Source: an uncultured Alphaproteobacteria bacterium (GTDB lineage Bacteria > Pseudomonadota > Alphaproteobacteria > Rhodobacterales > Rhodobacteraceae). Taken from it: a stretch of DNA of 64,000 nucleotides. Position numbers and translations under genes: made by a program. Positions 1 through 64,000 of this stretch are shown here, piece by piece (position 1 is the first letter of the stretch; each line of letters opens with the position of its first letter). A model generated the notes under the pieces. The model was not told the DNA's origin and ran no database searches. It worked only from the letters and a program-made list of their open reading frames with translations. Where the stretch lies: contig CAKMYZ010000013.1 of the NCBI GenBank assembly GCA_929200255.1, positions 49,989-113,988 on the forward strand. The letters are read 5' to 3'.

Positions 1-225
1 GACGTTAATCTTGCGATTAGCTTACTCAGCTGCGGCTTCCACTATCCAGTGGCGACCTACAGTGCTTACTTCGCAAAGAAGTTAACGAAGGGTGGGACGG
101 TCATTCTGGACATTCGCGACAAGAATTTTTCAGAACAGGCCGACGCCATCGCGCAGATTGGTGACGTCACAGAGAAATACGAAGTTGCCCGCCGCACGAA
201 GCGTTTCGTCATTTCAAAACGATAG
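1..225 (+). CDS. C-terminal end of a probable methyltransferase-like protein (partial)
   Basis: The window opens inside a reading frame that runs 74 codons to a TAG stop. The visible part includes SCGFHYP followed by a helix-like stretch and then GGTVILDIRD, which looks like the last strands of a Rossmann-fold SAM-dependent methyltransferase (the 'gG.vilDiR' strand). No catalytic motif is visible because the N-terminus lies outside the window. By eye its first 120 bases are about 51% GC, lower than most genes that follow, so it may be the edge of a different genomic segment. The family call is an inference from a short tail. Confidence 0.5.
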   Translation, partial: DVNLAISLLSCGFHYPVATYSAYFAKKLTKGGTVILDIRDKNFSEQADAIAQIGDVTEKYEVARRTKRFVISKR

Positions 226-233
226 CGGCGATC

Positions 234-1421
234 CTAGCGCACCCATGCGTCGGCATAGTCGATACGGACACAGCCGCCAAACGCCGCCGCGCGCTCCAAT
301 TCCTTCTTGAGCGCCCTGATCCGGCCTTCTCCCATCCGCACGGCTGCTTCCGGCCAGAATGCGCGGACAGCCAACACATTGCCTTCACGCTTCATATCAA
401 TCCGGCCAATCATCCGGTCGCCCTCCATCACGGGGAAAACGTAGTAGCCGTATTTGCGCTTGGGTGCTGGCACAAAAATCTCAATCCGGTAATGGAAGCC
501 AAACAAGCGCTCGGCCCTCTTGCGATCGCGCAGGGCTGGATCAAAGGGCGACAGAATGCGCACCCGCGCGCTGGGTGTGGCTATGGGTAGATCCATCACA
601 TCAGGCCGGGCAAAGGAACGGCGAAGCTTGCCATCGGCCCCTGCGACGTCAATCTCAATGATACGCCCATCGGCCAAAGCGACCTGACACCAGGCCTTGG
701 TCTCGGCGGGCGTCACATGATCCCAGAATGCGGCCAGCTCACCACTTGTCGCAAAGCCCAGGCGGTCCAGTGCCCCCGCGCAGCACCACGCGATCGTGTC
801 GGCCTCATCATGACGGCGGTTCAGATGTTCCGCCGGAATAACCCGTTCGGTCAGATCATACACCTTGGTGAAGCCGTCACGGCGGACAACCGATAACTGC
901 CCAGAGCGCCACAGATACTCAAGGGCTGTCTTGGACGGGTGCCAATCCCACCAACCACCCGATCCGCGGCTTTCATCGGTGCCGACATCGCCAGAGGTAC
1001 AACAACCATTGTCCGAGATGTGGCACAATACGTCGTCAATCTTGGCCATAAAATCACCGCGGCGCCATTCCTTCCAACGCTGCTCCATGCGGGTGGCGTC
1101 ACGGGTGAAACGCATACGCCAATGGGCGAAGCTTTCGATCGGGATTGTGGCGGCATCATGGGTCCAATGTTCAAACAACTGCCGGTCACGGTGCAACAGA
1201 TGCTGCAAGACCTTGGGGCGAAACTGCTGGCGGCGGGACCAAAGGATCAGATCATGCGCACGGGCAAAGGTGTTCACGCTGTCCAGCTGCACAAAGCCCA
1301 GATTGTCGATCAGGGCCTTCAGGTCTGCGCCCTTGCCGGGGCCGGACGGACGATCAGACAACCCATGTCTGGCCAAAAACAAATGACGTGCCGCGCGATT
1401 GGGCAGGACAGGAACGGTCAT
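234..1421 (-). CDS. YcaQ/AlkZ-family winged-helix DNA glycosylase
   Basis: This 395-residue protein matches the HTH_42 / YcaQ-AlkZ family, monofunctional DNA glycosylases built from tandem winged helices that unhook interstrand crosslinks or excise alkylated bases. The catalytic motif is visible as Q45-L46-D47 within LGFVQLDSVN. The QxD form is the one known for YcaQ (AlkX), whereas AlkZ has QxQ. The length is normal for the family. The gene starts four bases inside the end of the upstream ion-channel gene (ATGA overlap), so the two are probably cotranscribed. Family placement is secure; crosslink repair is inferred from characterised members. Confidence 0.85.
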   Translation of the reverse strand: MTVPVLPNRAARHLFLARHGLSDRPSGPGKGADLKALIDNLGFVQLDSVNTFARAHDLILWSRRQQFRPKVLQHLLHRDRQLFEHWTHDAATIPIESFAHWRMRFTRDATRMEQRWKEWRRGDFMAKIDDVLCHISDNGCCTSGDVGTDESRGSGGWWDWHPSKTALEYLWRSGQLSVVRRDGFTKVYDLTERVIPAEHLNRRHDEADTIAWCCAGALDRLGFATSGELAAFWDHVTPAETKAWCQVALADGRIIEIDVAGADGKLRRSFARPDVMDLPIATPSARVRILSPFDPALRDRKRAERLFGFHYRIEIFVPAPKRKYGYYVFPVMEGDRMIGRIDMKREGNVLAVRAFWPEAAVRMGEGRIRALKKELERAAAFGGCVRIDYADAWVR

Positions 1422-1861
1422 CTCTCTTGCGATCCGACGGCAAGCTGTTGGAGTCGTACCTGTCGCAATGCCTCAACAAGCAGTGCAGTCACCAACCCAA
1501 TGTTCAGCAAACCATTCGCCGCAGCCATGCCGCTCAATAGGCGCCACTCGACCGGTAAAAGGACATCCCCGAACCCCAATGTCGTAAAAGCAACAAGCGA
1601 AAAATAGACTGATAATTCAAGAGTATCAAAAACACCTAGCGCCAACATGGTCAACGCCCAAGCCCAAACACCAGCGGTCATCTGCACCATAATCCAAACA
1701 GCCGCGATACAAAGAACCAGTATCAGTTTCGGTCGATGTGGCGCACGGCTTAACCATCGGTGACGACGCATCAGCCACGATTCCATCAACCAGAAGCTGA
1801 TCCCAGCGATTAGGATCGAAAGCAGCATCAGGACGGTTCCAAGTGCTATCTGAATGAACAT
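1418..1861 (-). CDS. Two-TM potassium-channel-like membrane protein
   Basis: The protein has hydrophobic segments near residues 3-28 and 45-77, then a pore-loop-like motif TTLGFGD (about residues 93-99) and a final hydrophobic helix. This is the layout of Ion_trans_2-type K+ channel subunits. The filter reads TLGFGD rather than the canonical TVGYGD, a variant also found in bacterial channel-like proteins. I prefer the ATG at 1861, which has the purine-rich GGGGCAGAG just upstream; an in-frame ATG at 1879 would add six residues. No cytoplasmic NAD-binding (TrkA-N) domain is attached. Ion selectivity is inferred from the motif only. Confidence 0.7.
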   Translation of the reverse strand: MFIQIALGTVLMLLSILIAGISFWLMESWLMRRHRWLSRAPHRPKLILVLCIAAVWIMVQMTAGVWAWALTMLALGVFDTLELSVYFSLVAFTTLGFGDVLLPVEWRLLSGMAAANGLLNIGLVTALLVEALRQVRLQQLAVGSQER

Positions 1862-1958
1862 GACTCTCTGCCCCCGCATTTATTCGTCAAACCTTATCGC
1901 CCCTTGCTCTGACGGGCCATGGTCCCTAGCGTGCGGGCAATAAAAGGTGAGATGATAG

Positions 1959-2984
1959 ATGATGTCTACTGTCGTACTGCGCAAACCGCTCACATTGCCG
2001 TTGACTGTCGTCTTTGCAGTTTTTGGGGTCGCAGCGACGCTGTTGTTGCTGCCTTCGACAGCTGATTACCCAGCGCTTGCAAACGCGGCGCTGGCCGACC
2101 TGCTAGTCACCGGCCCTGTCCTGTTCTTGATCTTTGCCTACCTGCGCAACTTGCCACTCATCTTTGTCGTGCCAATCGCCAGTATCGGACTTGAGCTTTC
2201 GCTACTAACCGCACCACCCCATCTACATCACGCGGTTTTCACCGCTATGTGGATCACCTATCCGCTTCTCTGCTTGGTCGTTCTGCGGGCTACTTACTTA
2301 ACGGTGCGGCAGCTTCGTCTGGCCTACCCAATGGCCGCGAACATTACCGACACGCACGATCGTCTTCACGCACTATTGCGCAGAGCGCTGAACAACAGCC
2401 GTGCTGCGCCCGCAATGGCCAGCGATCTGTCATTCCTGCACTACGCAATCGCGCCGCCAAAATACCAGCAAAGTGGCCCCGGCGTGTTCAGCAGCCACGG
2501 GCAAAGCGGGTTGATCCCGCTCCTTTGGGCGATCGGCGCAATTGTCATACTGGAAACTGTCGTGTTGCATATTCTGGTGCACCTGGCTTCACCTGTCTTG
2601 GCGTGGGTTTTGACGGGGGTAAGCCTTTACAGCTTGATGTCACTCGTTGCACACATCCGCGCGCTGCCACGTCGTTGCAGCAGTTTGGGTGCCCATGGTG
2701 TTACCTTTCGCAGTGGCCTGTTTGGGCAATGCCACGTTCCTTATGGGCACATTGCGAATGTGACGCCGACTTCAATGGGCGACACCCTGCCTGCCGACAC
2801 ATGGCAACTTGGCCTGCTGGGCAGCATGGAGCCGCATAATTTGCTGATCTCCCTGCATCAGCCTACCGCAGTTGAGATCACGCACGGACTATCACGCAAG
2901 ACACGACATATTGCCATTCATATGGATAATCCCAAAGGCTTTGCTGATGCTATTGCACGGCTACGCGATCAGGACCGGCCGTAA
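1959..2984 (+). CDS. Conserved membrane protein of unknown function
   Basis: This is a 341-residue protein with several hydrophobic helices: about residues 13-33, 45-62, 65-85, 92-110, and a pair around 190-235. A soluble C-terminal part of about 100 residues follows. I do not recognise a family or a catalytic motif. Two tandem ATG codons (1959 and 1962) are possible starts, preceded by AAGGTGAG. It stands alone on the plus strand, diverging from the ion-channel gene and ending 45 bases before the smpB start. The strong hydrophobic pattern and good codon use support a real integral membrane protein. Confidence 0.6.
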   Translation: MMSTVVLRKPLTLPLTVVFAVFGVAATLLLLPSTADYPALANAALADLLVTGPVLFLIFAYLRNLPLIFVVPIASIGLELSLLTAPPHLHHAVFTAMWITYPLLCLVVLRATYLTVRQLRLAYPMAANITDTHDRLHALLRRALNNSRAAPAMASDLSFLHYAIAPPKYQQSGPGVFSSHGQSGLIPLLWAIGAIVILETVVLHILVHLASPVLAWVLTGVSLYSLMSLVAHIRALPRRCSSLGAHGVTFRSGLFGQCHVPYGHIANVTPTSMGDTLPADTWQLGLLGSMEPHNLLISLHQPTAVEITHGLSRKTRHIAIHMDNPKGFADAIARLRDQDRP

Positions 2985-3029
2985 CCACGACCGCTTGTGC
3001 CAAGCCACAGCTTACCCTATCTCGGCGGT

Positions 3030-3503
3030 ATGGCCAAGAAACCGGAAAACAAAAACTACAAAGTCGTCGCCGAGAACCGGCGCGCGCGCTATGATTATGC
3101 CATTGAGGATGATCTCGAAGTCGGGATTGTCCTGACGGGATCCGAGGTGAAATCCCTGCGCACCGGCCAATCCAACATTGCCGACAGCTACGCCTCTGTG
3201 GACGACGGCGAATTGTGGCTGACCAACGCCTATATCGCGCCATACGAACAGGCAATGTTCACCCATGAGGAACGGCGCAAGCGCAAGCTGCTTGTCGGCA
3301 AACGCGAACTGGCACGGCTATGGAATGCAACCAAACGCGAAGGCATGACGCTGGTGCCGCTGGTGATGTATTTCAACGACCGTGGGTTGGTGAAACTCAA
3401 AATCGCGACAGCCAAAGGCAAAAAGAACCACGACAAACGGGCGACCGAAGCTAAGCGTGATTGGGGGCGGCAAAAACAACGGCTGCTACGTCACGGGGAC
3501 TAG
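3030..3503 (+). CDS. smpB: SsrA-binding protein SmpB
   Basis: SmpB binds tmRNA and delivers it to stalled ribosomes for trans-translation. The 157-residue product has the family's hallmark blocks: [15 protein letters not shown] at the N-terminus, [38 protein letters not shown] and the basic tail KKNHDKR...[13 protein letters not shown] that contacts the decoding centre. The ATG at 3030 gives the standard [11 protein letters not shown] start; an earlier in-frame start at 2997 would add eleven unrelated residues. It is convergent with pabB, 28 bases away. I did not find the tmRNA gene nearby. Confidence 0.97.
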
Positions 3504-3531
3504 TGAATGTCTTGTCTCATGGGTGGGGTGG

Positions 3532-4668
3532 TCAAATGATGTTTTGTGCGAACTGCGCTTTCAATTGCGCTTCGCGAAACTCGCCCGCAGCCGTACTATC
3601 GTAAACAACACCTCCGCCAACATTCAGTTTGACCCGGCCCGACGGTTCGCAAGTTAAAGTGCGAATTGCGACGTTGAATTCCATCGATCCGTCCGGCGCG
3701 ATCCATCCGATGGCCCCGCAGTAACTCCCTCTTTGGGTGGTTTCCACATCAGAAAGGATATCCATCGCACGGATTTTCGGGGCACCGGTGATCGACCCAC
3801 ACGGAAAAAGCGCTTCAAAGATACCCATGAGGCTGCAATCGGGCAATATCTGTGACACCACCTCTGACACCATCTGATGAACCGTTGCGTAGCTTTCGAT
3901 CGCAAAGAGCTTTGGCACGGACACGCTTCCCAACGTCGAAATACGGCCAAGGTCATTCCGCAACAGATCAGTGATCATCAGATTCTCGGCTTGGTCCTTT
4001 TCGGACTGTCGCAACTGGTGCTTCAGGTTGTCATCTTCTGTTTGCATCGCACTGCGCCGAATAGTCCCCTTCATGGGACGTGCGCGCAATTCACCGTCTT
4101 TCGACAGCGAAAAGAAGAGTTCGGGCGAGCGGGACAACAAAATTTTCCCACCCAGATCGACCAACGCACCAAATGGGACCGGTTGCCTACGCCTGAGTGC
4201 GTCGTAAAGGCTATATGGGTCGCCCGCAAATTCCGCCACCATGGGAAAGGTCAGGTTTGCCTGATAAATGTCGCCGCTCTCAAGGAATTCATGCACGATA
4301 TCAAACGCGGACTGGTAGGCATCAAACGCCCATTCAGATGTGAATTCTCCCAACTTGAACGCCGACGACGCGGCTGTACGGTTCGGATGGATCGGCTTGT
4401 CGAAAACGCCAAACTGCATCAGCGGCTGACCGATGCGCTGCGGCATCTTGGACGCGATTTTGGGTATAAGGGCATATCCCAGCTCGTAGGACGCGCTACC
4501 TGCAATCCATTTTCCGTCAGCCCGCGCCGCCTCCAATGCATCAAAAGCGGTGGCCACGTCCCCAGCATGCCAGACCTCAATGACCTCAATCGGGTCTTGA
4601 AACAGCGAACCTGTTCCAAGGGGCCCCGTGTCAAACAGGACCGTCCCGCGTGTCGCATGCGGTGTCAT
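3532..4668 (-). CDS. pabB: Aminodeoxychorismate synthase component I (chorismate-binding)
   Basis: PabB converts chorismate and ammonia into 4-amino-4-deoxychorismate for folate synthesis. The 378-residue protein carries the chorismate-binding signatures: SRSPELFF (about 179-186), the RPMKGTIRR block with K200, FPCGSITGAPK (288-298), and GGGVVYDS near the end. The PIKGT-type lysine is typical of PabB rather than anthranilate synthase (which has PIAGT), so PabB is preferred over TrpE. The N-terminal domain is short, as in standalone alphaproteobacterial PabB. Its ATG follows directly on the TAG stop of the small barrel protein gene, suggesting one transcript. No pabA or pabC is adjacent. Confidence 0.9.
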   Translation of the reverse strand: MTPHATRGTVLFDTGPLGTGSLFQDPIEVIEVWHAGDVATAFDALEAARADGKWIAGSASYELGYALIPKIASKMPQRIGQPLMQFGVFDKPIHPNRTAASSAFKLGEFTSEWAFDAYQSAFDIVHEFLESGDIYQANLTFPMVAEFAGDPYSLYDALRRRQPVPFGALVDLGGKILLSRSPELFFSLSKDGELRARPMKGTIRRSAMQTEDDNLKHQLRQSEKDQAENLMITDLLRNDLGRISTLGSVSVPKLFAIESYATVHQMVSEVVSQILPDCSLMGIFEALFPCGSITGAPKIRAMDILSDVETTQRGSYCGAIGWIAPDGSMEFNVAIRTLTCEPSGRVKLNVGGGVVYDSTAAGEFREAQLKAQFAQNII

Positions 4669-4974
4669 CTAAAAATCGGCAGCAACGCGCATCTCGCGCA
4701 GGGGGCGGACGATCTCAATACACCTTTGGTAGATCGGGTGGGCGCGGTAGGCCTCCAGCGCCGCCGCATCTTCGAATTCCGCGTATACGACGACGTCAAC
4801 TTCGTTGGAGAACCGGTCCTCATGCCTGTTTCGGGACACTTCGAAATGGCTCACTGACGGAATGTCGGCAAGTATGGACAGGCCGTCCATTATCGCTTCG
4901 ATGTTGGCGGGGTCCTTGCTGCTGAACAGAACCACGTGACGGATTTGCTGACGATTTTGCACTTGTTCGATCAT
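4669..4974 (-). CDS. Dabb-like (dimeric alpha/beta barrel) small protein
   Basis: The 101-residue product reads IRHVVLFS near its start, then two helix/strand units with EVDVVVYAEFEDAAALEAYRAHPIYQ, the pattern of the stress-responsive A/B-barrel (Dabb) family. Family members are small homodimeric barrels of diverse or unknown role. The ATG at 4974 is preferred because GAGAGG sits seven bases upstream; a longer frame to 5019 adds fifteen residues with no similarity to the fold. It is directly upstream of pabB with no gap. Its substrate cannot be told from sequence. Confidence 0.75.
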   Translation of the reverse strand: MIEQVQNRQQIRHVVLFSSKDPANIEAIMDGLSILADIPSVSHFEVSRNRHEDRFSNEVDVVVYAEFEDAAALEAYRAHPIYQRCIEIVRPLREMRVAADF

Positions 4975-5381
4975 GCGATGACCTCTCTCGACATTCAAAT
5001 TCCGGGGCACGGACCACATTGCCCTGCCCGCGCAACCAACTCGGGGTAGGGCCTGAAGGATATTTCAGGCCGCTTCAAGGGGGCAAACCTACGCACCCCA
5101 ATTTCTTCTCTGATTTGACTTGAGAAATTGTGCTTAATCAGCCGGAAAATGGCAGCCTTGTCCGCAGATACACCCTCGTGACGTCAATGCTGTGCATGTA
5201 TCAAAATGACCGTTTGGCGGGGACAATCCCTGTCGGTTTCCCCTTTCACCAAGGTTGGTGGCGGATCACAAAACAACAATCAATGCTTGCGCTGAAGGCG
5301 ACTTGCGTCAAATCTATTGCTGCACGGTTCGGGCTCGGCCGATGCGCATACAAAATAGTGAGCCCGCAACAAGGGACAACC
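4975..5381. other. 407-bp intergenic region without a convincing gene
   Basis: This stretch separates the minus-strand barrel protein gene from the plus-strand glycine-rich gene and should hold both promoters. I see a GGCCTGAA/TTCAGGCC hairpin at 5050-5071 and a TTGACT hexamer at 5115-5120 without a well-spaced -10 partner. A reading frame in line with the downstream gene extends back to 5130, but its residues look random and it lacks a ribosome site, so I do not call it coding. No tRNA-like fold was recognised. Confidence 0.5.
5050..5071. other. 8-bp stem hairpin in intergenic region
   Basis: The arms GGCCTGAA and TTCAGGCC are perfectly complementary around a six-base loop. There is no T-run after it on either strand, so it is not a canonical intrinsic terminator. 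It could be a protein-binding palindrome or part of the 5' leader of the minus-strand gene starting at 4974. Confidence 0.4.
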
Positions 5382-5657
5382 ATGGAACAACTTATCATTC
5401 AACTCATCTCTGGTGCAGTCGGTGGCAACGTCGCAGGCGGCGTGATGAAGAACCTCTCGCTGGGAACTTTGGGTAACTCGATCGCGGGCATCGTCGGCGG
5501 TGGCGTCGGCGGCCAGATCCTGAGTGCTGTCATGGGCGGCACAGGTGGCGGTGGCCTCGATATCGGTAGCATCCTGACCCAGGTTGCCGGCGGCGGTGTG
5601 GGCGGCGGTATCGCACTTGCTATTGTGGGTGTGGTCAAGAACATGATGGCCAAGTAG
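5382..5657 (+). CDS. Small glycine-rich, glycine-zipper-like membrane protein
   Basis: This 91-residue protein is dominated by glycine, alanine and aliphatic residues. Glycine-spaced helices occur at about residues 9-22, 30-50 (GIVGGGVGGQILSAVMGG) and 66-86, and the protein ends in MMAK. Glycine zippers of this type pack transmembrane helices or oligomerise. The ATG at 5382 is fixed by AAGGGACAACC directly upstream. It is monocistronic with a GC-rich hairpin after it. I cannot name a function; similar short Gly-rich proteins in alphaproteobacteria are annotated only as hypothetical. Confidence 0.65.
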   Translation: MEQLIIQLISGAVGGNVAGGVMKNLSLGTLGNSIAGIVGGGVGGQILSAVMGGTGGGGLDIGSILTQVAGGGVGGGIALAIVGVVKNMMAK

Positions 5658-5683
5658 GCCAGATCAAGCCAAATTTGGTTTCG

Positions 5684-5710
5684 CGCCGTGCGTCATCAAG
5701 ACGCGCGGCG
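5684..5710 (+). terminator. GC-rich hairpin after the glycine-rich gene
   Basis: CGCCGTGCGTC pairs with GACGCGCGGCG across an ATCAA loop, with one G-T wobble. The following bases TTGCTATCTG are only weakly T-rich, so termination by this element is plausible but not certain. Its position 26 bases past the stop codon fits a transcript end. Confidence 0.5.
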
Positions 5711-5721
5711 TTGCTATCTGA

Positions 5722-5761
5722 TGTACAGTTGTACGTACAGGTTCTGTACGCTGTATGTACA
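5722..5761 (+). promoter_or_regulatory. Cluster of TGTAC half-sites upstream of sseA
   Basis: Within 40 bases there are five TGTAC/GTACA words: TGTACA at 5722, the perfect palindrome TGTACGTACA at 5730-5739, TGTACG at 5745 and TGTATGTACA at 5752-5761. This density is unlikely by chance in GC-rich DNA and suggests a cooperative operator. It lies about 90 bases before the sseA start, in the expected promoter region. I cannot name the binding protein. Confidence 0.45.
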
Positions 5762-5848
5762 CCTTGTGTGCGTGATTTCTAAGGCTTTCCCTTGTCATGG
5801 ATGCCCGCAGTCGTTACCTCTGATGCGATTGCCAAGAGAGGCCCCTTG

Positions 5849-6712
5849 ATGTCTGCAAATCGACCTGATGATCCCAAAACGCTGGTGAGTACAGACTGGC
5901 TTGCGGCCCACCTCAAGGATCCAGACCTGCGCATCTTTGATGCCTCCTGGTACCTGCCAGATATGTGTCGCGACCCAAAAGCAGAATATGCTGCAGGGCA
6001 CATCCCCGGCGCGCGGTTCTTTGACATTGATGAGATCAGTGACGCCCGGTCAGAACTGCCCCATATGGCCCCTCCGATAGAGAAATTTATGTCCCGCATG
6101 CGCGCCATGGGCGTGGGCGATGGGCATCAGGTTGTCGTCTACGACGGGTTGGGTTTGTTTTCGGCTGCGCGTGTGTGGTGGCTCTTTAAACTGATGGGGC
6201 AGCATAATGTCGCCGTGCTGGATGGCGGCCTGCCCAAGTGGCTGGCAGACGGGCGTCACACAACCAAGGCTGACCCCATAATCCGTGATCGCCATATGAC
6301 AGTCAAACCCGAGACGCACCGCGTCCGGGACGTGACCGAGGTGGCGCGGGCGGCCAAACTGGGTGACCATACCATTATCGATGCACGGCCCGCTGCACGC
6401 TTTCGTGGTGAGGCGGACGAACCACGCGAGGGCATGAGGTCAGGCCATATTCCCGGCTCGCAGAACGTTTTTTTCAGGGACCTGCTGAACGGCGACGGAA
6501 CGATGAAAACCCCCGACGCCTTGCGCACGGTCTTTACTGATGCGGGCGTCGATCTGCAGAAACCCGCGATCACCACCTGCGGGTCCGGGATAACCGCCGC
6601 TATCTTGTCTTTGGCTCTTGAACGGATCGGAAAAACCGACCATGCGCTCTATGACGGGTCATGGTCCGAATGGGGCATGTACGCCGATCTACCTATCGCT
6701 ACCGGAGCCTGA
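5849..6712 (+). CDS. sseA: 3-mercaptopyruvate sulfurtransferase
   Basis: The enzyme transfers sulfur from 3-mercaptopyruvate to thiol acceptors or cyanide. The 287-residue protein has two rhodanese domains. The first carries YAAGHIPGARFFDID, and the second carries RSGHIPGSQNVFFRDLL and the catalytic loop TTCGSGITAA with C244. CGSGITA is the signature that separates mercaptopyruvate sulfurtransferase from thiosulfate sulfurtransferase. The ATG at 5849 follows AGAGAGG; an upstream ATG at 5792 would add nineteen residues outside the fold. The next gene starts three bases after the stop, so sulfurtransferase and aminotransferase form an operon, consistent with cysteine transamination feeding mercaptopyruvate. 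Confidence 0.92.
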   Translation: MSANRPDDPKTLVSTDWLAAHLKDPDLRIFDASWYLPDMCRDPKAEYAAGHIPGARFFDIDEISDARSELPHMAPPIEKFMSRMRAMGVGDGHQVVVYDGLGLFSAARVWWLFKLMGQHNVAVLDGGLPKWLADGRHTTKADPIIRDRHMTVKPETHRVRDVTEVARAAKLGDHTIIDARPAARFRGEADEPREGMRSGHIPGSQNVFFRDLLNGDGTMKTPDALRTVFTDAGVDLQKPAITTCGSGITAAILSLALERIGKTDHALYDGSWSEWGMYADLPIATGA

Positions 6713-6715
6713 CCA

Positions 6716-7900
6716 ATGCTTGAAAACCTCACCGCACAACCCGCTGACAAAATCCTTGCCCTCGTGGCAAAATTCAAGGCCGACACGCGCAGCAACAAGG
6801 TTGATCTGGGTGTTGGTGTCTACAAGGACGCGACAGGAAACACGCCAGTAATGCGTGCCGTCAAAGAGGCCGAGCGCCGCATCCTCGCCGATCAATCGAC
6901 CAAGGCCTATACCGGGTTGGCGGGCGATCCGGCATTTGGTGCGGTGATGAAGGACCTTGTGTTGGGCGACAGCGTGCGCAACGAACGTGTTGCGGCCATC
7001 GCAACACCCGGCGGTACGGGGGCCATCCGGCAGGCGCTGGAACTGATCCGGCTGGCCGCGCCCAAGGCCACGGTCTGGCTATCAAACCCCACATGGCCAA
7101 ACCATCCGTCAATTATCCAATATCTGGGCATGCAAATGTCCGAGTATCGGTATTTTGACAGCGAAACCCGCGGTGTCGACTTCGCAGGGCTAATGACTGA
7201 TCTGGATAAAGTGGCCCGCGGCGACATCGTCCTTCTGCACGGCTGTTGCCACAACCCGACCGGCGCCAATCTGAGCTATGAGCAAATGGCGGAAGTCATC
7301 AGCCTGATGCAGAAAAAAGGCGCCGTGCCTTTCATCGACATCGCCTATCAGGGTTTTGGTGATGGGCTGGCCGAGGATGCCAAGGCGACCCGGCAGATCG
7401 CCAGCAGTTTTGAAAACTGCCTGATCGCGGCGAGCTGTTCCAAGAATTTTGGCATTTACCGCGAACGCACCGGCGTCTTGATGGCGGTCTGCAAGGATGC
7501 CGATCAACAAGCACTGGCGCAGCAAAACCTGGCCTTCCTGAACCGCCAAAATTACTCATTCCCGCCCGATCATGGTGCGCGGGTTGTGACGACTATTCTG
7601 CAAGACCCCGATCTGCGCGCGGATTGGGAGGCCGAGCTGGAAGAAACCCGCAGTGGCATGCTGGCCCTGCGCCAACAGTTGGCAGATGAGCTCAAGCGGC
7701 TGACCAACAGCGACCGTTTTGATTTTCTGGCCCAGCACCGGGGCATGTTCAGCCGACTGGGCACCACACCCGAGATGGTCGAGAAACTGCGCGCAGAACA
7801 CGGAATTTACATGGTCGGTGACAGCCGCATGAATATCGCAGGGCTGAACGCGCAAACGGTGCCCGTGCTGGCAAAAGCGATTGTCGACGCCGGAGTCTAG
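6716..7900 (+). CDS. Aromatic/aspartate aminotransferase (class I, PLP)
   Basis: The 394-residue protein is a full-length class I aminotransferase of the AspC/TyrB type. Visible landmarks are LGVGVYKD at the N-terminus, TPGGTGAIR, CCHNPTG, DIAYQGFGDGL and the PLP lysine K243 in SCSKNFGIYRER. It uses PLP to move amino groups between aspartate or aromatic amino acids and 2-oxo acids. It is tightly coupled to sseA (TGACCATTG-like spacing of three bases), and a role in converting cysteine to mercaptopyruvate for that enzyme is a reasonable inference. A perfect hairpin follows the stop. Confidence 0.88.
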   Translation: MLENLTAQPADKILALVAKFKADTRSNKVDLGVGVYKDATGNTPVMRAVKEAERRILADQSTKAYTGLAGDPAFGAVMKDLVLGDSVRNERVAAIATPGGTGAIRQALELIRLAAPKATVWLSNPTWPNHPSIIQYLGMQMSEYRYFDSETRGVDFAGLMTDLDKVARGDIVLLHGCCHNPTGANLSYEQMAEVISLMQKKGAVPFIDIAYQGFGDGLAEDAKATRQIASSFENCLIAASCSKNFGIYRERTGVLMAVCKDADQQALAQQNLAFLNRQNYSFPPDHGARVVTTILQDPDLRADWEAELEETRSGMLALRQQLADELKRLTNSDRFDFLAQHRGMFSRLGTTPEMVEKLRAEHGIYMVGDSRMNIAGLNAQTVPVLAKAIVDAGV

Positions 7901-7919
7901 TCTATCACGGCAGTCGCAG

Positions 7920-7940
7920 CGCAGCATTTCAAATGCTGCG
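7920..7940 (+). terminator. Perfect 10-bp hairpin after the aminotransferase gene
   Basis: CGCAGCATTT and AAATGCTGCG are perfect inverse complements around a single base, giving a stable stem of at least eight pairs. There is no downstream T-run, so it may be a Rho-assisted or bidirectional 3' end rather than a classic intrinsic terminator. It lies 20 bases past the stop codon at 7900. Confidence 0.5.
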
Positions 7941-8026
7941 GTTGCAAAATCAACTTGCCGATCGCGGCGCAATATTCTACCCTTTTCGGAAGTATTGACG
8001 AAATAATCATACCGCAAGAATCACCT

Positions 8027-8983
8027 ATGTCATTCCGCCTGCAACCCACGCCCCCTGCCCGCCCAAACCGCTGTCAGCTGTTTGGTCCGGGATCGAACAC
8101 CAAATTGTTTGAAAAAATGGCGGCAAGTGCGGCGGATGTGATCAACCTTGACCTCGAAGACAGCGTGTCGCCCTCTGACAAGGACACTGCGCGCGCGAAT
8201 GTCATTCAGGCGATCAACGATGTGGATTGGAATACCAAGTATCTCTCTGTGCGGATCAACGGCCTCGACACGCCCTATTGGTACAAAGATGTCGTCGATG
8301 TGTTGGAGCAGGCAGGCGACCGGCTTGATCAAATCATGATCCCCAAGGTCGGTTGTGCGGCGGATGTCTATGCTGTTGATGCGCTTGTGACCGCCATCGA
8401 AACAGCCAAAGGCCGGGCCAAGCCGATCAGCTTTGAGATGATCATCGAATCCGCTGCAGGCATTGCCCATGTGGAGGAGATCGCGGCCAGTTCCCCCCGT
8501 ATGGCCGCAATGAGCCTTGGAGCAGCTGACTTTGCTGCCTCCATGGGCATGCAGACGACCGGCATCGGGGGCACGCAGGAAAACTACTATATGCTGCACG
8601 GCGAGACGCGGCACTATTCTGATCCGTGGCACTGGGCGCAAACGGCGATTGTGGCGGCCTGCCGGACCCATGGGGTGCTGCCCGTCGACGGCCCCTTTGG
8701 TGATTTCAGCGATGATGAGGGCTATCGCGCGCAGGCGAAACGGTCCGCGACGCTGGGCATGGTTGGTAAATGGGCGATCCACCCCAAGCAGATCGCCTTG
8801 GCCAATGAGGTTTTCACACCGTCAGAGGAAGCCGTCGCCGAGGCGCGCGACATCCTAGCCGCAATGGAAGATGCCAAGGCACGCGGTGAAGGGGCAACCG
8901 TCTATAAAGGTCGCCTTGTCGATATCGCCTCGATCAAGCAGGCCGAGGTGATTGTGCGCCAGTCCGAGATGATCGCGGACTGA
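8027..8983 (+). CDS. mcl1: L-malyl-CoA/beta-methylmalyl-CoA lyase
   Basis: The 318-residue protein belongs to the HpcH/HpaI-CitE superfamily and closely matches, as I remember it, Mcl1 of Rhodobacter. That enzyme cleaves L-malyl-CoA to acetyl-CoA and glyoxylate and beta-methylmalyl-CoA to propionyl-CoA and glyoxylate in the ethylmalonyl-CoA pathway. Seen here are RPNRCQLFGPGS, the metal/CoA blocks VINLDLEDSV and SVRINGLDTP, SFEMIIESAAGIAHVEEIA, LGAADFAASMGMQTTGIGG and KWAIHPKQIALANEVF. The ATG at 8027 gives the family start MSFRLQP. It has its own upstream region of about 125 bases and is convergent with the next gene. Confidence 0.93.
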   Translation: MSFRLQPTPPARPNRCQLFGPGSNTKLFEKMAASAADVINLDLEDSVSPSDKDTARANVIQAINDVDWNTKYLSVRINGLDTPYWYKDVVDVLEQAGDRLDQIMIPKVGCAADVYAVDALVTAIETAKGRAKPISFEMIIESAAGIAHVEEIAASSPRMAAMSLGAADFAASMGMQTTGIGGTQENYYMLHGETRHYSDPWHWAQTAIVAACRTHGVLPVDGPFGDFSDDEGYRAQAKRSATLGMVGKWAIHPKQIALANEVFTPSEEAVAEARDILAAMEDAKARGEGATVYKGRLVDIASIKQAEVIVRQSEMIAD

Positions 8984-8992
8984 CGCCAGATT

Positions 8993-9625
8993 TTAATAGT
9001 CGCGCAGGGCGATGGCCCCGTAGCCACAAAGCCGGCTGCAATCGGTCGCGTCGGTGCCGAAGCCGCTGGTTGAGACGACAGAAGCTGATCCCAGGCCTTC
9101 AAAGCGCGGGTCGTCGCATTCACCGTCATAGGCGTATTCGTTGCTGTCATCGCCAAAGTTGATGGCATCGCATTGCGTGGCCTGAACGGCGGCGGTCATG
9201 TCCCAGAATGCGACAAGGCCGGATTCCAACGCACTCCGGCAATCGGCAGCATCTGTGCCAATGCCTGAAATCGCCAGATCAGACGCCATACCTGCACCAT
9301 AAAAACGGCGGTCGTCGCATTCGCCATCGTTGGCCCATTCGTTGGTGTCGTCCCCAAAGACCGGATCGCGCTCAATGTCCAATGGCGCCTCTCCACGCAG
9401 GGCCAAACGCCCGGCCTCATAGGCCGTTCGGCAATCTGTTGCATCGGCACGAATATCCGAATCCAGAAGCGGCGTTGTTGTCATGCCCGGCCCTTCAAAG
9501 CGCGGATCGTCACATTCACCGTCATTGGACCATTGGCTACTGTCATCGCCGAAGTCGATGGATTGAGCAAACGCGGGGCCGGTAAGGCCAAGTGAAGCTA
9601 CTGCTACGATACTGAAAATTCGCAT
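8993..9625 (-). CDS. Secreted acidic protein with three DGECDD repeats
   Basis: A Sec signal peptide (residues 1-20, cut after AFA) is followed by three copies of a module of about 50 residues, at roughly 23-77, 90-139 and 157-205. Each copy reads FGDDS/T..W/Y..DGECDD.RF.G.GM and ends with (A/G)TDA(T/A)DC, so each has two conserved cysteines and a dense cluster of aspartates. The pattern suggests disulfide-closed, perhaps calcium-binding units. Similar DGECDDPRF motifs occur beside other domains in roseobacter secreted proteins, but I know of no assigned function. No catalytic motif is present. It stands alone. Confidence 0.7.
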   Translation of the reverse strand: MRIFSIVAVASLGLTGPAFAQSIDFGDDSSQWSNDGECDDPRFEGPGMTTTPLLDSDIRADATDCRTAYEAGRLALRGEAPLDIERDPVFGDDTNEWANDGECDDRRFYGAGMASDLAISGIGTDAADCRSALESGLVAFWDMTAAVQATQCDAINFGDDSNEYAYDGECDDPRFEGLGSASVVSTSGFGTDATDCSRLCGYGAIALRDY

Positions 9626-9773
9626 GTTAAATCTCCTGATGTTGTTTTGATTGTTGTTACTTCTGTCAACGATTTGCCGATTGCAATGACTATTTTATGA
9701 CACAACCCTCCCGTTGCCATTTTCTGGACCATGCCTCATACAACAAAGCGATATCGCAGAAGGCCGTATGTTC

Positions 9774-10736
9774 ATGACCCAATACCTCGACTTCGAGAAA
9801 CCACTTGCTGAAATCGAAGGCAAAGCCGAAGAACTTCGCGCGATGGCCCGCGACAACCCTGAAATGGATGTAGAGAAAGAGGCCAGTGCGCTTGACAAAA
9901 AGGCGGCTGACCTTCTCAAATCGCTTTATGCCGACCTGACCCCATGGCGCAAATGTCAGGTGGCGCGTCACCCTGAACGACCGCATTGTCAGGACTATAT
10001 CAATGCATTGTTCACCGAATACACACCGTTGGCGGGCGATCGGAATTTTGCTGATGACCATGCCGTCATGGGCGGTATTGCGCGGCTGGATGGCACCCCG
10101 GTCATGGTGATCGGCCATGAAAAGGGCAATGACACAAAATCCCGGATTGAACGCAATTTTGGCATGGCCCGCCCCGAGGGATACCGCAAGGCAATCCGCC
10201 TGATGGAACTGGCCAACCGCTTTGGCCTGCCGGTGATCACCCTTGTGGACACCCCGGGCGCTTATCCCGGTAAAGGTGCCGAAGAACGCGGCCAATCAGA
10301 AGCGATTGCGCGATCTACGGAAAAATGCCTGGAGCTGGGCGTTCCTCTGATCAGTGTCGTGATCGGGGAAGGCGGCTCTGGCGGCGCTGTGGCCTTTGCC
10401 ACAGCCAACCGCGTCGCGATGCTGGACCATTCGATCTATTCGGTGATCAGCCCCGAGGGCTGCGCCTCGATCCTGTGGAAAGATGCTGAAAAGATGCGCG
10501 AATCCGCCGAAGCCCTGCGTCTGACCTCCAAGGACCTGCATGAGATCGGGGTCTGCGACAGGATCATTGCAGAACCTCAGGGCGGTGCGCATCGCGACCG
10601 CGAGGCAACCATCGAAACCGTGGGCGAAGCGCTTATCTCGATGCTCAATGAACTGCGCGACCTGTCGGGCGAAAAACTGCGCGCCGACCGGCGCCGCAAA
10701 TACCTTGATCTGGGCTCCAAAGGCCTCGCTGCCTGA
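9774..10736 (+). CDS. accA: Acetyl-CoA carboxylase carboxyltransferase subunit alpha
   Basis: AccA forms, with AccD, the transferase that carboxylates acetyl-CoA in fatty-acid synthesis. The 320-residue protein shows the family order: [16 protein letters not shown] coiled region, [33 protein letters not shown], the crotonase-like core [22 protein letters not shown] and the end block [17 protein letters not shown]. The ATG at 9774 matches the usual [10 protein letters not shown] start and has AGAAGG ten bases upstream; ATG 9768 is a close alternative. The next gene follows with a two-base gap. Confidence 0.96.
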
Positions 10737-10738
10737 AT

Positions 10739-11410
10739 TTGGCACTGATCAAAGGACATTGGCAGCTTTTGTTGCTCACCGCCGTGGTGTTTGCCTTGTG
10801 GCAGACACCCGCCGTGACCCCGCTCAAGATTCTCATCGTGTTTTTCCACGAAGCGTCCCATGCCATCGCCACGGTGCTAACCGGCGGCGAGGTTGTCAGC
10901 CTCAACATTGACCAAAGTCAAGGCGGCTCAGTCTGGAGCCGGGGCGGCAATCGCTTTGTCACGCTGACCGCAGGCTATCTTGGGTCGCTCCTGATCGGGA
11001 TTGGACTGTTGGTGGCGGCCACACGCACCAAGGCGGATCGTGCGATCATGGCGGGTTGCGGCGTGGTGATGTTGGTGATTGCAGGGCTGTACATCCGTAG
11101 CGGCTTTGCGCTTAGCTTTACGGTCGCCGTCGGTATCGCGATGCTTCTGCTGGCCCGCTACTTCAGCCATGGGGTCAACGATATGGCGTTGCGGGTGATG
11201 GGGCTCAGCAGCATGATTTATGTGCCCTATGACATCTTCAGCGACACGCTGGCGCGGTCCGGCCTGCGATCAGACGCGCGGATGCTCGCCGAAGAGTTCG
11301 GCGGGACGACCATGATGTGGGGGGCATTGTGGTTGATGATCAGCCTTGTGATGATCGGGCTTTGCCTGCGCTATGGGCTGGGACGCAACAGTAACCTGCG
11401 GTTGCGGTAA
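10739..11410 (+). CDS. M50-like membrane metallopeptidase
   Basis: The 223-residue protein has about six hydrophobic segments and a zinc-binding HEASH motif (residues 37-41) in the first membrane region. GGxxxS and a glycine-rich stretch follow, which fits the M50B-like (peptidase_M50B) family of intramembrane metalloproteases or their non-catalytic relatives. The start is a TTG two bases after the accA stop, so translation is probably coupled to accA. No PDZ domain is attached. Protease activity is inferred from HExxH; the substrate is unknown. Confidence 0.72.
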   Translation: MALIKGHWQLLLLTAVVFALWQTPAVTPLKILIVFFHEASHAIATVLTGGEVVSLNIDQSQGGSVWSRGGNRFVTLTAGYLGSLLIGIGLLVAATRTKADRAIMAGCGVVMLVIAGLYIRSGFALSFTVAVGIAMLLLARYFSHGVNDMALRVMGLSSMIYVPYDIFSDTLARSGLRSDARMLAEEFGGTTMMWGALWLMISLVMIGLCLRYGLGRNSNLRLR

Positions 11411-12019
11411 CTACCACATCGTCTTGGCAGCGCGCGCGCCCCATTGAGCATCGTATTCGGCACTGTCAAAGCCGTTCTTTTGTTCAGCCAGAAGTTCACC
11501 AATCGTTGGCAGATCACCGCTTTCGTCACCTGCCGACCACGTCCCGGCGCGCATCAAGGCGCGGGCGCATTGACTGTAAACCTCGGCAATGGTGACAACG
11601 ACCACACTGCGCGGCGGCTTACCCTTCTGATCAAAGCGGCCCAACAGCGCGGGATCAAGCGAAACCACCGCCCGCCCATTTACCCGGACGACATTGTTTG
11701 ACCCCGGCACCAAAAACATCAGGCTGATCCGCCCATCGGCCACGATATTACGCAGCGTGTCCATGCGGTTGTTGCCCCGCCAGTCAGGCAACAGAAGCGT
11801 CTTCGTATCCAGCGCCTGCACCACCGGCCCATCATCGCCGCGGGGGCTGCCGTCAGTCCCTTCTGGCCCGACTGTCGAAACCATGCAAAGCCGCGATGCA
11901 ATGATCCATTTGGCATAAAGCGGCGTAAGCTGATCGGCGACTTTGATGAGTGAGGCTTCGCCCGGTTGGCCATAAAGTGCCTCCAGCGCGCCTATATCGC
12001 GCACAACATGGTCACCCAT
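11411..12019 (-). CDS. PPOX-class FMN-binding pyridoxamine 5'-phosphate oxidase-family protein
   Basis: The 202-residue protein has the split-barrel flavin-binding pattern: STVGPEGTDGSPRGD, TLLLPDWRGNNRMDTLRNI and RISLMFLVPGSNNVVRVNGRA. This is the MSMEG_1061-like subgroup of the PNPOx family. Such proteins bind FMN, or sometimes F420 or heme, and their substrates are mostly unknown. Its first codons overlap the end of plsC by eight bases, making it the last gene of the ftsE-ftsX-plsC unit. Its stop directly abuts the end of the convergent M50-like gene. Confidence 0.8.
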   Translation of the reverse strand: MGDHVVRDIGALEALYGQPGEASLIKVADQLTPLYAKWIIASRLCMVSTVGPEGTDGSPRGDDGPVVQALDTKTLLLPDWRGNNRMDTLRNIVADGRISLMFLVPGSNNVVRVNGRAVVSLDPALLGRFDQKGKPPRSVVVVTIAEVYSQCARALMRAGTWSAGDESGDLPTIGELLAEQKNGFDSAEYDAQWGARAAKTMW

Positions 12020-12740
12020 TGAATCCGGCCTCCTTGTTCAGACGGTCACAGGCGATCTCAATCTCTTCTTCCAGCTTCTTCATGAATGCGTCGACCTCCA
12101 GCCCCGGTTCTATCCTTGGCAGAAACTCGAAAACGGCGGTGCCGGGTTTGCGGTATACGCCACGCTTGGGCCAAAACACCCCGACATTGGTGGCAACGGG
12201 CACCACCGGTTGCGCCAGCTGCTTGTATAGGGCCCCGGTGCCAACCTTATAGGGGGCCTTGACCCCCGGTGCGATACGGGTGCCTTGGGGGTAGATGATC
12301 AACTGACCCGCCCGCGCGCGGCCGGCCTCAACATCTGCGATCATTTTCTTGATCGCCTGACCGCGTTTGCCGCGATCCACCGGGATGCATCCGATCCGCA
12401 AGCCAAATTGCCCCACAACGGGCGCGTATTTCAAAATCGCTTTGAAGATGAACTTGCCGCGCGGGATGGCGCCATAGATCATCAGGACATCAAGGAACGA
12501 CTGATGCTTGGGCGCGACCATCACCTCGTCGGTCGGCGGTTCGCCCCGAATCTCGGATTTGAGGCCAATAATCCATCCGGCCGACCAGCGGATATACCGG
12601 CAATAGCCATGACAGGCCGCAACTGCGCCTTTTTCCGAGATGATCGCAGGAATCATATAGACAATCCCAAAGACCAACATCGCGACATACATCTGCGCGT
12701 TAAAGATCAGCGATCTGACCCATTGGATTGCATAGCTCAT
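12012..12740 (-). CDS. plsC: 1-acyl-sn-glycerol-3-phosphate acyltransferase
   Basis: PlsC adds the second acyl chain to lysophosphatidate in phospholipid synthesis at the inner membrane. The 242-residue protein has an N-terminal membrane helix, the catalytic HX4D motif as H79-QSFL-D84, GCIPVDRG and the acyl-phosphate loop YPQGTR. The usual E of block III (FPEGTR) is Q here. The ATG at 12740 overlaps the ftsX stop by four bases (ATGA); a longer frame to 12833 runs into ftsX and is not used. Cotranscription with ftsEX links membrane lipid synthesis to division. Confidence 0.9.
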   Translation of the reverse strand: MSYAIQWVRSLIFNAQMYVAMLVFGIVYMIPAIISEKGAVAACHGYCRYIRWSAGWIIGLKSEIRGEPPTDEVMVAPKHQSFLDVLMIYGAIPRGKFIFKAILKYAPVVGQFGLRIGCIPVDRGKRGQAIKKMIADVEAGRARAGQLIIYPQGTRIAPGVKAPYKVGTGALYKQLAQPVVPVATNVGVFWPKRGVYRKPGTAVFEFLPRIEPGLEVDAFMKKLEEEIEIACDRLNKEAGFNG

Positions 12741-13630
12741 GTCATTTCTTTCAATGTGCGGAATGCCGCGGCGCGCGTGGCAAGAAAAGCCACGATGGCG
12801 GACAAAAGCGGGATGACGACAGGCCAAAGCCATTCAGCCCCTTCAAAACCCACGCCCATCAGGATGCTACCCGCATGAGTGTCGCCGGGCAGTATCAGGA
12901 TGCCAACAACCCCGACGATCATCCCCACAGCAGCCCCCAATGCCGCGCGCAGTGTATAGCGCCGCACAAAGGCACGGGCGATATAGACGTCTTTTGCACC
13001 CACAAGGCGTAAAACACGAATCACCTGCTGGTTGGCCGCGAGCGACGCCTGGGCAGCTAGTGTGATCATCGCGGCGACCGTTGCCCCAATCAGAACAATC
13101 ACAGCCCAGCCAATCAATCTGACGCGGCTGGCCGCGGCGACCAGCGGCTCGCGCCATGCCGTGTGGTCATCAAGCACGGCACCGGGCACCTGTGCCGTCA
13201 GCCGCGCACGCAGCCCATCGATATCGTAGCCATCATCATCGGCTACAACCTCGATCAACTGCGGGATCGGCAAACTGTCGAGTGGCAAGTCAGGACCGAA
13301 CCAAGGTTCCAGCAGCGCCTGTTGCTCGTCCGCAGACAATGCACGCACACGAAGAACGCCGGGGGTGGTTTCCAACACCTCTACAGCTGACAACAAAAGA
13401 TCATCCGCCATCTCTGGGTCCGCAGGCAGCCGAAGCGTCGCTGATTGTGCCAGTTCATCCGCCCAGATCGCGGCCTGCCGCCCCGTGGTCAGTGAAATCG
13501 CCAGCGCAAAGATCGCCAGAAACGCCATAACACCGGCCACAAATACGGTCAGCCGCGCCGTCAGGCCGGTTGGCGGCACGGCACGGTCGGCCTGCGGATC
13601 CCCGACGATCAGATCCAATACGCCCTTCAT
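12737..13630 (-). CDS. ftsX: Cell-division ABC transporter permease FtsX
   Basis: FtsX is the membrane partner of FtsE and regulates peptidoglycan hydrolases at the septum. The 297-residue protein has the expected four membrane helices (about residues 25-50, 172-196, 226-250 and 267-287) with a large periplasmic loop between the first two. The third region carries the RVLRLVGAKDVYIARAFVRRY motif typical of FtsX permeases. It overlaps ftsE by four bases upstream and plsC by four bases downstream, so stoichiometric translation is likely. Confidence 0.9.
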   Translation of the reverse strand: MKGVLDLIVGDPQADRAVPPTGLTARLTVFVAGVMAFLAIFALAISLTTGRQAAIWADELAQSATLRLPADPEMADDLLLSAVEVLETTPGVLRVRALSADEQQALLEPWFGPDLPLDSLPIPQLIEVVADDDGYDIDGLRARLTAQVPGAVLDDHTAWREPLVAAASRVRLIGWAVIVLIGATVAAMITLAAQASLAANQQVIRVLRLVGAKDVYIARAFVRRYTLRAALGAAVGMIVGVVGILILPGDTHAGSILMGVGFEGAEWLWPVVIPLLSAIVAFLATRAAAFRTLKEMT

Positions 13631-14301
13631 AGCTCTGCTCCGGCCTGGGTCAGTTGACCATCCTTCAGGCGCAGAACCCGCGCACTGACGTCTGACTTCA
13701 TGGACCGGATCATCGCCAGATCATGGGTCGCAATCAGGATGGTCTTACCCATTTTATTGAGCTCAACAAGCAGGCTCAGCAGACGTTGCGACATTTCCCA
13801 ATCAACATTGCCGGTGGGCTCATCCGCGATGATCACCTCGGGCGATATGATGACCGCGCGGGCCAGCGCCGCGCGCTGGCGTTCGCCCCCCGATAGTTCG
13901 GGCGGCCGTTGACCAGCCTGAGGCGCCAGCCCCACCCAATCCAGCAATTCCTGCAAGTTGCCTGCGGCCTCACTGGCGCGATCTGACACGGTCAGCGGCA
14001 GGGCGATATTTTCGGCTAGGTTCAGGTGATCAAGGAACTGACAATCCTGATGCACCACACCAATACGTCGGCGGGCCATCGCCACAGCGTCGCGATCCAG
14101 AGCAGCGGCATCCTGCCCAAAGAGCCGGACTTTGCCGGCTGTTGCGCGCAAATCAGCGTAGCACAAGCGTAACAACGTCGTTTTCCCGGCACCTGACGGC
14201 CCGGTCAGGAAATGGAACGATCCCGGCGCAAGTGTGAGCGACAATTGGGAAAAAAGTGCTGTGTCGCCATATCCATAAGAGACTTTGTCGAGTTCAATCA
14301 C
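13627..14301 (-). CDS. ftsE: Cell-division ATP-binding protein FtsE
   Basis: FtsE is the ATPase of the FtsEX complex. The 224-residue protein carries Walker A GPSGAGKTT (34-42), the Q-loop near VVHQDCQFL, the ABC signature LSGGERQR, Walker B VIIADEPTG and the H-switch IATHD. Length and motif order are those of a single nucleotide-binding domain. It is the first gene of an overlapping four-gene unit with ftsX, plsC and a flavoprotein-like gene. A 166-base region upstream, shared with the divergent zinc-ribbon gene, should hold its promoter. Confidence 0.93.
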   Translation of the reverse strand: MIELDKVSYGYGDTALFSQLSLTLAPGSFHFLTGPSGAGKTTLLRLCYADLRATAGKVRLFGQDAAALDRDAVAMARRRIGVVHQDCQFLDHLNLAENIALPLTVSDRASEAAGNLQELLDWVGLAPQAGQRPPELSGGERQRAALARAVIISPEVIIADEPTGNVDWEMSQRLLSLLVELNKMGKTILIATHDLAMIRSMKSDVSARVLRLKDGQLTQAGAEL

Positions 14302-14467
14302 GGCGTTTTCCCCTGCCTACACATGCCCTTCTGCCCAAATCTGCAACAGGTTTCAATGACCGACACCGCCCCGCGCGCAAATCCTTGGCGTTTCGCCAAG
14401 TCATTGCTAGATTGCAGGCGGCGCCAATAACAAACGACCAAAGTGGCCGGGCAGAAGGATATGTGAC

Positions 14468-15247
14468 ATGAGGCTGATTTGCCCCAACTGCAACGCAGAG
14501 TATGATGTTGCGGATGATGTGATCCCGCAGGGCGGACGCGATGTGCAATGCTCCAGTTGCACCAAGACGTGGTTTCAAACCCACAAGGCCGTGGTCCCCC
14601 CACCAGAGACATCCTCTGGCCTGCTTAGCCCAGCGCCAAAATCCGAAGGTAAGTCCGTCGAGATCGGTGCACCCACAAGTGCTGCAACACCAGAGCGTAA
14701 GCCGCTCGACAGTGCAGTTGCCGATATCCTGCGCCAAGAGGCCGCGCATGATGGCAAGGGCCCGGCTGCGGCGGAAGAGCCCCGGACACTGGACAAGCCT
14801 ACCGCCGCTTCTGCCGAAAAGATCGATGCAGACCAGACCCGGAAGCGTATTGCATCCATGACCCAACAAGAGGGCAGCACATCCTCAACTACTGAAATTG
14901 CGGCAGCCGCAGACACAGCAGCAAATCTGCGCGCCGTGCCGGATATTCACGAGATCAACGCAGCACTGCGCGCTCGTGCCGAGGCAAGTGACACCTCCGG
15001 TTTAACGGCAGCCGAGAAGGAAGAAGCACAGCAACGGCGGGGCTTTCGCCGTGGGTTTTTCTGGGTGCTGATCCTGATCGCAATTCTGATCCTGCCCTAT
15101 ATCTTTGCAGAACAGATCACTGAGAACCTACCGCAAACCCGCCCCATCATGGCATCATATGTTCTGACAGTGGATCAGCTACGTGTCTGGCTGGAAGCGC
15201 AGGTTGGCAACATTCAGGATGTGATTGCTGGTTTCACGTCAGGCTAG
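14468..15247 (+). CDS. MJ0042-type zinc-ribbon, single-pass membrane protein
   Basis: The protein starts with a zinc ribbon RLICPNCNAEYDV...VQCSSCTKTWF with C5, C8, C28 and C31, the MJ0042/zinc_ribbon_5 pattern. A long low-complexity acidic linker of about 160 residues follows, then one membrane helix near residues 197-216 and a short C-terminal periplasmic part. Proteins of this plan are common in alphaproteobacteria next to ftsEX, but their role is unclear. Its TAG stop lies inside the left end of the 109-bp dispersed repeat, so the last residues may have been altered by the repeat's arrival. Confidence 0.8.
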   Translation: MRLICPNCNAEYDVADDVIPQGGRDVQCSSCTKTWFQTHKAVVPPPETSSGLLSPAPKSEGKSVEIGAPTSAATPERKPLDSAVADILRQEAAHDGKGPAAAEEPRTLDKPTAASAEKIDADQTRKRIASMTQQEGSTSSTTEIAAAADTAANLRAVPDIHEINAALRARAEASDTSGLTAAEKEEAQQRRGFRRGFFWVLILIAILILPYIFAEQITENLPQTRPIMASYVLTVDQLRVWLEAQVGNIQDVIAGFTSG

Positions 15248-15352
15248 AGCATTTCGACTTGAACCTGCATCGCCATTCGCCGCCTTTCACCTGCGGCTCA
15301 AACGCGATTGGCGATACTTGATGTGCCGAGTGAAAGGCGAAACGCTTTAGAG
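15244..15352. repeat. 109-bp dispersed repeat, copy A
   Basis: This segment matches positions 60607-60715 over its full 109 bases with nine mismatches and no gaps by my count. Its ends form an imperfect inverted repeat: AGAGCATTTCGACTT on the left against AAAGCGTTTCGCCTT, the complement of the right end. That makes it MITE-like or REP-like. The left end contains the TAG stop codon of the zinc-ribbon gene. I see no reading frame inside and no clear target duplication. Confidence 0.85.
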
Positions 15353-15461
15353 CGCGCCAGCGATCACGTGTCGCACTCTACTTGAGGCAACATGCGCGGC
15401 CAACTTCGTATGAACCGTCGGGTCAGGCCGTGTCTGGTGAAACAAACGGGCGTGCTTTGCT

Positions 15462-18107
15462 TCAGAACTGATCAAGTAACCTGCGTAGATAGTCACGCTC
15501 AAGCTCCGGGCGGTTCTGTTCCGCTGACCTGCGGCGGATCTCGCCCAGCAGTTCTTCTGCACGGCGGTTGATTTCTTCACGCCCCAGCAACTCCTGATCA
15601 GTGCCAAGCTGACCGGTGTTGCCCATCTCACGGCCCAGAGGGTCACGTTGGCCGGGAATCGGACGGCCAGAGGCCTCGCCCTGCTCAGATCCCTGTCCGG
15701 GTTCAGCACTCTGGTTTTCCGCCAGCGCTTGACTCAATTCACGCATACCATTGCGCAGTGCATCCATGGCCTCGGCCTGACGGTCAATGGCTTCGGCCAG
15801 ATCGCCATTGCGCAGCGCCTCTTCGGCGCCTTCCATTGCATCCTCGGCACGCTCAAGCGAACGGCGGGCGATGTCACCGGCATCGCCATCCAGGTTTGGC
15901 AACCCATCACGCTGGCGCTGCAACTCTTCGCGCAGGGCTTGCTGCCGGTCCGCCAGACTGCGTTGATCACCTTCGCCACCAGCACCGTCACCGCGTTGCT
16001 CACCGCTTTGGCTGTCACGGCCCACGCTTTGGCCGCGACCCTGCTGTCCACCCTGGTTTTCCTGGCCGCCATTCTGGCCCGGCTGACCCTGGCCTTGCGG
16101 TTCACCAGAGCGCTGTCCTTCACCCTGCTGCCCCTGCTCTTGGCCTTGCTGGCCCTGCTGACCGGGCTGTTGCTGCTGCTGGCCCTGATCGCTGGGGTTA
16201 AACTGATCTTGCAGGTCACTGAAGCTGTCGTCCGACAGTTCTTCCTGATCACGCAGGGTATCGGCCAGATCCTGCATCGATTGCTCGCCCGGTGTCCGTG
16301 GGCCATCGCCGCCTTCGCCTTGTGTGACTTGCAGGTTCTCCATCATCTGGTTGAGTTGCTCCATCAGCTCTTGCGCCTCGGCCATGCGGCCTTCCTGCAT
16401 CAGTTCTTCGATGCGATCCATCAGCGCCTGCAACTCATCCATGGACATGGTTTCGCCCTGCTGACTATTATCAGCCTGATCTGTCCCGTCGTTGGGTTCC
16501 ATCTCTTCGGCAAGCATGCGCAGGTAGTCATCCGTTGCTTCGCGCAGCTCCTGCATCAACTCTGCAATCTCTTCGTCGGACGCCCCATTGCGCATCGCCT
16601 CAGCCAACCGTTCCTGCGCGCGGCGCAACCGTTCACGCGCATCGGCAAGGCGACCATCCTCAAGCTGGATCGCCAGCTCCCACAAAGCTTCGGCCACCTC
16701 TGCCTGTCCTTCATCGGTCATGCCGAACGCGGCCATGTTATCAAGGCGGCGAATAATCGTGCGCAAACGCAGATATGTCGTCTCATTCGAGAACAGCCCC
16801 TCTGGGAGGTGCGAAATCGCGCGCAATATCTGGTTCACCCGGCGGGCGTTGGCCTTGGACCACAACAGATCCCGACGTTGTTCAACAATCGCACGCGCAA
16901 AGGGTTGGAAAAAACGGCGACCGGGTAAGATCACAGGCTCAGCCAGTGAGATGCCCGTCTGTTCGGCCGCATCGGTGACCGCGAACTGCATGATCACGGG
17001 CAAGTTTGCCAACGGATGTTTGCTCAGGTCATCAACGAGGAATTCATCAAAATCCGCACGATCGCCCGTAAAGGGCATTGGAAGGTCCAACACCAGCGGC
17101 GCCATCGGGTCAGGATCAATGACCAAACCGTGCTGCCGCTCGACCGCCGCCAGATCGAGGGTGATCGTTGCTGTCCCGAACTCGACCCCGTAGTCATCAT
17201 ACGCTGTGAACGGCTGGGACAGCTCACCCATCGCATCAGCCTCTATTGGGCCGGTCAGCTCGACCGTGGGTACCTGATCCTCAACAGCGGTCACCTCCCA
17301 AGAGGTTTCCGTGTCACCGGCAATGGTCAGCCTGCCCGACTGCGCGACCTCAAACTGCTGTTGGGCGTCTGATGCAGCACCTACTTCATCAACGCGTCCA
17401 GACACGGTTTCGGCCACGGTCAATGCACCCACCTCACCATAAAGGCGCAAGGTGACCTGACTGCCCTCTGGCACAAGCAGGGGCCCCGTGGGAATGTCAT
17501 TGAGGTAAAGCGCGGGCTTCCCGGTGTAGGCGGGCGGTTCGATCCAGCCTTCCCAAACCGGGCCGGTTGCGAGGGTCTGCTCGCCGCCTGTGACAATCTC
17601 ACCCACGGATGTGACGCGGAACAGTGAACCAAACAGCAATGCCGTGACAAAGAACAAGAGTGCCATAAACCGCAACCCGTAGGGGTCGCGGTCCGACACC
17701 CGCAAATCCGGCTCGATCGCGCGGGCATCCTTGGTGCGTTCGGCCATGCGGGCCATATGGGCCTGCCACACGGCTTTGGACGCGTGATCACCGCTGCCGA
17801 TGGCCTGCACATCAGCCACCGCCGCAATCGGACGGCCCGGCAAGGCAGCATCCACACGCTCAACCGCCTCCGCCGTAGAAGGCACGCGAAACTTGCGAAG
17901 ACCCCAGATCAATGTGGCAATCAGGCCGATGACGGATATGACAGCACTGGCCCAGAACACCTCGAGCGGCAGATAATCCTGCCAGCCCATCATCAACGGG
18001 GCGAGAGCCAGGAACAGAACCGTCCAGAAAGGCCAGAAAGCGCGTACAGCCTCTTCGGCCACCATACCAGCCCGCGTAAACGCGACCGGCAGGCGCAAAT
18101 GGCGCAT
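15462..18107 (-). CDS. DUF4175 / TIGR02302-family large membrane-anchored protein
   Basis: This 881-residue protein has two or three N-terminal membrane helices (about residues 20-75 and 145-170). A beta-rich periplasmic part with WEGWIEPPAYTGKPALYL and a helical part with long charged coiled coils follow. Between roughly 640 and 760 it becomes extremely rich in Q, G and E (runs such as DQGQQQQQPGQQGQQGQ), then ends in a helical segment. This is the arrangement of the alphaproteobacterial TIGR02302 family, whose function is not established. It lies upstream of nothing obvious in its own direction and downstream of lysA by 52 bases. Confidence 0.85.
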   Translation of the reverse strand: MRHLRLPVAFTRAGMVAEEAVRAFWPFWTVLFLALAPLMMGWQDYLPLEVFWASAVISVIGLIATLIWGLRKFRVPSTAEAVERVDAALPGRPIAAVADVQAIGSGDHASKAVWQAHMARMAERTKDARAIEPDLRVSDRDPYGLRFMALLFFVTALLFGSLFRVTSVGEIVTGGEQTLATGPVWEGWIEPPAYTGKPALYLNDIPTGPLLVPEGSQVTLRLYGEVGALTVAETVSGRVDEVGAASDAQQQFEVAQSGRLTIAGDTETSWEVTAVEDQVPTVELTGPIEADAMGELSQPFTAYDDYGVEFGTATITLDLAAVERQHGLVIDPDPMAPLVLDLPMPFTGDRADFDEFLVDDLSKHPLANLPVIMQFAVTDAAEQTGISLAEPVILPGRRFFQPFARAIVEQRRDLLWSKANARRVNQILRAISHLPEGLFSNETTYLRLRTIIRRLDNMAAFGMTDEGQAEVAEALWELAIQLEDGRLADARERLRRAQERLAEAMRNGASDEEIAELMQELREATDDYLRMLAEEMEPNDGTDQADNSQQGETMSMDELQALMDRIEELMQEGRMAEAQELMEQLNQMMENLQVTQGEGGDGPRTPGEQSMQDLADTLRDQEELSDDSFSDLQDQFNPSDQGQQQQQPGQQGQQGQEQGQQGEGQRSGEPQGQGQPGQNGGQENQGGQQGRGQSVGRDSQSGEQRGDGAGGEGDQRSLADRQQALREELQRQRDGLPNLDGDAGDIARRSLERAEDAMEGAEEALRNGDLAEAIDRQAEAMDALRNGMRELSQALAENQSAEPGQGSEQGEASGRPIPGQRDPLGREMGNTGQLGTDQELLGREEINRRAEELLGEIRRRSAEQNRPELERDYLRRLLDQF

Positions 18108-18159
18108 CTGGTCTTGCCGAGGTTTCAGCGGGCCTCTCCCTTTGGCGGTGGCTTCGTTG

Positions 18160-19428
18160 TTACTCTAGCCACGGTGGTAGCGTATCGCGTCCGATCATCT
18201 CTTCATAGGTAGGGCGTGGGCGGATAACTGCAAATTGATCGCCATCGACAAGTACTTCGGGGATCATCGGGCGTGAATTATATTCTGACGACATGACAGC
18301 ACCATAAGCCCCGGCAGAGCGGAAGGCGACCAGATCATCGGCCTGAACGGCGGGCATATCGCGGCCCTTGGCGAAGGTATCACCGCTTTCGCAAATCGGG
18401 CCAACGATATCATATGTGGCCGGTTCTGCGCCGGGCGCGGGTTCAATGACGGGCACGATATCATGCCAGGCTTCGTACATAGCAGGGCGGATCAGATCGT
18501 TCATCGCCCCATCAAGGATCAGGAATTCACGATCCTCGCCGGATTTCACATAGAGGACTTTAGACACCATCAGGCCCGCATTGCCGGAAATCACACGGCC
18601 CGGCTCAATCTCGATCTCGCATCCCAGATGACCAACAGTGCGTTGGATCAGCGCGCCATAGTCCGTCGGCAGCGGCGGTGCCTCGTTGGAGCGGGCGTAG
18701 GGAATACCCAAACCCCCGCCCAGATCAAGGCGGCTGATCTCATGCCCATCGGCACGTAGTTGTTCGGTCAGCTCGGCAACCTTGTTGTAGGCGGCTTCAA
18801 ACGGTGCCAGTTCGGTCAGTTGAGAGCCAATATGCACGTCAATGCCGATCACCTTCAGGCCGGGCAATTTGGCGGCCATCGCATAGACCTCACGGGCGCG
18901 GCTGATCGGGATGCCAAACTTGTTCTCTGACTTGCCCGTGGCAATCTTGGCATGCGTTTTTGCGTCCACATCAGGGTTCACCCGCACCGTGATCGGAACC
19001 ACGACGCCCAGCGATCGGGCCACCTGATCCAATACGATCATTTCAGGCTCGCTTTCGACGTTGAACTGCCGGATGCCACCTTCAATGGCGAGGCGCATTT
19101 CATCAGCCGTCTTACCGACACCGGAAAAGACGATCCTGCCCCCGGGAACACCTGCGGCCCGGGCCCTCAGATACTCGCCGCCGGATACCACATCCATACC
19201 CGCACCAGCATCGCCCAGCACTTTGATCACAGCCTGATTGGACAGTGATTTCATCGCAAAGCACACCAGATGATCACCCCATGACAGGGCGTCATCGAAC
19301 AGGCTAAAATGACGTTTCAACGTGGCCGTGGAATAGACATAAAACGGGGTGCCAACCGTCGCCGCGATATCCGCGATGGCCACGTCCTCGGCATAAAGTG
19401 CGCCACCGCGATAAACAAAATGATCCAA
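18160..19428 (-). CDS. lysA: Diaminopimelate decarboxylase
   Basis: LysA makes L-lysine from meso-diaminopimelate. The 422-residue protein is a fold-type III PLP enzyme: the PLP lysine K60 sits in VCFAMKSLSN, then MDVVSGGEYLRA, HIGSQ, LDLGGGLGIPY, EPGRVI, the substrate loop GPICESGDTF with its active-site cysteine, and SAGAYGAVMSSEYN near the end. Length is standard. It is followed on the same strand, 52 bases later, by the DUF4175 gene and preceded by the DUF2834, lipoprotein and argH genes, a likely amino-acid biosynthesis cluster. Confidence 0.95.
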   Translation of the reverse strand: MDHFVYRGGALYAEDVAIADIAATVGTPFYVYSTATLKRHFSLFDDALSWGDHLVCFAMKSLSNQAVIKVLGDAGAGMDVVSGGEYLRARAAGVPGGRIVFSGVGKTADEMRLAIEGGIRQFNVESEPEMIVLDQVARSLGVVVPITVRVNPDVDAKTHAKIATGKSENKFGIPISRAREVYAMAAKLPGLKVIGIDVHIGSQLTELAPFEAAYNKVAELTEQLRADGHEISRLDLGGGLGIPYARSNEAPPLPTDYGALIQRTVGHLGCEIEIEPGRVISGNAGLMVSKVLYVKSGEDREFLILDGAMNDLIRPAMYEAWHDIVPVIEPAPGAEPATYDIVGPICESGDTFAKGRDMPAVQADDLVAFRSAGAYGAVMSSEYNSRPMIPEVLVDGDQFAVIRPRPTYEEMIGRDTLPPWLE

Positions 19429-19493
19429 GCCAGTGATCCCCGTCCAAAACCAAATTTGGACATATCAGATCACTGACAAAGACCAACCCTGAT

Positions 19494-19829
19494 TCAGACG
19501 GGGATCTGACGCTTGTCCTTGGCGTAGACAACCCGGTCCCGCAGCGCGAGGTACAGCGGCAGGCCACAGCTGACCCCAATGCAGAAGGTCGCGGGGATTG
19601 CGATCAGGCCGAGGAAACTGCGCGATCTGGCAACTTCCACCACGATCCAGATTGTGAGGGCCACCGCCGCGATGGTCAGGTCCCAAACCAACCCGCTTGT
19701 CGCTGTATTCACATGCCATGCGTCCACCAATGCCCACAGGTTCCAGCCTTCGGCCTGAAACCAGGTGACAAAATAATACATCGGATGGATCGCGCCCCAG
19801 ATCGCAAGGGCAAAAAATACCAGGCGCAT
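19494..19829 (-). CDS. DUF2834-type small membrane protein
   Basis: The 111-residue protein has three hydrophobic helices (about 3-20, 45-66 and 75-95) and the block SGLVWDLTIAAVALTIWIV. It resembles the DUF2834 family, small inner-membrane proteins of unknown function. The ATG overlaps the lipoprotein stop by one base (TGATG), so it is translationally coupled to the gene before it. It lies between argH/lipoprotein and lysA on the same strand. Confidence 0.7.
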   Translation of the reverse strand: MRLVFFALAIWGAIHPMYYFVTWFQAEGWNLWALVDAWHVNTATSGLVWDLTIAAVALTIWIVVEVARSRSFLGLIAIPATFCIGVSCGLPLYLALRDRVVYAKDKRQIPV

Positions 19830-20002
19830 CAGATGCCGACCCCAACAGACACCGTACCGTTCGACGCGCCAACGCTGGCACCCGTGCTCACACCGCCTGA
19901 CCCAACGCTCAATCCGAGGCTGGCATTTGGGGTGAAAGGTGCGCCATCAGCGCCACAACCGGCCAATGCGGCAATTGTTAGAACCAGTGCAATACGTTTC
20001 AT
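19829..20002 (-). CDS. Small lipoprotein
   Basis: The 57-residue product begins [16 protein letters not shown], a textbook lipoprotein signal with lipobox LAGC. A short glycine/serine/valine-rich tail follows. The ATG at 20002 overlaps the argH stop by four bases (ATGA). Nothing in the mature 40 residues indicates a function. Similar short Gly/Ser-rich lipoproteins sit after argH in related genomes as I recall, usually annotated as hypothetical. Confidence 0.75.
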
Positions 20003-21387
20003 TTCAACACCTCTTTCCAATGCGCCACTTGGGCGCGGACCTGTGATGGTGCAGTGCCCCCAAAACTGGTGCGGGACGCCACAGAGTTCTCAACTCCCAG
20101 CACATCAAAAACATCCTTGCGGATGTCTGGGTGAACCGATTGCATGTCTTCCAACATCAGATCAGGAAGATCACACCCTTTGCCCTCGGCCATCGCCACC
20201 AAAGAGCCAGTGACATGATGCGCCTCCCGGAAAGGTAACCCAAGTTCGCGCACCAGCCAATCGGCCAGATCAGTTGCGGTCGAAAATCCGCTTGCGGCTG
20301 CGGCCTTCAGGTTCGCCCGTTCTGCCGTCATATCTGCGACCATCCCCGTCATCGCCGCCAGCGCCAGCATCAGGTTATCGGCGGCATCAAAGGTTTGTTC
20401 CTTATCTTCCTGCATATCCTTGGAATAGGTAAGAGGGAGGCCTTTCATCACAGTCATCAGCGCGACATTGGCCCCGAAAACCCGGCCAATCTTGGCGCGG
20501 ATCAGCTCTGCCGCATCCGGGTTGCGTTTTTGTGGCATGATCGATGATCCCGTTGACCATTTGTCCGACATCTTCACAAACCGGAACTGGGCCGAGGACC
20601 AAATGACCAATTCCTCGGCCAAACGGCTTAGGTGCATTGCGCAAATGCTGGCCGATGCCAGGAACTCCAGCGCGAAATCACGGTCGGCCACGGCATCCAG
20701 TGAATTCGACATTGGGCGATCAAAACCCAGCGTCGTGGCCGTCATCTGGCGGTCAATCGGAAAGGACGTGCCCGCAAGTGCCGCCGCGCCCAAAGGTGAC
20801 GTATTCATCCGCGCCCGTGCATCGGCAAACCGGGACCGATCCCGCGAAAACATCTCAACATAGGCCAACATATGATGGCCCCAGGTTACAGGTTGCGCTG
20901 TCTGCAAGTGGGTGAAACCCGGCATCACCCAATCAGCACCGGCCTCGGCCTGCGCGAGAAGCGCTCCACAGAGCGCGTTGAGCGCTTCATCCGCCTGATC
21001 GCATTGGTCGCGGACCCAAAGCCGGAAATCAACGGCAACCTGGTCATTCCGTGACCGCGCCGTATGCAAACGCCCTGCCGGTTCCCCAATCAGATCCCGC
21101 AACCGCGCCTCAACATTCATGTGAATGTCTTCCAACGCCGTCGAAAACGGAAATTCCCCAGTTTCAATCTCTGACAAGACTGTGAGAAGGCCTTCCCGGA
21201 TCGCCTCTGCGTCGTTATCGGTAATGATGCCACAGGCCGCCAGCATGGCGGCATGGGCGCGTGAACCTGCGATGTCCTGCGGTGCAAGACGTCGATCATA
21301 CCCGATTGAGGCATTGATTGCCTCCATAATCGCGTCTGGTCCGGCGGCAAAACGCCCGCCCCACATTGTGTTTGCGGAATTGGTCAT
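19999..21387 (-). CDS. argH: Argininosuccinate lyase
   Basis: ArgH splits argininosuccinate into arginine and fumarate. The 462-residue protein shows MWGGRF at the start, [10 protein letters not shown], the [10 protein letters not shown] region, [16 protein letters not shown] and the superfamily signature [12 protein letters not shown]. Length is normal. It is divergent from the TlpA-like gene with only 14 bases between the starts, so both promoters must lie inside the opposite gene or very close. The lipoprotein, DUF2834 and lysA genes follow on the same strand. Confidence 0.96.
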
Positions 21388-21401
21388 AAAGGAAGTCGCC
21401 C

Positions 21402-21962
21402 ATGCGAAAGTTGATGTCAGCCCTGCTTTATACGGCCCTTATGGGTCTTGCAAATACAGCCGCGGCTGACACCGCGGCGCTGGAAAGCCTGCGTCAGGGC
21501 GATATGCGTAAGTTGATATTCCATGCAGAACCCTGGGACGGGTCTGATGCATCGTTCCTGCACGAGGATGGGTCAGAGATGACGCTGACTGCCTATGAGG
21601 GGCAATACATCGTGTTGAACTTCTGGGCGACGTGGTGTGCGCCATGCCGTAAGGAAATGCCGCATCTGTCGGCCTTGCAGGCCGAAATGGGCGGCGAGGC
21701 GATGCAAGTCGTGACAGTGGCAACCGGTCGCAACCCCCGGCCAGCAATGGAACGGTTTTTTGCGGAGATCGGCGTCGAAAACCTGCCGCTGCACACTGAT
21801 GAGCGGCAAAACCTCTCACGTAGCCTCGGCGTGCTGGGCCTGCCCGCGACATTGATTATCGGGCCTGACGGTCGGGAGATCGCACGGATGAGCGGTGAGG
21901 CAGACTGGTCAAGCGACAGTGCTGTGGCAATATTGCAGGCTTTGATCGATACCCTGCCCTAA
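21402..21962 (+). CDS. TlpA-like periplasmic thioredoxin
   Basis: The 186-residue protein has a signal peptide (residues 1-22, ending AAA) and a thioredoxin fold with active site WCAPC (78-82) in [19 protein letters not shown], plus the cis-proline loop [12 protein letters not shown]. This is the TlpA/ResA/DsbE type that reduces periplasmic disulfides, often for cytochrome c or oxidase copper-site maturation. The exact partner cannot be told. It starts 14 bases from the divergent argH start. Confidence 0.88.
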
Positions 21963-22015
21963 GGCGACAAACTTTCTTGGAAAGTTTGAACACAAATCCT
22001 CTGTGAGGATTTGAC

Positions 22016-22585
22016 CTACGCCCGACCGGCCGTCGATGACAACAACAGCGGATCAACCCCCATCAGTTTGAGTGCCGCCGACCATTTGCCGGTATTGTCA
22101 CTACCAAAAATAATCTCATCACTGGCGGGACAGGTCAGCCAGCCATTCTGGCTGATCTCATACTCCAGTTGCCCCGGTCCCCATCCTGCATAGCCAAGCG
22201 CCAGCATGCAGATATCGGGGCCCGCGCCTTTCGCGATATCCTCAAGCACTTGCAGTGTGGCGGTCATGTGAAACATGTCGTCCACCTCCAGCGTGCCACC
22301 CTCGGAGGCATAGTCACTGGAATGCAGCACAAAGCCGCGCTGTTGATCCACCGGCCCGCCGTAATGCACATCAATCGCGCGCAGCCCAGGCCCGGTCGGG
22401 ATTTCCATCTGCGCCAGCAGCTTTTGAAAGCTAACGTCCTTTTGCGGTTTGTTGACAATCAGACCCATGCCACCCTCATCAGAATGCGCGCACATAAAGA
22501 CCACGGCATTGGCGAATCGCGGGTCGGACATATCCGGCATCGCGATCAGCAGTTTTCCGGCAAGGGTTGAATCTGTATCGTCCAT
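22016..22585 (-). CDS. YqgE/AlgH-family protein
   Basis: The 189-residue protein carries the YqgE pattern: GKLLIAMPDMSDPRFANAVV, HSDEGGMGLIVNKP, YGGPVDQQRGFVLH and LGYAGWGPGQLEYEISQNGWL. The family is widespread, folds as a single domain and has no firmly assigned biochemical role despite the AlgH name. The ATG at 22585 gives the common length and has a TAGG element eight bases before it; a frame to 22660 adds 25 residues with no similarity to the fold. It is divergent from the DsbD-N-like gene. Confidence 0.9.
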   Translation of the reverse strand: MDDTDSTLAGKLLIAMPDMSDPRFANAVVFMCAHSDEGGMGLIVNKPQKDVSFQKLLAQMEIPTGPGLRAIDVHYGGPVDQQRGFVLHSSDYASEGGTLEVDDMFHMTATLQVLEDIAKGAGPDICMLALGYAGWGPGQLEYEISQNGWLTCPASDEIIFGSDNTGKWSAALKLMGVDPLLLSSTAGRA

Positions 22586-22689
22586 GATGCCTAGGATGTT
22601 AAAGGGTGCGGCGGCGCGCAAGCGGATCATTGCAGTGGCTGGCGCAAACGTGACTTCCAATTGTACACGCGATACATAACTAAGAAAAC

Positions 22690-23490
22690 ATGCGCAAGAA
22701 CCTGCTTACTCTGCTGGCTTTCATGGCCGCCCCGACCGTTCTGCCGGCCCAATCCTTTGATGATCTGGCGGTTCTGGACATATTGCCGGGATGGCGGACG
22801 GATGCGGGAACGCATATCGCCGCGATGCGCATTACCCTGTCGCCGGGTTGGATCACTTACTGGCGCGCGCCCGGTGATGCAGGTATCCCACCACAGTTTG
22901 CCTTCACTGGCAGTGCTGCGATCACTGCCATTCAACCGCATTGGCCCACCCCCCAGGTCGTCGATGGCAAGGACATGCTGTCAATTGGGTATTACGATAG
23001 CGTTGTGTTTCCCCTGACCATTGATGCCGCTGCGGGCGCTGGCGACTTATCCGTGAGTGGTGCGTTAGCTATTGGTGTTTGCGACGAAATCTGCATCCCG
23101 GTGACCTTGGAGTTTGATGCGGCTCTTCCCATTGGTGGCACGCCTGATCCGGTCATTCTGGCCGCTCTTGATACACAGGCCCTGACAGCCACGCAGGCAA
23201 ATGTCGGCACTGTCACTTGCGCCATTGATCCCATCGACGATGGCTTGCGCGTGACCACACAAATTGCCGTGGCCCGCGCAGGTACGTCAGAGTTTGTGGT
23301 GATCGAAACCGGAGACCCATCGGTTTGGGTGTCAGAGGCCGATGTCGCCCGCGACGGCGCGACGCTGCGTGCAACCGTCGATATGGTCCACCCCAGCGGC
23401 GGGCCATTCGCACTAGACCGCTCCGGTGTACGGGTTACCATCTTTGGCGGCGAAAGGGCCATCGACATTCAAGGATGCAGCGCCGGCTAA
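22690..23490 (+). CDS. Periplasmic DsbD N-terminal (alpha)-domain-like protein
   Basis: After a signal peptide (about residues 1-20, LPAQ) the 266-residue protein shows the DsbD-alpha immunoglobulin-like pattern: LSPGWITYWRAPGDAGIPPQF and the cysteine pair in GVCDEICIPVT. In DsbD, these cysteines pass electrons to periplasmic thioredoxins. Here the domain stands alone, without the eight-helix membrane part. It resembles standalone 'protein-disulfide reductase DsbD domain-containing' proteins. It ends overlapping the convergent RND gene by four bases. A role with the nearby TlpA-like protein is possible but unproven. Confidence 0.78.
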   Translation: MRKNLLTLLAFMAAPTVLPAQSFDDLAVLDILPGWRTDAGTHIAAMRITLSPGWITYWRAPGDAGIPPQFAFTGSAAITAIQPHWPTPQVVDGKDMLSIGYYDSVVFPLTIDAAAGAGDLSVSGALAIGVCDEICIPVTLEFDAALPIGGTPDPVILAALDTQALTATQANVGTVTCAIDPIDDGLRVTTQIAVARAGTSEFVVIETGDPSVWVSEADVARDGATLRATVDMVHPSGGPFALDRSGVRVTIFGGERAIDIQGCSAG

Positions 23491-26400
23491 CTGCGCCCCC
23501 GGCGCAGCCCCAGGGCCAGCGAGGCAACAACATAAATCGCCAGAAGCAAAACCGTTAGCCCCCCGGTAAAGACACCAAACGCGGGACCAAACCCGCCGCT
23601 TAGGATCGGCAGCACCGATAGGATGGCAGGCAATGCCGTACCGGTGACCAAAACCGGCCCCACAGTCAGCGCAAACAGGGCAACCGCCCCCAGGGCCCCC
23701 ACCCCGGCGGGCACAAACATCGCAAGCCTGCGATTACGTAACGCCCGCTTTGCCGCCTGCCACTGACGATAGAAATCCGCCTGCATCGCGATCACAGACG
23801 GCACAACCAGCAGGACCAAGACCATCCCAAAGGACAGTCCGAATACCAAAGTGACCACGGTAGGTTTAAGAAACTCGGCCTGCGTCGACCCCTCATAGAG
23901 CAGCGGCGTCAGTCCCAGCACCGTCGTCAGTGTCGTCAACATGACAGGGCGCAAACGGTCTACTGTCCCGTCGACAATCGCCGGCACAAGGCCGCGATCC
24001 TGCGCGTATTCATCGATTGTCGTCACCAACACGATACTATCATTGATGATAATCCCCACCATCCCGATCAAACCGACAACGGTGAACATGCTCATCGGGA
24101 TGCCCCAGACGTGGTGACCATAGATGGTGCCAACCAAAGCGAAAGGAATAATCGACATCACCACCACCGGCCGCGTCCAACTGCTGAAAATCCAGGAAAG
24201 CGTGAGGTAAATGCCCAGAAGCACCAAAATCAGCCCGGTGCGGGCGTCGTTGAGGAACTGCCGTTCCTGTTCACTTTGCCCCGACAACCTGGTTTCAACA
24301 CCAAAACTGCTCTCGACACGCGGCAGTATCTCTTCGGTGATGACGGACTGAATTTCGGAGGCGCGCGCCGCATCCTCATCATCCAGATCACCGATGACCG
24401 AGATCAGCTGAATACCGTTCTCTCGGCGTACCGTCGAAAATCCGGTACGGTTTTGCACAGTCACGACATCGGCCAAGGGCACATAGATACCTTCGGGCGT
24501 GCGCATCTGGGTGCGGCCCAGAAAATCCGCCGAGAGCTCTCCGGCAGGCAGTTCCACCCGGATCGTGGCCGACCGTGCGCCCTGCGGAAAGCGCGCTGCT
24601 TCGATCCCGCCCAGACGGTTGCGCAACACACGGCCAATGCCGTCAATGCTGAGGCCCAGCGCGTCGCCCTGCGGGGTCAGCTCAAGGATCAATTCTTCCT
24701 TGTCATAGGCCAGCGTGTCCTCAAGCCCTGAAATTTCAGGGTAGATCGCCAACTCTGTTTTCAAAGCCTCAGCGGCAGCTTTGAGTGTATCACTGTCCGT
24801 ACCAAACATTTGCACATCAAGGCTGTCGCCACCAGGCCCGGACCCCCAACTACGGAAACTGACTGTTTCGGCCATGGGATGCTGCACAATCGCATCCTGC
24901 AAAGCACTGACAAATGCGAAGCTGGTATAGGGGCGGCTGTCTGCATCGATCAGCGAGATGGTGATCGCGCCCAGCTGATCTGCATCTTTGGTGTCAGAGC
25001 CTGCAATGGCGCGGCCCGAATTGCCGCCCACCTCGGCCACCACAAACGCCAAGGGGTTCTTACCATGCTCGACCTCATACGCCGCGCCCAGGGCCTCGGT
25101 GGCGCGCTGCATTTCGCGCATCATCTCAAGCGTGTCTTCACGTGTAGCACCCGGCAGCATCGCGAAGTTGCCGGTGACCTGGCTTTGCTCGGGTGCATTA
25201 AAGAACCGCCAGCTGACGTCACCCCGGATAAAAAGCGCCGCCTGACTGGCCAAGAGCACAAGCGTCATGGCGACAACTGGATAGCGGGCCTTGATCACAA
25301 GACCCATGAAGGGGCGGAAGAGCCGTTCCTTTACCCGATCAAATCCGCGGTTCACCCAGCGTGATGGCCAGTCGTACCAGTGATCTTTGGCAGAATGGGC
25401 GATGGCATGGGCCAAATGGTTCGGCAGGATCAGAAAACATTCCACAAGACTGGCAGCCAGTACAACAATCACCGTGAACGGAATATCCGAGATCAGATCA
25501 CCAAAGCGCCCCCCGATCACAACCAGACCAAAGAAGGCGATGATTGTTGTCAGAGTGGCCGAAAGAACGGGGCTAAACATGCGCCTGGCGGCGTTTTCGG
25601 CGGCAACCTTGGGGTCTTCACCCAAGTGCCGGACGCGGAAATCAGCGTGCTCGCCCACCACAATGGCGTCGTCCACCACGATCCCAAGCGTGATGATCAG
25701 CGCAAAGAGCGATATCATGTTGATGTTGATCCCCACCGCATACATCAGCGCAATTGCCGCCAGCATTGCGGCAGGGATGCCAAAGGCGACCCAAAACGCC
25801 GTGCGCGCATTCAAGAACAAAAACAGCAGGGCCAGCACAAGCATCAACCCGGTTAGCCCATTGTCCAGCAGAATATTCAGACGGCCCGCAATCAGCTCTG
25901 CCCGCCCGTTGGTCAGCTCAATGGACACACCATCTGGCAAAGTAGCAGTCAGTTCTGCGGCTACTTCTTCGACCGTTTCCTGCATGCCAATCGCATCGCC
26001 TTGGGCCGACCGGTTCACCCGGATCTTGATCGCCGGGTTCTGATCCACAAAATATGCGCGCGCGCGGTCAGCCCCTTCAACACGGATCGTGGCCACATCC
26101 GCGATAGTCAGTGTAGACCCATCAGGGTTGGAACGCAGGACAATCGCGCCAATATCCTCGGCACTGCGTCTGGCTACACCTGTGCGGACACGCGCACTGC
26201 CCGAGACGTCGCCTGCGGGATCCGCCGCCGCTTCTTCGGCGATACGCGTGGAAATCTCCGACAGCCCGATATCATGCTGGATCAACGACAAGGACGGCAC
26301 TTCAACAATGGTCGATGGGGCAGCGACACCCCGCACAAAGACCTGCGTGACCCCTTCGGCAAATAGCCTTGTGGACAGTTCATCGGCAAACCGTCCCAGT

Positions 26401-26882
26401 TGATCAACTCCAACCGGCCCGGTGATCACAACATCCGTGACGCGGTCCGTCCAGCCGCCGCGCCGCACACTGGGATCATCGGCATCAACGGGCAGGTTGC
26501 TGGCACTGTCTAGGGCAAGCTGCACATCCTCTGCCGCGCGATCAATGTCATAGCCGGGATCAAATTCCAGACGGATCGACGCCCGCCCCTCACGCGATGT
26601 CGACGTCGAGGAAGTCACACCCTCAACGCCCAGCAAGACCGGTTCCAACACCTGCACAATGGCGGCATCGACATCTTCGGCCCCCGCCCCATCCCAACTG
26701 ACCGAGACAGTCAGATCGTCAATGACGATGTCTGGAAAAAACTGGGCACGCATGTTGGGGAAGGCAAACAGGCCGGCGGTCAGCATCAGGATCAGCAACA
26801 GGTTTGCCGCTGTATGATGCCGCGTGAAGTAAGACAGGATACCTCCTGCCCCCGCGTTCAGCCTTGCGCCACCTGTGACCAT
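23487..26882 (-). CDS. RND-family efflux transporter permease
   Basis: The 1131-residue protein has the AcrB/MexB-like layout: a helix at about residues 20-45, a large porter loop, a six-helix block, a second helix and loop, then a final helix block. Visible features are FFPDI after TM1, the TM4 proton-relay aspartates in LGIVVDDAIVVGEH, and IPFALVGTIYGHHVWGIPMSMFTVVGLIGMVGIIINDSIVL in its repeat-2 counterpart. It is about 90 residues longer than AcrB because of a hydrophobic C-terminal tail. It overlaps the adaptor gene (TGATG), so pump and adaptor are co-translated. The substrate is unknown and no outer-membrane TolC homologue is adjacent. Confidence 0.92.
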   Translation of the reverse strand: MVTGGARLNAGAGGILSYFTRHHTAANLLLILMLTAGLFAFPNMRAQFFPDIVIDDLTVSVSWDGAGAEDVDAAIVQVLEPVLLGVEGVTSSTSTSREGRASIRLEFDPGYDIDRAAEDVQLALDSASNLPVDADDPSVRRGGWTDRVTDVVITGPVGVDQLGRFADELSTRLFAEGVTQVFVRGVAAPSTIVEVPSLSLIQHDIGLSEISTRIAEEAAADPAGDVSGSARVRTGVARRSAEDIGAIVLRSNPDGSTLTIADVATIRVEGADRARAYFVDQNPAIKIRVNRSAQGDAIGMQETVEEVAAELTATLPDGVSIELTNGRAELIAGRLNILLDNGLTGLMLVLALLFLFLNARTAFWVAFGIPAAMLAAIALMYAVGININMISLFALIITLGIVVDDAIVVGEHADFRVRHLGEDPKVAAENAARRMFSPVLSATLTTIIAFFGLVVIGGRFGDLISDIPFTVIVVLAASLVECFLILPNHLAHAIAHSAKDHWYDWPSRWVNRGFDRVKERLFRPFMGLVIKARYPVVAMTLVLLASQAALFIRGDVSWRFFNAPEQSQVTGNFAMLPGATREDTLEMMREMQRATEALGAAYEVEHGKNPLAFVVAEVGGNSGRAIAGSDTKDADQLGAITISLIDADSRPYTSFAFVSALQDAIVQHPMAETVSFRSWGSGPGGDSLDVQMFGTDSDTLKAAAEALKTELAIYPEISGLEDTLAYDKEELILELTPQGDALGLSIDGIGRVLRNRLGGIEAARFPQGARSATIRVELPAGELSADFLGRTQMRTPEGIYVPLADVVTVQNRTGFSTVRRENGIQLISVIGDLDDEDAARASEIQSVITEEILPRVESSFGVETRLSGQSEQERQFLNDARTGLILVLLGIYLTLSWIFSSWTRPVVVMSIIPFALVGTIYGHHVWGIPMSMFTVVGLIGMVGIIINDSIVLVTTIDEYAQDRGLVPAIVDGTVDRLRPVMLTTLTTVLGLTPLLYEGSTQAEFLKPTVVTLVFGLSFGMVLVLLVVPSVIAMQADFYRQWQAAKRALRNRRLAMFVPAGVGALGAVALFALTVGPVLVTGTALPAILSVLPILSGGFGPAFGVFTGGLTVLLLAIYVVASLALGLRRGRS

Positions 26883-28336
26883 CAGCTGCCCATCCGGCTT
26901 TCAAGACGGGTGACTGTTTCGGACGGCACCTCATCCTGTTCCAACTGGCCGATGATCCGCGCTTTAACATCGTCAGGCATACGGCCTTCGTTGACGAAGG
27001 CAATCAGCTTGGCCCGGCGATCAGCATCCAGCGTGATCATTTCGGGTGCGGCATTGGTCAGTTCTGCGCCCGGCATGGTCGGGCGCACCTTGATGCCCGC
27101 CCCCAAAAGGGGCGAGCGTTCGGCCACAATCGTGGCACCCGCATTCTCACCAACCGAGATGATCACATCATCGCCCTGACGGCGTTGTAGCGTCACCTGT
27201 GCCACTTCCAGACGGCCCTCTGGGCCAACGACCAAAACGGTCTGGTCAGCGGCAACAGCCCTGGCAGGTACCCGCGCCACATCATCCAAGGCAGGCTCCT
27301 GCACGCTGACGGTCACAAAGTCACCGGGGCGGAAACCCGCATGGGCATCTAGGCGCGCGAACAGCAAGCGACCGGTCTGCCCAGCGCCAACGGTTGCCCC
27401 TTCGCGGGTAATCTGACCTGTCGCACGCAGGTTCACCCCCGAAACATCCAGCGCCACCGCAACCGGCGCCTTGATCAATGCCCCGGTATCATCCAGCAAA
27501 CGGGCATATTGTGATGTGGACACGCGGAAAGAGACCTCTAGTCGGGCCGGGTCAACCAACTGGGCAAAGCGTTCATTTGCGGTCACCCGGCCACCGGGGC
27601 TGACGGTAACGTCTGACAAAGTGCCATCAAATGCGGCAAAGACCTGTGTGTCATCAACATTGCGCTCCGCCTCGGTCAGGTTGATCCGCGCACGGGCAAG
27701 GCGGGTCGTCGCCTGATCAATCCGGGCCTGCGCCGAGGCAAGGGCCTGTCTGCGGCTCAGCACAGAGGCCTGCGCCGAGGATGCGGCAAGTTCAGCGGTT
27801 TCGGCAGCCGCCGCCGTGCCGACGCCCCGATCAGCCAGGTCGCGGGCACGGGTCAGGGCCTGTTCGCGCAACATGGTTTGTTCGCGGGCGGCAGCCAATT
27901 CGTCTTGGGCCAGAACAAGCGCGCGCTCAGCATCGCGCAATTCCGCCCGCGCATCTTGCAGATCAGCGCGCACACGGTCCAATGCCGCCTGCGCCTCGAC
28001 CGGGTCGATACGCAACAACAACTGGCCTTCTGTCACCATGCCACCCTCGATCAGATCATCGCTGGCAAAGATGACGGTGCCACCTGTCGCGCTGCGCAAA
28101 TCCAAGGTGCGCTGACTGCGCAACTCTCCAAACGCGGTCAATTCAGGGACGATGGTTCGCGGCGTCAGTGTCACCACGTTGACAGCCAACACACGCTCAC
28201 GCTGGGGAAAGCTGCGCGGCTCTTCGTTCATATTGGCAACCACGGCACTGCGGATCATTTCACCCGCCCAGGCGACCAGCGCCAGCGTGGCGGCCAGCAG
28301 AAAAACACCCGTGAGACTCCGCCGCAGGAAGCGCAT
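26882..28336 (-). CDS. RND efflux periplasmic adaptor (membrane-fusion protein)
   Basis: The 484-residue protein starts with one membrane anchor (about residues 8-28), then a lipoyl-like half, a long alpha-helical hairpin rich in A, R, E and Q (about 115-225), the second lipoyl half with FAAFDGTLSDVTVSPGGRV and a beta-barrel domain. This is the HlyD/AcrA adaptor plan. AAGGAG precedes the ATG. The C-terminal 40 residues are an extra helical tail. It precedes and overlaps the permease gene. The 72-base upstream gap to moaB should contain the promoter. Confidence 0.9.
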   Translation of the reverse strand: MRFLRRSLTGVFLLAATLALVAWAGEMIRSAVVANMNEEPRSFPQRERVLAVNVVTLTPRTIVPELTAFGELRSQRTLDLRSATGGTVIFASDDLIEGGMVTEGQLLLRIDPVEAQAALDRVRADLQDARAELRDAERALVLAQDELAAAREQTMLREQALTRARDLADRGVGTAAAAETAELAASSAQASVLSRRQALASAQARIDQATTRLARARINLTEAERNVDDTQVFAAFDGTLSDVTVSPGGRVTANERFAQLVDPARLEVSFRVSTSQYARLLDDTGALIKAPVAVALDVSGVNLRATGQITREGATVGAGQTGRLLFARLDAHAGFRPGDFVTVSVQEPALDDVARVPARAVAADQTVLVVGPEGRLEVAQVTLQRRQGDDVIISVGENAGATIVAERSPLLGAGIKVRPTMPGAELTNAAPEMITLDADRRAKLIAFVNEGRMPDDVKARIIGQLEQDEVPSETVTRLESRMGS

Positions 28337-28408
28337 GGAAATACTCCTTCACTCGGATCTATAGAATAGAACCGTTGCGTCTATATTCCAGTGAAACGCA
28401 CTAAGTCG

Positions 28409-28951
28409 TTATTTCCGGCGCAGATGTTCATCAAGGCGCGGCATGATCTCGACAAAATTGCAGGGGCGGTGGCGATAGTCGAACTGTTTGATCAGGATCT
28501 CATCCCAGGCATCCTTGCAGGCACCGGGCGATCCGGGCAGTGCAAAAAGATATGTGCCATTGGCCACCCCGGCTGTTGCCCGGCTTTGTACCGCGCTTGT
28601 GCCGATTTTTTGCATGCTGACAATGGTGAAGATCGTGCCAAAGGCGTCGATTTCCTTTTCATAGACATCCCGGTGCGCCTCAACCGTGACATCACGGCCC
28701 GTCAGGCCAGTGCCGCCGGTCGAGACGATGGCGTCGACCTCGTCCGCATCGCACCATGCGCGCAACTGCCCTGCGATCTGATCGCGCTCGTCGGGCAGGA
28801 TTTGCCTGTCGGCGACACTATGGCCCGATGCCGCGATCCGATCGACCAACACTTGGCCGGATTTGTCGTCGGCAAGGCCACGGCTGTCGCTAACCGTCAG
28901 CACCGCAATGCGAATGGGCACAAACGCTTTTGTCTCATCAATGCGGCTCAT
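28409..28951 (-). CDS. moaB: Molybdenum cofactor biosynthesis protein MoaB
   Basis: The 180-residue protein shows the MoaB/Mog fold: TVSDSRGLADDKSGQVLVDRI, then VDAIVSTGGTGLTGRDVTVE and FALPGSPGACKDAWDEILI. In enzymes of this family the GGTG loop binds molybdopterin for adenylylation before molybdenum insertion. The length fits MoaB rather than MoeA. The uracil-DNA glycosylase gene follows 20 bases downstream on the same strand. The rest of the molybdenum genes seen here (mobA, mobB, moeA fusion, fdhD) are 21-25 kb away. Confidence 0.92.
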   Translation of the reverse strand: MSRIDETKAFVPIRIAVLTVSDSRGLADDKSGQVLVDRIAASGHSVADRQILPDERDQIAGQLRAWCDADEVDAIVSTGGTGLTGRDVTVEAHRDVYEKEIDAFGTIFTIVSMQKIGTSAVQSRATAGVANGTYLFALPGSPGACKDAWDEILIKQFDYRHRPCNFVEIMPRLDEHLRRK

Positions 28952-28971
28952 CTGGCCCTCACCTTCATGTC

Positions 28972-29763
28972 TTAGCCCTTCAATCGGGCGTTTAATGCCA
29001 GCAGATCGGCCCAGGCCTCACGTTTGGCGATAGGATTGCGTAGCAGATAGGCGGGGTGGAACATCGGCAGGCAGGGCTTGCCCCGCACCTCTGCCCACGT
29101 GCCGCGCATCCGCGTAATACCCGTCCGACCCAACAGCGCCTGACAGGGGGTATTGCCCATCACAACAATCACATCAGGGTCCGCCAGCGCAATGTGCCGT
29201 TCCAGAAACGGCAACAGCATTGCAATCTCGCCCGCGTCCGGCGTGCGGTTCGACGGTGGACGCCAAGGCAACACGTTGGTGATATAGACCGCACGGGTCG
29301 GATCATCATGCGCACGCCCCATATCGATCGCAGCCAGCATCTTGTCCAGCAATTGCCCGGCACGGCCCACAAAAGGCTTGCCCGCGCGGTCCTCTTCACG
29401 GCCCGGTGCCTCGCCCACGATCATGACGCGGGCCGTTGGCTGGCCGTCGCAGAATACAAAACTACGCGCACCCCTTTTCAACTCACAATGTTCAAACGCC
29501 TGCATTGCAGCGGCCAATGCGCCAAGATCAGCCGCAGCTTCAGCCGCAACACATGCATCGGCGACAGCATCTGTCTGCACCGGTTCAGGCAGCGCTGGTT
29601 TGCTCTGAGGCTCCGCAACAGCGGCTGTCGCCTTCGGCGCAGGTTTCACCGCCTCCAACGCATAGCGATCCACTGGCGCGTCCAGAATAGCCTCTGTCGC
29701 CCCCAGTTCGACCTGCCACTCCAGCAGCGCACGGTCGTTCCAATATGTCTCACCCGAATCCAT
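28972..29763 (-). CDS. Family-4-type uracil-DNA glycosylase (Fe-S)
   Basis: This enzyme removes uracil from DNA after cytosine deamination. The 263-residue protein has an N-terminal extension of about 85 residues, then [44 protein letters not shown] and [11 protein letters not shown], the motif order of type-4 (UdgA-like) enzymes. Cysteines in [16 protein letters not shown] may be two of the four Fe-S ligands. I set the start at the ATG at 29763, since longer frames run antisense into pyrB. No strong ribosome site is visible there. It diverges from pyrB. Confidence 0.88.
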
Positions 29764-29868
29764 CGACAACAGGTTATGCCGGATCGGCGGCGATGTGCAG
29801 TGCTTGTGGCATTGATGCATGCGACCCACATCCCTATAAGACCCCGAACTGCTGCAAAGAGGGCCTTT

Positions 29869-30825
29869 ATGACATTCCGCGCCAAGCATCTTTTGGGCAT
29901 CGAACCTCTGCATCCGACCGAAATTACCACGTTGCTGGATCTGGCCGACAGCTATGCCGACCACAACCGCCGTGGGGTGACGCACCGCGATGTGCTGGCG
30001 GGGCTGACGCAGATCAATATGTTCTTCGAAAACTCCACCCGGACCCAGGCCAGTTTTGAACTGGCAGGCAAGCGGCTGGGCGCAGATGTGATGAATATGG
30101 GGATGCAGGCCTCGTCCATCAAAAAAGGCGAGACGCTGATTGATACGGCACTGACGCTGAACGCGATGCGCCCCGATCTGCTGGTCGTGCGGCATCCGCA
30201 TTCGGGTGCGGTCGATCTGCTGGCACAAAAGGTCAACTGTGCTGTCCTCAACGCAGGCGATGGCAAACATGAACACCCCACACAGGCACTGCTGGATGCA
30301 TTGACCATCCGCCGTGCCAAGGGACGCCTGCATCGCCTGTCTATCGCCATCTGCGGGGATATCGCCCATAGCCGTGTCGCCCGATCCAACATCATGTTGC
30401 TGGGCAAGATGGAGAACCGGATCAGACTGATCGCGCCACCCACACTGATGCCATCGGGCATGGGTGAATTTGGCGTCGAGGTGTTTGAGGATATGGAAGA
30501 AGGGCTGAAGGACGTCGATGTCGTCATGATGCTCCGCCTGCAAAAGGAACGCATGGATGGCGGGTTCATCCCATCCGAGCGTGAATACTTCCACCGCTAC
30601 GGGCTGGATGCCGCCAAACTGGCCCACGCCAAATCCGATGCCATCGTCATGCACCCCGGCCCGATGAACCGCGGGGTCGAAATCGACGGGACGATCGCGG
30701 ATGACATCAATCGCTCTGTCATTCAGGAACAGGTCGAGATGGGCGTCGCGGTCCGCATGGCCGCAATGGATCTGCTGGCGCAAAACCAGCGCGCCGCCCG
30801 TGATCGCCAAGAGGTGATAGTGTGA
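29869..30825 (+). CDS. pyrB: Aspartate carbamoyltransferase catalytic subunit
   Basis: PyrB joins carbamoyl phosphate and aspartate in the second step of pyrimidine synthesis. The 318-residue protein has [20 protein letters not shown] (carbamoyl-phosphate loop STRT), [33 protein letters not shown] and [11 protein letters not shown] near the end. AGAGGG precedes the ATG at 29869. A much longer frame reaching back to 29056 is antisense to the glycosylase gene and is not used. The stop overlaps the next gene's GTG by four bases. No regulatory pyrI is present. Confidence 0.95.
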
Positions 30826-31379
30826 GCGAGACCTTTCACGTCACAGCCAGCGAACGCGGAGTGATCCGTCTCTTTACGGTCAATCTGGCTGCTGACCAGA
30901 TCGAGGGGTTCACCGAGCCCGGTTTTGAAGATGACACCGCCGCCCCGATCAACGCCGCCCTTGGCGTAACCTATCTGGACAGCGATTTTGTGGAACTCTT
31001 TCCGGTCAGCAATCTGGCGGGGCTTGGATTGGCAGGTTACCTCCAAGAGGGTCTGGGCGTGGCCGAAGCTGACATCAAACCGCATGCATCCCGCCTCAAT
31101 AGCCTCAATGGGCATGTGCTGATCGTGCTATCTGCGGCCTTTGGCGGGTTTGGTGCGACCATCACCCCGACCGCGCCGCTGAAATGGATCGGCACCTATA
31201 CCGAAGAGGGCGCAAGCATTCAGTTTGAACCGCTGCCCTCGAAGGCGGCCAAGGGCACGCTCACCGACATGCCTGCCAAACCGCCCAAATCAGATGCACG
31301 TATCGGCGGCATGATTGCGATGTATGCGCTGATTGCCATGTTCGCGCTTGTCGGTCTGATCATCTGGGTGGCAGGATAA
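30822..31379 (+). CDS. Unknown protein between pyrB and the pyrC homologue
   Basis: The 185-residue protein starts with GTG overlapping the pyrB stop (GTGA). It is mostly soluble, with one membrane helix at the C-terminus (about 160-183, [21 protein letters not shown]), which suggests a tail-anchored cytoplasmic protein. I recognise no catalytic motif. Its conserved position between pyrB and the dihydroorotase-like gene suggests a structural or regulatory role with the carbamoyltransferase, but this rests on context only. Confidence 0.65.
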
Positions 31380-31394
31380 ATGGGACCAAAGGCA

Positions 31395-32687
31395 ATGACG
31401 ACATTCTTCTCCAACGCCCGCCTGATTGACCCGGTCGCCCTGACCGATAGCCCCGGTGGCCTGCTGGTTGCCGATGGGGTGATCCAAAAGGTGTTCGAGG
31501 GTGACACCAAGCCGCCCAGCAACGCCACCATCGTGGACTGCGGCGGTATGTGCTTGGCCCCGGGCATCATCGATGTCGGTGTCAAGGTCTCTGAGCCCGG
31601 TGAGCGGCACAAGGAATCCTTTCGCTCGGCCGGGCGGGCGGCCGCGGCCGGAGGTGTGACCACGATGGTCACCCGCCCAGATACACTGCCCGCCATCGAC
31701 ACACCTGAAACGCTTGAATTCGTCGAACGGCGCGCGCAGGAAGACGCGCCCGTCCACGTCCTGCCCATGGCCGCCCTGACCAAAGGGCGCGATGGGCGCG
31801 AAATGACCGAGATCGGCTTTTTGCAGGACGCTGGTGCGGTGGCCTTTACCGATTGCGACCGGGTTGTCACCAACACCAAGGTTTTCAGCCGCGCGCTGAC
31901 CTATGCCCGCGCGCTTGGGGCTTTGGTCATCGGGCATATTCAGGAACCGATCCTGTCGGATGGGGCCGCTGTCACCTCAGGCAAGTTCGCCTCTTTGCGC
32001 GGGCTACCAGGCGTCAGCCCCATGGCCGAACGCATGGGGCTAGACCGCGATATCAGCCTGCTGGAGATGACCGGCGCGCGCTACCATGTGGATCAGATCA
32101 CCACCGCCCGCGCCCTGCCTGCGCTGGAACGGGCCAAGCGCAACGGGTTGCAGATTACCGCTGGTGTTGGGGTACATCACCTGACCTTGAACGAAATGGA
32201 TGTGGCGGACTACCGCACGTTCTTCAAACTCAAACCACCCCTGCGCAGCGAAGAAGACCGCGTCGCGGTCGTGCAGGCCGTCGCCGAGGGGTTGATCGAT
32301 ATCATCTGCTCCATGCACACGCCGCAAGACGAGGAAAGCAAACGTCTGCCCTATGAAGAGGCTGCAAGCGGCGCGGTTGGATTGGAGACACTTTTGCCCG
32401 CAGCACTGCGGCTTTATCATGCAGGGGTGATCGACCTGCCGCGCCTGTTCCGTGCCATGTCACTGAACCCGGCCCATTTGCTTGGGCTGGCTGCTGGGCG
32501 GCTGATGGCAGATGCGCCTGCGGATCTGGTGCTTTTTGACCCAGACGCGCCGTTCCAGCTTGACCGAGCAACACTTTTGTCAAAATCCAAGAACACCCCC
32601 TTTGACGGAGCACGATTGCAGGGCAAAGTCCTTGGCACATGGGTTGCGGGAAATCGCATTTGGGAGGGCGCATCATGCCACCAATAG
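31395..32687 (+). CDS. pyrC: Dihydroorotase homologue lacking the metal site (PyrC'-like)
   Basis: The protein is a full-length amidohydrolase of the class I dihydroorotase group (about 430 residues, GVTTMVTRPDT, HTPQDEESKRLPYEEAASGAVGLETLLPAALRL). The metal-binding HxH of strand 1, normally in PGLIDxHVHxREPG, reads GIIDVGVKVSEPG. The later TDHAPH block that provides the catalytic aspartate reads CSMHTPQ. These losses match the inactive PyrC' partners that assemble with PyrB in pseudomonads. I expect a structural role and a separate active dihydroorotase elsewhere. The ATG at 31395 has AAAGG before it; ATG 31380 abuts the previous stop and is an alternative. Confidence 0.85.
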   Translation: MTTFFSNARLIDPVALTDSPGGLLVADGVIQKVFEGDTKPPSNATIVDCGGMCLAPGIIDVGVKVSEPGERHKESFRSAGRAAAAGGVTTMVTRPDTLPAIDTPETLEFVERRAQEDAPVHVLPMAALTKGRDGREMTEIGFLQDAGAVAFTDCDRVVTNTKVFSRALTYARALGALVIGHIQEPILSDGAAVTSGKFASLRGLPGVSPMAERMGLDRDISLLEMTGARYHVDQITTARALPALERAKRNGLQITAGVGVHHLTLNEMDVADYRTFFKLKPPLRSEEDRVAVVQAVAEGLIDIICSMHTPQDEESKRLPYEEAASGAVGLETLLPAALRLYHAGVIDLPRLFRAMSLNPAHLLGLAAGRLMADAPADLVLFDPDAPFQLDRATLLSKSKNTPFDGARLQGKVLGTWVAGNRIWEGASCHQ

Positions 32688-33286
32688 AAAGCACAACGGC
32701 CGTTTTGATCCTTTGGGGGGCGATTGGCTATTTCCTGGGGTCCGTGCCCAGCGGGATGATTTTGGCGCGGCTGATGAGCCTTGGCAATCTGCGCGAGATC
32801 GGGTCGGGCAATATCGGGGCCACCAATGTGCTGCGCACTGGCAACAAAAAAGCGGCGGCACTGACGTTGCTCTTTGATGCGGCCAAGGGCGCCATTGCGG
32901 TGCTTGTTGCGCGGCACCTAGTTGGCGAGGATGCAGCGCAACTGGCTGGGTTCATGGCCTTCATCGGCCACTGTTTCCCTGTCTGGCTGAAATTCCGGGG
33001 CGGCAAAGGCGTGGCGACCTATCTGGGTATCCTCTGGGCCGTGTCCTGGCCCATGGGGCTGGCCGCCTGCGTGATCTGGCTGATTGTTGCCGCGCTCTTC
33101 CGCTATTCATCGCTAGCCGCGCTGATGGTCGCAGGCTGGATGCCGGTCATTGTCGGTTTCACTGACCGCGGCGAGATGTTTATTCTGACGGCCGTGCTCT
33201 GTATCGCTGTCTATATCCGCCATATCGGCAATATCATGCGCCTGCGCAAAGGCACCGAAAGCAAGATCGGCGCGAAGAAAACTTAA
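32675..33286 (+). CDS. plsY: Glycerol-3-phosphate acyltransferase PlsY
   Basis: PlsY transfers an acyl group from acyl-phosphate to glycerol-3-phosphate in phospholipid synthesis. The 203-residue integral membrane protein has the three PlsY motifs: GSVPSG, IGSGNIGATNVLRTGNKKAA and KFRGGKGVATYLG. GGAGGG precedes the ATG at 32675, which lies inside the last 13 bases of the pyrC homologue, so translation is coupled. An earlier in-frame ATG at 32639 is deeper in that gene and less likely. Length is normal. Confidence 0.92.
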   Translation: MPPIESTTAVLILWGAIGYFLGSVPSGMILARLMSLGNLREIGSGNIGATNVLRTGNKKAAALTLLFDAAKGAIAVLVARHLVGEDAAQLAGFMAFIGHCFPVWLKFRGGKGVATYLGILWAVSWPMGLAACVIWLIVAALFRYSSLAALMVAGWMPVIVGFTDRGEMFILTAVLCIAVYIRHIGNIMRLRKGTESKIGAKKT

Positions 33287-33328
33287 ACACGACCACCTGT
33301 TTTGCTTGACTCGTCAATTTATCCTGTT

Positions 33329-33348
33329 ATTTCTGAAATTACAGAAAT
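33329..33348. promoter_or_regulatory. Perfect palindromic operator before the GbsR/MarR-type regulator gene
   Basis: ATTTCTG and CAGAAAT form perfect seven-base arms six bases apart, 13 bases before the regulator's ATG. The same TTTCT(G/C)-N6-CAGAAA arrangement recurs at 33906-33923 before the next gene. A dimeric winged-helix regulator would fit such a site, so autoregulation is likely. Confidence 0.6.
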
Positions 33349-33361
33349 TTAGGAATGCGAC

Positions 33362-33889
33362 ATGCAGCTGTCACCCGCCATGCAAGACTTCATCCTCCAT
33401 TGGGGCGAAATGGGCACCAAATGGGGGGTGAACCGTTCCGTGGCGCAGATCCATGCGCTATTGCACCTCTCGCCCAAACCCATGGCGGCGGACGAAATTT
33501 GCGAAACGCTGAACCTCGCACGCTCAAATGTCTCAACCGGGATCAAGGAACTGCAAGGCTGGAAGCTGGTCAGCGTCAGCCGCGATCTTGGTGACAGGCG
33601 CGATAAATTTCATTCGATCCGCGATATGTTCGATCTGGCCAATGTGGTGATCGAAGGGCGACGCGACCGCGAATTCGCCCCCACGATTGCAGCCCTGGAA
33701 AAAGTCGCCGCCGAAGCAGAGGGCGACACAACGCCAGCGGCGATCAAGGCGCGCATGTCTGAGACCCTCGAAACCATGCAGATGTTCGACAAATGGTACA
33801 CGGACGTCGCTAAACTGCCGCGCGGTGTCCAATTGGCGGCATTGAAACTGGGCGCAAGGATCGCGCGGGTACTGCCCAAGTCCAGCTAA
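33362..33889 (+). CDS. GbsR/MarR-type transcriptional regulator
   Basis: The 175-residue protein has an N-terminal winged helix: VAQIHALLHLSPKPMAADEICETLNLARSNVSTGIKELQGWKLV followed by a wing VSRDLGDRRDKF. A helical dimerisation region makes up the rest. FILHWGEMGTKWGVNRSVAQIHALL is typical of the GbsR subgroup of MarR proteins. Two matching palindromes flank the gene, one just before its start and one before the next gene, so it probably represses itself and the two downstream membrane proteins. The inducer is unknown. Confidence 0.82.
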   Translation: MQLSPAMQDFILHWGEMGTKWGVNRSVAQIHALLHLSPKPMAADEICETLNLARSNVSTGIKELQGWKLVSVSRDLGDRRDKFHSIRDMFDLANVVIEGRRDREFAPTIAALEKVAAEAEGDTTPAAIKARMSETLETMQMFDKWYTDVAKLPRGVQLAALKLGARIARVLPKSS

Positions 33890-33905
33890 AAAATTTAATC
33901 TGGAG

Positions 33906-33923
33906 TTTCTCAAGTGACAGAAA
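33906..33923. promoter_or_regulatory. Second copy of the palindromic operator, over the next start codon
   Basis: TTTCTC and CAGAAA are separated by six bases, the same spacing as the site at 33329-33348, with five of six positions complementary. It covers the GTG start at 33914. A regulator bound here could block transcription into or translation of the membrane-protein genes. Confidence 0.5.
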
Positions 33924-34348
33924 TAACAAAAATAGAAGAAATTAAGAGTGGTCAACGCTACTCGGTTAACCCAACTGCCTTTCTCGCGGCATTGATCCTC
34001 GCTCCGCTTGTGGTCACCGCACTCAGCTTTTGGACCGTGATTGGCCTGTTCGCGCTGGCGTTTGGCGCGCTCCCCTATCTGGTGATCGGCACACCTGTCC
34101 TGCTTTGGGCGGTTGGCAGGATCAAACCATCCTTTGGCGAGTATGCGCCTTTGGGTTTTTTGGGGAACGGGGCAATGGTCGCATTTATCCTCGTCGTGAT
34201 GGCACTCAATGGATCACTCCAGTACGGCGCAGGGGCAGCTTCGGTTTTTGCGGGCTTCGGCTTCGTTTTCGCCCCGCTTTATGCAGGCGCGTTTGGCAGT
34301 CTCTACGCCGCCTTCCACCCCAACATCCGTATTCTCCAAACTGTCTGA
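33914..34348 (+). CDS. Small four-helix membrane protein of unknown function
   Basis: The 144-residue protein starts with GTG, with GGAG nine bases upstream, and has a short polar N-terminus then four hydrophobic helices (about 22-40, 45-66, 82-100 and 108-130). No family is recognised. It follows the GbsR-like regulator by 24 bases and carries a copy of its operator over the start codon. It is followed 11 bases later by another small membrane protein; together they look like a regulated membrane system. Confidence 0.6.
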   Translation: MTEITKIEEIKSGQRYSVNPTAFLAALILAPLVVTALSFWTVIGLFALAFGALPYLVIGTPVLLWAVGRIKPSFGEYAPLGFLGNGAMVAFILVVMALNGSLQYGAGAASVFAGFGFVFAPLYAGAFGSLYAAFHPNIRILQTV

Positions 34349-34359
34349 AAGGACATCTC

Positions 34360-34701
34360 ATGTTACTTGCCTATCCAATCTTCTTCTTGATTGCCGCCAG
34401 TGCCTTGGCTGGCTTGTCCGTCATGATCTTCAAAATCGGCGAGGCCTTGGCCGATTGCCCCCTGACTGGACGTGCGGCCAAAGCGGGTAGCCTGACCATC
34501 GTCACTGGGTTTGTGGCTATCGGCGCTGGCGCTGTCATGATCATCGGTGCGGGTGTTTTTGTGGCCCTGCCGCAGCTTGACGTCGAAGGCGTAGTGGGTG
34601 CGATTGGCCTGTCCGTTCTGTGCCTCGGCCTTGGGTTCACCCATGCCATCGCGACTTTGCGTGACATCGTGGCCCAAGCTGGAAAACAGGCCGTCGCCTA
34701 A
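34360..34701 (+). CDS. Small three-helix membrane protein of unknown function
   Basis: The 113-residue protein begins MLLAYPIFFLIAASALAGL and has three hydrophobic helices (about 3-28, 45-68 and 77-97) with a short polar tail. The ATG at 34360 follows GAAAGGA; a longer frame from 34030 overlaps the previous gene and is not used. It is the last gene of the GbsR-like unit and is followed by a strong intrinsic terminator. I recognise no family; cotranscription with the preceding membrane protein suggests a shared function. Confidence 0.6.
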   Translation: MLLAYPIFFLIAASALAGLSVMIFKIGEALADCPLTGRAAKAGSLTIVTGFVAIGAGAVMIIGAGVFVALPQLDVEGVVGAIGLSVLCLGLGFTHAIATLRDIVAQAGKQAVA

Positions 34702-34709
34702 GACACGGT

Positions 34710-34742
34710 GCAGCGGGGTTTGCGCCCCGCTGCGCAATTTTT
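34710..34742 (+). terminator. Intrinsic terminator (shared 3' end)
   Basis: GCAGCGGGG pairs perfectly with CCCCGCTGC around a six-base loop, and after GCAA comes TTTTT at 34738-34742. This is the clearest Rho-independent terminator in the window. It ends the GbsR-like operon and overlaps the 3' end of the convergent gshA gene, whose stop is at 34741. Confidence 0.85.
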
Positions 34743-36111
34743 AATAGCTATATTCGCTGTAAATCCGTTTTAGATCACCGCCCCATTCACCCTGATGCTT
34801 TCGCAGCAATTCATCGGCAGGTGTTTCACCGCTTTCAATCGACTCGTGCAGTGCGTTCAGGAAATGCGTCTCATCCGGCACCAGACCACCAGCACCCGGC
34901 CGCGCGCGCGCTTGCAGACCCGCATGGGAAATCGCCACGACCTCGCGGGCCAGATCATGCATGTTGATCCCGTCCACCTGCGCCTGCAATCCATCAACAG
35001 ATGCAGCGACCCGCAGCGCGTCACGCTGTTCAGCCGTCCAGTGCTTGCACAGATCCCAAGCGGCATCCAACGCCGTCTGATCATACATCAGGCCCACCCA
35101 GAATGCAGGCAGTGCGCAAAGCCTACGCCATGGCCCGCCATCCGCGCCACGCATTTCGATGAACTGCTTGACCCGCGCCTCGGGGAACACCGTTGTCAGG
35201 TGGTCGGCCCAATCCGACATCAGTGGCTTTTCACCTGGCAGTGCGGGCAATTCGCCTTTCAGGAAATCACGGAACGACATGCCCAGCGCGTCGATATATT
35301 TGCCGTCGCGGTAAACAAAATACATCGGCACATCGAGTACCCAGTTGGTCCAGGCCTCGAACCCGAAACCTTCGTCAAACACAAAAGGGATCATACCGGT
35401 GCGGTCGGCATCCAGATCACGCCAGATCCGGCTGCGCCACGATTTATGGCCGTTGATCTGGCCTTCAAAGAACGGGGAATTGGCAAACAGGGCGGCTGCG
35501 ACAGGCTGCAATGCGATGGCCACGCGCATTTTCTGCACCATGTCCGCCTCTGACCCGAAATCAAGGTTCACCTGCACCGTGCAGGTCCGCCGCATCATGG
35601 CAGTGCCCATGGTGCCAACCTTTTCCATGTAGTTGTTCATCAGCTGATAGCGGCCCTTTGGCATCAGCGGCATCTGCTCATGCGTCCATTCGGGGGCGGC
35701 ACCAAGGCCAATAAACTTTACACCAATTTCATCCGAGACCGATTTCACCTCGGCCAAATGCACATTCACCTCATCACAGGTCTGGTGGATCGTCTCCAAA
35801 GGGGCACCCGACAACTCCAAAGCGCCACCCGGTTCAAGGCTGACATTCGCGCCGTCCTTGGTCAGGCCGATGATCTTGCCATCTTCCTCAACCCGGTTCC
35901 AGCCATAGCGGCCTTCCAACCCCTCCATCACCGCCTTGATCGAGCGTTCCCCTTCATAGGGCAGCGGCTTGAGCGTATCCTGGCAATAGCCAAATTTTTC
36001 ATGCTCGGTGCCAATACGCCAATCTTCTTTGGGCTTGCAGCCCTTTTCCAGCAATTCCGCCAGTTGGTCGTGATGTTCGATCGGCGCACCGCCAGATTGT
36101 GGGACAGACAT
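34741..36111 (-). CDS. gshA: Glutamate-cysteine ligase (plant/alphaproteobacterial type)
   Basis: GshA makes gamma-glutamylcysteine, the first step of glutathione synthesis. The 456-residue protein is of the GCS2 type found in alphaproteobacteria and plants: DWRIGTEHEKFGYC, SLEPGGALELSGAP (ATP/Mg loop), MMRRTCTVQVNLDF, NSPFFEGQINGHKSWRSRIW and EMRGADGGPWRRLCALPAFWVGL. Length is normal. It is convergent with the GbsR-like unit and followed downstream only by that unit's terminator. Upstream, the hypothetical gene at 36167-36685 runs the same way. Confidence 0.93.
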   Translation of the reverse strand: MSVPQSGGAPIEHHDQLAELLEKGCKPKEDWRIGTEHEKFGYCQDTLKPLPYEGERSIKAVMEGLEGRYGWNRVEEDGKIIGLTKDGANVSLEPGGALELSGAPLETIHQTCDEVNVHLAEVKSVSDEIGVKFIGLGAAPEWTHEQMPLMPKGRYQLMNNYMEKVGTMGTAMMRRTCTVQVNLDFGSEADMVQKMRVAIALQPVAAALFANSPFFEGQINGHKSWRSRIWRDLDADRTGMIPFVFDEGFGFEAWTNWVLDVPMYFVYRDGKYIDALGMSFRDFLKGELPALPGEKPLMSDWADHLTTVFPEARVKQFIEMRGADGGPWRRLCALPAFWVGLMYDQTALDAAWDLCKHWTAEQRDALRVAASVDGLQAQVDGINMHDLAREVVAISHAGLQARARPGAGGLVPDETHFLNALHESIESGETPADELLRKHQGEWGGDLKRIYSEYSY

Positions 36112-36166
36112 GGGTAGCGCACTCCGCTGTTGATCATCCTATCGGTGACCTGCCGCAAGGCGACTG

Positions 36167-36685
36167 TCAATGCAAGAGAGGTTTGACCCTGCTCCAGACT
36201 GTGGCCCGCGCATCAGGTGTGTGTGAAAGCACATCAAGAACCACGCTCGTCTTGATGTCCGGCAGGGTGGCAAAGACATCAAACAAGGCATCCGCCCCGG
36301 CCGCATTGATCGGAATTGCAATTTGCATACCATCAATCCCGGTCAACACCCAGCTGGGTGCCGGTTGGCTGGATGGGTCGATCTCTAGCCTTGCAAGATC
36401 TTCAATGTCGATCACACCACCGTCCAGTGGCCCGAAATACGCCAGACGCCGCTCGCGCAGCTGCACCACACCCGGCCCATCACCACCTTGGGCAAAGCGG
36501 GCGCGCTGGATGCCCGCCACGGCCCAACCGATCCCGATGGCGCAGAAGATGTAGCCAAGCCAGCGGTTGATCCCGATGCCGGTCAGCGCCCACCAAACGC
36601 CCAGCGCCAGTACAACACCCGCCAGCAACACCTCGCGCCAGCGCCAGAAGAACGCGCGCACTTCGGGGCGAAAGAAATCAGCCAT
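36167..36685 (-). CDS. Membrane protein of unknown function
   Basis: The 172-residue protein has two membrane helices near the N-terminus (about 18-35 and 40-60), then a soluble domain with VVQLRERRLAYFGPLDGGVIDIEDLARLEI, a pleckstrin-like strand pattern. I recognise it only as the kind of conserved hypothetical protein common in Rhodobacteraceae. It overlaps the GNAT gene by eight bases, and 55 bases separate it from gshA on the same strand. Confidence 0.6.
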   Translation of the reverse strand: MADFFRPEVRAFFWRWREVLLAGVVLALGVWWALTGIGINRWLGYIFCAIGIGWAVAGIQRARFAQGGDGPGVVQLRERRLAYFGPLDGGVIDIEDLARLEIDPSSQPAPSWVLTGIDGMQIAIPINAAGADALFDVFATLPDIKTSVVLDVLSHTPDARATVWSRVKPLLH

Positions 36686-37523
36686 AGATCACCTGCGGCT
36701 CTTCATAAACAAGGATGGTGAAGTCGCCAGCGCGGCGGAACCCGATGGCCTCATAGGCTTTGCAGGCCTGGGGTGATGCCGCAAAGAGGGTCGCTTGTTC
36801 AGCGCCATGCGCACGGGCCTCGGCCAGATGCAGCGCCACGGCACGCCGTGCCAGCCCCTTTGATCGTCCGGCGGGCGGGGTATAAACGCCGCCAATTTGG
36901 ACGGCTTCTGGCAGGGCCGCGTTAAAGCCGGTCATCGCCACAGGCGTTTCTCCTTGATAGAGTACCCGGTGGCTGTCGGCCTCCAGATAGCCATTCACAT
37001 CCTGTACAGCCTGCACGTCGGGGTCCTGACCCGGCATCGGCAGCACCTCTGACAGATAGGCAGAGCGCCAGCCGTTGATAAGGGCACGCGGCGCATCCGA
37101 GAGCCGGCGCAGCGTGAAACCCGTGCAATCTGGCATCTCAAGCTTGGACAACTTCAGCTGATAGAGCGGCTCTGCCTCGTCAATGCCAGCTGCCTGGGTC
37201 AAACCCAGCGCGGCCCGCAACGCGGCCACCTGCGCGCTATCGCCCAGCAACCCTTTGACAAGCCGACCCGTGAGCACGGCTTTGACCTCGCCCCAGGGCG
37301 CTGTCGGGCATTGCGGGAACACCATGCCTTCCTCGGTGACCGGTAAGACATCGGTCAGGGCACCGTTTTTCCAGCGCAGCCAGAATTGCATCGCCCGCGT
37401 ATGCCCGCCCTCCATGCCGTGTCGACGCAAATTGGACAGCGGGAACATCGACGTGGCGATATGATCTGTCAGGAACGCTTCGATTGCGGGGCGGTCAATG
37501 GGCGTCGCGTGGATCACGCCCAA
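36678..37523 (-). CDS. GNAT-family N-acetyltransferase
   Basis: The 281-residue protein shows a C-terminal GNAT domain: VYTPPAGRSKGLARRAVALHLAEARAHGAEQATLFAASPQACKAYEAIGF, where GRSKGLAR is the acetyl-CoA loop and KAYEAIGF the last strand-helix. The first 150 residues form a second, more divergent GNAT-like half. The substrate is unknown. It starts ten bases inside the end of rsmE and overlaps the following gene by eight bases, so rsmE, this gene and the membrane protein form an operon. Confidence 0.82.
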   Translation of the reverse strand: MGVIHATPIDRPAIEAFLTDHIATSMFPLSNLRRHGMEGGHTRAMQFWLRWKNGALTDVLPVTEEGMVFPQCPTAPWGEVKAVLTGRLVKGLLGDSAQVAALRAALGLTQAAGIDEAEPLYQLKLSKLEMPDCTGFTLRRLSDAPRALINGWRSAYLSEVLPMPGQDPDVQAVQDVNGYLEADSHRVLYQGETPVAMTGFNAALPEAVQIGGVYTPPAGRSKGLARRAVALHLAEARAHGAEQATLFAASPQACKAYEAIGFRRAGDFTILVYEEPQVIYG

Positions 37524-38236
37524 TCCCCCAAGGCCTGTTGCCAGATGGTCAGAGCCGCAACGGCCGCTGTATCAGCACGCAGGATACGCGGTCCAAGGCT
37601 GACCGGGTGGGCATAGTTCAGCGCACGCAGCCGATCCCGTTCTGTCGGAGAGAACCCACCCTCTGGCCCGATAAGAATGGCCCATGGGCCTGGCATATCC
37701 GGCAGGTTGACCGGGTCACCGATCAGCAGCTCATCGCAAAACATCAATTGCCGGTCCGTGGGCCAGCATTCCAACACCCGATCCAGCCGCGCCAGATCAT
37801 CCACCGGCGGCACAAATGTGCCGCCGCATTGCTCTGCCGCCTCAATGGCGTGGGCCTGAAGTTTATCCTGTCGGATGCGATTGGCGCTTTGGGTGAAATC
37901 GGTCTGTACGGGCACGATGCGGGCCGCGCCCATCTCTACCGCTTTTTCAACGATAAAGGCGGTACGTTCCTTGCGGATAGGTGCAAAAAGCAACCACAGA
38001 TCGGGGGGTAGCTGCAATGGGGCTGTCCGCGCCTGACAGAGCAGAATACCGCCCTTCTTGCCAGCCTTCACAACCTCAGCATCCCACTCGCCATCCGCAC
38101 CATTGATCAGCGACAGCACCGCACCTTCACCCAGGCGCATCACACCAAAAAGGTAATGCGCCTGGTCCCGCGACAGTGGAACCGATTGCCCTACCCCCAG
38201 CGGGTGATCTACATAAAGTCGAACCTTGGATGCCAT
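37514..38236 (-). CDS. rsmE: 16S rRNA (uracil-1498-N3)-methyltransferase
   Basis: RsmE methylates U1498 in the ribosomal decoding region. The 240-residue protein has an N-terminal PUA-like part (RDQAHYLFGVMRLGEGAVL) and a SPOUT domain with the knot motifs ILIGPEGGFSPTERD, SLGPRILRADTAAVAAL and a preceding EQCGGTFVPP block. Length and order match the family. Its start is only 12 bases from the divergent ubiA start. It is followed on the same strand by the GNAT gene. Confidence 0.94.
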   Translation of the reverse strand: MASKVRLYVDHPLGVGQSVPLSRDQAHYLFGVMRLGEGAVLSLINGADGEWDAEVVKAGKKGGILLCQARTAPLQLPPDLWLLFAPIRKERTAFIVEKAVEMGAARIVPVQTDFTQSANRIRQDKLQAHAIEAAEQCGGTFVPPVDDLARLDRVLECWPTDRQLMFCDELLIGDPVNLPDMPGPWAILIGPEGGFSPTERDRLRALNYAHPVSLGPRILRADTAAVAALTIWQQALGDWA

Positions 38237-38248
38237 GAGCCGGACTTT

Positions 38249-39214
38249 ATGACCGAAGATGCCCAGATGCCAGAGCCGAACGGGGCCGTTGCAGACGCTG
38301 CTGCTGACAACTGGGTCGACCGGTTTGCACCTGCATTCAGCAGGCCCGTCCTGCGGCTTAGCCGTGCTGACAGACCGATCGGCACGTGGCTGCTTTATGT
38401 GCCCTGTCTTTGGGGCTTGGCACTGGCGGTTCTAGCGACCGACAGCTATGGGCAGCATGACGTCTGGACGATTGCCGGCTGCGGGATCGGTGCCTTTCTG
38501 ATGCGCGGTGCAGGCTGCACATGGAATGATATTACCGACCGTCACATCGACGGGTCTGTCGCGCGCACCCGGTCACGGCCCATCCCTTCGGGGCAGGCAA
38601 CCGTGCGCGGTGCGCTGATCTGGATGGTCGCACAGGCACTGCTGGCCTTTGTGATCCTCATCACCTTTTACCCAACCGCGATCATTCTTGGGGTCGTGGC
38701 ACTGGCGCCAGTGGCGATTTACCCTTTTGCCAAACGCTTTACATGGTGGCCGCAGGCGTTTCTGGGGCTCGCCTTCAACTGGGGCGCTCTTTTGGGTTGG
38801 GCCGCGCATACCAACAGCATCGGGCCGGTGCCTATCGTGCTGTACTGCGCGGGCATCGCATGGACGCTGTTCTATGACACGATCTATGCCCATCAGGACA
38901 CAGAGGATGACGCGCTGATCGGAGTGAAATCGACGGCACGACTTTTTGGAGAAGACAGCCGCAAGTGGCTGCGGCTGTTCCTGACCATTACAGTCGTTCT
39001 GTTTGGACTGGCTGTTGTGTTGGCCGCATCAGAGCGGTCCATTCTGTCGCTTGTCATTGCCATTGGGGGGCCCTGGGCGATGGGATGGCATCTGACGTGG
39101 CAATTGGGTAACTTTGATCCTGATGACAACGATAAACTGCTGCGGATATTCCGCTCAAACCGGAACGCGGGATTGATCCCCCTGCCGTTTTTCGCAATCG
39201 CCTTATTGGTGTGA
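38249..39214 (+). CDS. ubiA: 4-hydroxybenzoate polyprenyltransferase
   Basis: UbiA attaches the isoprenoid tail to 4-hydroxybenzoate in ubiquinone synthesis at the inner membrane. The 321-residue protein has about eight membrane helices and both aspartate-rich prenyl-diphosphate motifs: NDITDRHIDGSVARTRSRPIPSG and DTIYAHQDTEDD. The ATG at 38249 (MTEDAQMPEP) gives a normal length; a frame to 38156 would overlap rsmE heavily. It is divergent from rsmE and stands 55 bases before the OmpA-like gene. Confidence 0.93.
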   Translation: MTEDAQMPEPNGAVADAAADNWVDRFAPAFSRPVLRLSRADRPIGTWLLYVPCLWGLALAVLATDSYGQHDVWTIAGCGIGAFLMRGAGCTWNDITDRHIDGSVARTRSRPIPSGQATVRGALIWMVAQALLAFVILITFYPTAIILGVVALAPVAIYPFAKRFTWWPQAFLGLAFNWGALLGWAAHTNSIGPVPIVLYCAGIAWTLFYDTIYAHQDTEDDALIGVKSTARLFGEDSRKWLRLFLTITVVLFGLAVVLAASERSILSLVIAIGGPWAMGWHLTWQLGNFDPDDNDKLLRIFRSNRNAGLIPLPFFAIALLV

Positions 39215-39269
39215 TTGAACCCCTCAACGCGGCACCCTATGCAAGGGGCACAACAACAACCGGACACCC

Positions 39270-41198
39270 ATGCGCCTTTCTGCATTAATCATACGGCTGA
39301 TCGTCTTTCTTGCGGCAGGTTTCCTGTCCATTGCGGCCGCGCGCACCACAGTGGCAGTGGTCGAAGAACGATCCGTAATGGCGGTGCAGGAAAGTCTTGT
39401 AGATCAAGGGTATGAGTGGGCATCGGTACTGGGTGACGGGTTGCAGGTAATCCTCGAAGGTGAGGCCCCAACCGAGGCGGTGCGCTTTCGCGCAATCTCG
39501 GCTGCGGGCGGGATGGTCGATGCCAGCCGGGTTATCGATAATCTCTCGGTCACCGATTCGGCACAGATCGCACCACCGGAATTTGTCGTCGAAATCCTGC
39601 GCAACAATGCAGGTGTGTCGCTGATCGGGCTGATCCCGGCAACAACGAACCGCGCAGCGCTGACCGCGCAAATCGCCGATATCGCCGACGGGCTGCCCGT
39701 CACGGATTTCCTTGAGGTGGGCGACTATCCCGCGCCCGAAACATGGCAGGCTGCGCTGAACTATTCTCTGCGCGCTTTGGAGATGCTCAGCAAATCGAAA
39801 ATCTCGGTCAATGCGGACCGGGTCAATGTGATTGCACTCTCTGATAGCCCCGAGGAAAAGCGCAGACTGGAAACCGCATTGGCACGTAACACACCGGACG
39901 GAGTGCGGTTGGCAGTGCAGATCAACGCGCCGCGCCCGGTGATCTCGCCCTTTACGACACGCTTTACGTTAGATGAAGACGGGGCCCGCTTTGATGCCTG
40001 CACGGCAGACACCAGCGAAGCCGTCAGTGCTATTCAGACGGCGGCATCCGAGGCCGGCTTCAACCAGCGGGCCAACTGCACACTGGCCTTGGGGGCGCCA
40101 TCGCGGACCTGGGGCAACGCGGTAGCGCTGGCCATTGGCGCAGTCGACAGTCTGGGCGGCGGGACCGTCACGATCTCGGATACGGATGTGACGCTGACAG
40201 CCCCGATTGGCACGGGTCAGGCCAGCTTTGATAATGTCGCCGGGCGACTGGAGAACACACTGCCTGATGCCTTCGCGCTCACGGCAATCCTGCCGGAATT
40301 GCCGCAGGAAACCAGTGCCGAAATTCCACAATTCACCGCGACACTCTCACCCGAAGGTGAGGTGCAGCTGCGCGGGCGCGTTCCTGATGAGATCACCAAT
40401 CTGGTCGTCGCCAACTTTGCCGAGGCCAAATTCGGTCGGCGCAACATTACAATGGGCACGCGGGTCGCCGAAGATCTGCCTTCGGGCTGGTCGGTTCGGG
40501 TTCTGGCCGGGATCGAAGCGCTGTCAGAGTTGTCCAACGGGGCAGTGCAGGTCGAACCCGGCCAGCTGCAAGTGCGCGGCAACACCGGCAATGAAGAGGC
40601 CAGCGCAGCGATCACCGGCCTTTTGATCGAAAAGCTGGGACAAGGTGCTGATTTTGAGATCGACATCGCTTACGTCGAGGAACTTGATCCCGTCGCAAGC
40701 CTGCCCACACCAGAGGAATGCATCGCTCAGATCGATACCATCAAAGAAGGGCGCAAGATCACCTTTGATCCGGGCTCTGCCGATTTAACAGCGGACACAC
40801 AGCCGGTTGTTGATGATATCGCTGACGTGCTCAAAATATGCGGCGACCTGCCCATTCGTATTGCAGGCTACACCGACAGTCAGGGACGCGAGGTCATGAA
40901 CCAACAGCTGTCACAAGATCGGGCCAATGCTGTGTTGATGGCACTCAGCGCGCGGCGGGTGCCAATATCGACGTTCGAAGCCATTGGGTACGGTGAAGAA
41001 GACCCCATTGCGGACAACGACACCGAAGAAGGCCGCGAGGCCAATCGCCGGATCGAGTTCAGCCTGATCCTGCCCGAACCGACACCCGAAGAAACCTCAA
41101 CCCTAGACGCCATCGCCGAAGACGCCCCGCTTGATGCCGCACCCGAAGATGCCGGGCGCGCGCAAGACACGGAAAGTGAAGAGACGGAAAGCCAATGA
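39270..41198 (+). CDS. OmpA-family protein with BON-like repeats
   Basis: The 642-residue protein starts with a signal or anchor helix (residues 5-24). A series of alpha/beta units follows, including LEGEAPTEAVRFRAISAAGGMVDASRVIDN, which resembles BON/hyperosmotic repeats. It ends with an OmpA C-terminal peptidoglycan-binding domain (ITFDPGSADLTADTQPVVDDIADVL...GYTDSQGREVMNQQLSQDRANAV) and an acidic tail. This organisation is typical of roseobacter envelope proteins that tie the membrane to peptidoglycan. The next gene overlaps the stop by four bases. Confidence 0.83.
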   Translation: MRLSALIIRLIVFLAAGFLSIAAARTTVAVVEERSVMAVQESLVDQGYEWASVLGDGLQVILEGEAPTEAVRFRAISAAGGMVDASRVIDNLSVTDSAQIAPPEFVVEILRNNAGVSLIGLIPATTNRAALTAQIADIADGLPVTDFLEVGDYPAPETWQAALNYSLRALEMLSKSKISVNADRVNVIALSDSPEEKRRLETALARNTPDGVRLAVQINAPRPVISPFTTRFTLDEDGARFDACTADTSEAVSAIQTAASEAGFNQRANCTLALGAPSRTWGNAVALAIGAVDSLGGGTVTISDTDVTLTAPIGTGQASFDNVAGRLENTLPDAFALTAILPELPQETSAEIPQFTATLSPEGEVQLRGRVPDEITNLVVANFAEAKFGRRNITMGTRVAEDLPSGWSVRVLAGIEALSELSNGAVQVEPGQLQVRGNTGNEEASAAITGLLIEKLGQGADFEIDIAYVEELDPVASLPTPEECIAQIDTIKEGRKITFDPGSADLTADTQPVVDDIADVLKICGDLPIRIAGYTDSQGREVMNQQLSQDRANAVLMALSARRVPISTFEAIGYGEEDPIADNDTEEGREANRRIEFSLILPEPTPEETSTLDAIAEDAPLDAAPEDAGRAQDTESEETESQ

Positions 41199-41521
41199 AT
41201 AGAACAGAATTCATCATCGCTACGGCTGTGATCCTCTTTGTTGCCTTTGTGCTGGGATGGTTTGCGAGCTGGCTGGTCAATCGCTTTACGCGCGTCACCA
41301 AAGCCGAGATCGGTGAATTGGATAAGATGGCCCAGGCGCTGCACGAGGCCGAGGAAACCCGCGATCAAGCGATCACCTATCTGCAACAGCGAGAGGCTGA
41401 GATGACAAACCAGCTGAGCCAGACCGAGGCAGAGCTGCGGGCGGCCATGGACGGGCTGCGCGAGGCGCGGCGCGAAGCCGAAGAACTGCGTGCCTATGTG
41501 GAACAGCTCAACGCGGGCTAG
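41195..41521 (+). CDS. Membrane-anchored coiled-coil protein
   Basis: The 108-residue protein has one N-terminal membrane helix (about residues 5-28, FIIATAVILFVAFVLGWFAS) followed by a charged heptad-rich segment to the end, predicted to form a coiled coil. No family is recognised. Its ATG overlaps the OmpA-family stop by four bases, so the two are co-translated; a structural partnership at the envelope is a plausible inference. It ends ten bases from the convergent BKACE gene. Confidence 0.65.
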   Translation: MNRTEFIIATAVILFVAFVLGWFASWLVNRFTRVTKAEIGELDKMAQALHEAEETRDQAITYLQQREAEMTNQLSQTEAELRAAMDGLREARREAEELRAYVEQLNAG

Positions 41522-41531
41522 GGTCAGGGCC

Positions 41532-42362
41532 CTAGGTCGGACGCAACCCAAGGATCCTGCGCGCCAAGGCGGGATCGGCTACGGGACGCTCAAACCGCGC
41601 GCAAAGCTCCGCCGCCCGGGTCACCAATGCCGCATTGGACGGGGCCAGCGTATCACGATCCAGGCGGACATTGTCCTCCAATCCTGTGCGCACATGGCCG
41701 CCAGCGCGGATCGCCCATTCGTTCAACTTGATCTGATTTGGTCCAATGCCTGCAGCACACCAGGGTGCGCCGGGCAGCAGCCTGTTCACGGTTTCAACAT
41801 AAAAATCAAACACCGCACGATCAGCGGGCATCGCATTCTTGATCCCCATCACAAACTGTATGTAGGGCACATCCCTGATCTCGCCCCGTTCATACATCGC
41901 AACCGCCTGAAAGATATGTGACAGATCAAACGCCTCAATCTCGGGCTTGATGTCATAGGTGATCATCTCGGACGCCAGCCATTTGATAAGGTCGGGCGGG
42001 TTCTCGTAGACCCGCGTGGGGAAATTATTTGACCCAACAGCAAGTGAAGCCATGTCCGGGCACAGTGGCAGCATGCCACCGCGCTCGCTGCCCGCGCCCG
42101 AGCGGCCACCTGTCGAGAATTGGATGATCATACCGGGGCACTGTTTGGTGACGCCCTCTTTCAGGGCTGCGAAGCGCTCCGGATCGCTCGACGGGGTTCC
42201 GTCTTCGTTGCGCACGTGAGCATGGCAGATGGCGGCACCTGCTTCAAAGGCGGCATGGGTGCTTTCGATCTGCTCGTTCACCGTAACAGGCAGGGCAGGA
42301 TTATCCGCCTTTGTGGGGACAGAGCCGGTGATGGCAACACATATGATGCAAGGTTGGGTCAT
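41532..42362 (-). CDS. BKACE-family beta-keto acid cleavage enzyme
   Basis: The 276-residue protein belongs to the DUF849/BKACE family (3-keto-5-aminohexanoate cleavage enzyme relatives), zinc enzymes that split beta-keto acids with acetyl-CoA. Seen are IICVAITGS, GAAICHAHVRNEDG with the HxH zinc pair, IIQFSTGGRSGAG, PEIEAFDLSHI and RTGLEDNVRLDRD with the second metal/CoA block. The actual substrate varies widely in the family and cannot be set from sequence. Its start overlaps the upstream Sua5-type gene by four bases (ATGA). Confidence 0.88.
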   Translation of the reverse strand: MTQPCIICVAITGSVPTKADNPALPVTVNEQIESTHAAFEAGAAICHAHVRNEDGTPSSDPERFAALKEGVTKQCPGMIIQFSTGGRSGAGSERGGMLPLCPDMASLAVGSNNFPTRVYENPPDLIKWLASEMITYDIKPEIEAFDLSHIFQAVAMYERGEIRDVPYIQFVMGIKNAMPADRAVFDFYVETVNRLLPGAPWCAAGIGPNQIKLNEWAIRAGGHVRTGLEDNVRLDRDTLAPSNAALVTRAAELCARFERPVADPALARRILGLRPT

Positions 42363-43309
42363 GGGCGTGGCGCCGCGGCACGCCGCAGCCTATCGTTGAT
42401 GGCCGCGCCCAGCCCGTGATCGGGAATGGGTGACACGGCGATTGCATTGGCCTGCATCCTATCAAGCTCATGCAGGCAGGCAAAGAGGCGGGCGGCGGCC
42501 TCGGTCAGGTCGCCCGATGGCGACAGGTTCAGCGCAGCATCCACCGGACCAAAGCCCAGCAAAACCTCGCCCTCTTTGGCGTAAGGTGCGTTTAAACGCA
42601 CCTTACCTTGCGGCGCGTAATGCGATGCCAACTGACCTGGTGCTGTCGGCAAGGTCGGATCCGTCAACGTGGCCAACGGTGCAGAAAGACATCGCTCAAT
42701 CGTCTCTGCCGGAATACCACCGGCACGCAACAGCGCCGGCGCATCAACACAAGAAACAATCGTCGATTCCAAACCAACCGGGCAATCCCCGCCATCGACA
42801 ACAGCATCAATCGCATCGCCCAAACCGGCGACAACATGCGCAGCTGTCGTTGGGCTGATCCGACCTGAATGGTTGGCCGATGGGGCCGCCACTGGCCCGT
42901 CAAATGCCTCAAGCAACGCCCGCGCCACACCATGATCCGGCACGCGCACTGCCAATGTGTCCAGTCCTGCGGTGACGAGCTTCGACACAGCAGCACCGGG
43001 TTTCAGCGGCAAAACAAGCGTCAGTGCCCCAGGCCAGAATGCACCAGCCAAGCGGCGCGCCTCATCATTGAATAGGCAGTAGCGTTCCGCCGTCTCGTCA
43101 TCCGGCACATGCACAATCAGCGGATTGAAACTGGGGCGCCCCTTGGCCGCATAAATTGCGGCCACAGCGCTATCGTTGCGGGCATCCGCACCCAAGCCAT
43201 AAACCGTCTCGGTCGGGAACGACACCAGCCCGCCCTGCCGCAAGATCGCGGCAGCCTCGGCCAGTCCGGCGGCATCAGGTAACAGCTTACGCAGTGGTTT
43301 AGGGTTCAT
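42359..43309 (-). CDS. L-threonylcarbamoyladenylate synthase (Sua5/TsaC type)
   Basis: This enzyme makes threonylcarbamoyl-AMP for the t6A modification of tRNA. The 316-residue protein has the YrdC core: GGLVSFPTETVYGLGADARND, AAKGRPSFNPLIVHV, FWPGALTLVLP, VRVPDH and APSANHSGRISPT. A C-terminal Sua5 extension follows with APGQLASHYAPQGKVRL, so it is the two-domain Sua5 form. I set the start at 43309 (MNPKPLRKLLPD); ATG 43339 is possible. Neither has a clear ribosome site. It is divergent from the acyl-CoA dehydrogenase. Confidence 0.92.
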   Translation of the reverse strand: MNPKPLRKLLPDAAGLAEAAAILRQGGLVSFPTETVYGLGADARNDSAVAAIYAAKGRPSFNPLIVHVPDDETAERYCLFNDEARRLAGAFWPGALTLVLPLKPGAAVSKLVTAGLDTLAVRVPDHGVARALLEAFDGPVAAPSANHSGRISPTTAAHVVAGLGDAIDAVVDGGDCPVGLESTIVSCVDAPALLRAGGIPAETIERCLSAPLATLTDPTLPTAPGQLASHYAPQGKVRLNAPYAKEGEVLLGFGPVDAALNLSPSGDLTEAAARLFACLHELDRMQANAIAVSPIPDHGLGAAINDRLRRAAAPRP

Positions 43310-43424
43310 GACGTGGCGTTTTGGTTGATGGGGTGACATGCTTGGATAGGTTAGGCCGCAAATGACGATGCATAGCCGTCATATCGGCCCTTGCCAAGTT
43401 GCTGGACAATTCGGAGTTACACCA

Positions 43425-45128
43425 ATGCCTTATCGCGCACCTGTCGATGATTTCAGCTTTCTGATGGACAATGTTGTCGGCTTTTCCCACGTCGCTGCGA
43501 CAGACCGCTTTGCCGAAGCGACGCCTGACATGACTAATGCAATCCTGACCGAGGCTGCCAAACTGGCCCAAGAGGTGATTGCGCCGCTCAACCGCGCCGG
43601 AGATCTGCATCCCGCACATCTGGACAACGGTATTGTGCGCACCTCACCCGGTTTTGCGGAAGGGTATGCGGCGATTTCCCAAGGCGGCTGGCTCGGCATG
43701 TCGGCCTCGCCCGAGCTGGGCGGTCTGGGGCTGCCCATGACACTGACCTCAATCGTGAACGAAATGCTGTCCAGCGCGTGCCTGGCCCTGCAGCTCAGCC
43801 CGCTGATGACCCAAGGTCAGATCGAGGCGTTGGAACACCACGCATCTGACGCGATCAAAGGTCTGTACATCCCAAAACTGGTTTCCGGGGCATGGTCCGG
43901 CACCATGAACCTGACAGAACCACAGGCCGGGTCCGATGTCGGCGCGTTGCGCACTAAGGCCGAGCCCAATGGCGACGGAACCTATGCCATTACTGGCCAA
44001 AAGATCTTTATCAGCTGGGCTGACAACGATTTCAGCGAAAACATCTGCCACCTTGTGCTGGCACGCCTGCCCGATGGGGTGGATGGCACCAAAGGGATCA
44101 GCCTGTTCATGGTCCCCAAGATGATCCCGGATGCCAATGGCAACCCTGGCATCAAGAACGATCTGCGCGTTGTCAGCCTCGAACATAAAATGGGCCTGCA
44201 CGGGTCGCCGACTGCTGTTATGGAATATGCGGGCGCAACAGGGTGGTTGGTCGGCAAGGAACATGGCGGCATGGCGGCAATGTTCACCATGATGAACAAC
44301 GCCCGCCTTGGCGTGGCCGTACAAGGCGTCGGGGTTGCCGAAGGCGCATTTCAACACGCGCTGGCCTACGCGCAGGATCGCAAACAGGGCAAAGCCCCCG
44401 GCAGCGGTGCCATCATTGAACACGCCGACGTGCGCCGCATGCTGACCACGATGAAGGCCGACACCTACGCCGCCCGTGCAATCACCCTGATGAACGCCGT
44501 GGCGATCGACATGGCCACTGCCACCGATGATGCGGGCTGGAAGGCTCGTGCCGCGTTTCTGACGCCCATCGGCAAGGCGTTTTGCACCGATGTCGGCGGC
44601 GAAGTCTCTACCATGGGCATTCAGGTGCATGGCGGCATGGGCTATATTGAGGAAACAGGCGCGGCCCAATATACCCGCGACGCGAGAGTAACCACAATCT
44701 ACGAAGGGACCAACGGCATACAGGCGATGGACCTTGTTGCGCGCAAACTGATGGACAAGGGCGAAGCCGCGTTCCGCCTGCTGGAAGAGATCGAACAGGG
44801 GGCAGAGACGGCCAGAGCCAAACACCCCAAACTCGCCGAGGCCGTTTGGCAATCCGCAGAAACCCTGCGCGAGGCAACCGAATGGCTGGTCAGCCGCGAC
44901 AACCTGAACGACCGCTTTGCAGGTGCTGTGCCTTATCTGCGCGGCTTCGCCCGTGTGTTGGGCGGGCATGTGCATCTGGCGAGTGCTGTCGCTGGCGATG
45001 CCGCACGGCAACGGCTCGCCACCTTTTATATCAAGCGCCTGCTGCCTGAACACATCGGCTTGCTGGCCCATGCCCGCGAAGGGGCGGACGATCTGATGGC
45101 CATCTCGGCGGATGAACTTGCCGCATAG
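43425..45128 (+). CDS. Acyl-CoA dehydrogenase, DmdC-like
   Basis: The 567-residue flavoenzyme has the acyl-CoA dehydrogenase order: GGWLGMSASPELGGLGLP, MNLTEPQAGSDVGALRTKA (FAD/substrate loop), MGLHGSPTAVMEYAGATGWLVG, QVHGGMGYIEE and the catalytic glutamate in TIYEGTNGIQAMDL. A helical C-terminal domain of about 120 residues makes it longer than classical members, as in DmdC, the methylthiopropionyl-CoA dehydrogenase of DMSP demethylation. Other long homologues act on other acyl-CoAs, so the substrate is uncertain. GGAG lies nine bases before the ATG at 43425. A metallo-hydrolase gene follows. Confidence 0.88.
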   Translation: MPYRAPVDDFSFLMDNVVGFSHVAATDRFAEATPDMTNAILTEAAKLAQEVIAPLNRAGDLHPAHLDNGIVRTSPGFAEGYAAISQGGWLGMSASPELGGLGLPMTLTSIVNEMLSSACLALQLSPLMTQGQIEALEHHASDAIKGLYIPKLVSGAWSGTMNLTEPQAGSDVGALRTKAEPNGDGTYAITGQKIFISWADNDFSENICHLVLARLPDGVDGTKGISLFMVPKMIPDANGNPGIKNDLRVVSLEHKMGLHGSPTAVMEYAGATGWLVGKEHGGMAAMFTMMNNARLGVAVQGVGVAEGAFQHALAYAQDRKQGKAPGSGAIIEHADVRRMLTTMKADTYAARAITLMNAVAIDMATATDDAGWKARAAFLTPIGKAFCTDVGGEVSTMGIQVHGGMGYIEETGAAQYTRDARVTTIYEGTNGIQAMDLVARKLMDKGEAAFRLLEEIEQGAETARAKHPKLAEAVWQSAETLREATEWLVSRDNLNDRFAGAVPYLRGFARVLGGHVHLASAVAGDAARQRLATFYIKRLLPEHIGLLAHAREGADDLMAISADELAA

Positions 45129-45196
45129 GGACAGGGCGCTGCGTGGGATTGCATCCCCACTGTTGCCCACGTAAGGCGGCAGCGGGAGGACAGCAC

Positions 45197-46216
45197 ATGA
45201 TCAAATACCCATGGGACATCGCACCCACCGAAGGTCGCGCGACAGAGATCGCGCCGGGCATCCTGTGGATGCGCCTGCCGCTGCCGATGGCGCTTGACCA
45301 TGTGAATGTCTACGCGCTGGACGATGGTGACAGCTGGACAGTGATCGACACCGGCTTTGCCTCCAAACGCGGCCGCGCAATCTGGACCAAACTGCTGGAC
45401 GGGCCGTTGGCTGGCAAACCAGTGGGCCGCGTGGTGGTGACACACCACCACCCCGATCACGTCGGTTTGGCGGGCTGGTTCATGGGCAACGGCGCGTCAC
45501 TCGCGATGCCCCGTACTGGATGGCTCATGGCGCGGATGTTGACGCTGGACGTGCAAGATACGCCAAATCCCGAAACGCTAACATTCTATCAGCGTGCGGG
45601 TATGGACCCGGACGTATTTGAAAAACGCCGCACCGAACGGCCATTTAATTTTGCCGATTACGTCACCCCCCTGCCCCTTGGCTACAGCCGCCTGATCGAC
45701 GGTGACGAAATTACCATGGGAGGTCGCGTTTGGGACATCCGCATGGGCGGGGGCCATGCGCCGGAGCATGCAACATTCTGGTGCCGTGATAACGATCTGG
45801 TCATCGGTGGTGATCAGCTGCTGCCCTCTATCAGCCCCAATCTGGGCGTCTATCCAACGGAACCTGACGCCGATCCGGTCACGGACTGGCTGCACGCCTG
45901 CGCCCACTTCCAAACCTTTGCACAAGACAACCATCTTGTTCTTTGCGGTCACAAACTGCCCTTCACCGGGCTGCCCACCCGCTTGCGTCAACTCATCGAC
46001 AATCACCACGGCGCGCTGACCCGCCTGCTGGATCACCTGTCCGAACCCCGCAATGCAGGTGAATGCTTCCTGCCGCTGTTCAAGCGTAATATCGGTGACG
46101 GCGAGTACGGGCTTGCTTTGGTCGAGGCTGTCGCCCACCTGAACCACTTGCACCAGTCAGGGCAGGCCACACGCCACCTGCGCGACGACGGCGCATGGGT
46201 GTTTCAAGCAATCTAG
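45197..46216 (+). CDS. Metallo-beta-lactamase-fold hydrolase
   Basis: The 339-residue protein carries the metal motif THHHPDHVG (HxHxDH) near residue 80, MGGGHAPEHATFW with a further histidine, and GGDQLLPSISPNLGVYP with the bridging aspartate, then a C-terminal helical domain. Such proteins are often thioesterases or lactonases. GGGAGG lies upstream of ATG 45197. It follows the DmdC-like gene by 68 bases, so a thioesterase-like role in the same pathway is possible. It overlaps the convergent amidotransferase gene by four bases. Confidence 0.85.
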   Translation: MIKYPWDIAPTEGRATEIAPGILWMRLPLPMALDHVNVYALDDGDSWTVIDTGFASKRGRAIWTKLLDGPLAGKPVGRVVVTHHHPDHVGLAGWFMGNGASLAMPRTGWLMARMLTLDVQDTPNPETLTFYQRAGMDPDVFEKRRTERPFNFADYVTPLPLGYSRLIDGDEITMGGRVWDIRMGGGHAPEHATFWCRDNDLVIGGDQLLPSISPNLGVYPTEPDADPVTDWLHACAHFQTFAQDNHLVLCGHKLPFTGLPTRLRQLIDNHHGALTRLLDHLSEPRNAGECFLPLFKRNIGDGEYGLALVEAVAHLNHLHQSGQATRHLRDDGAWVFQAI

Positions 46217-46986
46217 GCAGCTTGAACGGCATCCAACGGCTGCATCGTAAAGCCTTTGGCGGTTACCCGGCAAATCGTGTCCTGCGGGATCTCGGTCCAG
46301 CGTTCGGCCACACCGCACAGCGGCTCGGACGCGACGGCGCGCCCGCCGTTATCCAAAACCCCAGACACATATAGCGTCGGCGCAGGCCCGGTCGATGCAT
46401 GACGAAAAGCATAAAGCGTCTGACCATCGGAAAAGGCCGAGGACCACTTCACCGGTGCACCGGGTGCCGCGACGCCAATTTCGGCCAACGTGGCGATGAT
46501 TGCGGCCTGCGGGTCAGCGTCCAGCCCGTTGGCCAGCATCGTCAGAAAGATCATCTCGCTATCGGTGCTGCCGCGGCATACCTCGAACAAATCATCGGGC
46601 AGGGCATTTAGCATCCCGCGGCGGATGGTGCGGAAATGTGGGATTTGCCCGTTGTGACAAAACGACCAGTGGCCATGCGTGAACGGGTGGCAGTTGGTGC
46701 GGTTCGTCTCACCCACCGTTGAGGCACGGATATGCGCAATGAAATGATGCGACCGCACCATGCGGCACAGGTTCGTCAAATTGTCGTCAGCCCATGCCGG
46801 CAAGACATCGCGGTAAAGGCCCAAGTCACCGTTGGGGCCATACCAACTGATGCCAAACCCATCACCATTTACGGCCAGCTTGGCCTCGCTCGCGTGCTGG
46901 CTTTGTTCCAGCAGGGAATGCGCAGGACGCACGACGATGTTCTCAAGTGGGATCTCAGGGCCGGTATAGGCTGCGATCCGACACAT
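46213..46986 (-). CDS. Class II glutamine amidotransferase
   Basis: The 257-residue protein begins MCRIAAYTG, giving the catalytic N-terminal Cys2 after methionine removal, and continues with NGDGFGISWYG, HFIAHIRASTVGETNRTNCHPF and WSFCHNGQI. This is the YafJ/EgtC-like class II amidotransferase family, whose members hydrolyse glutamine or gamma-glutamyl compounds. No synthetase domain is attached. The gene starts at the end of the DUF6356 gene with a one-base overlap. Confidence 0.87.
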   Translation of the reverse strand: MCRIAAYTGPEIPLENIVVRPAHSLLEQSQHASEAKLAVNGDGFGISWYGPNGDLGLYRDVLPAWADDNLTNLCRMVRSHHFIAHIRASTVGETNRTNCHPFTHGHWSFCHNGQIPHFRTIRRGMLNALPDDLFEVCRGSTDSEMIFLTMLANGLDADPQAAIIATLAEIGVAAPGAPVKWSSAFSDGQTLYAFRHASTGPAPTLYVSGVLDNGGRAVASEPLCGVAERWTEIPQDTICRVTAKGFTMQPLDAVQAA

Positions 46987-47225
46987 CAGTGGCGGCTTTC
47001 AATCCGGGTGTGCAGACGCTTCAGGATACGGCTGGCGGTCGTTTCAAAAAGCGCCGGAATGATCGCATGGATCAAGGCAGCAACAGCCGCCAGTCCCAGC
47101 CAGAAGGCAAATCCGAAAGCAAAGCGCATATGCCCAAAGTAGGTCTCGTTCACGGTTGCGGGATGATCAAGGAACAAGGTGGCAAAGATGTTGCTGCGGT
47201 TCGACTGCTGGGACGCGTCTGACAT
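46986..47225 (-). CDS. DUF6356-like small protein
   Basis: The 79-residue protein reads ATLFLDHPATVNETYFGHMRFAFGFAFWLGLAAVAALIHAIIPALFETTASRILKRLH, with one long hydrophobic helix (about 36-60) and the HPATVNETYFGH motif typical of DUF6356. The function is unknown. It is divergent from the Lrp regulator gene across about 100 bases and overlaps the amidotransferase start by one base. Confidence 0.75.
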   Translation of the reverse strand: MSDASQQSNRSNIFATLFLDHPATVNETYFGHMRFAFGFAFWLGLAAVAALIHAIIPALFETTASRILKRLHTRIESRH

Positions 47226-47326
47226 GGGGTTCTCCTGTTGATTTGGGACAAATTACACGAGATTGGCCGCGCATTTATCCCAAACGTTATTGCAATACCG
47301 CCAACACTTGAGATAATTTCCCAATC

Positions 47327-47788
47327 ATGGCCAATCAGATCGACAAAACAGACCGCATGATCTTGCGATTGCTGCAAAATGATGCCAGCCTCTCGGTTGA
47401 TGAGGTCAGCAATGCGGTAAACCTGTCGCGTAATGCCTGCTGGCGGCGGATCAAGGCGATGGAGGCATCGGGCGTGATCACCGCCCGTGTCGCTCTTGTT
47501 GATCCAGCCCTTGTTGGCGTGCCGCTGACAGCGATGGTCCTGATCAGGACGAACGCACATGACGGCAACTGGCTCAAGAAATTTCAAGCGACATTGCATA
47601 GCTTCCCGGAAGTGGTTGGCGCCTACCGCATGACCGGTGATCTGGATTATGTGCTGCGCGTGCGTGTAGCCGACGTGCCCGCCTATGATGCGTTCTACAA
47701 AAGACTGACATCACGGATTTCTGTCTCGGACATTTCCGCAAGTTTCGTTATGGAGGAAATCAAAGAAACAACCGCGGTGCCACTATGA
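47327..47788 (+). CDS. Lrp/AsnC-family transcriptional regulator
   Basis: The 153-residue protein has the N-terminal winged helix DRMILRLLQNDASLSVDEVSNAVNLSRNACWRRIKAMEASGVI and a C-terminal RAM domain with GVPLTAMVLIRTNAHD and VVGAYRMTGDLDYVLRVRV, the amino-acid-binding region. Family members respond to amino acids. Its last four bases overlap the DUF6173 gene start (ATGA), an unusual tie of a regulator to an unknown protein. The azlCD transporter genes lie 1.6 kb downstream. Confidence 0.9.
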   Translation: MANQIDKTDRMILRLLQNDASLSVDEVSNAVNLSRNACWRRIKAMEASGVITARVALVDPALVGVPLTAMVLIRTNAHDGNWLKKFQATLHSFPEVVGAYRMTGDLDYVLRVRVADVPAYDAFYKRLTSRISVSDISASFVMEEIKETTAVPL

Positions 47789-48264
47789 CCGAAACCACAA
47801 TGCAAATTGATACCTCTGCGGAGGTCTTGGAAAACGATATTCTCCCTAGGACCCGCGAGGTGCATACCGATCCCGACGCGCCCTGCGTCTCTGAAACGAC
47901 CCTGCCCAAGGCACTGGTTGAACCTTCGGACAAGAAAAGTCCGGCGCAATGGGCCTATGAGCGGATTATCCTCTACATTCAGAATTTCGAACAGCAGCTT
48001 GATAATGACCATGAGGTTGGGCTTGGCCTTGCAGGCGGCAACACCGGTGTGATCAGGATCGAAGGATTGGGCTATTATGATCCCGACATCATCACCTACT
48101 ACGGTGTAAATGAGGCCGGTGCAAAAACGCAGCTGATCCAGCACGTCAGTCAGTTGAATGTCTCTTTGATCGCCAGCCCCAAACATATCGATCAGCCGGA
48201 GCCCAAGCGGATCGGGTTCCAGCTTGCCACTGCGTTGGAACGAGATGAAGATGTGACCGCCTGA
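47785..48264 (+). CDS. DUF6173-like protein
   Basis: The 159-residue soluble protein contains SPAQWAYERIILYIQNFEQQLDNDHEVGLGLAGGNTGVIRIEGLGYYDPDIITYYG, a pattern I associate with DUF6173. No catalytic residues are evident. The first 60 residues are acidic and probably disordered. It overlaps the Lrp regulator by four bases and is followed 66 bases later by the oxidase subunit IV gene. The function is unknown. Confidence 0.7.
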   Translation: MTETTMQIDTSAEVLENDILPRTREVHTDPDAPCVSETTLPKALVEPSDKKSPAQWAYERIILYIQNFEQQLDNDHEVGLGLAGGNTGVIRIEGLGYYDPDIITYYGVNEAGAKTQLIQHVSQLNVSLIASPKHIDQPEPKRIGFQLATALERDEDVTA

Positions 48265-48330
48265 CCGGGTGACAGCACCGCGTGAATCATCTATGCGATA
48301 CACCAAATCGAATGACGAAGGAGCCTGACA

Positions 48331-48465
48331 ATGGCTGAATACAAGCACGGCGAGATGGACACATCCGTTCAAGAGAAGACATTTGATGGCTTCATGAACA
48401 TGACCACCAAGGCGACAATCGGAATTATCGTCTTTCTGATCTTCCTCGCGCTGATTGCCATTTAA
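48331..48465 (+). CDS. aa3-type cytochrome c oxidase subunit IV
   Basis: This 44-residue peptide, MAEYKHGEMDTSVQEKTFDG followed by FMNMTTKATIGIIVFLIF and a short end, has one membrane helix in its last 20 residues. It matches the bacterial COX IV (small subunit of aa3 oxidase) family of Rhodobacteraceae and Paracoccus, which stabilises the terminal oxidase. A clear GAAGGAG ribosome site lies nine bases before the ATG. The large oxidase subunits are not in the window. Confidence 0.85.
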   Translation: MAEYKHGEMDTSVQEKTFDGFMNMTTKATIGIIVFLIFLALIAI

Positions 48466-48471
48466 GCTTCG

Positions 48472-49086
48472 ATGGATCGTCGCAGCTTTCTGATCGGCCT
48501 GCCTCTGGCGCTTTCAGCCTGTTCAGCGAAAGAGGTGTGGGCCCCGGACGACGTTGTTTCGCGGGCGATCTATCGGGAATCCGGCCCAAAACATCTGACG
48601 CTCTATACCGTCAAGAATGTGCAGTCGAACAATGGCGCGCACACTGGTTTGCTGATCAATGCCAGTCAGCGGATCATGTTCGACCCTGCCGGGTCATTTC
48701 GCCAGACACAAATGCCCGAACGTAATGATGTCCTTTTTGGCGTTACACCGCGTTTGGAAGAATTTTACGCCAGCTTTCATGCCCGTGTGACCTATTACGT
48801 CACAGCCCAGAAGGTACAGGTCACACCGGAGGTAGCCGAACGCGCACTCAATCTGGCCCTGCAAGCCGGGCCTGTGCCGCAGGCCATGTGCGCCCGCTCC
48901 ACCTCGCGCATTCTGCGTCAGTTGCCGGGGTTCGAAAGCATCCGCCAAACCTGGAGCCCGAACCGCATTGAAGAGGATATGGCCAGGATCCCCGGTGTCG
49001 AAACACGTGAATACCGCGAAGATGACGCCGCCGACAAGTCGGTCGCAGCGGCGCAGATCGACGCAACGCTCAGATCAGAGCAGTAA
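48472..49086 (+). CDS. Conserved lipoprotein of unknown function
   Basis: The 204-residue protein starts MDRRSFLIGLPLALSAC, a lipoprotein signal with lipobox LSAC (and a twin-arginine pair). The body contains TGLLINASQRIMFDPAGSF and CARSTSRILRQLPGF, giving it the look of a small alpha/beta envelope protein; it resembles a conserved Rhodobacteraceae family with no assigned function. It follows the oxidase subunit by six bases and overlaps the convergent azlD gene by 17 bases. Confidence 0.65.
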   Translation: MDRRSFLIGLPLALSACSAKEVWAPDDVVSRAIYRESGPKHLTLYTVKNVQSNNGAHTGLLINASQRIMFDPAGSFRQTQMPERNDVLFGVTPRLEEFYASFHARVTYYVTAQKVQVTPEVAERALNLALQAGPVPQAMCARSTSRILRQLPGFESIRQTWSPNRIEEDMARIPGVETREYREDDAADKSVAAAQIDATLRSEQ

Positions 49087-49405
49087 GACCTGCCAGGCTA
49101 TAAAACGTCACAATGCCGCCTGTAATCGCCCACAGGACGTTGCGGGTCAGTGCTCCAATCAGAACAGTCGCACCAGCCGCCAGCAGACGTACCGGATCGG
49201 TCTGCCCATCCGTCGCCCCCGGCCAAAGCACCAGGGGGGCGACCATGCCGGGTAGGACAGCGACCGGCGTATAGCGCAACAAACGCAGCACAATGGATGG
49301 CATCGGACGATCGCCGATCAGCCCTAGAAATGAAAACCGGATCACGAAGGTTCCGACCCCCATGATCACAATGATGGTCCAGATTTCAGCATCTGAATAG
49401 GTCAT
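49070..49405 (-). CDS. azlD: AzlD-family branched-chain amino acid exporter small subunit
   Basis: AzlD is the small membrane subunit that works with AzlC to export branched-chain amino acids or analogues. The 111-residue protein has four hydrophobic helices and the family block YTPVAVLPGMVAPLVL with RNVLWAITGG near the end. The ATG at 49405 overlaps the azlC stop (ATGA) and gives the normal length; ATG 49426 would extend into azlC. Confidence 0.9.
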   Translation of the reverse strand: MTYSDAEIWTIIVIMGVGTFVIRFSFLGLIGDRPMPSIVLRLLRYTPVAVLPGMVAPLVLWPGATDGQTDPVRLLAAGATVLIGALTRNVLWAITGGIVTFYSLAGLTALI

Positions 49406-50124
49406 GTGCGACGCCCTTCCATCCAAACCTCAACCAGCGCGCCCGTAATCATCGCAGCGGCAGCCGCAATCAGCAGCCCCGTGCCCGCAGGCAGGCCATT
49501 CAACACCAAGGCGACGCCCACGGACATAGCTGCCGCCGCGACATGGGCCACCGATTTCAGCATCGGGGCGACCATGGCCAAAAACATGATCGGCATAATG
49601 AAATCCAGCGCCCATGCTTCGGGGATCGCCTGCCCCGCCAGGATACCAACCAAGGTCATCCCAAACCAAGACGGCGTGATCGGTGTTGCCACACCAAAGA
49701 AATAAGCCACACGGTCTGACACACTCATCTCGGGGCGGGCCTCATAACGGGCGACCGAGGTAATATAGGTCTGGTCGAAATTCAGATAGGCAATGCAGGC
49801 ACGTTTCCACAATGGGGCAGACCCCAGATAAGGCACCAATGATGCCGAATACATCGCCATACGCAGGTTCACTGCCAGCGCCGCCAGCAGGACAAAAGCA
49901 ATGCTCGCATTCTCAACCATCAACTGAACCGCCGCGAACTGTGCTGCGCCCGCGATCACCAGAACGGTAAACCCCATAGCCTGCGCCAATGTCAGACCCG
50001 CATCCGTTGCAACAACGCCAAACAGGGTCGCAAAAGGCACCGCCATCAAGATGAATGGCGCACCATCACGCACCCCGGCCCAATAGGGCGATTTTGCAGG
50101 CGTTTTCATAGTGGAAGTCGTCAT
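49402..50124 (-). CDS. azlC: AzlC-family branched-chain amino acid exporter
   Basis: The 240-residue protein carries the AzlC pattern: MAVPFATLFGVVATDAG, MVENASIAFVLLAALAVNLRMAMYSASLVPYL and ALDFIMPIMFLAMVAPML, with about seven membrane helices. With the overlapping azlD it forms the two-subunit exporter. The Lrp-family regulator 2.3 kb away is a possible but unproven controller. It diverges from fdhD across 60 bases. Confidence 0.9.
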   Translation of the reverse strand: MTTSTMKTPAKSPYWAGVRDGAPFILMAVPFATLFGVVATDAGLTLAQAMGFTVLVIAGAAQFAAVQLMVENASIAFVLLAALAVNLRMAMYSASLVPYLGSAPLWKRACIAYLNFDQTYITSVARYEARPEMSVSDRVAYFFGVATPITPSWFGMTLVGILAGQAIPEAWALDFIMPIMFLAMVAPMLKSVAHVAAAAMSVGVALVLNGLPAGTGLLIAAAAAMITGALVEVWMEGRRT

Positions 50125-50184
50125 GGCTTTGCCCTAGTTTGAGCGCGTTGTGACAGGCTTAACCGGGCGAACAGGAAATGACAA

Positions 50185-51066
50185 TTGGCGCGTATTGACG
50201 ACACGTCCGACTATCGTATCGCACCTGATCCTCAGGCTGCGCGACTGACCCGTGCGGTGGGCGGGACAGATCAGACAGGGGCTGCGGTGGACCTGAATGT
50301 TGTCGAAGAACGGCCCCTGACAATCTATCTGAACGCACAGGAAATCGTCACGGCCATGACAATTGGGGACTATCCCCAGTATCTCGCACTTGGGTTTCTG
50401 CGTAATCAGGGGATGCTGCATGAAGGTGATAAAATCACCGGCGTCGACTACGACGAAGAACTGGAGACAGTGGTTGTACGCACGGCCAGCCAAACCACCT
50501 ACGAAGACAAGCTGCGCAAGAAAACCCGCACCAGCGGCTGCGCGATTGGTACAGTCTTTGGCGACATGATGGAGGGGTTGGAGGGCGTCACCTTGCCCGC
50601 CACGCCCGTGCGTACCTCGGACCTCTATGCGCTTGCCGCTACCATCAACCGCACGCCGTCGCTTTATCTTGAGGCGGGGGCGATCCACGGCACGGTGCTT
50701 TGTCAGGGCGACCAGCCACTGGTCTACATGGAAGACGTGGGCCGGCACAACGCGGTGGACAAGATTGCAGGCTGGATGCTGTCTGAAAACGAGACTGCCA
50801 ACGACAAGACCCTTTATACCACCGGGCGGCTGACATCTGAAATGGTGATCAAAACAGCGCTAATGGGCATCCCCGTCCTCGCCTCCCGCTCCGGCTTTAC
50901 TGCCTGGGGCGTTGAGATTGCACAGCAGGTTGGCCTGACCCTGATTGGGCGGATGAAAGGGCAGCGATTTGTCTGTCTGGCGGGCGAAGAGCGACTGATC
51001 CGTGATATCGACCCGGCGCAGGTGGCAGATGAGCCGCGCAAATCCGGGCGGAAGGGCAGCGCATGA
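50185..51066 (+). CDS. fdhD: Formate dehydrogenase accessory sulfurtransferase FdhD
   Basis: FdhD transfers sulfur to the bis-MGD cofactor of formate dehydrogenase. The 293-residue protein has EERPLTIYLN, the cysteine loop TRTSGCAIGTVFGD with C119, and VYMEDVGRHNAVDKIAGWML with the GMP-binding HNAVDK motif. The E. coli CxxC (C121/C124) is reduced here to a single cysteine, C-A-I-G. The start is a TTG with AGGAAATG upstream; no in-frame ATG lies near. It is the first gene of a six-gene overlapping operon with the molybdopterin-maturation genes. Confidence 0.9.
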   Translation: MARIDDTSDYRIAPDPQAARLTRAVGGTDQTGAAVDLNVVEERPLTIYLNAQEIVTAMTIGDYPQYLALGFLRNQGMLHEGDKITGVDYDEELETVVVRTASQTTYEDKLRKKTRTSGCAIGTVFGDMMEGLEGVTLPATPVRTSDLYALAATINRTPSLYLEAGAIHGTVLCQGDQPLVYMEDVGRHNAVDKIAGWMLSENETANDKTLYTTGRLTSEMVIKTALMGIPVLASRSGFTAWGVEIAQQVGLTLIGRMKGQRFVCLAGEERLIRDIDPAQVADEPRKSGRKGSA

Positions 51067-51617
51067 GCGTTGTTGAATACAAAGCACCCTATGCGCTGAC
51101 CGATCGTGAGGTACAGGTTGGGATGAAACTTGCCTGCGCCCCTCTTTACGCAGGTGGTTGGCGCGTCGCCGTCATTGTCTATGCGCTCGTGCAAGGTATC
51201 GCTCTTGGCGTCGCGTTCGTCGCCCTGTCATTCGTGCTGGCACGCATGGTCGGCGATGTGCCGGGATCCGCAGGTTATTTGATGTACCTGCTCTTTGCGA
51301 TCTTCGGTCTGGCGTATTGGGTGTTGGAGCGCCGGATCAAACGACGCAGCACGCTTGTTTACCTTGATTGCCTTCTCATGAAAGATCAGAACTTGCATCT
51401 GACAGAGGACGGCATCGCCTTTATGAACGGACGCAGCCGATCATTTTTCCATTGGTCTGACATTGAGAACCTCGTCGAAACTGGCGAAATGATTGTCGCA
51501 ACGTTCGGTTATCAGGGTGTTGCGATGCCAAACCGGATTCTTGCGAAAGCGGGAGACCCAGAAGAGATCCGAATGGCGATCAAGAACTGGCACGTAGCCG
51601 CAGAGACAGCCGCATGA
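51063..51617 (+). CDS. YcxB-like membrane protein inside the molybdenum operon
   Basis: The 184-residue protein has two membrane helices (about 36-60 and 72-92) and a soluble C-terminal domain with SFFHWSDIENLVETGEMIVATF, the strand pattern of YcxB-like domains. Its role is unknown. It overlaps fdhD and mobA by four bases on each side, so it is co-translated with them; membership in a molybdenum-cofactor process is inferred from position only. Confidence 0.65.
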   Translation: MSVVEYKAPYALTDREVQVGMKLACAPLYAGGWRVAVIVYALVQGIALGVAFVALSFVLARMVGDVPGSAGYLMYLLFAIFGLAYWVLERRIKRRSTLVYLDCLLMKDQNLHLTEDGIAFMNGRSRSFFHWSDIENLVETGEMIVATFGYQGVAMPNRILAKAGDPEEIRMAIKNWHVAAETAA

Positions 51618-52201
51618 AACAGCCCCTCGGTGTCATTCTGGCCGGTGGCCAAGCCACGCGGATGGGCGGCGGTGACAAGGGCTTGCTCGCGCTTGGCAAC
51701 GGCACAATCCTCGGCCATGTGATCGATCGGCTGGCACCACAGGTAACCGGCGTGGCGCTCAACGCCAACGGTGACCCTACAAGGTTCGCGACCCTTGGCC
51801 TGCCTGTGATCAGCGACACGATTGACGGGTTTGCTGGGCCGCTCTCTGGTGTCCTCGCCGGTCTGGATTGGGCGGCCGCACAAGGCGCCACCCATATCGT
51901 GACCGCCGCCGCCGACACCCCGTTTTTCCCTTGTGATCTGGTGCCGCAACTGATGCTGGCCGCAGAAAATGCGGTCGCTGATATCGCATTGGCCCACACC
52001 CCCGGCGGGCGGCATCCTACCTTTGGTCTCTGGCCGGTGGCGCTACGCGATGACCTGCGTGCGGCGCTCAACGACGGGCTGCGCAAAGTCGTGCTCTGGA
52101 CCGATAGGCACGGCGCAGCACAGGCGCATTTCCCTGATGACGCGGCATTCTTCAACGTCAACACGCCGGATGATCTGGCAAAAGCGCAGGCGATGCTATG
52201 A
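51614..52201 (+). CDS. mobA: Molybdenum cofactor guanylyltransferase
   Basis: MobA links GMP to molybdopterin to make MGD. The 195-residue protein shows the nucleotidyltransferase loop LGVILAGGQATRMGGGDKGLL, then ISDTIDGFAGPLSGVLAGLDWA, VTAAADTPFFPCDLV and FFNVNTPDDL. Length and motif order are standard. It overlaps its neighbours by four bases on both sides. Confidence 0.94.
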   Translation: MKQPLGVILAGGQATRMGGGDKGLLALGNGTILGHVIDRLAPQVTGVALNANGDPTRFATLGLPVISDTIDGFAGPLSGVLAGLDWAAAQGATHIVTAAADTPFFPCDLVPQLMLAAENAVADIALAHTPGGRHPTFGLWPVALRDDLRAALNDGLRKVVLWTDRHGAAQAHFPDDAAFFNVNTPDDLAKAQAML

Positions 52202-52689
52202 AAATTTACGGCATTGTTGGCTACAAGAACGCAGGCAAGACCGGGCTGATGGAGCGGCTGGTGACCGAAATCACAGGGCGCGGGTTCACTGTCTCGACCC
52301 TTAAACACGCGCACCATAGCTTTGACGTGGACCACCCCGGCAAGGACAGCTATCGGCACCGCGCGGCAGGGGCGCATCAGGTGCTGCTGTCATCGCGGGC
52401 ACGCTGGGCGCTGATGACCGAAATACGCGGGAAAGATGAGCCGCCTCTGACCGCACTTCTGCAGCGGCTCGATCCCGTCGATCTGGTGCTGGTGGAAGGC
52501 TACAAGCGCGATGCCCACCCGAAAATCGAAGCGTTCAGAGAGGAGCCGGGCAACCCGCTGATCGCCACGGACGATACAACCATCGGGGCCGTCGCAAGTG
52601 ATACAGCGCTGACCCTTGATCGCCCTGTCTTTGACCTCAACAACACCGCTGCCATTGCTGATTTCATTCTGACCGAGGTGGGTCTATGA
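52198..52689 (+). CDS. mobB: Molybdopterin-guanine dinucleotide biosynthesis protein B
   Basis: MobB is a GTP-binding partner of MobA that improves MGD formation. The 163-residue protein has a P-loop IVGYKNAGKTGLMERLV, FTVSTLKHAHHSFDVDHPGKDSYRHRAAGA and VDLVLVEGYKRDAHPKIEA, all typical. It overlaps mobA and the moeA fusion by four bases each, so all are probably co-translated. Confidence 0.94.
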   Translation: MKIYGIVGYKNAGKTGLMERLVTEITGRGFTVSTLKHAHHSFDVDHPGKDSYRHRAAGAHQVLLSSRARWALMTEIRGKDEPPLTALLQRLDPVDLVLVEGYKRDAHPKIEAFREEPGNPLIATDDTTIGAVASDTALTLDRPVFDLNNTAAIADFILTEVGL

Positions 52690-54776
52690 GGTTCGACACG
52701 GTCCTGATGGTGGATTGGTCCGGTGGCAATGACCGGGGCGCCAAACCCGTCAAAGACGCGATCTGGGTGTGCCGCGCCACCGGCGGCGTTGCGGAAAAAC
52801 CCGTCTATCTGCGCAACAGGCAGGTTGCCGAAGACTGGATCGTTCAAACCTTGTCAAAGCTACAAGCCCAAGGGCAGCGCGTTCTTGTCGGTTTCGATCT
52901 TTGTTTTGCCTATCCGACAGGATTTGCGACGCAGTTGATCGGGTCCGAAGACACGCTTGCGCTTTGGGATTGGTTTGCGGCCCGGGTCACCGACAGCCCG
53001 CAAAGCAACAATCGCTTTGATCTGGCTGGGGAAATCAACGCGCAGTTTCCAGGCGTTGGCCCGTTCTGGTTCAACGGGCTACAGCGCGATATCACCCACC
53101 TGCCGCGCAAAGGCACCGACCGCAAAGACCACGGCTTGCCGGAAAAGCGCGCCGCCGACATCGCCATCCCCGGCAGCTTTTCGCCCTGGCAACTTGCTGG
53201 TGCCGGGGCGGTGGGTGGGCAGGTCATTATGGGGCTGCCAATGCTCGCACGCCTGCGGCAACGGTTTGCCGGGTCGTTGAAGGTCTGGCCCTTTGAGGCA
53301 CCTGATGCGCAAATCGTTCTGGCAGAGACCTATTTCTCCACCTTGCCCGACCTCGTCACCGCTGACGCGCACCCGATCCGCGACGCCGCACAAGTGGCTG
53401 TCTATGCCCGCGCGTTTTCAAACATGGCCCCGGATGTGTTGGCAGATATGATGGACGTCAGGCCCGCTCCCGAAGGCTGGGTGCTGGGTGCGGGACAGGT
53501 TGACACGCTGCACGCTGCTCTGGCCCCTGCCCCGCCGCCGTTGCGTAACGACTGTTTTGCCATGCCACAAGGCGCGCATTGGACGCCGGTGGATGCGGCA
53601 CTGGCGCATCTGAAATCGCATCTGCGTTGCGTCACAGGCACGCAAGACTGCGCCATTGGCGAAGCGGCGGGGCGGTTTCTGGCACAGGATGCTGTAGCCC
53701 AGCGCGCGCATCCGCCCGCCCCCAATTCTGCGGTTGATGGGTACGGGTTTGCCGGACCGGCAGCAGAAGGCCTGAACCGCTATTCCCTGATGGCAGACCG
53801 ATCCGCAGCGGGCGCTCCATTCGGTGGGGCTGTGCGAAAAGGCCATGCAATTCGCATCCTGACCGGGGCCAATTTGCCCAAGGGTGTTAATACCGTCGTT
53901 CTGCAGGAGGACGTGCAGGCGGACGCGGAGGCTATCAGCTTCTACGGCCCGCTTAAAAAGGGCGCAAACGCGCGCGACGCAGGCGAAGATATGCAAGCGG
54001 GACAGGTTATCCTGACCGCAGGGCGCAAGATCACGCCCGCAGATGTTGGTATGTTGGCCGCAGCCGGGATTGGCAGGGTTACGGTGCGCAACAGGTTGCG
54101 GGTTGGGGTGCTTTCGACAGGTGATGAGCTGCGCGATCCCGGCGACACCGCCAGTGACGGCGACATCTACGATGCAAACCGACCGATGCTTGCGGCCCTC
54201 TTTGATCAATCTGGGTACCACATCATCGATCTGGGGCGCGCGCCCGACGATCGCACCGTGCTGCGCGACATGCTGGACCATGCAGCCACACGCTGCGACG
54301 TGATCATCACTTCCGGCGGCGCCTCTGCCGGGGATGAAGACCATATGTCGGCGCTGCTGGAAAACACCGGCTCGTTGGCGCTCTGGCGGATCGCGATGAA
54401 GCCGGGGCGGCCGCTGGCGATGGGGCTATGGGAGGGCACACCGGTCTTTGGGCTGCCGGGCAATCCGGTGGCTGCCATGGTCTGCGCACTGATCTTCGCC
54501 AGCCCGGCATTGCGGGTGATGGCGGGCGGCGGTTGGTCCGCACCCCAGCGCAATATGCTGCCTGCTGCGTTTACAAAGTCCAAGAAAGACGGCAGACGCG
54601 AATATCTGCGCGCGCGGATTACAGATGGCAGGGTGGAAGTCTTCCCCTCCGAAGGGTCTGGTCGGATATCGGGCCTCAGCTGGGCCACAGGCCTGGTAGA
54701 GCTGAGCGATCCTGCCCAGACAATCCATGAAGGGGACCTTGTCCCATTCCTGCCCTTCAAGAGTTTTGATACATGA
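52686..54776 (+). CDS. Fusion: unknown N-terminal domain plus MoeA molybdotransferase
   Basis: MoeA inserts molybdenum into adenylylated molybdopterin. The C-terminal part, from about residue 290, is a complete MoeA: NSAVDGYGF, RILTGANLPKGVNTVVLQED, STGDEL, SGGASAGDEDH, MKPGRPLAMG and GLPGNPVAAMVC. The first 285 residues are unlike MoeA. They begin VLMVDWSGGNDRG, contain VLVGFDLCFAYPTGFA and PEKRAADIAIPGSFSPWQLAG, and look like a DUF429-like or RNase-H-fold domain. I cannot assign that part. The whole is 696 residues, against about 400 for MoeA alone. It overlaps mobB and the following GNAT gene by four bases. Confidence 0.88.
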   Translation: MRFDTVLMVDWSGGNDRGAKPVKDAIWVCRATGGVAEKPVYLRNRQVAEDWIVQTLSKLQAQGQRVLVGFDLCFAYPTGFATQLIGSEDTLALWDWFAARVTDSPQSNNRFDLAGEINAQFPGVGPFWFNGLQRDITHLPRKGTDRKDHGLPEKRAADIAIPGSFSPWQLAGAGAVGGQVIMGLPMLARLRQRFAGSLKVWPFEAPDAQIVLAETYFSTLPDLVTADAHPIRDAAQVAVYARAFSNMAPDVLADMMDVRPAPEGWVLGAGQVDTLHAALAPAPPPLRNDCFAMPQGAHWTPVDAALAHLKSHLRCVTGTQDCAIGEAAGRFLAQDAVAQRAHPPAPNSAVDGYGFAGPAAEGLNRYSLMADRSAAGAPFGGAVRKGHAIRILTGANLPKGVNTVVLQEDVQADAEAISFYGPLKKGANARDAGEDMQAGQVILTAGRKITPADVGMLAAAGIGRVTVRNRLRVGVLSTGDELRDPGDTASDGDIYDANRPMLAALFDQSGYHIIDLGRAPDDRTVLRDMLDHAATRCDVIITSGGASAGDEDHMSALLENTGSLALWRIAMKPGRPLAMGLWEGTPVFGLPGNPVAAMVCALIFASPALRVMAGGGWSAPQRNMLPAAFTKSKKDGRREYLRARITDGRVEVFPSEGSGRISGLSWATGLVELSDPAQTIHEGDLVPFLPFKSFDT

Positions 54777-55408
54777 AGATCACTGTCGGCATGCAGGACA
54801 AAGACCATGATGAGGTCGCAGCACTCTATTGGGAGGCTTTCGGCAAAAAGCTCGGCTTTGTGCTGGGCCCTAAATATCAGGCGTTGCGGTTCATTCGGTC
54901 GGTGCTGCGATCAGACCATGGGATATGCGCACATGATGCGGACGGGCGGCTTTTGGGCATTGCGGGGTTCAAGACCATGCACGGGGCGCTGGTAGGCGGC
55001 ACTTTCACCGATCTGCGCCGGGTTTACGGCTGGGTAGGGGCCAGCATCCGCATTCTGCTTTTGGCATCATTGGAAAGGGACACCGAAAACGAACGGTTCC
55101 TGATGGACGGGCTTTTTGTAGCGCCCGAAGCGCGGGGCAAAGGTGTGGGCACCGCCCTTCTTGAGGCGGTCAGCGCAGAGGCAAAGCGGCGTGGATATGA
55201 TGCGGTGCGGCTGGACGTCATTGACACCAACCCACGCGCCAAGTCGTTGTATCTGCGAGAAGGGTTCAAAGAAGTTCATACGCAATCCATCGGCTGGCTG
55301 CGCGTTTTCTTTGGGTTCCGGTCGGCCACGACAATGGTGCGAAGCGTCTACCCTGAACCAATCAGCGCACCGGCGGCAAAGACCAAGGCGCCACCCAGAA
55401 CAACCTGA
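54773..55408 (+). CDS. GNAT-family N-acetyltransferase
   Basis: The 211-residue protein has the GNAT acetyl-CoA loop LFVAPEARGKGVGTALLEAVSAEAKRRGYDAVRLDVID and the following NPRAKSLYLREGFKEV. A hydrophobic patch follows the N-terminal domain (ASIRILLLASLERD). It is the last gene of the molybdenum operon, overlapping the moeA fusion by four bases. Its end overlaps the 3' end of the convergent mbfA gene by 61 bases. The substrate is unknown. Confidence 0.85.
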   Translation: MKITVGMQDKDHDEVAALYWEAFGKKLGFVLGPKYQALRFIRSVLRSDHGICAHDADGRLLGIAGFKTMHGALVGGTFTDLRRVYGWVGASIRILLLASLERDTENERFLMDGLFVAPEARGKGVGTALLEAVSAEAKRRGYDAVRLDVIDTNPRAKSLYLREGFKEVHTQSIGWLRVFFGFRSATTMVRSVYPEPISAPAAKTKAPPRTT

Positions 55409-56325
55409 AAGATCGCTTTGGCAAACGGCGTGTCCATATAGCGGTTCTGAATCCAGGCAATCGCCCAAAGCTCTACGAAGACGACGATCAAGGCAATGGT
55501 GGTGGCGGTCCAGAAATCCGTGATCAGATAGGGGAGCGCATGGCCCAGGCCGCCCACTGTCGTCATAATGCCCGAAGCAAAGCCCCGCTTATAGGGCGAA
55601 CCGCGTCCAGAGATCTGGCCGTCGTCTGATGCGGCCTCGGTGAAGCCCATCGAGATGCCCGCCCCGACAGAGGCCGCCAGACCGACAAGGAAGGTGGTCC
55701 AGGTGTCTTGTGTAGCAAAGGCCACCGCAAAGATCGGGGCCAAAGTTGAGACAGAGCCATCCATCAGCCCCGCCAAGCCTGGCTGCACCCAGGTCAGGAC
55801 AAACTGACGGTGGGCCGCAGTTTCCTCTTCGGATTTCTGGTCGCCGTCCAGATGTTCTTCGGCCAGGTCATTAGCCTTTTCTGTATGGCTGGCTTCTGCT
55901 GCTGCAAGATCCCCCAACAGCTTGCGCGTAGCCGCGTCGCTGGTGTGGGCAGCAGCCGCCAGATAGAACCGTTCGGCATCACGCTCCATCTGTGCGGCCT
56001 CATCGCGAACCCGATCCAACCCGAGGTTTTCAACCAACCAGACCGGACGGCGGGCATAGAAACCGGACACATGTTCACGACGGATCAACGGGATCACCTC
56101 ACCAAAGCGGTCGCGGTGCAGATCAATCAACCGGCGGCGGTGCTCGTCCTCCTCTACCGCCATCCCGTCGAACACGGCGGCAGATGCAGGATAATCCTCG
56201 CGCAGCAATTCAGCATAACTGCGGTAGATCCGTGCGTCATCCTCCTCTGAAGAAATAGCAAGGGCGAGGATTTCCTGCTCTGACAGGTCCTTGAAACGGC
56301 GACGATGGGCAAACCCGGGGATCAT
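55348..56325 (-). CDS. mbfA: Membrane-bound ferritin MbfA (ferritin-like/VIT1 iron exporter)
   Basis: MbfA couples a cytoplasmic ferritin-like domain to a VIT1-type membrane transporter and exports iron. The 325-residue protein shows the N-terminal helical domain (about 1-165) with EEDDARIYRSY, AVEEDEHRRRLIDLHRDRFG and AEASHTEKANDLAEEHL, whose glutamates and histidines are the di-iron ligands, and then five membrane helices with QPGLAGLMDGSVSTLAPIFA and GAGISMGFTEAASDDG. This is the Bradyrhizobium/Agrobacterium MbfA plan. AAGGAG precedes the ATG, and an iron-control palindrome lies just beyond it. Confidence 0.92.
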   Translation of the reverse strand: MIPGFAHRRRFKDLSEQEILALAISSEEDDARIYRSYAELLREDYPASAAVFDGMAVEEDEHRRRLIDLHRDRFGEVIPLIRREHVSGFYARRPVWLVENLGLDRVRDEAAQMERDAERFYLAAAAHTSDAATRKLLGDLAAAEASHTEKANDLAEEHLDGDQKSEEETAAHRQFVLTWVQPGLAGLMDGSVSTLAPIFAVAFATQDTWTTFLVGLAASVGAGISMGFTEAASDDGQISGRGSPYKRGFASGIMTTVGGLGHALPYLITDFWTATTIALIVVFVELWAIAWIQNRYMDTPFAKAIFQVVLGGALVFAAGALIGSG

Positions 56326-56338
56326 GAGAGCTCCTTCA

Positions 56339-56353
56339 TTAGAACCATTCTAA
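56339..56353. promoter_or_regulatory. Iron-control element (ICE/Irr-type operator) of mbfA
   Basis: TTAGAA-CCA-TTCTAA is a perfect palindrome of six-base arms around three bases, 14 bases upstream of the mbfA start codon. It matches the core TTTAGAANNNTTCTAAA of the Irr-bound iron-control element. Known mbfA genes are repressed by Irr when iron is low, so this site agrees with the product call. Confidence 0.8.
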
Positions 56354-56423
56354 GTTACCCTCTCACCAGAAAGTCACAAGAGGAAAAAGTAAACTGGATA
56401 GTTCGCTTTCCCTTGCAAACCTA

Positions 56424-56445
56424 AACTAAACCGTTTAGTTATACT
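56424..56445 (+). promoter_or_regulatory. 17-bp palindrome over a -10 element before the small secreted peptide
   Basis: AACTAAAC and GTTTAGTT form perfect eight-base arms around one C (56424-56440). The last base is shared with TATACT (56440-56445), a near-consensus -10 hexamer 29 bases before the peptide's start codon. A repressor bound here would cover the promoter. The word resembles TetR-family operators (AAACcGTTT core), but it differs from the palindrome before the TetR gene. Confidence 0.6.
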
Positions 56446-56473
56446 CCTAGGGGGAACAACAACAAAGAGAAAC

Positions 56474-56665
56474 ATGATGACACGTTCTTTTCTTGCCACT
56501 GCCGTCGTCGCTTTTGTGAGCGCCGCCGCCCCCGCTTCCGCATTGTCGTTCATAGTCAGCTTTCCGACACTGACTTACCCTCCTGTCTCGTCTCCGGATG
56601 TGAGCCAAGGTTGCGCTGATCTGACGACAATTTCCGGCGAAACTTGCACAACCACGTCCGAGTAG
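56474..56665 (+). CDS. Small secreted peptide with two cysteines
   Basis: The 63-residue product has a signal peptide (about residues 1-23, ending ASA) and a mature part of roughly 40 residues rich in S, T and P with two cysteines in QGCADLTTISGETCTTTSE. It is not like any family I recognise. Its own promoter region contains a perfect palindrome, and a 12-bp hairpin follows six bases after the stop. It sits between mbfA (divergent) and the TetR regulator (same direction). AAAGAGAAAC precedes the tandem ATG starts at 56474 and 56477. Confidence 0.6.
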   Translation: MMTRSFLATAVVAFVSAAAPASALSFIVSFPTLTYPPVSSPDVSQGCADLTTISGETCTTTSE

Positions 56666-56670
56666 CGCCC

Positions 56671-56707
56671 CGGCGATGGGGTCCTCATCCCCCTGACCCC
56701 ATCGCCG
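56671..56707 (+). terminator. 12-bp perfect hairpin after the secreted-peptide gene
   Basis: CGGCGATGGGGT pairs perfectly with ACCCCATCGCCG around a 13-base loop, six bases after the stop codon. There is no T-run after the stem, so it is a terminator-like or RNA-stabilising structure rather than a classic intrinsic terminator. Confidence 0.6.
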
Positions 56708-56715
56708 CAATACCC

Positions 56716-56745
56716 TTGCCGGAAATAAACTGATCAGTTTATGAT
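56716..56745 (+). promoter_or_regulatory. Promoter with 18-bp perfect palindrome before the TetR gene
   Basis: TTGCCG (56716-56721) and TATGAT (56740-56745) are 18 bases apart and make a good sigma-70 type promoter. The spacer carries ATAAACTGATCAGTTTAT (56725-56742), a perfect 18-bp palindrome. A ribosome site GGGAGG lies at 56759-56764. This is the layout expected for a TetR regulator repressing itself. Confidence 0.72.
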
Positions 56746-56770
56746 GGGCAGGCATTGAGGGAGGAACGTG

Positions 56771-57388
56771 ATGCCCGATGGCACAATAGAACCCAAAAAA
56801 GGACGGAAGTTTGATCAGGTGCTGGAAGGCGCCCGACAGGTGTTCCTGTCTGACGGGTTTGAAGGGGCATCGGTGGATGACATCGCCAAGGCCGCTGGTG
56901 TATCCAAGGCCACGCTTTACAGCTATTTTCCCGACAAGCGATTTTTGTTCATGCAAGTGGCCAAGACCGAATGCGCACGCCAGGCCGACCATGCGATTGA
57001 GACGATTGACATGAACGCGCCGGTTCAGAAGGTTCTATGCGACATTGCGATGGAGATCGTCGATTTCATCACCTCGCAATTTGGCAAACGCATTTTTCGC
57101 ATCTGTGTGGGTGAAAGTGATCGGTTCCCCGAATTGGGGCGTGAGTTCTACGAAAGCGGCCCCCGGTTGATCCGCAATCGGTTGGCCGAGTTTTTTCGAG
57201 AAGCCGCTGAGCGAGGAGAGTTAGAAATCACCGATTTCAACCTCGCTGCAGAGCAGTTCCACGAGCTGTGCAAAGCGGACCTGTTCCCGCGCATGGTTTT
57301 CAACATGACCGAAGACTTTACCCGCGAAGAAAAAATGCGTGTGGTCAACGGCGCGGTGGAAATGTTCATGGCGCGGTATGGGGTTTAG
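56771..57388 (+). CDS. TetR-family transcriptional regulator
   Basis: The 205-residue protein has the TetR N-terminal helix-turn-helix: VFLSDGFEGASVDDIAKAAGVSKATLYSYFPDKRFLF. A helical ligand-binding domain follows, close to the TetR_C_7/AefR-like group. The ATG at 56771 follows GGGAGG; a GTG three bases earlier is also in frame. An 18-bp palindrome in its promoter spacer argues for autorepression. The ligand and targets are unknown; the secreted-peptide gene just upstream is a candidate target. Confidence 0.88.
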   Translation: MPDGTIEPKKGRKFDQVLEGARQVFLSDGFEGASVDDIAKAAGVSKATLYSYFPDKRFLFMQVAKTECARQADHAIETIDMNAPVQKVLCDIAMEIVDFITSQFGKRIFRICVGESDRFPELGREFYESGPRLIRNRLAEFFREAAERGELEITDFNLAAEQFHELCKADLFPRMVFNMTEDFTREEKMRVVNGAVEMFMARYGV

Positions 57389-57617
57389 GCGGCGGATACG
57401 AACGCATCCGATCAGGCCGTACCGGATATTCCACATGCATCCGCTTTGCGATGGGATACGGCATGACGAGGTTTGCAATCTCTTTGACGGCGCACTGCAC
57501 CAAGCCGCTCCTGACGCGAAAGTCAAAGATCGGATCAAAGTGATCCACATCACCTTCTAAGAAGTCATATCTTGGATTGCGATGCAGGTTTGCCCAAGCG
57601 GCCTCGACAATGTACAT
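57366..57617 (-). CDS. Doubtful 83-residue reading frame
   Basis: This frame fills the gap between the TetR gene and the formaldehyde dehydrogenase gene on the minus strand. It reads DVDHFDPIFDFRVRSGLVQCAVKEIANLVMPYPIAKRM in its middle, plausible protein-like sequence, but it has no ribosome site, overlaps the TetR end by 23 bases and matches nothing I know. It may be a remnant of a larger gene or chance. Apart from this frame and the hairpin at 57640-57666, the 290-base gap holds nothing I can support. Confidence 0.25.
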   Translation of the reverse strand: MYIVEAAWANLHRNPRYDFLEGDVDHFDPIFDFRVRSGLVQCAVKEIANLVMPYPIAKRMHVEYPVRPDRMRSYPPPKPHTAP

Positions 57618-57639
57618 ATAGTCGTGTCGTTCGTTCTCA

Positions 57640-57666
57640 TTGTTCGGATGAAAATCATCCGAACAA
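57640..57666. terminator. 12-bp perfect hairpin between two genes
   Basis: TTGTTCGGATGA and TCATCCGAACAA are perfect inverse complements around AAA. The stem lies 12 bases past the stop of the minus-strand dehydrogenase gene and probably marks its 3' end. There is no clear T-run after it in that direction. Confidence 0.6.
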
Positions 57667-57678
57667 CAACCATATCAT

Positions 57679-58791
57679 TCAAAACTCGACCACGGCCCGG
57701 ATTGATTCACCCGCGTGCATCAAGTCAAAACCCTTGTTGATGTCATCAAGGCTCAACTTGTGGGTGATCATCGGGTCAATCTCGATCTTGCCCTGCATGT
57801 ACCAATCCACAATCTTCGGCACATCGGTGCGGCCAGAAGCCCCACCAAAGGCGGTGCCGCGCCAGCTGCGCCCGGTGACCAGTTGGAACGGCCGTGTTGA
57901 AATTTCGGCGCCAGCAGGGGCCACACCAATGATGATACTCTCACCCCAACCCTTATGGGCTGCCTCGAGTGCTGTGCGCATTACCTGGACGTTGCCGGTG
58001 GCATCAAAGGTATAGTCAGCACCGCCACCTGTCAGTTCGACCAGATGGGCAACCATATCACCCTCAACATCCTTGGGGTTCACGAAATCGGTCATGCCGA
58101 ACTTTGTCGCCATCTCAACCTTGCCGGGGTTCAGGTCGACGCCCACGATCTGATCAGCGCCGGCCATCCGTAACCCCTGAATGACATTCAGGCCAATACC
58201 GCCCAGACCAAAGACAATCGCGGTCGAACCAATCTCGACCTTGGCGGTGTTAATAACCGCACCAATGCCGGTGGTCACACCGCACCCAATATAGCAAATC
58301 TTGTCAAACGGCGCGTCCTCACGGACTTTGGCCAGGGCAATTTCTGGCAGCACGGTGTGATTGGCAAAGGTCGAACAGCCCATATAGTGCAGGATCGGCG
58401 TGCCATCGAGCATGGAAAAGCGGGACGTGCCATCCGGCATCACGCCCGCACCTTGGGTCGTACGGATTTTCTGGCAAAGGTTCGTCTTGGGGTTCAGGCA
58501 GTAGTCACACTCGCGGCATTCGGGCGTATATAGCGGGATAACATGATCACCGGGTTTCAGGCTGGTCACACCTTCGCCCACCTCAACGACAACGCCCGCA
58601 CCTTCATGGCCCAAAATTGCGGGGAACATACCTTCAGGGTCCGCACCCGACAGGGTGAATTCATCGGTGTGACAGATCCCGGTGGCCTTGATTTCCACGA
58701 GAACCTCACCGGCCTTAGGGCCCTCAAGGTTAACTTCCATCACCTCCAGCGGTTTGCCTGCTTCCAGTGCCACAGCTGCGCGTGTTCGCAT
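57679..58791 (-). CDS. S-(hydroxymethyl)glutathione dehydrogenase (class III alcohol dehydrogenase)
   Basis: The enzyme oxidises the glutathione adduct of formaldehyde with NAD. The 370-residue protein has catalytic zinc ligands C40 and H62/E63 ([15 protein letters not shown]), the structural zinc cysteines C92, C95, C98 and C106 in [16 protein letters not shown], and the Rossmann motif [20 protein letters not shown]. Class III features and length are clear. The ATG at 58791 has GGAGG seven bases upstream. In a bacterium using DMSP or methylamines this detoxifies formaldehyde; gshA in this window supplies the cofactor pathway. Confidence 0.95.
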
Positions 58792-58890
58792 CGTTCGTCC
58801 TCCCATAACTCTTCATCGGACGATCAGACAACTGTCATAAGAATTCAAGCATGGACTTGCATAGAGCAATAAAGCAGGGACAATGACCGC

Positions 58891-59154
58891 ATGAAAAGAA
58901 TTATCACCCTTGTCGCTCTGGCCGGCTGCACTGTGCCGCCACCAGCCTTGCCCCCGCAACTGGAAGACACATGCGGGACCGCAGATTTCGCCGGGCTGAT
59001 CGGACAGGATGCCACGGCGCTGGAAACAACGCTGCATCTTGGCATGGTCCGTGTCATCCAGCCCGGAGATATGGTCACGCAGGATTTTCGGCCGTCACGC
59101 ATCAACTTTATGATCGACGCAAACGACATGATCCAAACGATCAACTGCGGCTGA
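58891..59154 (+). CDS. I78-like peptidase inhibitor lipoprotein
   Basis: The 87-residue protein has a short lipoprotein signal ending LVALAGC (C13) and a small domain with DTCGTADFAGLIGQDATAL and GDMVTQDFRPSRINFMIDANDMIQTINCG. That final block, with its two cysteines, is the pattern of I78 family peptidase inhibitors. It diverges from the formaldehyde dehydrogenase. The protease it might inhibit is unknown. Confidence 0.8.
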   Translation: MKRIITLVALAGCTVPPPALPPQLEDTCGTADFAGLIGQDATALETTLHLGMVRVIQPGDMVTQDFRPSRINFMIDANDMIQTINCG

Positions 59155-59164
59155 TTGCTATTTG

Positions 59165-59225
59165 GGGGAACGAAAGTTCCCCGATGTCACGAACTGGGTG
59201 GGGGCTATTGACCGCGACATCGGGG
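59165..59225 (+). other. Two mutually exclusive stem-loops after the I78-like gene
   Basis: GGGGAAC and GTTCCCC pair around a GAAA tetraloop (59165-59182). CCCCGATGTC (59179-59188) also pairs perfectly with GACATCGGGG (59216-59225). The two stems share the CCCC bases, so an RNA could switch between them. No T-run follows either. The rest of the roughly 215-base gap up to the DUF2794 gene shows no further feature. Confidence 0.45.
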
Positions 59226-59371
59226 TAGCATTTCGCTATATCCCGAATATTGCCATCAGTTGTGTTCCGAGTGGGCTGGCCCGGTGACGGGTTGTTGTTT
59301 ATTTTGTGTCGGAAATGGGGCGGCATAATCAGGACTCTTGATTTTACAGGGGTTTGGCGCAAGTCTTGGAT

Positions 59372-59707
59372 ATGACCATTCAACCCCCGTCACAATTTCC
59401 TGCACCCGAACAGGTGGCTTTTCACCGAACCGAACTTACTGTGATTCTCGGCCTCTATGGCCGGATGGTCGCGGCAGGCGAGTGGCGCGACTATGGGCTG
59501 TCGCATTTGCGTGACGTGGCCGTGTTTTCGGTCTTTCGGCGCACGGCAGAGCATCCCATGTACCGGATAGAAAAACGCCCCAAGTTGCGTCTGCGCCAGG
59601 GAGAATATGCCGTAATCGGAATGGACGGTCAGGTGTTAAAGCGCGGCCACGACTTGCGGCAAGTCCTGCGGGTGCTAGAGCGCAAACTGATCCGGGCAGT
59701 GGAATAA
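59372..59707 (+). CDS. DUF2794-family protein
   Basis: The 111-residue protein reads VAFHRTELTVILGLYGRMVAAGEWRDYGLSHLRDVAVFSVFRRTAEHPMYRIEKRPKLR, the DUF2794 signature, a conserved alphaproteobacterial family of unknown function. The ATG at 59372 gives the family length (MTIQPPSQFP); a TTG at 59354 would add six residues. A small hairpin follows the stop at 59717-59733. Confidence 0.85.
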   Translation: MTIQPPSQFPAPEQVAFHRTELTVILGLYGRMVAAGEWRDYGLSHLRDVAVFSVFRRTAEHPMYRIEKRPKLRLRQGEYAVIGMDGQVLKRGHDLRQVLRVLERKLIRAVE

Positions 59708-59716
59708 ATCTTATTC

Positions 59717-59733
59717 CCGACTAAAAAAGTCGG
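59717..59733 (+). terminator. Short hairpin after the DUF2794 gene
   Basis: CCGACT pairs with AGTCGG around five A residues, ten bases after the stop codon. The stem is short and the following TTGACTCTTTC is only partly T-rich, so termination is uncertain. TTGACT at 59735 could be the -35 of the following small-protein operon, though no good -10 is seen. Confidence 0.35.
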
Positions 59734-59826
59734 ATTGACTCTTTCAGATTAACGCGGCATGTTTCGCTTTGTATCCAGCCACCTTTGCCCAGCCAAAGGA
59801 AGCCCGATCATGTAGATGAAAGGACC

Positions 59827-59973
59827 ATGGCGATGCCGCCCGATGAAAACCCGCAACCAACGGCACAACCACAACCAGCACTGGGCAAGGTCTTTGCGCT
59901 GATTGGTCAATCCAGCCAACGGGGAACAGCGCAATTGCTTGACCACGTGGGCGCCGGAAAAGGGGGCCGCTGA
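59827..59973 (+). CDS. Small unknown protein coupled to hemP
   Basis: The 48-residue product contains ALGKVFALIGQSSQRGTAQL and LDHVGAGKGGR after a proline/glutamine-rich start. GAAAGGA precedes the ATG. Its TGA stop overlaps the hemP ATG by one base (TGATG), so the two are co-translated. I recognise no family. The coupling to hemP suggests a role in heme or iron uptake, but this is context only. Confidence 0.55.
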   Translation: MAMPPDENPQPTAQPQPALGKVFALIGQSSQRGTAQLLDHVGAGKGGR

Positions 59974-60140
59974 TGTCATTCCATTCTGTCTCGCATCCCA
60001 CCCCTGCGCCCCCACAACAATTGCCGACCCATGACGCCCGCGACCTGACCAAAACTGGCAATCAGGCACAAATCGTGCTGGACGATCAGACCTACACCCT
60101 GCGCATCACCCGCGCAGGCAAGCTGATCCTCACAAAATGA
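59973..60140 (+). CDS. hemP: Hemin uptake protein HemP
   Basis: The 55-residue protein ends QIVLDDQTYTLRITRAGKLILTK, the HemP signature (YxLRxTRxGKLILTK), while the N-terminal half is proline- and histidine-containing. HemP family members are small proteins tied to heme uptake regulation in many proteobacteria. The ATG overlaps the stop of the previous small gene and its own stop overlaps the next gene by four bases. No heme receptor or transporter lies in the window. Confidence 0.87.
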   Translation: MSFHSVSHPTPAPPQQLPTHDARDLTKTGNQAQIVLDDQTYTLRITRAGKLILTK

Positions 60141-60610
60141 ACACTCATGCCCACAGCCCCGGCAGGGCCTCTGTTGGACAGTTGAGCGAGCAACCGGCGT
60201 TTGAGGCTTGCATCGTCACGTATCTGCGGCTCTGGGCCGATGGGGAAGAGAGCCAAATCCGGCTGCAGCAGATGCTGATAGAACTGTGCGGCCCCACTCG
60301 TGGTGTTCACATGACCAAAAGATGGGCAGAGCTGATTGCACTGTTTGCCCGGTTCCATCGTCGCGGCATCACACATCATTCATTGGACTACCCTCGCCTT
60401 GGTGCGGATGAAGCATGGTTTGCCAACTTCATGGCGACCGCAACCACCGGAGAACGCGAAGATGCGCTGATGCTGGCGACGCTAATGATCAGGCCCGACA
60501 TCGCCCCGATGCTCGCAGATCTGGCACGGCAATTCGGCCTGGGTTTGACGCAAGGGCTGGCAAAACAGAATTTTGCAGTCGGGCGGGGTGCCCCTGAAAC
60601 GCTGCACTAG
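60137..60610 (+). CDS. Unknown protein in the hemP operon
   Basis: The 157-residue soluble protein contains TYLRLWADGEESQIRLQQMLIELCGPTRGVHMTKRWAELIALFARFHRRGITHHSLDYPRLGADEAWF, mostly helical. Histidines in the middle could bind heme or metal, but I see no defined motif. It overlaps hemP by four bases. Its TAG stop lies inside the left end of the second 109-bp repeat, so the repeat has set the C-terminus. I do not recognise the family. Confidence 0.6.
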   Translation: MNTHAHSPGRASVGQLSEQPAFEACIVTYLRLWADGEESQIRLQQMLIELCGPTRGVHMTKRWAELIALFARFHRRGITHHSLDYPRLGADEAWFANFMATATTGEREDALMLATLMIRPDIAPMLADLARQFGLGLTQGLAKQNFAVGRGAPETLH

Positions 60611-60715
60611 AGCATTTCGACTTGAACCTGCATCGCGAGTCGCTGCCTTTCGCCTGCGGCTCAAACGCGATTGGCAATACCTGATGGGCCGTGTGAAAGT
60701 CGAAACGCTTTAGAG
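60607..60715. repeat. 109-bp dispersed repeat, copy B
   Basis: This is the second copy of the element at 15244-15352 (nine mismatches over 109 bases). Its ends AGAGCATTTCGACTT and, read from the other side, AAAGCGTTTCGACTT form a 13/15 inverted repeat. It fills almost the entire gap between two convergent genes. Its left end provides the TAG stop of the hemP-operon gene and its right end the TAA stop of the minus-strand NlpC/P60 gene. Confidence 0.88.
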
Positions 60716-61525
60716 CCGCTTGCGCACCAACAGATCACCATCGCCCTGTGCGGCGATGCGCGTGATGGCAACGTCAATGGGTTCATAGCGTGTCGCCATG
60801 TGATGTGCATTGGCGTGGATCATGGTTTCGCCATCGACCATCATCCCCACATGCCCATCCCAAAAAAGCAGATCACCGCGCTCATATGGGCCGTCCACGG
60901 CCTGCCCCAGCCCATCGCGCTGCATATCACTATCCGCAGGGCAGCTTTGCCCGCAGGCGGTCAGTGCAGCGGCGACCAGTCCCGAACAATCAATCCCAAG
61001 ACTAGAGTTTCCGCCCCATAGATAAGGCACACCGAAATGCAGCTGCGCGACAGCTGTGGGATCAGTGAAAGGGCGATCAAGCGGACGCAGATGCTTTTTG
61101 GGAACAAAGCCTACATTGGTTTCAAAGAACTTGCGGCGCTCATCCAGTACACGAATCCGTGCGCCAAACGGCAAGTGCAAAAGGTCCGCTGATTTGAAAC
61201 TCTCTTCTGTGTAGGCATGTGTGGCCAGGGATCCAACAGCATGGGTCGCGGCGGCACTGTCGTTCAGATCCGCCTCGACCACATAGCCAACATACCCATC
61301 AGATGCCTGCACAAAGGCCCAGCCTTTCAGCGCTTCATAAACCGTAACTTCTGTCCCATGCAAAAGCTGGCGATCACGCGGCCCACCGGGACTGGCACGA
61401 AGGTCGACAACGGGGCGGGCTATCTGCATTCCCCAACCTTCGGTAAAGCTGTCAGCCTCAACCTGCCCGGCCAGATTCATTGCCGCCACGCGCCCATTGG
61501 CCGGTGTCAGCCGGCGATCAGTCAC
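60710..61525 (-). CDS. NlpC/P60-family (C40) cell-wall peptidase
   Basis: The 271-residue protein has two SH3-like repeats (about 35-85 and 110-150) and a C-terminal NlpC/P60 domain with GVPYLWGGNSSLGIDCSGLV (catalytic C180), GDLLFWDGHVGMMVDG with the catalytic histidine, and MIHANAH. Such enzymes cut gamma-D-Glu-diamino acid bonds in peptidoglycan. No signal peptide is seen, so it may act in murein recycling. Its stop lies in the 109-bp repeat and its start overlaps the aminopeptidase gene by four bases. Confidence 0.88.
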   Translation of the reverse strand: MTDRRLTPANGRVAAMNLAGQVEADSFTEGWGMQIARPVVDLRASPGGPRDRQLLHGTEVTVYEALKGWAFVQASDGYVGYVVEADLNDSAAATHAVGSLATHAYTEESFKSADLLHLPFGARIRVLDERRKFFETNVGFVPKKHLRPLDRPFTDPTAVAQLHFGVPYLWGGNSSLGIDCSGLVAAALTACGQSCPADSDMQRDGLGQAVDGPYERGDLLFWDGHVGMMVDGETMIHANAHHMATRYEPIDVAITRIAAQGDGDLLVRKRL

Positions 61526-62901
61526 AGGCCCAGCATCTTTGGCAATGCCTCAAGCACCGCGCGGGCGCCCATGCCGACACCCCCTTTGGGGCGCGACGGG
61601 GCCGCATTTGGCTGCCAGCCGTAGATGTCGAAATGCACGTAAGGGCTTTCCACAAAACGGCGCAAGAACAGTGCGGCGGTGATGCTGCCTGCAAAACCGC
61701 CTTTGGGCGCGTTATCAAGATCGGCAATGCCGGGTTCGATCATCTCTTCATAGGGCGCGTGGAACGGCATCCGCCACAGCGGATCGGCCACGGCACGCCC
61801 CGCATCCGTCAGAGCCGCGGCATGGGTGTCATTGTCAGTGTAAAAGGGGGACAGATCCGGGCCAACTGCCACGCGGGCCGCACCCGTCAGTGTCGCCATC
61901 GAGATTACCAGATCAGGGTCATCCTCATCCGACAAGGTCAGCGCATCTGCCAGCACCAACCGCCCTTCGGCATCGGTGTTGTTGATCTCTACCGTCAAAC
62001 CCTTGCGCGAGGTCAGAATATCCTGCGGGCGAAACGCGTTACCTGCGATTGAATTCTCGACTGCCGGGATCAGCACACGCAGCCGCAGGGGCAGCTTCAA
62101 CGCCATGATCATATGGGCAAGCCCAAGCACCGTGGCCGCACCGCCCATGTCCTTTTTCATCAGCCCCATTGATCCACCAGGTTTGATGTTCAGACCACCA
62201 GTATCAAAACACACACCCTTGCCCACCAAGGTGAGCTGCGGGCCCTCATCACCCCAGCGCAGATCAATCAATCGTGGCGCACGATCAGAAGCGCGGCCAA
62301 CAGTGTGGATCATCGGAAAGTTGGACGAGACCAGATCATCGCCGGTGATCACATTGATCTCGGCCTCATGGCTGGACGCCATTGCCCGGGCCGCCTCTTC
62401 CAGCTCTGCCGGACCCATGTCCGAGGCAGGGGTATTGATCAATTCTCGGGTCAGCGCCTCACCGTTGGCGATAATGGAGATACGTTTAGCATCAACGCCC
62501 TCTGGGGCGACAAGTTGCGCAATCGGCTCTGACGGTTTGCGATAGCGGTTATAGCGATAGGCGGCCAAAAGCCAGGCGAGGGCGGCCTCGTCCAGATCCG
62601 CACCATGCAGCCCGCTGACAATCGTATACACGCCCTGTGGCAGCTTGCTTGCAACCGCACCCATGTGAAACCGGCCTCTGGCGCGGCGGGTGGGCGTACC
62701 ATAACCGACCAGCACGCCAGCAATCTGGCCATCACCTTCTGGCAAGATTAGCACCTCACCAAGTGCCGCAGCAAAGCCCTGCGCCTCTGACCAGGCCCGT
62801 GACTGCGCCGATAGCCCTTCAAGCGCCGCATCCAGATCGTCAGGTGTGACGACATGAACGGGAATCGCGTCATCGGTCGGGTCAGCAAATGAAAGCGGCA
62901 T
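61522..62901 (-). CDS. Leucyl aminopeptidase family protein (M17)
   Basis: The 459-residue protein has the M17 metal and signature motifs: VGKGVCFDTGGLNIKPGGSMGLMKKDMGGAA with the first zinc lysine and aspartate, EINNTDAEGRLVLADAL (NTDAEGRL signature) and VISMATLTGAARVA. The N-terminal domain is divergent and short, as in the alphaproteobacterial subgroup. It removes N-terminal residues from peptides. It overlaps the NlpC/P60 gene by four bases, so the pair may act together in peptide turnover. Confidence 0.92.
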   Translation of the reverse strand: MPLSFADPTDDAIPVHVVTPDDLDAALEGLSAQSRAWSEAQGFAAALGEVLILPEGDGQIAGVLVGYGTPTRRARGRFHMGAVASKLPQGVYTIVSGLHGADLDEAALAWLLAAYRYNRYRKPSEPIAQLVAPEGVDAKRISIIANGEALTRELINTPASDMGPAELEEAARAMASSHEAEINVITGDDLVSSNFPMIHTVGRASDRAPRLIDLRWGDEGPQLTLVGKGVCFDTGGLNIKPGGSMGLMKKDMGGAATVLGLAHMIMALKLPLRLRVLIPAVENSIAGNAFRPQDILTSRKGLTVEINNTDAEGRLVLADALTLSDEDDPDLVISMATLTGAARVAVGPDLSPFYTDNDTHAAALTDAGRAVADPLWRMPFHAPYEEMIEPGIADLDNAPKGGFAGSITAALFLRRFVESPYVHFDIYGWQPNAAPSRPKGGVGMGARAVLEALPKMLGL

Positions 62902-62964
62902 GGGGCATCCTTTTAGGTGTGAAATTACGCCACCCTAACCCGCTGCCCACAACCTGCAAGTACC

Positions 62965-63393
62965 TCACATCTCGCGAAAGTTCCAAACTTCGCTCACTGC
63001 GACGTCAAAGCCGCGTTCCAGCCGCGCCATCGTGGCATCAAGAGCCGGTCCACCCTTTTGGACAGCGCATTGGCCGACATGACCGGCGGCAACAGCGACC
63101 TCGATCAGGCCAAGATGGGTAGCAACCATTTCTATGCGTCGGGACGGTCTGCACATCGCCATATAGTCGCGGCGCAACAGGTAATGCTGCAACAGGTCAA
63201 GCTGTGCCGCAACGTCCTCTAGCATCCGGCACATCACGTCCTCTGCTTTGAACCAATCGGCATCACCCTCGGCGTCAGCGGCCAGGCGCGCCAGCGGAGC
63301 AGGGTCGATGTTCGCACAACGCAATCGCGGCAAGACAATAACATCTGCCGTTTCGATCTGCCCGGACGTCAAAGGGTAATCTGCATGTTCCAT
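62965..63393 (-). CDS. Conserved hypothetical protein
   Basis: The 142-residue product, starting MEHADYPLTSGQIETADV, is mostly helical with HYLLRRDYMAMCRPSRRIEMVATHLGLIEVAVAAGHVGQC in the middle. Codon use looks genuine, but I recognise no family. In-frame ATGs at 63480 (with AGGT before it) and farther up exist, so the start is unsure. It lies 63 bases before the aminopeptidase gene on the same strand. Confidence 0.5.
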   Translation of the reverse strand: MEHADYPLTSGQIETADVIVLPRLRCANIDPAPLARLAADAEGDADWFKAEDVMCRMLEDVAAQLDLLQHYLLRRDYMAMCRPSRRIEMVATHLGLIEVAVAAGHVGQCAVQKGGPALDATMARLERGFDVAVSEVWNFREM

Positions 63394-63505
63394 AATCCCG
63401 TAGTACCGCGATATGGTTCTCAGAAGGTTGAAGTAAACGCAAAAAGTCTTTCGAAATTCACGAAAATGCGACGTATCCATAGCCAAACCTGCGAAAGACA
63501 AATCC

Positions 63506-63828
63506 ATGCAACATGCCCGCCCGCTGCACACCGACCTGATCAACCGCGACCACGGCTGGGAAGCTACAACCTGTGCCGAAAGCCGGGGTTGGTATCGACG
63601 GCTGGCCGAGGATGGACAGCACCACAGCGCGTCTGCGGCCGAGGAATATGCTGTCACACGGTATTCCCGCTCGGGGCGGGTCAGGGTGTTCAGGCAATTG
63701 GACACGCGAAGGGCAAATCGGTCGCGGCGGTTTGTCTGATCAGGCCCGAATGGCTTGATCCCCTGCCGGATGCCGCATTTGCGGTGGTCGAAAAGCACAT
63801 CGGTGTTGTGAACATAACCGACGCGTAA
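63506..63828 (+). pseudogene. Possible frameshifted small gene
   Basis: A frame from ATG 63506 reads DLINRDHGWEATTCAESRGWYRRLAEDG, then EYAVTRYSRSGRVRVF. The next frame on the same strand reads VAAVCLIRPEWLDPLPDAAFAVVEKHIGVVNITDA to a TAA at 63828. Each half looks coding and neither alone makes a sensible whole, so one gene of about 105 residues with a frameshift near 63690 is likely. It runs opposite to the hypothetical gene before it. I do not recognise the family. Confidence 0.35.
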
Positions 63829-63934
63829 GTGTTGCAGGCGGAACGGTTTTAGGGCGGGATAGAGACAGCGGTTTCCCCGTCAGGAGACGACCACAAGATC
63901 CCAAACTTGCACCAAGATACAGAGTTTTGACCCA

Positions 63935-64000
63935 ATGTCTCATGTGCGGACTTTATCGACTTTCGCTGCGCCTGCGCCAAGGTCGGCTTCGGCGATGCCG
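63935..64000 (+). CDS. Possible start of a further gene (partial)
   Basis: An ATG at 63935 opens a frame of 22 codons (MSHVRTLSTFAAPAPRSASA) that runs off the window without a stop. No clear ribosome site precedes it. Nothing can be said about its product. The 106 bases between 63829 and this point show no feature I can name. Confidence 0.25.
   Translation, partial: MSHVRTLSTFAAPAPRSASAMP

Follow-up and report, generated by a model that had tools for sequence, protein, structure and literature searches.

The 109-base repeat that occurs twice in the 64,000-nucleotide stretch of DNA analysed here (the window, from an uncultured member of the Rhodobacteraceae) is, to judge from its sequence and that of its relatives, very probably a non-coding insertion element of 105 bp, bounded by terminal inverted repeats, which enters Y-TA-R sites and duplicates their TA; its movement is likely due to a transposase supplied in trans, and in kind it would be a MITE like ERIC and RUP. 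The initial annotation had placed the repeat at 15244-15352 and 60607-60715, and the two copies indeed align without gaps and with 9 mismatches (100/109 identical). Copy 2 is recovered by BLAST at 92% identity with an E value of 2.2e-39, which excludes a chance match. The element proper is somewhat shorter than had been reported and consists of TA, 101 nt and TA (105 bp), with C before it and G after it; the final AG of the 109 bases lies outside the element, and its match in both copies is a coincidence of the target sites, each of which reads CTAGAG. A covariance model built from 54 copies (R2) was run over the whole window and detected no copy beyond these two; the two extra rows are copies 1 and 2 read on the opposite strand. 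The parts of the two copies, with stem arms as given by the R2 alignment and the family structure, and the neighbouring genes are as follows (genomes and loci are denoted here by G and L numbers).

14468..15247, plus strand: gene with its stop in the left end of copy 1; PF13717 zinc ribbon (Pfam)
15244..15268, plus strand: outer stem left arm of copy 1, pairing imperfectly with 15326-15350
15245..15349, plus strand: copy 1 (TA + 101 nt + TA), flanked by C 15244 and G 15350; empty site in G073, decayed remnant in G028
15245..15246, unstranded: left TA of the duplicated target of copy 1, the first 2 bases of the upstream gene's TAG stop
15326..15350, plus strand: outer stem right arm of copy 1
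15348..15349, unstranded: right TA of the duplicated target of copy 1
15462..18107, minus strand: convergent neighbour of copy 1; PF13779, DUF4175 (Pfam)
60137..60610, plus strand: gene with its stop in the left end of copy 2; 157 aa, no Pfam match
60607..60631, plus strand: outer stem left arm of copy 2, pairing imperfectly with 60689-60713
60608..60712, plus strand: copy 2 (TA + 101 nt + TA), flanked by C 60607 and G 60713; empty site in G028
60608..60609, unstranded: left TA of the duplicated target of copy 2, the first 2 bases of the upstream gene's TAG stop
60689..60713, plus strand: outer stem right arm of copy 2
60711..60712, unstranded: right TA of the duplicated target of copy 2, within the minus-strand gene's TAA stop (60710-60712)
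60710..61525, minus strand: convergent NlpC/P60 gene (Pfam) with its stop in the right end of copy 2

Both copies are intergenic and lie between convergent genes, in agreement with the earlier statement that the stretch between the ends is not a gene, and 105 bp is too short for a transposase gene and below the 600 bp taken as the upper limit for MITEs. The proposed inverted ends are real, as end pairs with end in the predicted folds of both copies. Copy 1 begins inside the TAG stop of the zinc-ribbon gene, and copy 2 holds the stops of both of its neighbours, the 157-aa gene and the NlpC/P60 gene. At the NlpC/P60 orthologues of two other genomes (G017 and G060) we noted two adjoining matches with a stop between them, for which an assembly error is possible.

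That these sequences were inserted is seen from sites that are empty in other genomes. The site of copy 2 is empty in G028, where it reads CCTGAAACGCTGCA-CTA-AAGCCGCTTGCGC (core CTGCA-CTA-AAGCC, i.e. CTAA) and where the NlpC/P60 protein is 89% identical; the filled site in the window reads CTGCA-CTA-(101 nt)-TA-GAGCCGC. The site of copy 1 is empty in G073 (GTCAGG-CTAG-GTT; DUF4175 protein 92% identical) and filled in the window as GTCAGG-CTA-(101 nt)-TA-GAG. G028 retains only a left-arm remnant of about 25 nt at this site, from which we conclude that the insertion of copy 1 is probably older than the split and subsequently decayed. At a third site, an element with a right end 2 nt short lies in the DUF4175 stop codon of G027, where G015, G077 and G024 have plain CTAG. 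Set against the empty CTAG or CTAA, the filled CTA-(101 nt)-TA-G indicates that TA is duplicated at a Y-TA-R target, so that a target-site duplication is seen at all three loci (copy 2, copy 1 and the G027 element), in a pattern that arises equally from duplication of TA and from insertion beside a TA carried by the element itself, which cannot be told apart. Among 119 copies, a set that includes weak matches and leaves out loci shorter than 2,900 bp, L016-L018 and the G062 loci, TA is present on the left in 86, on the right in 89 and on both sides in only 66, which tells against the proposed mechanism; 64 of these 66 have Y before and R after.

The copies also bear marks of recent spread. In a set of 80 copies from the 13 genomes with two or more, the nearest relative lies within the same genome for 42, compared with a mean of 8.2 and a maximum of 19 over 2000 permutations, and the best copy pairs in G033 are 99% identical. 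Some copies are common to different species or genera at one site, and therefore not all of them are recent movers; owing to such orthologous pairs, the copies in the nearest-relative, context, fold and end sets are not all independent.

From two copies within the window it had been supposed that there would be many per genome. The window's genome (G000, 92 contigs) yields 4 copies by BLAST (86-100% identity) and 6 strong copies plus weak ones with a covariance model built from 8 copies (R1), so that the two copies are not alone but the copy number in this genome is modest. Two of the weak copies (L016 and L017) occupy sites orthologous to matches in G028 (L101 and L102). Other Rhodobacteraceae also carry copies: within the genus, R1 matches 27 of 56 genomes, among them G000 (E <= 0.01), and R2 matches 61 of 248 genera of the family, each represented by one genome (E <= 1e-5) for which at most 15 candidates were scored, a number reached in 6 genomes. 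The core word of the element occurs in 82 stretches in named genomes, and among the 80 of these that were listed nearly all bear what we take to be Rhodobacterales names; the remaining stretches listed come from one Hoeflea bin, one Neomegalonema bin and bins whose only name is Alphaproteobacteria. An exact 21-base word of copy 1 had no match in the genome-contig collection, and copy 1 had none in the plasmid and phage collections.

We examined gene context for 82 copies with a simple codon-score gene caller, leaving out weak or short matches of the genus search. The copies are found between convergent genes in 46 cases, tandem genes in 29 and divergent genes in 5, with 2 one-sided, and 3/82 share more than 60 nt with a called gene. 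In 40 of the 82, as in both window copies, at least one neighbour's stop codon falls within the terminal TAR, so that the copy supplies and restores it. An initial control gave no significance for this stop fusion (p 0.21) and weak significance for the convergent arrangement (p 0.024); this control was biased because its loci centre on the two convergent window sites, and it was replaced by one based on accessible YTAR sites. At such sites stop fusion is expected in 27% of cases for flanks of the same loci and in 33% for the window, convergent placement in 35% and 25%, respectively, and divergent placement in 18-50%, and the excess of stop-fused copies has p values of 1.9e-5 and 0.0031. The excess is moderate, and CTAG-like targets coincide with stop codons in any case; target choice together with loss of promoter insertions can explain the placement, and no special targeting of stop codons is needed. 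In two instances, L074 (G033) with L098 (G073) and L011 (G000) with L085 (G027), members of different subfamilies are found at or near orthologous gene ends, hinting that the same convergent gene ends are hit repeatedly by insertion.

The element folds from end to end as one hairpin, with an outer stem of 25 bp, a middle stem of 12 bp and a tip hairpin of 4 pairs, separated by conserved internal loops. On both strands the window copies fold better than their shuffles, with z scores between -2.7 and -4.2. In an alignment made from sequence alone of 54 hand-picked copies (A3), 80.9% of cells are paired compared with 68.6 in shuffles, and double changes are found at 34 of 41 pairs compared with 26.0 (0/500 shuffles). 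The structure counted here was taken from a single member together with the family consensus and is thereby favoured on paired cells and, less so, on double changes; kinship among the copies inflates such scores as well. The covariation score is 0.368 compared with 0.164 shuffled, and falls to 0.139 or less when the partner is slid by one to three columns (A3). All three helices add to this signal; RNAalifold run on A3 gave the inner pairs only. The outer stem was placed manually before counting, and its 25 columns have 76.5% of cells paired in the 54 copies and double changes at 22/25 pairs. Because A3 was hand-picked and leaves out most of the near-identical G033/G024 copies and others (e.g. 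L065, L084, L100 and L103), the fold test was repeated on 80 copies aligned separately, with the same result: 79.6% paired compared with 67.3 shuffled (maximum 68.5 in 300 shuffles), and double changes at 36/41 pairs compared with 28.1 (maximum 33). Sequence conservation in A3 is highest at the ends, around the internal loops (CGCTGCC, opposite AACGC) and beside the bulge.

The exceptions to pairing indicate at what level the fold is maintained. A functional RNA made from one strand should favour G-U over other mismatches. G-U and A-C exceptions are about equal, numbering 115 and 130 in the 54 copies and 188 and 208 in the 80 copies, so that pairing is seemingly kept at the DNA level or on both strands. 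It is possible, if rather doubtful, that the compensatory changes are mechanical, arising by template switching in a quasi-palindrome at replication, in which case no selection on the fold is implied. Correction of this kind would act on DNA and leave no strand bias, as observed, but it would tend to erase the internal loops and the part of the one-sided bulge that are nearly invariant.

A GANTC word, mostly GAATC, occupies family positions 24-28 (A3), at the junction of outer and middle stems, in about half of the copies, whereas the window copies read GCATC there. GANTC is the site of CcrM methylation. We do not claim that GANTC and CcrM gate transposition, as the enrichment is weak (59/119 copies, compared with a shuffle mean of 44.9 and a maximum of 58).

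A full-length copy that encodes a transposase between the same ends, which the initial annotation had proposed to look for, was not found within a search that covered three transposase families (PF13358, PF01797 and PF13340) and the arm matches listed in six genomes. The IS630-type DDE_3 domain (PF13358) is absent from G000, G033, G024, G027, G022 and G078; it is present in 4/14 high-copy genomes (E <= 1e-3), exceeding the cut-off in 2. Within the genus it is missing from 5/6 high-copy genomes, and the other one, G062, has a match below the cut-off. The RAYT domain Y1_Tnp (PF01797) has matches in 4/23 genomes and is absent from G000, G033, G027 and G022, each of which carries several copies of the element. 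The IS427-type PF13340 is present in 6/10 genomes and absent from G024, G027, G022 and G235, and the inverted repeats of three PF13340 loci contain no such ends. None of the IS630-, RAYT- and IS427-type genes is supported as the partner, since each is absent from one or more genomes that have recent copies. To our knowledge, ERIC has no known partner either.

A loose comparison of the ends (12-mer, at most 2 mismatches) gave many end pairs, and element-like pairs around transposase genes numbered 27 compared with 69 for a reversed control pattern, a count from which loci shorter than 3,000 bp were left out. None of the pairs are alike over more than 14/22 bases, and we therefore regard them as chance pairs. 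Among the matches listed in the arm search of six genomes, most are pairs 82 bp apart. We inspected 26 unpaired arms and assigned 9 to diverged long copies (six with E values of 2e-17 to 2e-5, the others being L232, L239 and L241) and 11 to short forms of 39-53 bp (L229, L230, L233-L238, L242, L244 and L245), while 3 are weak (L240, L246 and L247) and 3 are without a class (L231, L243 and L248). The inspected arms included no kilobase-spaced pair with good ends other than one chance-like pair, and the 1.1-kb arm pair in L233 encloses no recognisable transposase-like frame. The short forms, which include loci L045, L108 and L109 of G062, are without the inner hairpin. In G033-type genomes some of them fit a long form deleted between two GCGTTA words, and in G062 there are 53-nt matches at eight places, of which these three loci were read.

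These results bear on whether the family is a classical MITE, derived by loss of the interior of a known IS630- or IS427-type insertion sequence that is still at work as a full copy; we judge this to be unlikely. Duplication of TA and a YTAR or CTAG-like target are typical of IS630 and of some IS5/IS427 members, and the Y-TA...TA-R arrangement of the copies with TA at both ends is as such an origin would have it. The RUP element of pneumococcus, moreover, is attributed to IS630-Spn1 in passages of PMC2229807. What argues against it is the distribution of the genes just described, with DDE_3 missing from the window's genome and most high-copy relatives in the genus and PF13340 present in only some carriers, as well as end pairs no commoner around transposase genes than in the control and unpaired arms that are mostly copies of the element itself.

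Another explanation is that the repeat is a structured non-coding RNA, or a 3'-end processing or terminator element, kept for its function as RNA and dispersed incidentally. The strong covariation, the conserved internal loops and the placement of copies at 3' ends and between convergent genes are all consistent with this idea, yet the clean empty sites and clustering within genomes, the absence of strand preference among pairing exceptions and the absence of a terminator-like site in a scan of copy 1 make it quite improbable. By eye, L005 and L009 directly adjoin an ordinary terminator-like stem with a T-run. Rfam 15 has no match at the gathering threshold in the window and none even at E <= 1 at six loci; with both window copies lying between genes, the element was not found to be part of a conserved RNA gene or coding sequence, an outcome that the initial annotation had considered.

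A REP or REPIN element moved by a RAYT (Y1) transposase would likewise be palindromic and intergenic, recur at 3' ends and have a CTAG-like foot, but is very improbable given the absence of Y1_Tnp from G000, G033, G027 and G022 and the long terminal inverted repeats, which flank a duplicated TA rather than forming two separate short hairpins. Of the MITE- or REP-like character proposed in the initial annotation, we therefore retain the MITE-like part, based on the inverted ends, the TA duplication and the dispersed copies, whereas a strictly REP-like nature is unsupported, several carriers having no gene of RAYT type.

For the insertion element that we favour, the following course of events may be proposed. 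A transposase supplied in trans would recognise the conserved ends TA-RAGCRTTTYG. The hairpin would act at the DNA level, in extruded or single-stranded form, when the element transposes or is replicated, a role suggested by the pairing exceptions without strand bias. Because the ends carry TAG or TAA and would regenerate a stop codon, while insertions into promoters would be lost, copies would persist mainly at 3' ends; there the hairpin is predicted to be transcribed in the 3' untranslated region of the neighbours and may affect mRNA decay. More tentatively, the family could as a whole be the ERIC analogue of the Rhodobacteraceae, in which an enzyme reads the DNA hairpin, so that the fold rather than the sequence is inherited, lineage-specific stems surround the same loops and CTAG stops are rebuilt by the ends.

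In kind the element is a MITE like ERIC, a likeness drawn from descriptions without sequence alignment, and as a family it appears to be new: we found no description of it in the titles and abstracts of the open-access literature on repeats of Rhodobacteraceae, Roseobacter, Rhodobacterales or Rhodobacter. ERIC, in passages of PMC2229807 and PMC10969869, is a non-autonomous element of 127 bp, an end-closed stem loop with TA termini and a target duplication, mostly intergenic, in some cases at gene 3' ends, and variable in copy number. The present element shares with it the short length, lack of autonomy, end-closed stem loop, TA termini, target duplication, mostly intergenic position with some copies at 3' ends, and variable copy number. 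It differs in length (about 105 bp), in host (an alphaproteobacterial family instead of enterobacteria), and in its nested stems with conserved internal loops, link to stop codons and subfamily-specific stem sequences. RUP of Streptococcus pneumoniae (107 bp) is similar in size, TA target, terminal inverted repeats and intergenic position as described in PMC2229807, which also names IS630-Spn1 as its proposed partner, whereas we found no partner for the present element, and most of the high-copy genomes searched lack DDE_3.

Other families are alike in part. The Correia/NEMIS elements of Neisseria have terminal repeats, TA ends, hairpin transcripts and two size classes (PMC2229807, in part); the element described here shares the terminal repeats, TA ends and two size classes, and differs in host and length, its short class measuring 39-53 bp. 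The CIR repeats of Caulobacter and Brucella are also alphaproteobacterial, of about 110 bp and intergenic, and the GANTC found in about half of our copies is a further point of likeness. CIR RNAs consist, in the portion of PMC2229807 that treats them, of two arms joined by a linker, unlike the single end-to-end hairpin seen here, a comparison made by description; the two-arm form with exposed GANTC that characterises CIR repeats is not seen in this family. Br-REP1/2 of Bradyrhizobium, according to passages of PMC5082802, are repeats in overlapping 3' UTRs of convergent genes, similar in placement, but are 20- to 40-nt palindromes of another consensus.

In the literature searched we found no small mobile repeats described for marine Rhodobacteraceae, and the present family is both widespread (61/248 sampled genera) and strongly structured. 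With a stop codon at its terminus in 40/82 copies, the element would rewrite the 3' ends of many mRNAs. Genomes like G033, with copies 99% identical and no IS630 or RAYT gene, allow the question of what moves MITEs without a partner, ERIC among them, to be tested in bacteria that can be cultured, and the covariance model allows annotators to mark such repeats.

Some similar copies are found in different genera with flanks in common (L025 with L180; L029 with L097 and L197). The genes beside them match the Pfam families of a type IV secretion operon, namely CagE_TrbE_VirB with a TraG P-loop, SLT transglycosylase, T4SS, VirB8 and CagX. Conjugative elements may thus carry copies from genus to genus. 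A copy resembling those of the VirB locus is also present on a 3.7-kb contig of the bin Hoeflea sp. MAG-81 (L296), a name presumably outside the Rhodobacterales, either by plasmid transfer or because the contig was mis-binned. In several genera, strongly conserved copies lie inside the VirB-type operon (L025, L097, L029, L180, L197, L277 and L332), and these are possibly domesticated or hitch-hiking on conjugative elements. Two of these loci, L277 (Loktanella) and L332 (Roseobacter MED193), have two copies each, 2.2 kb apart.
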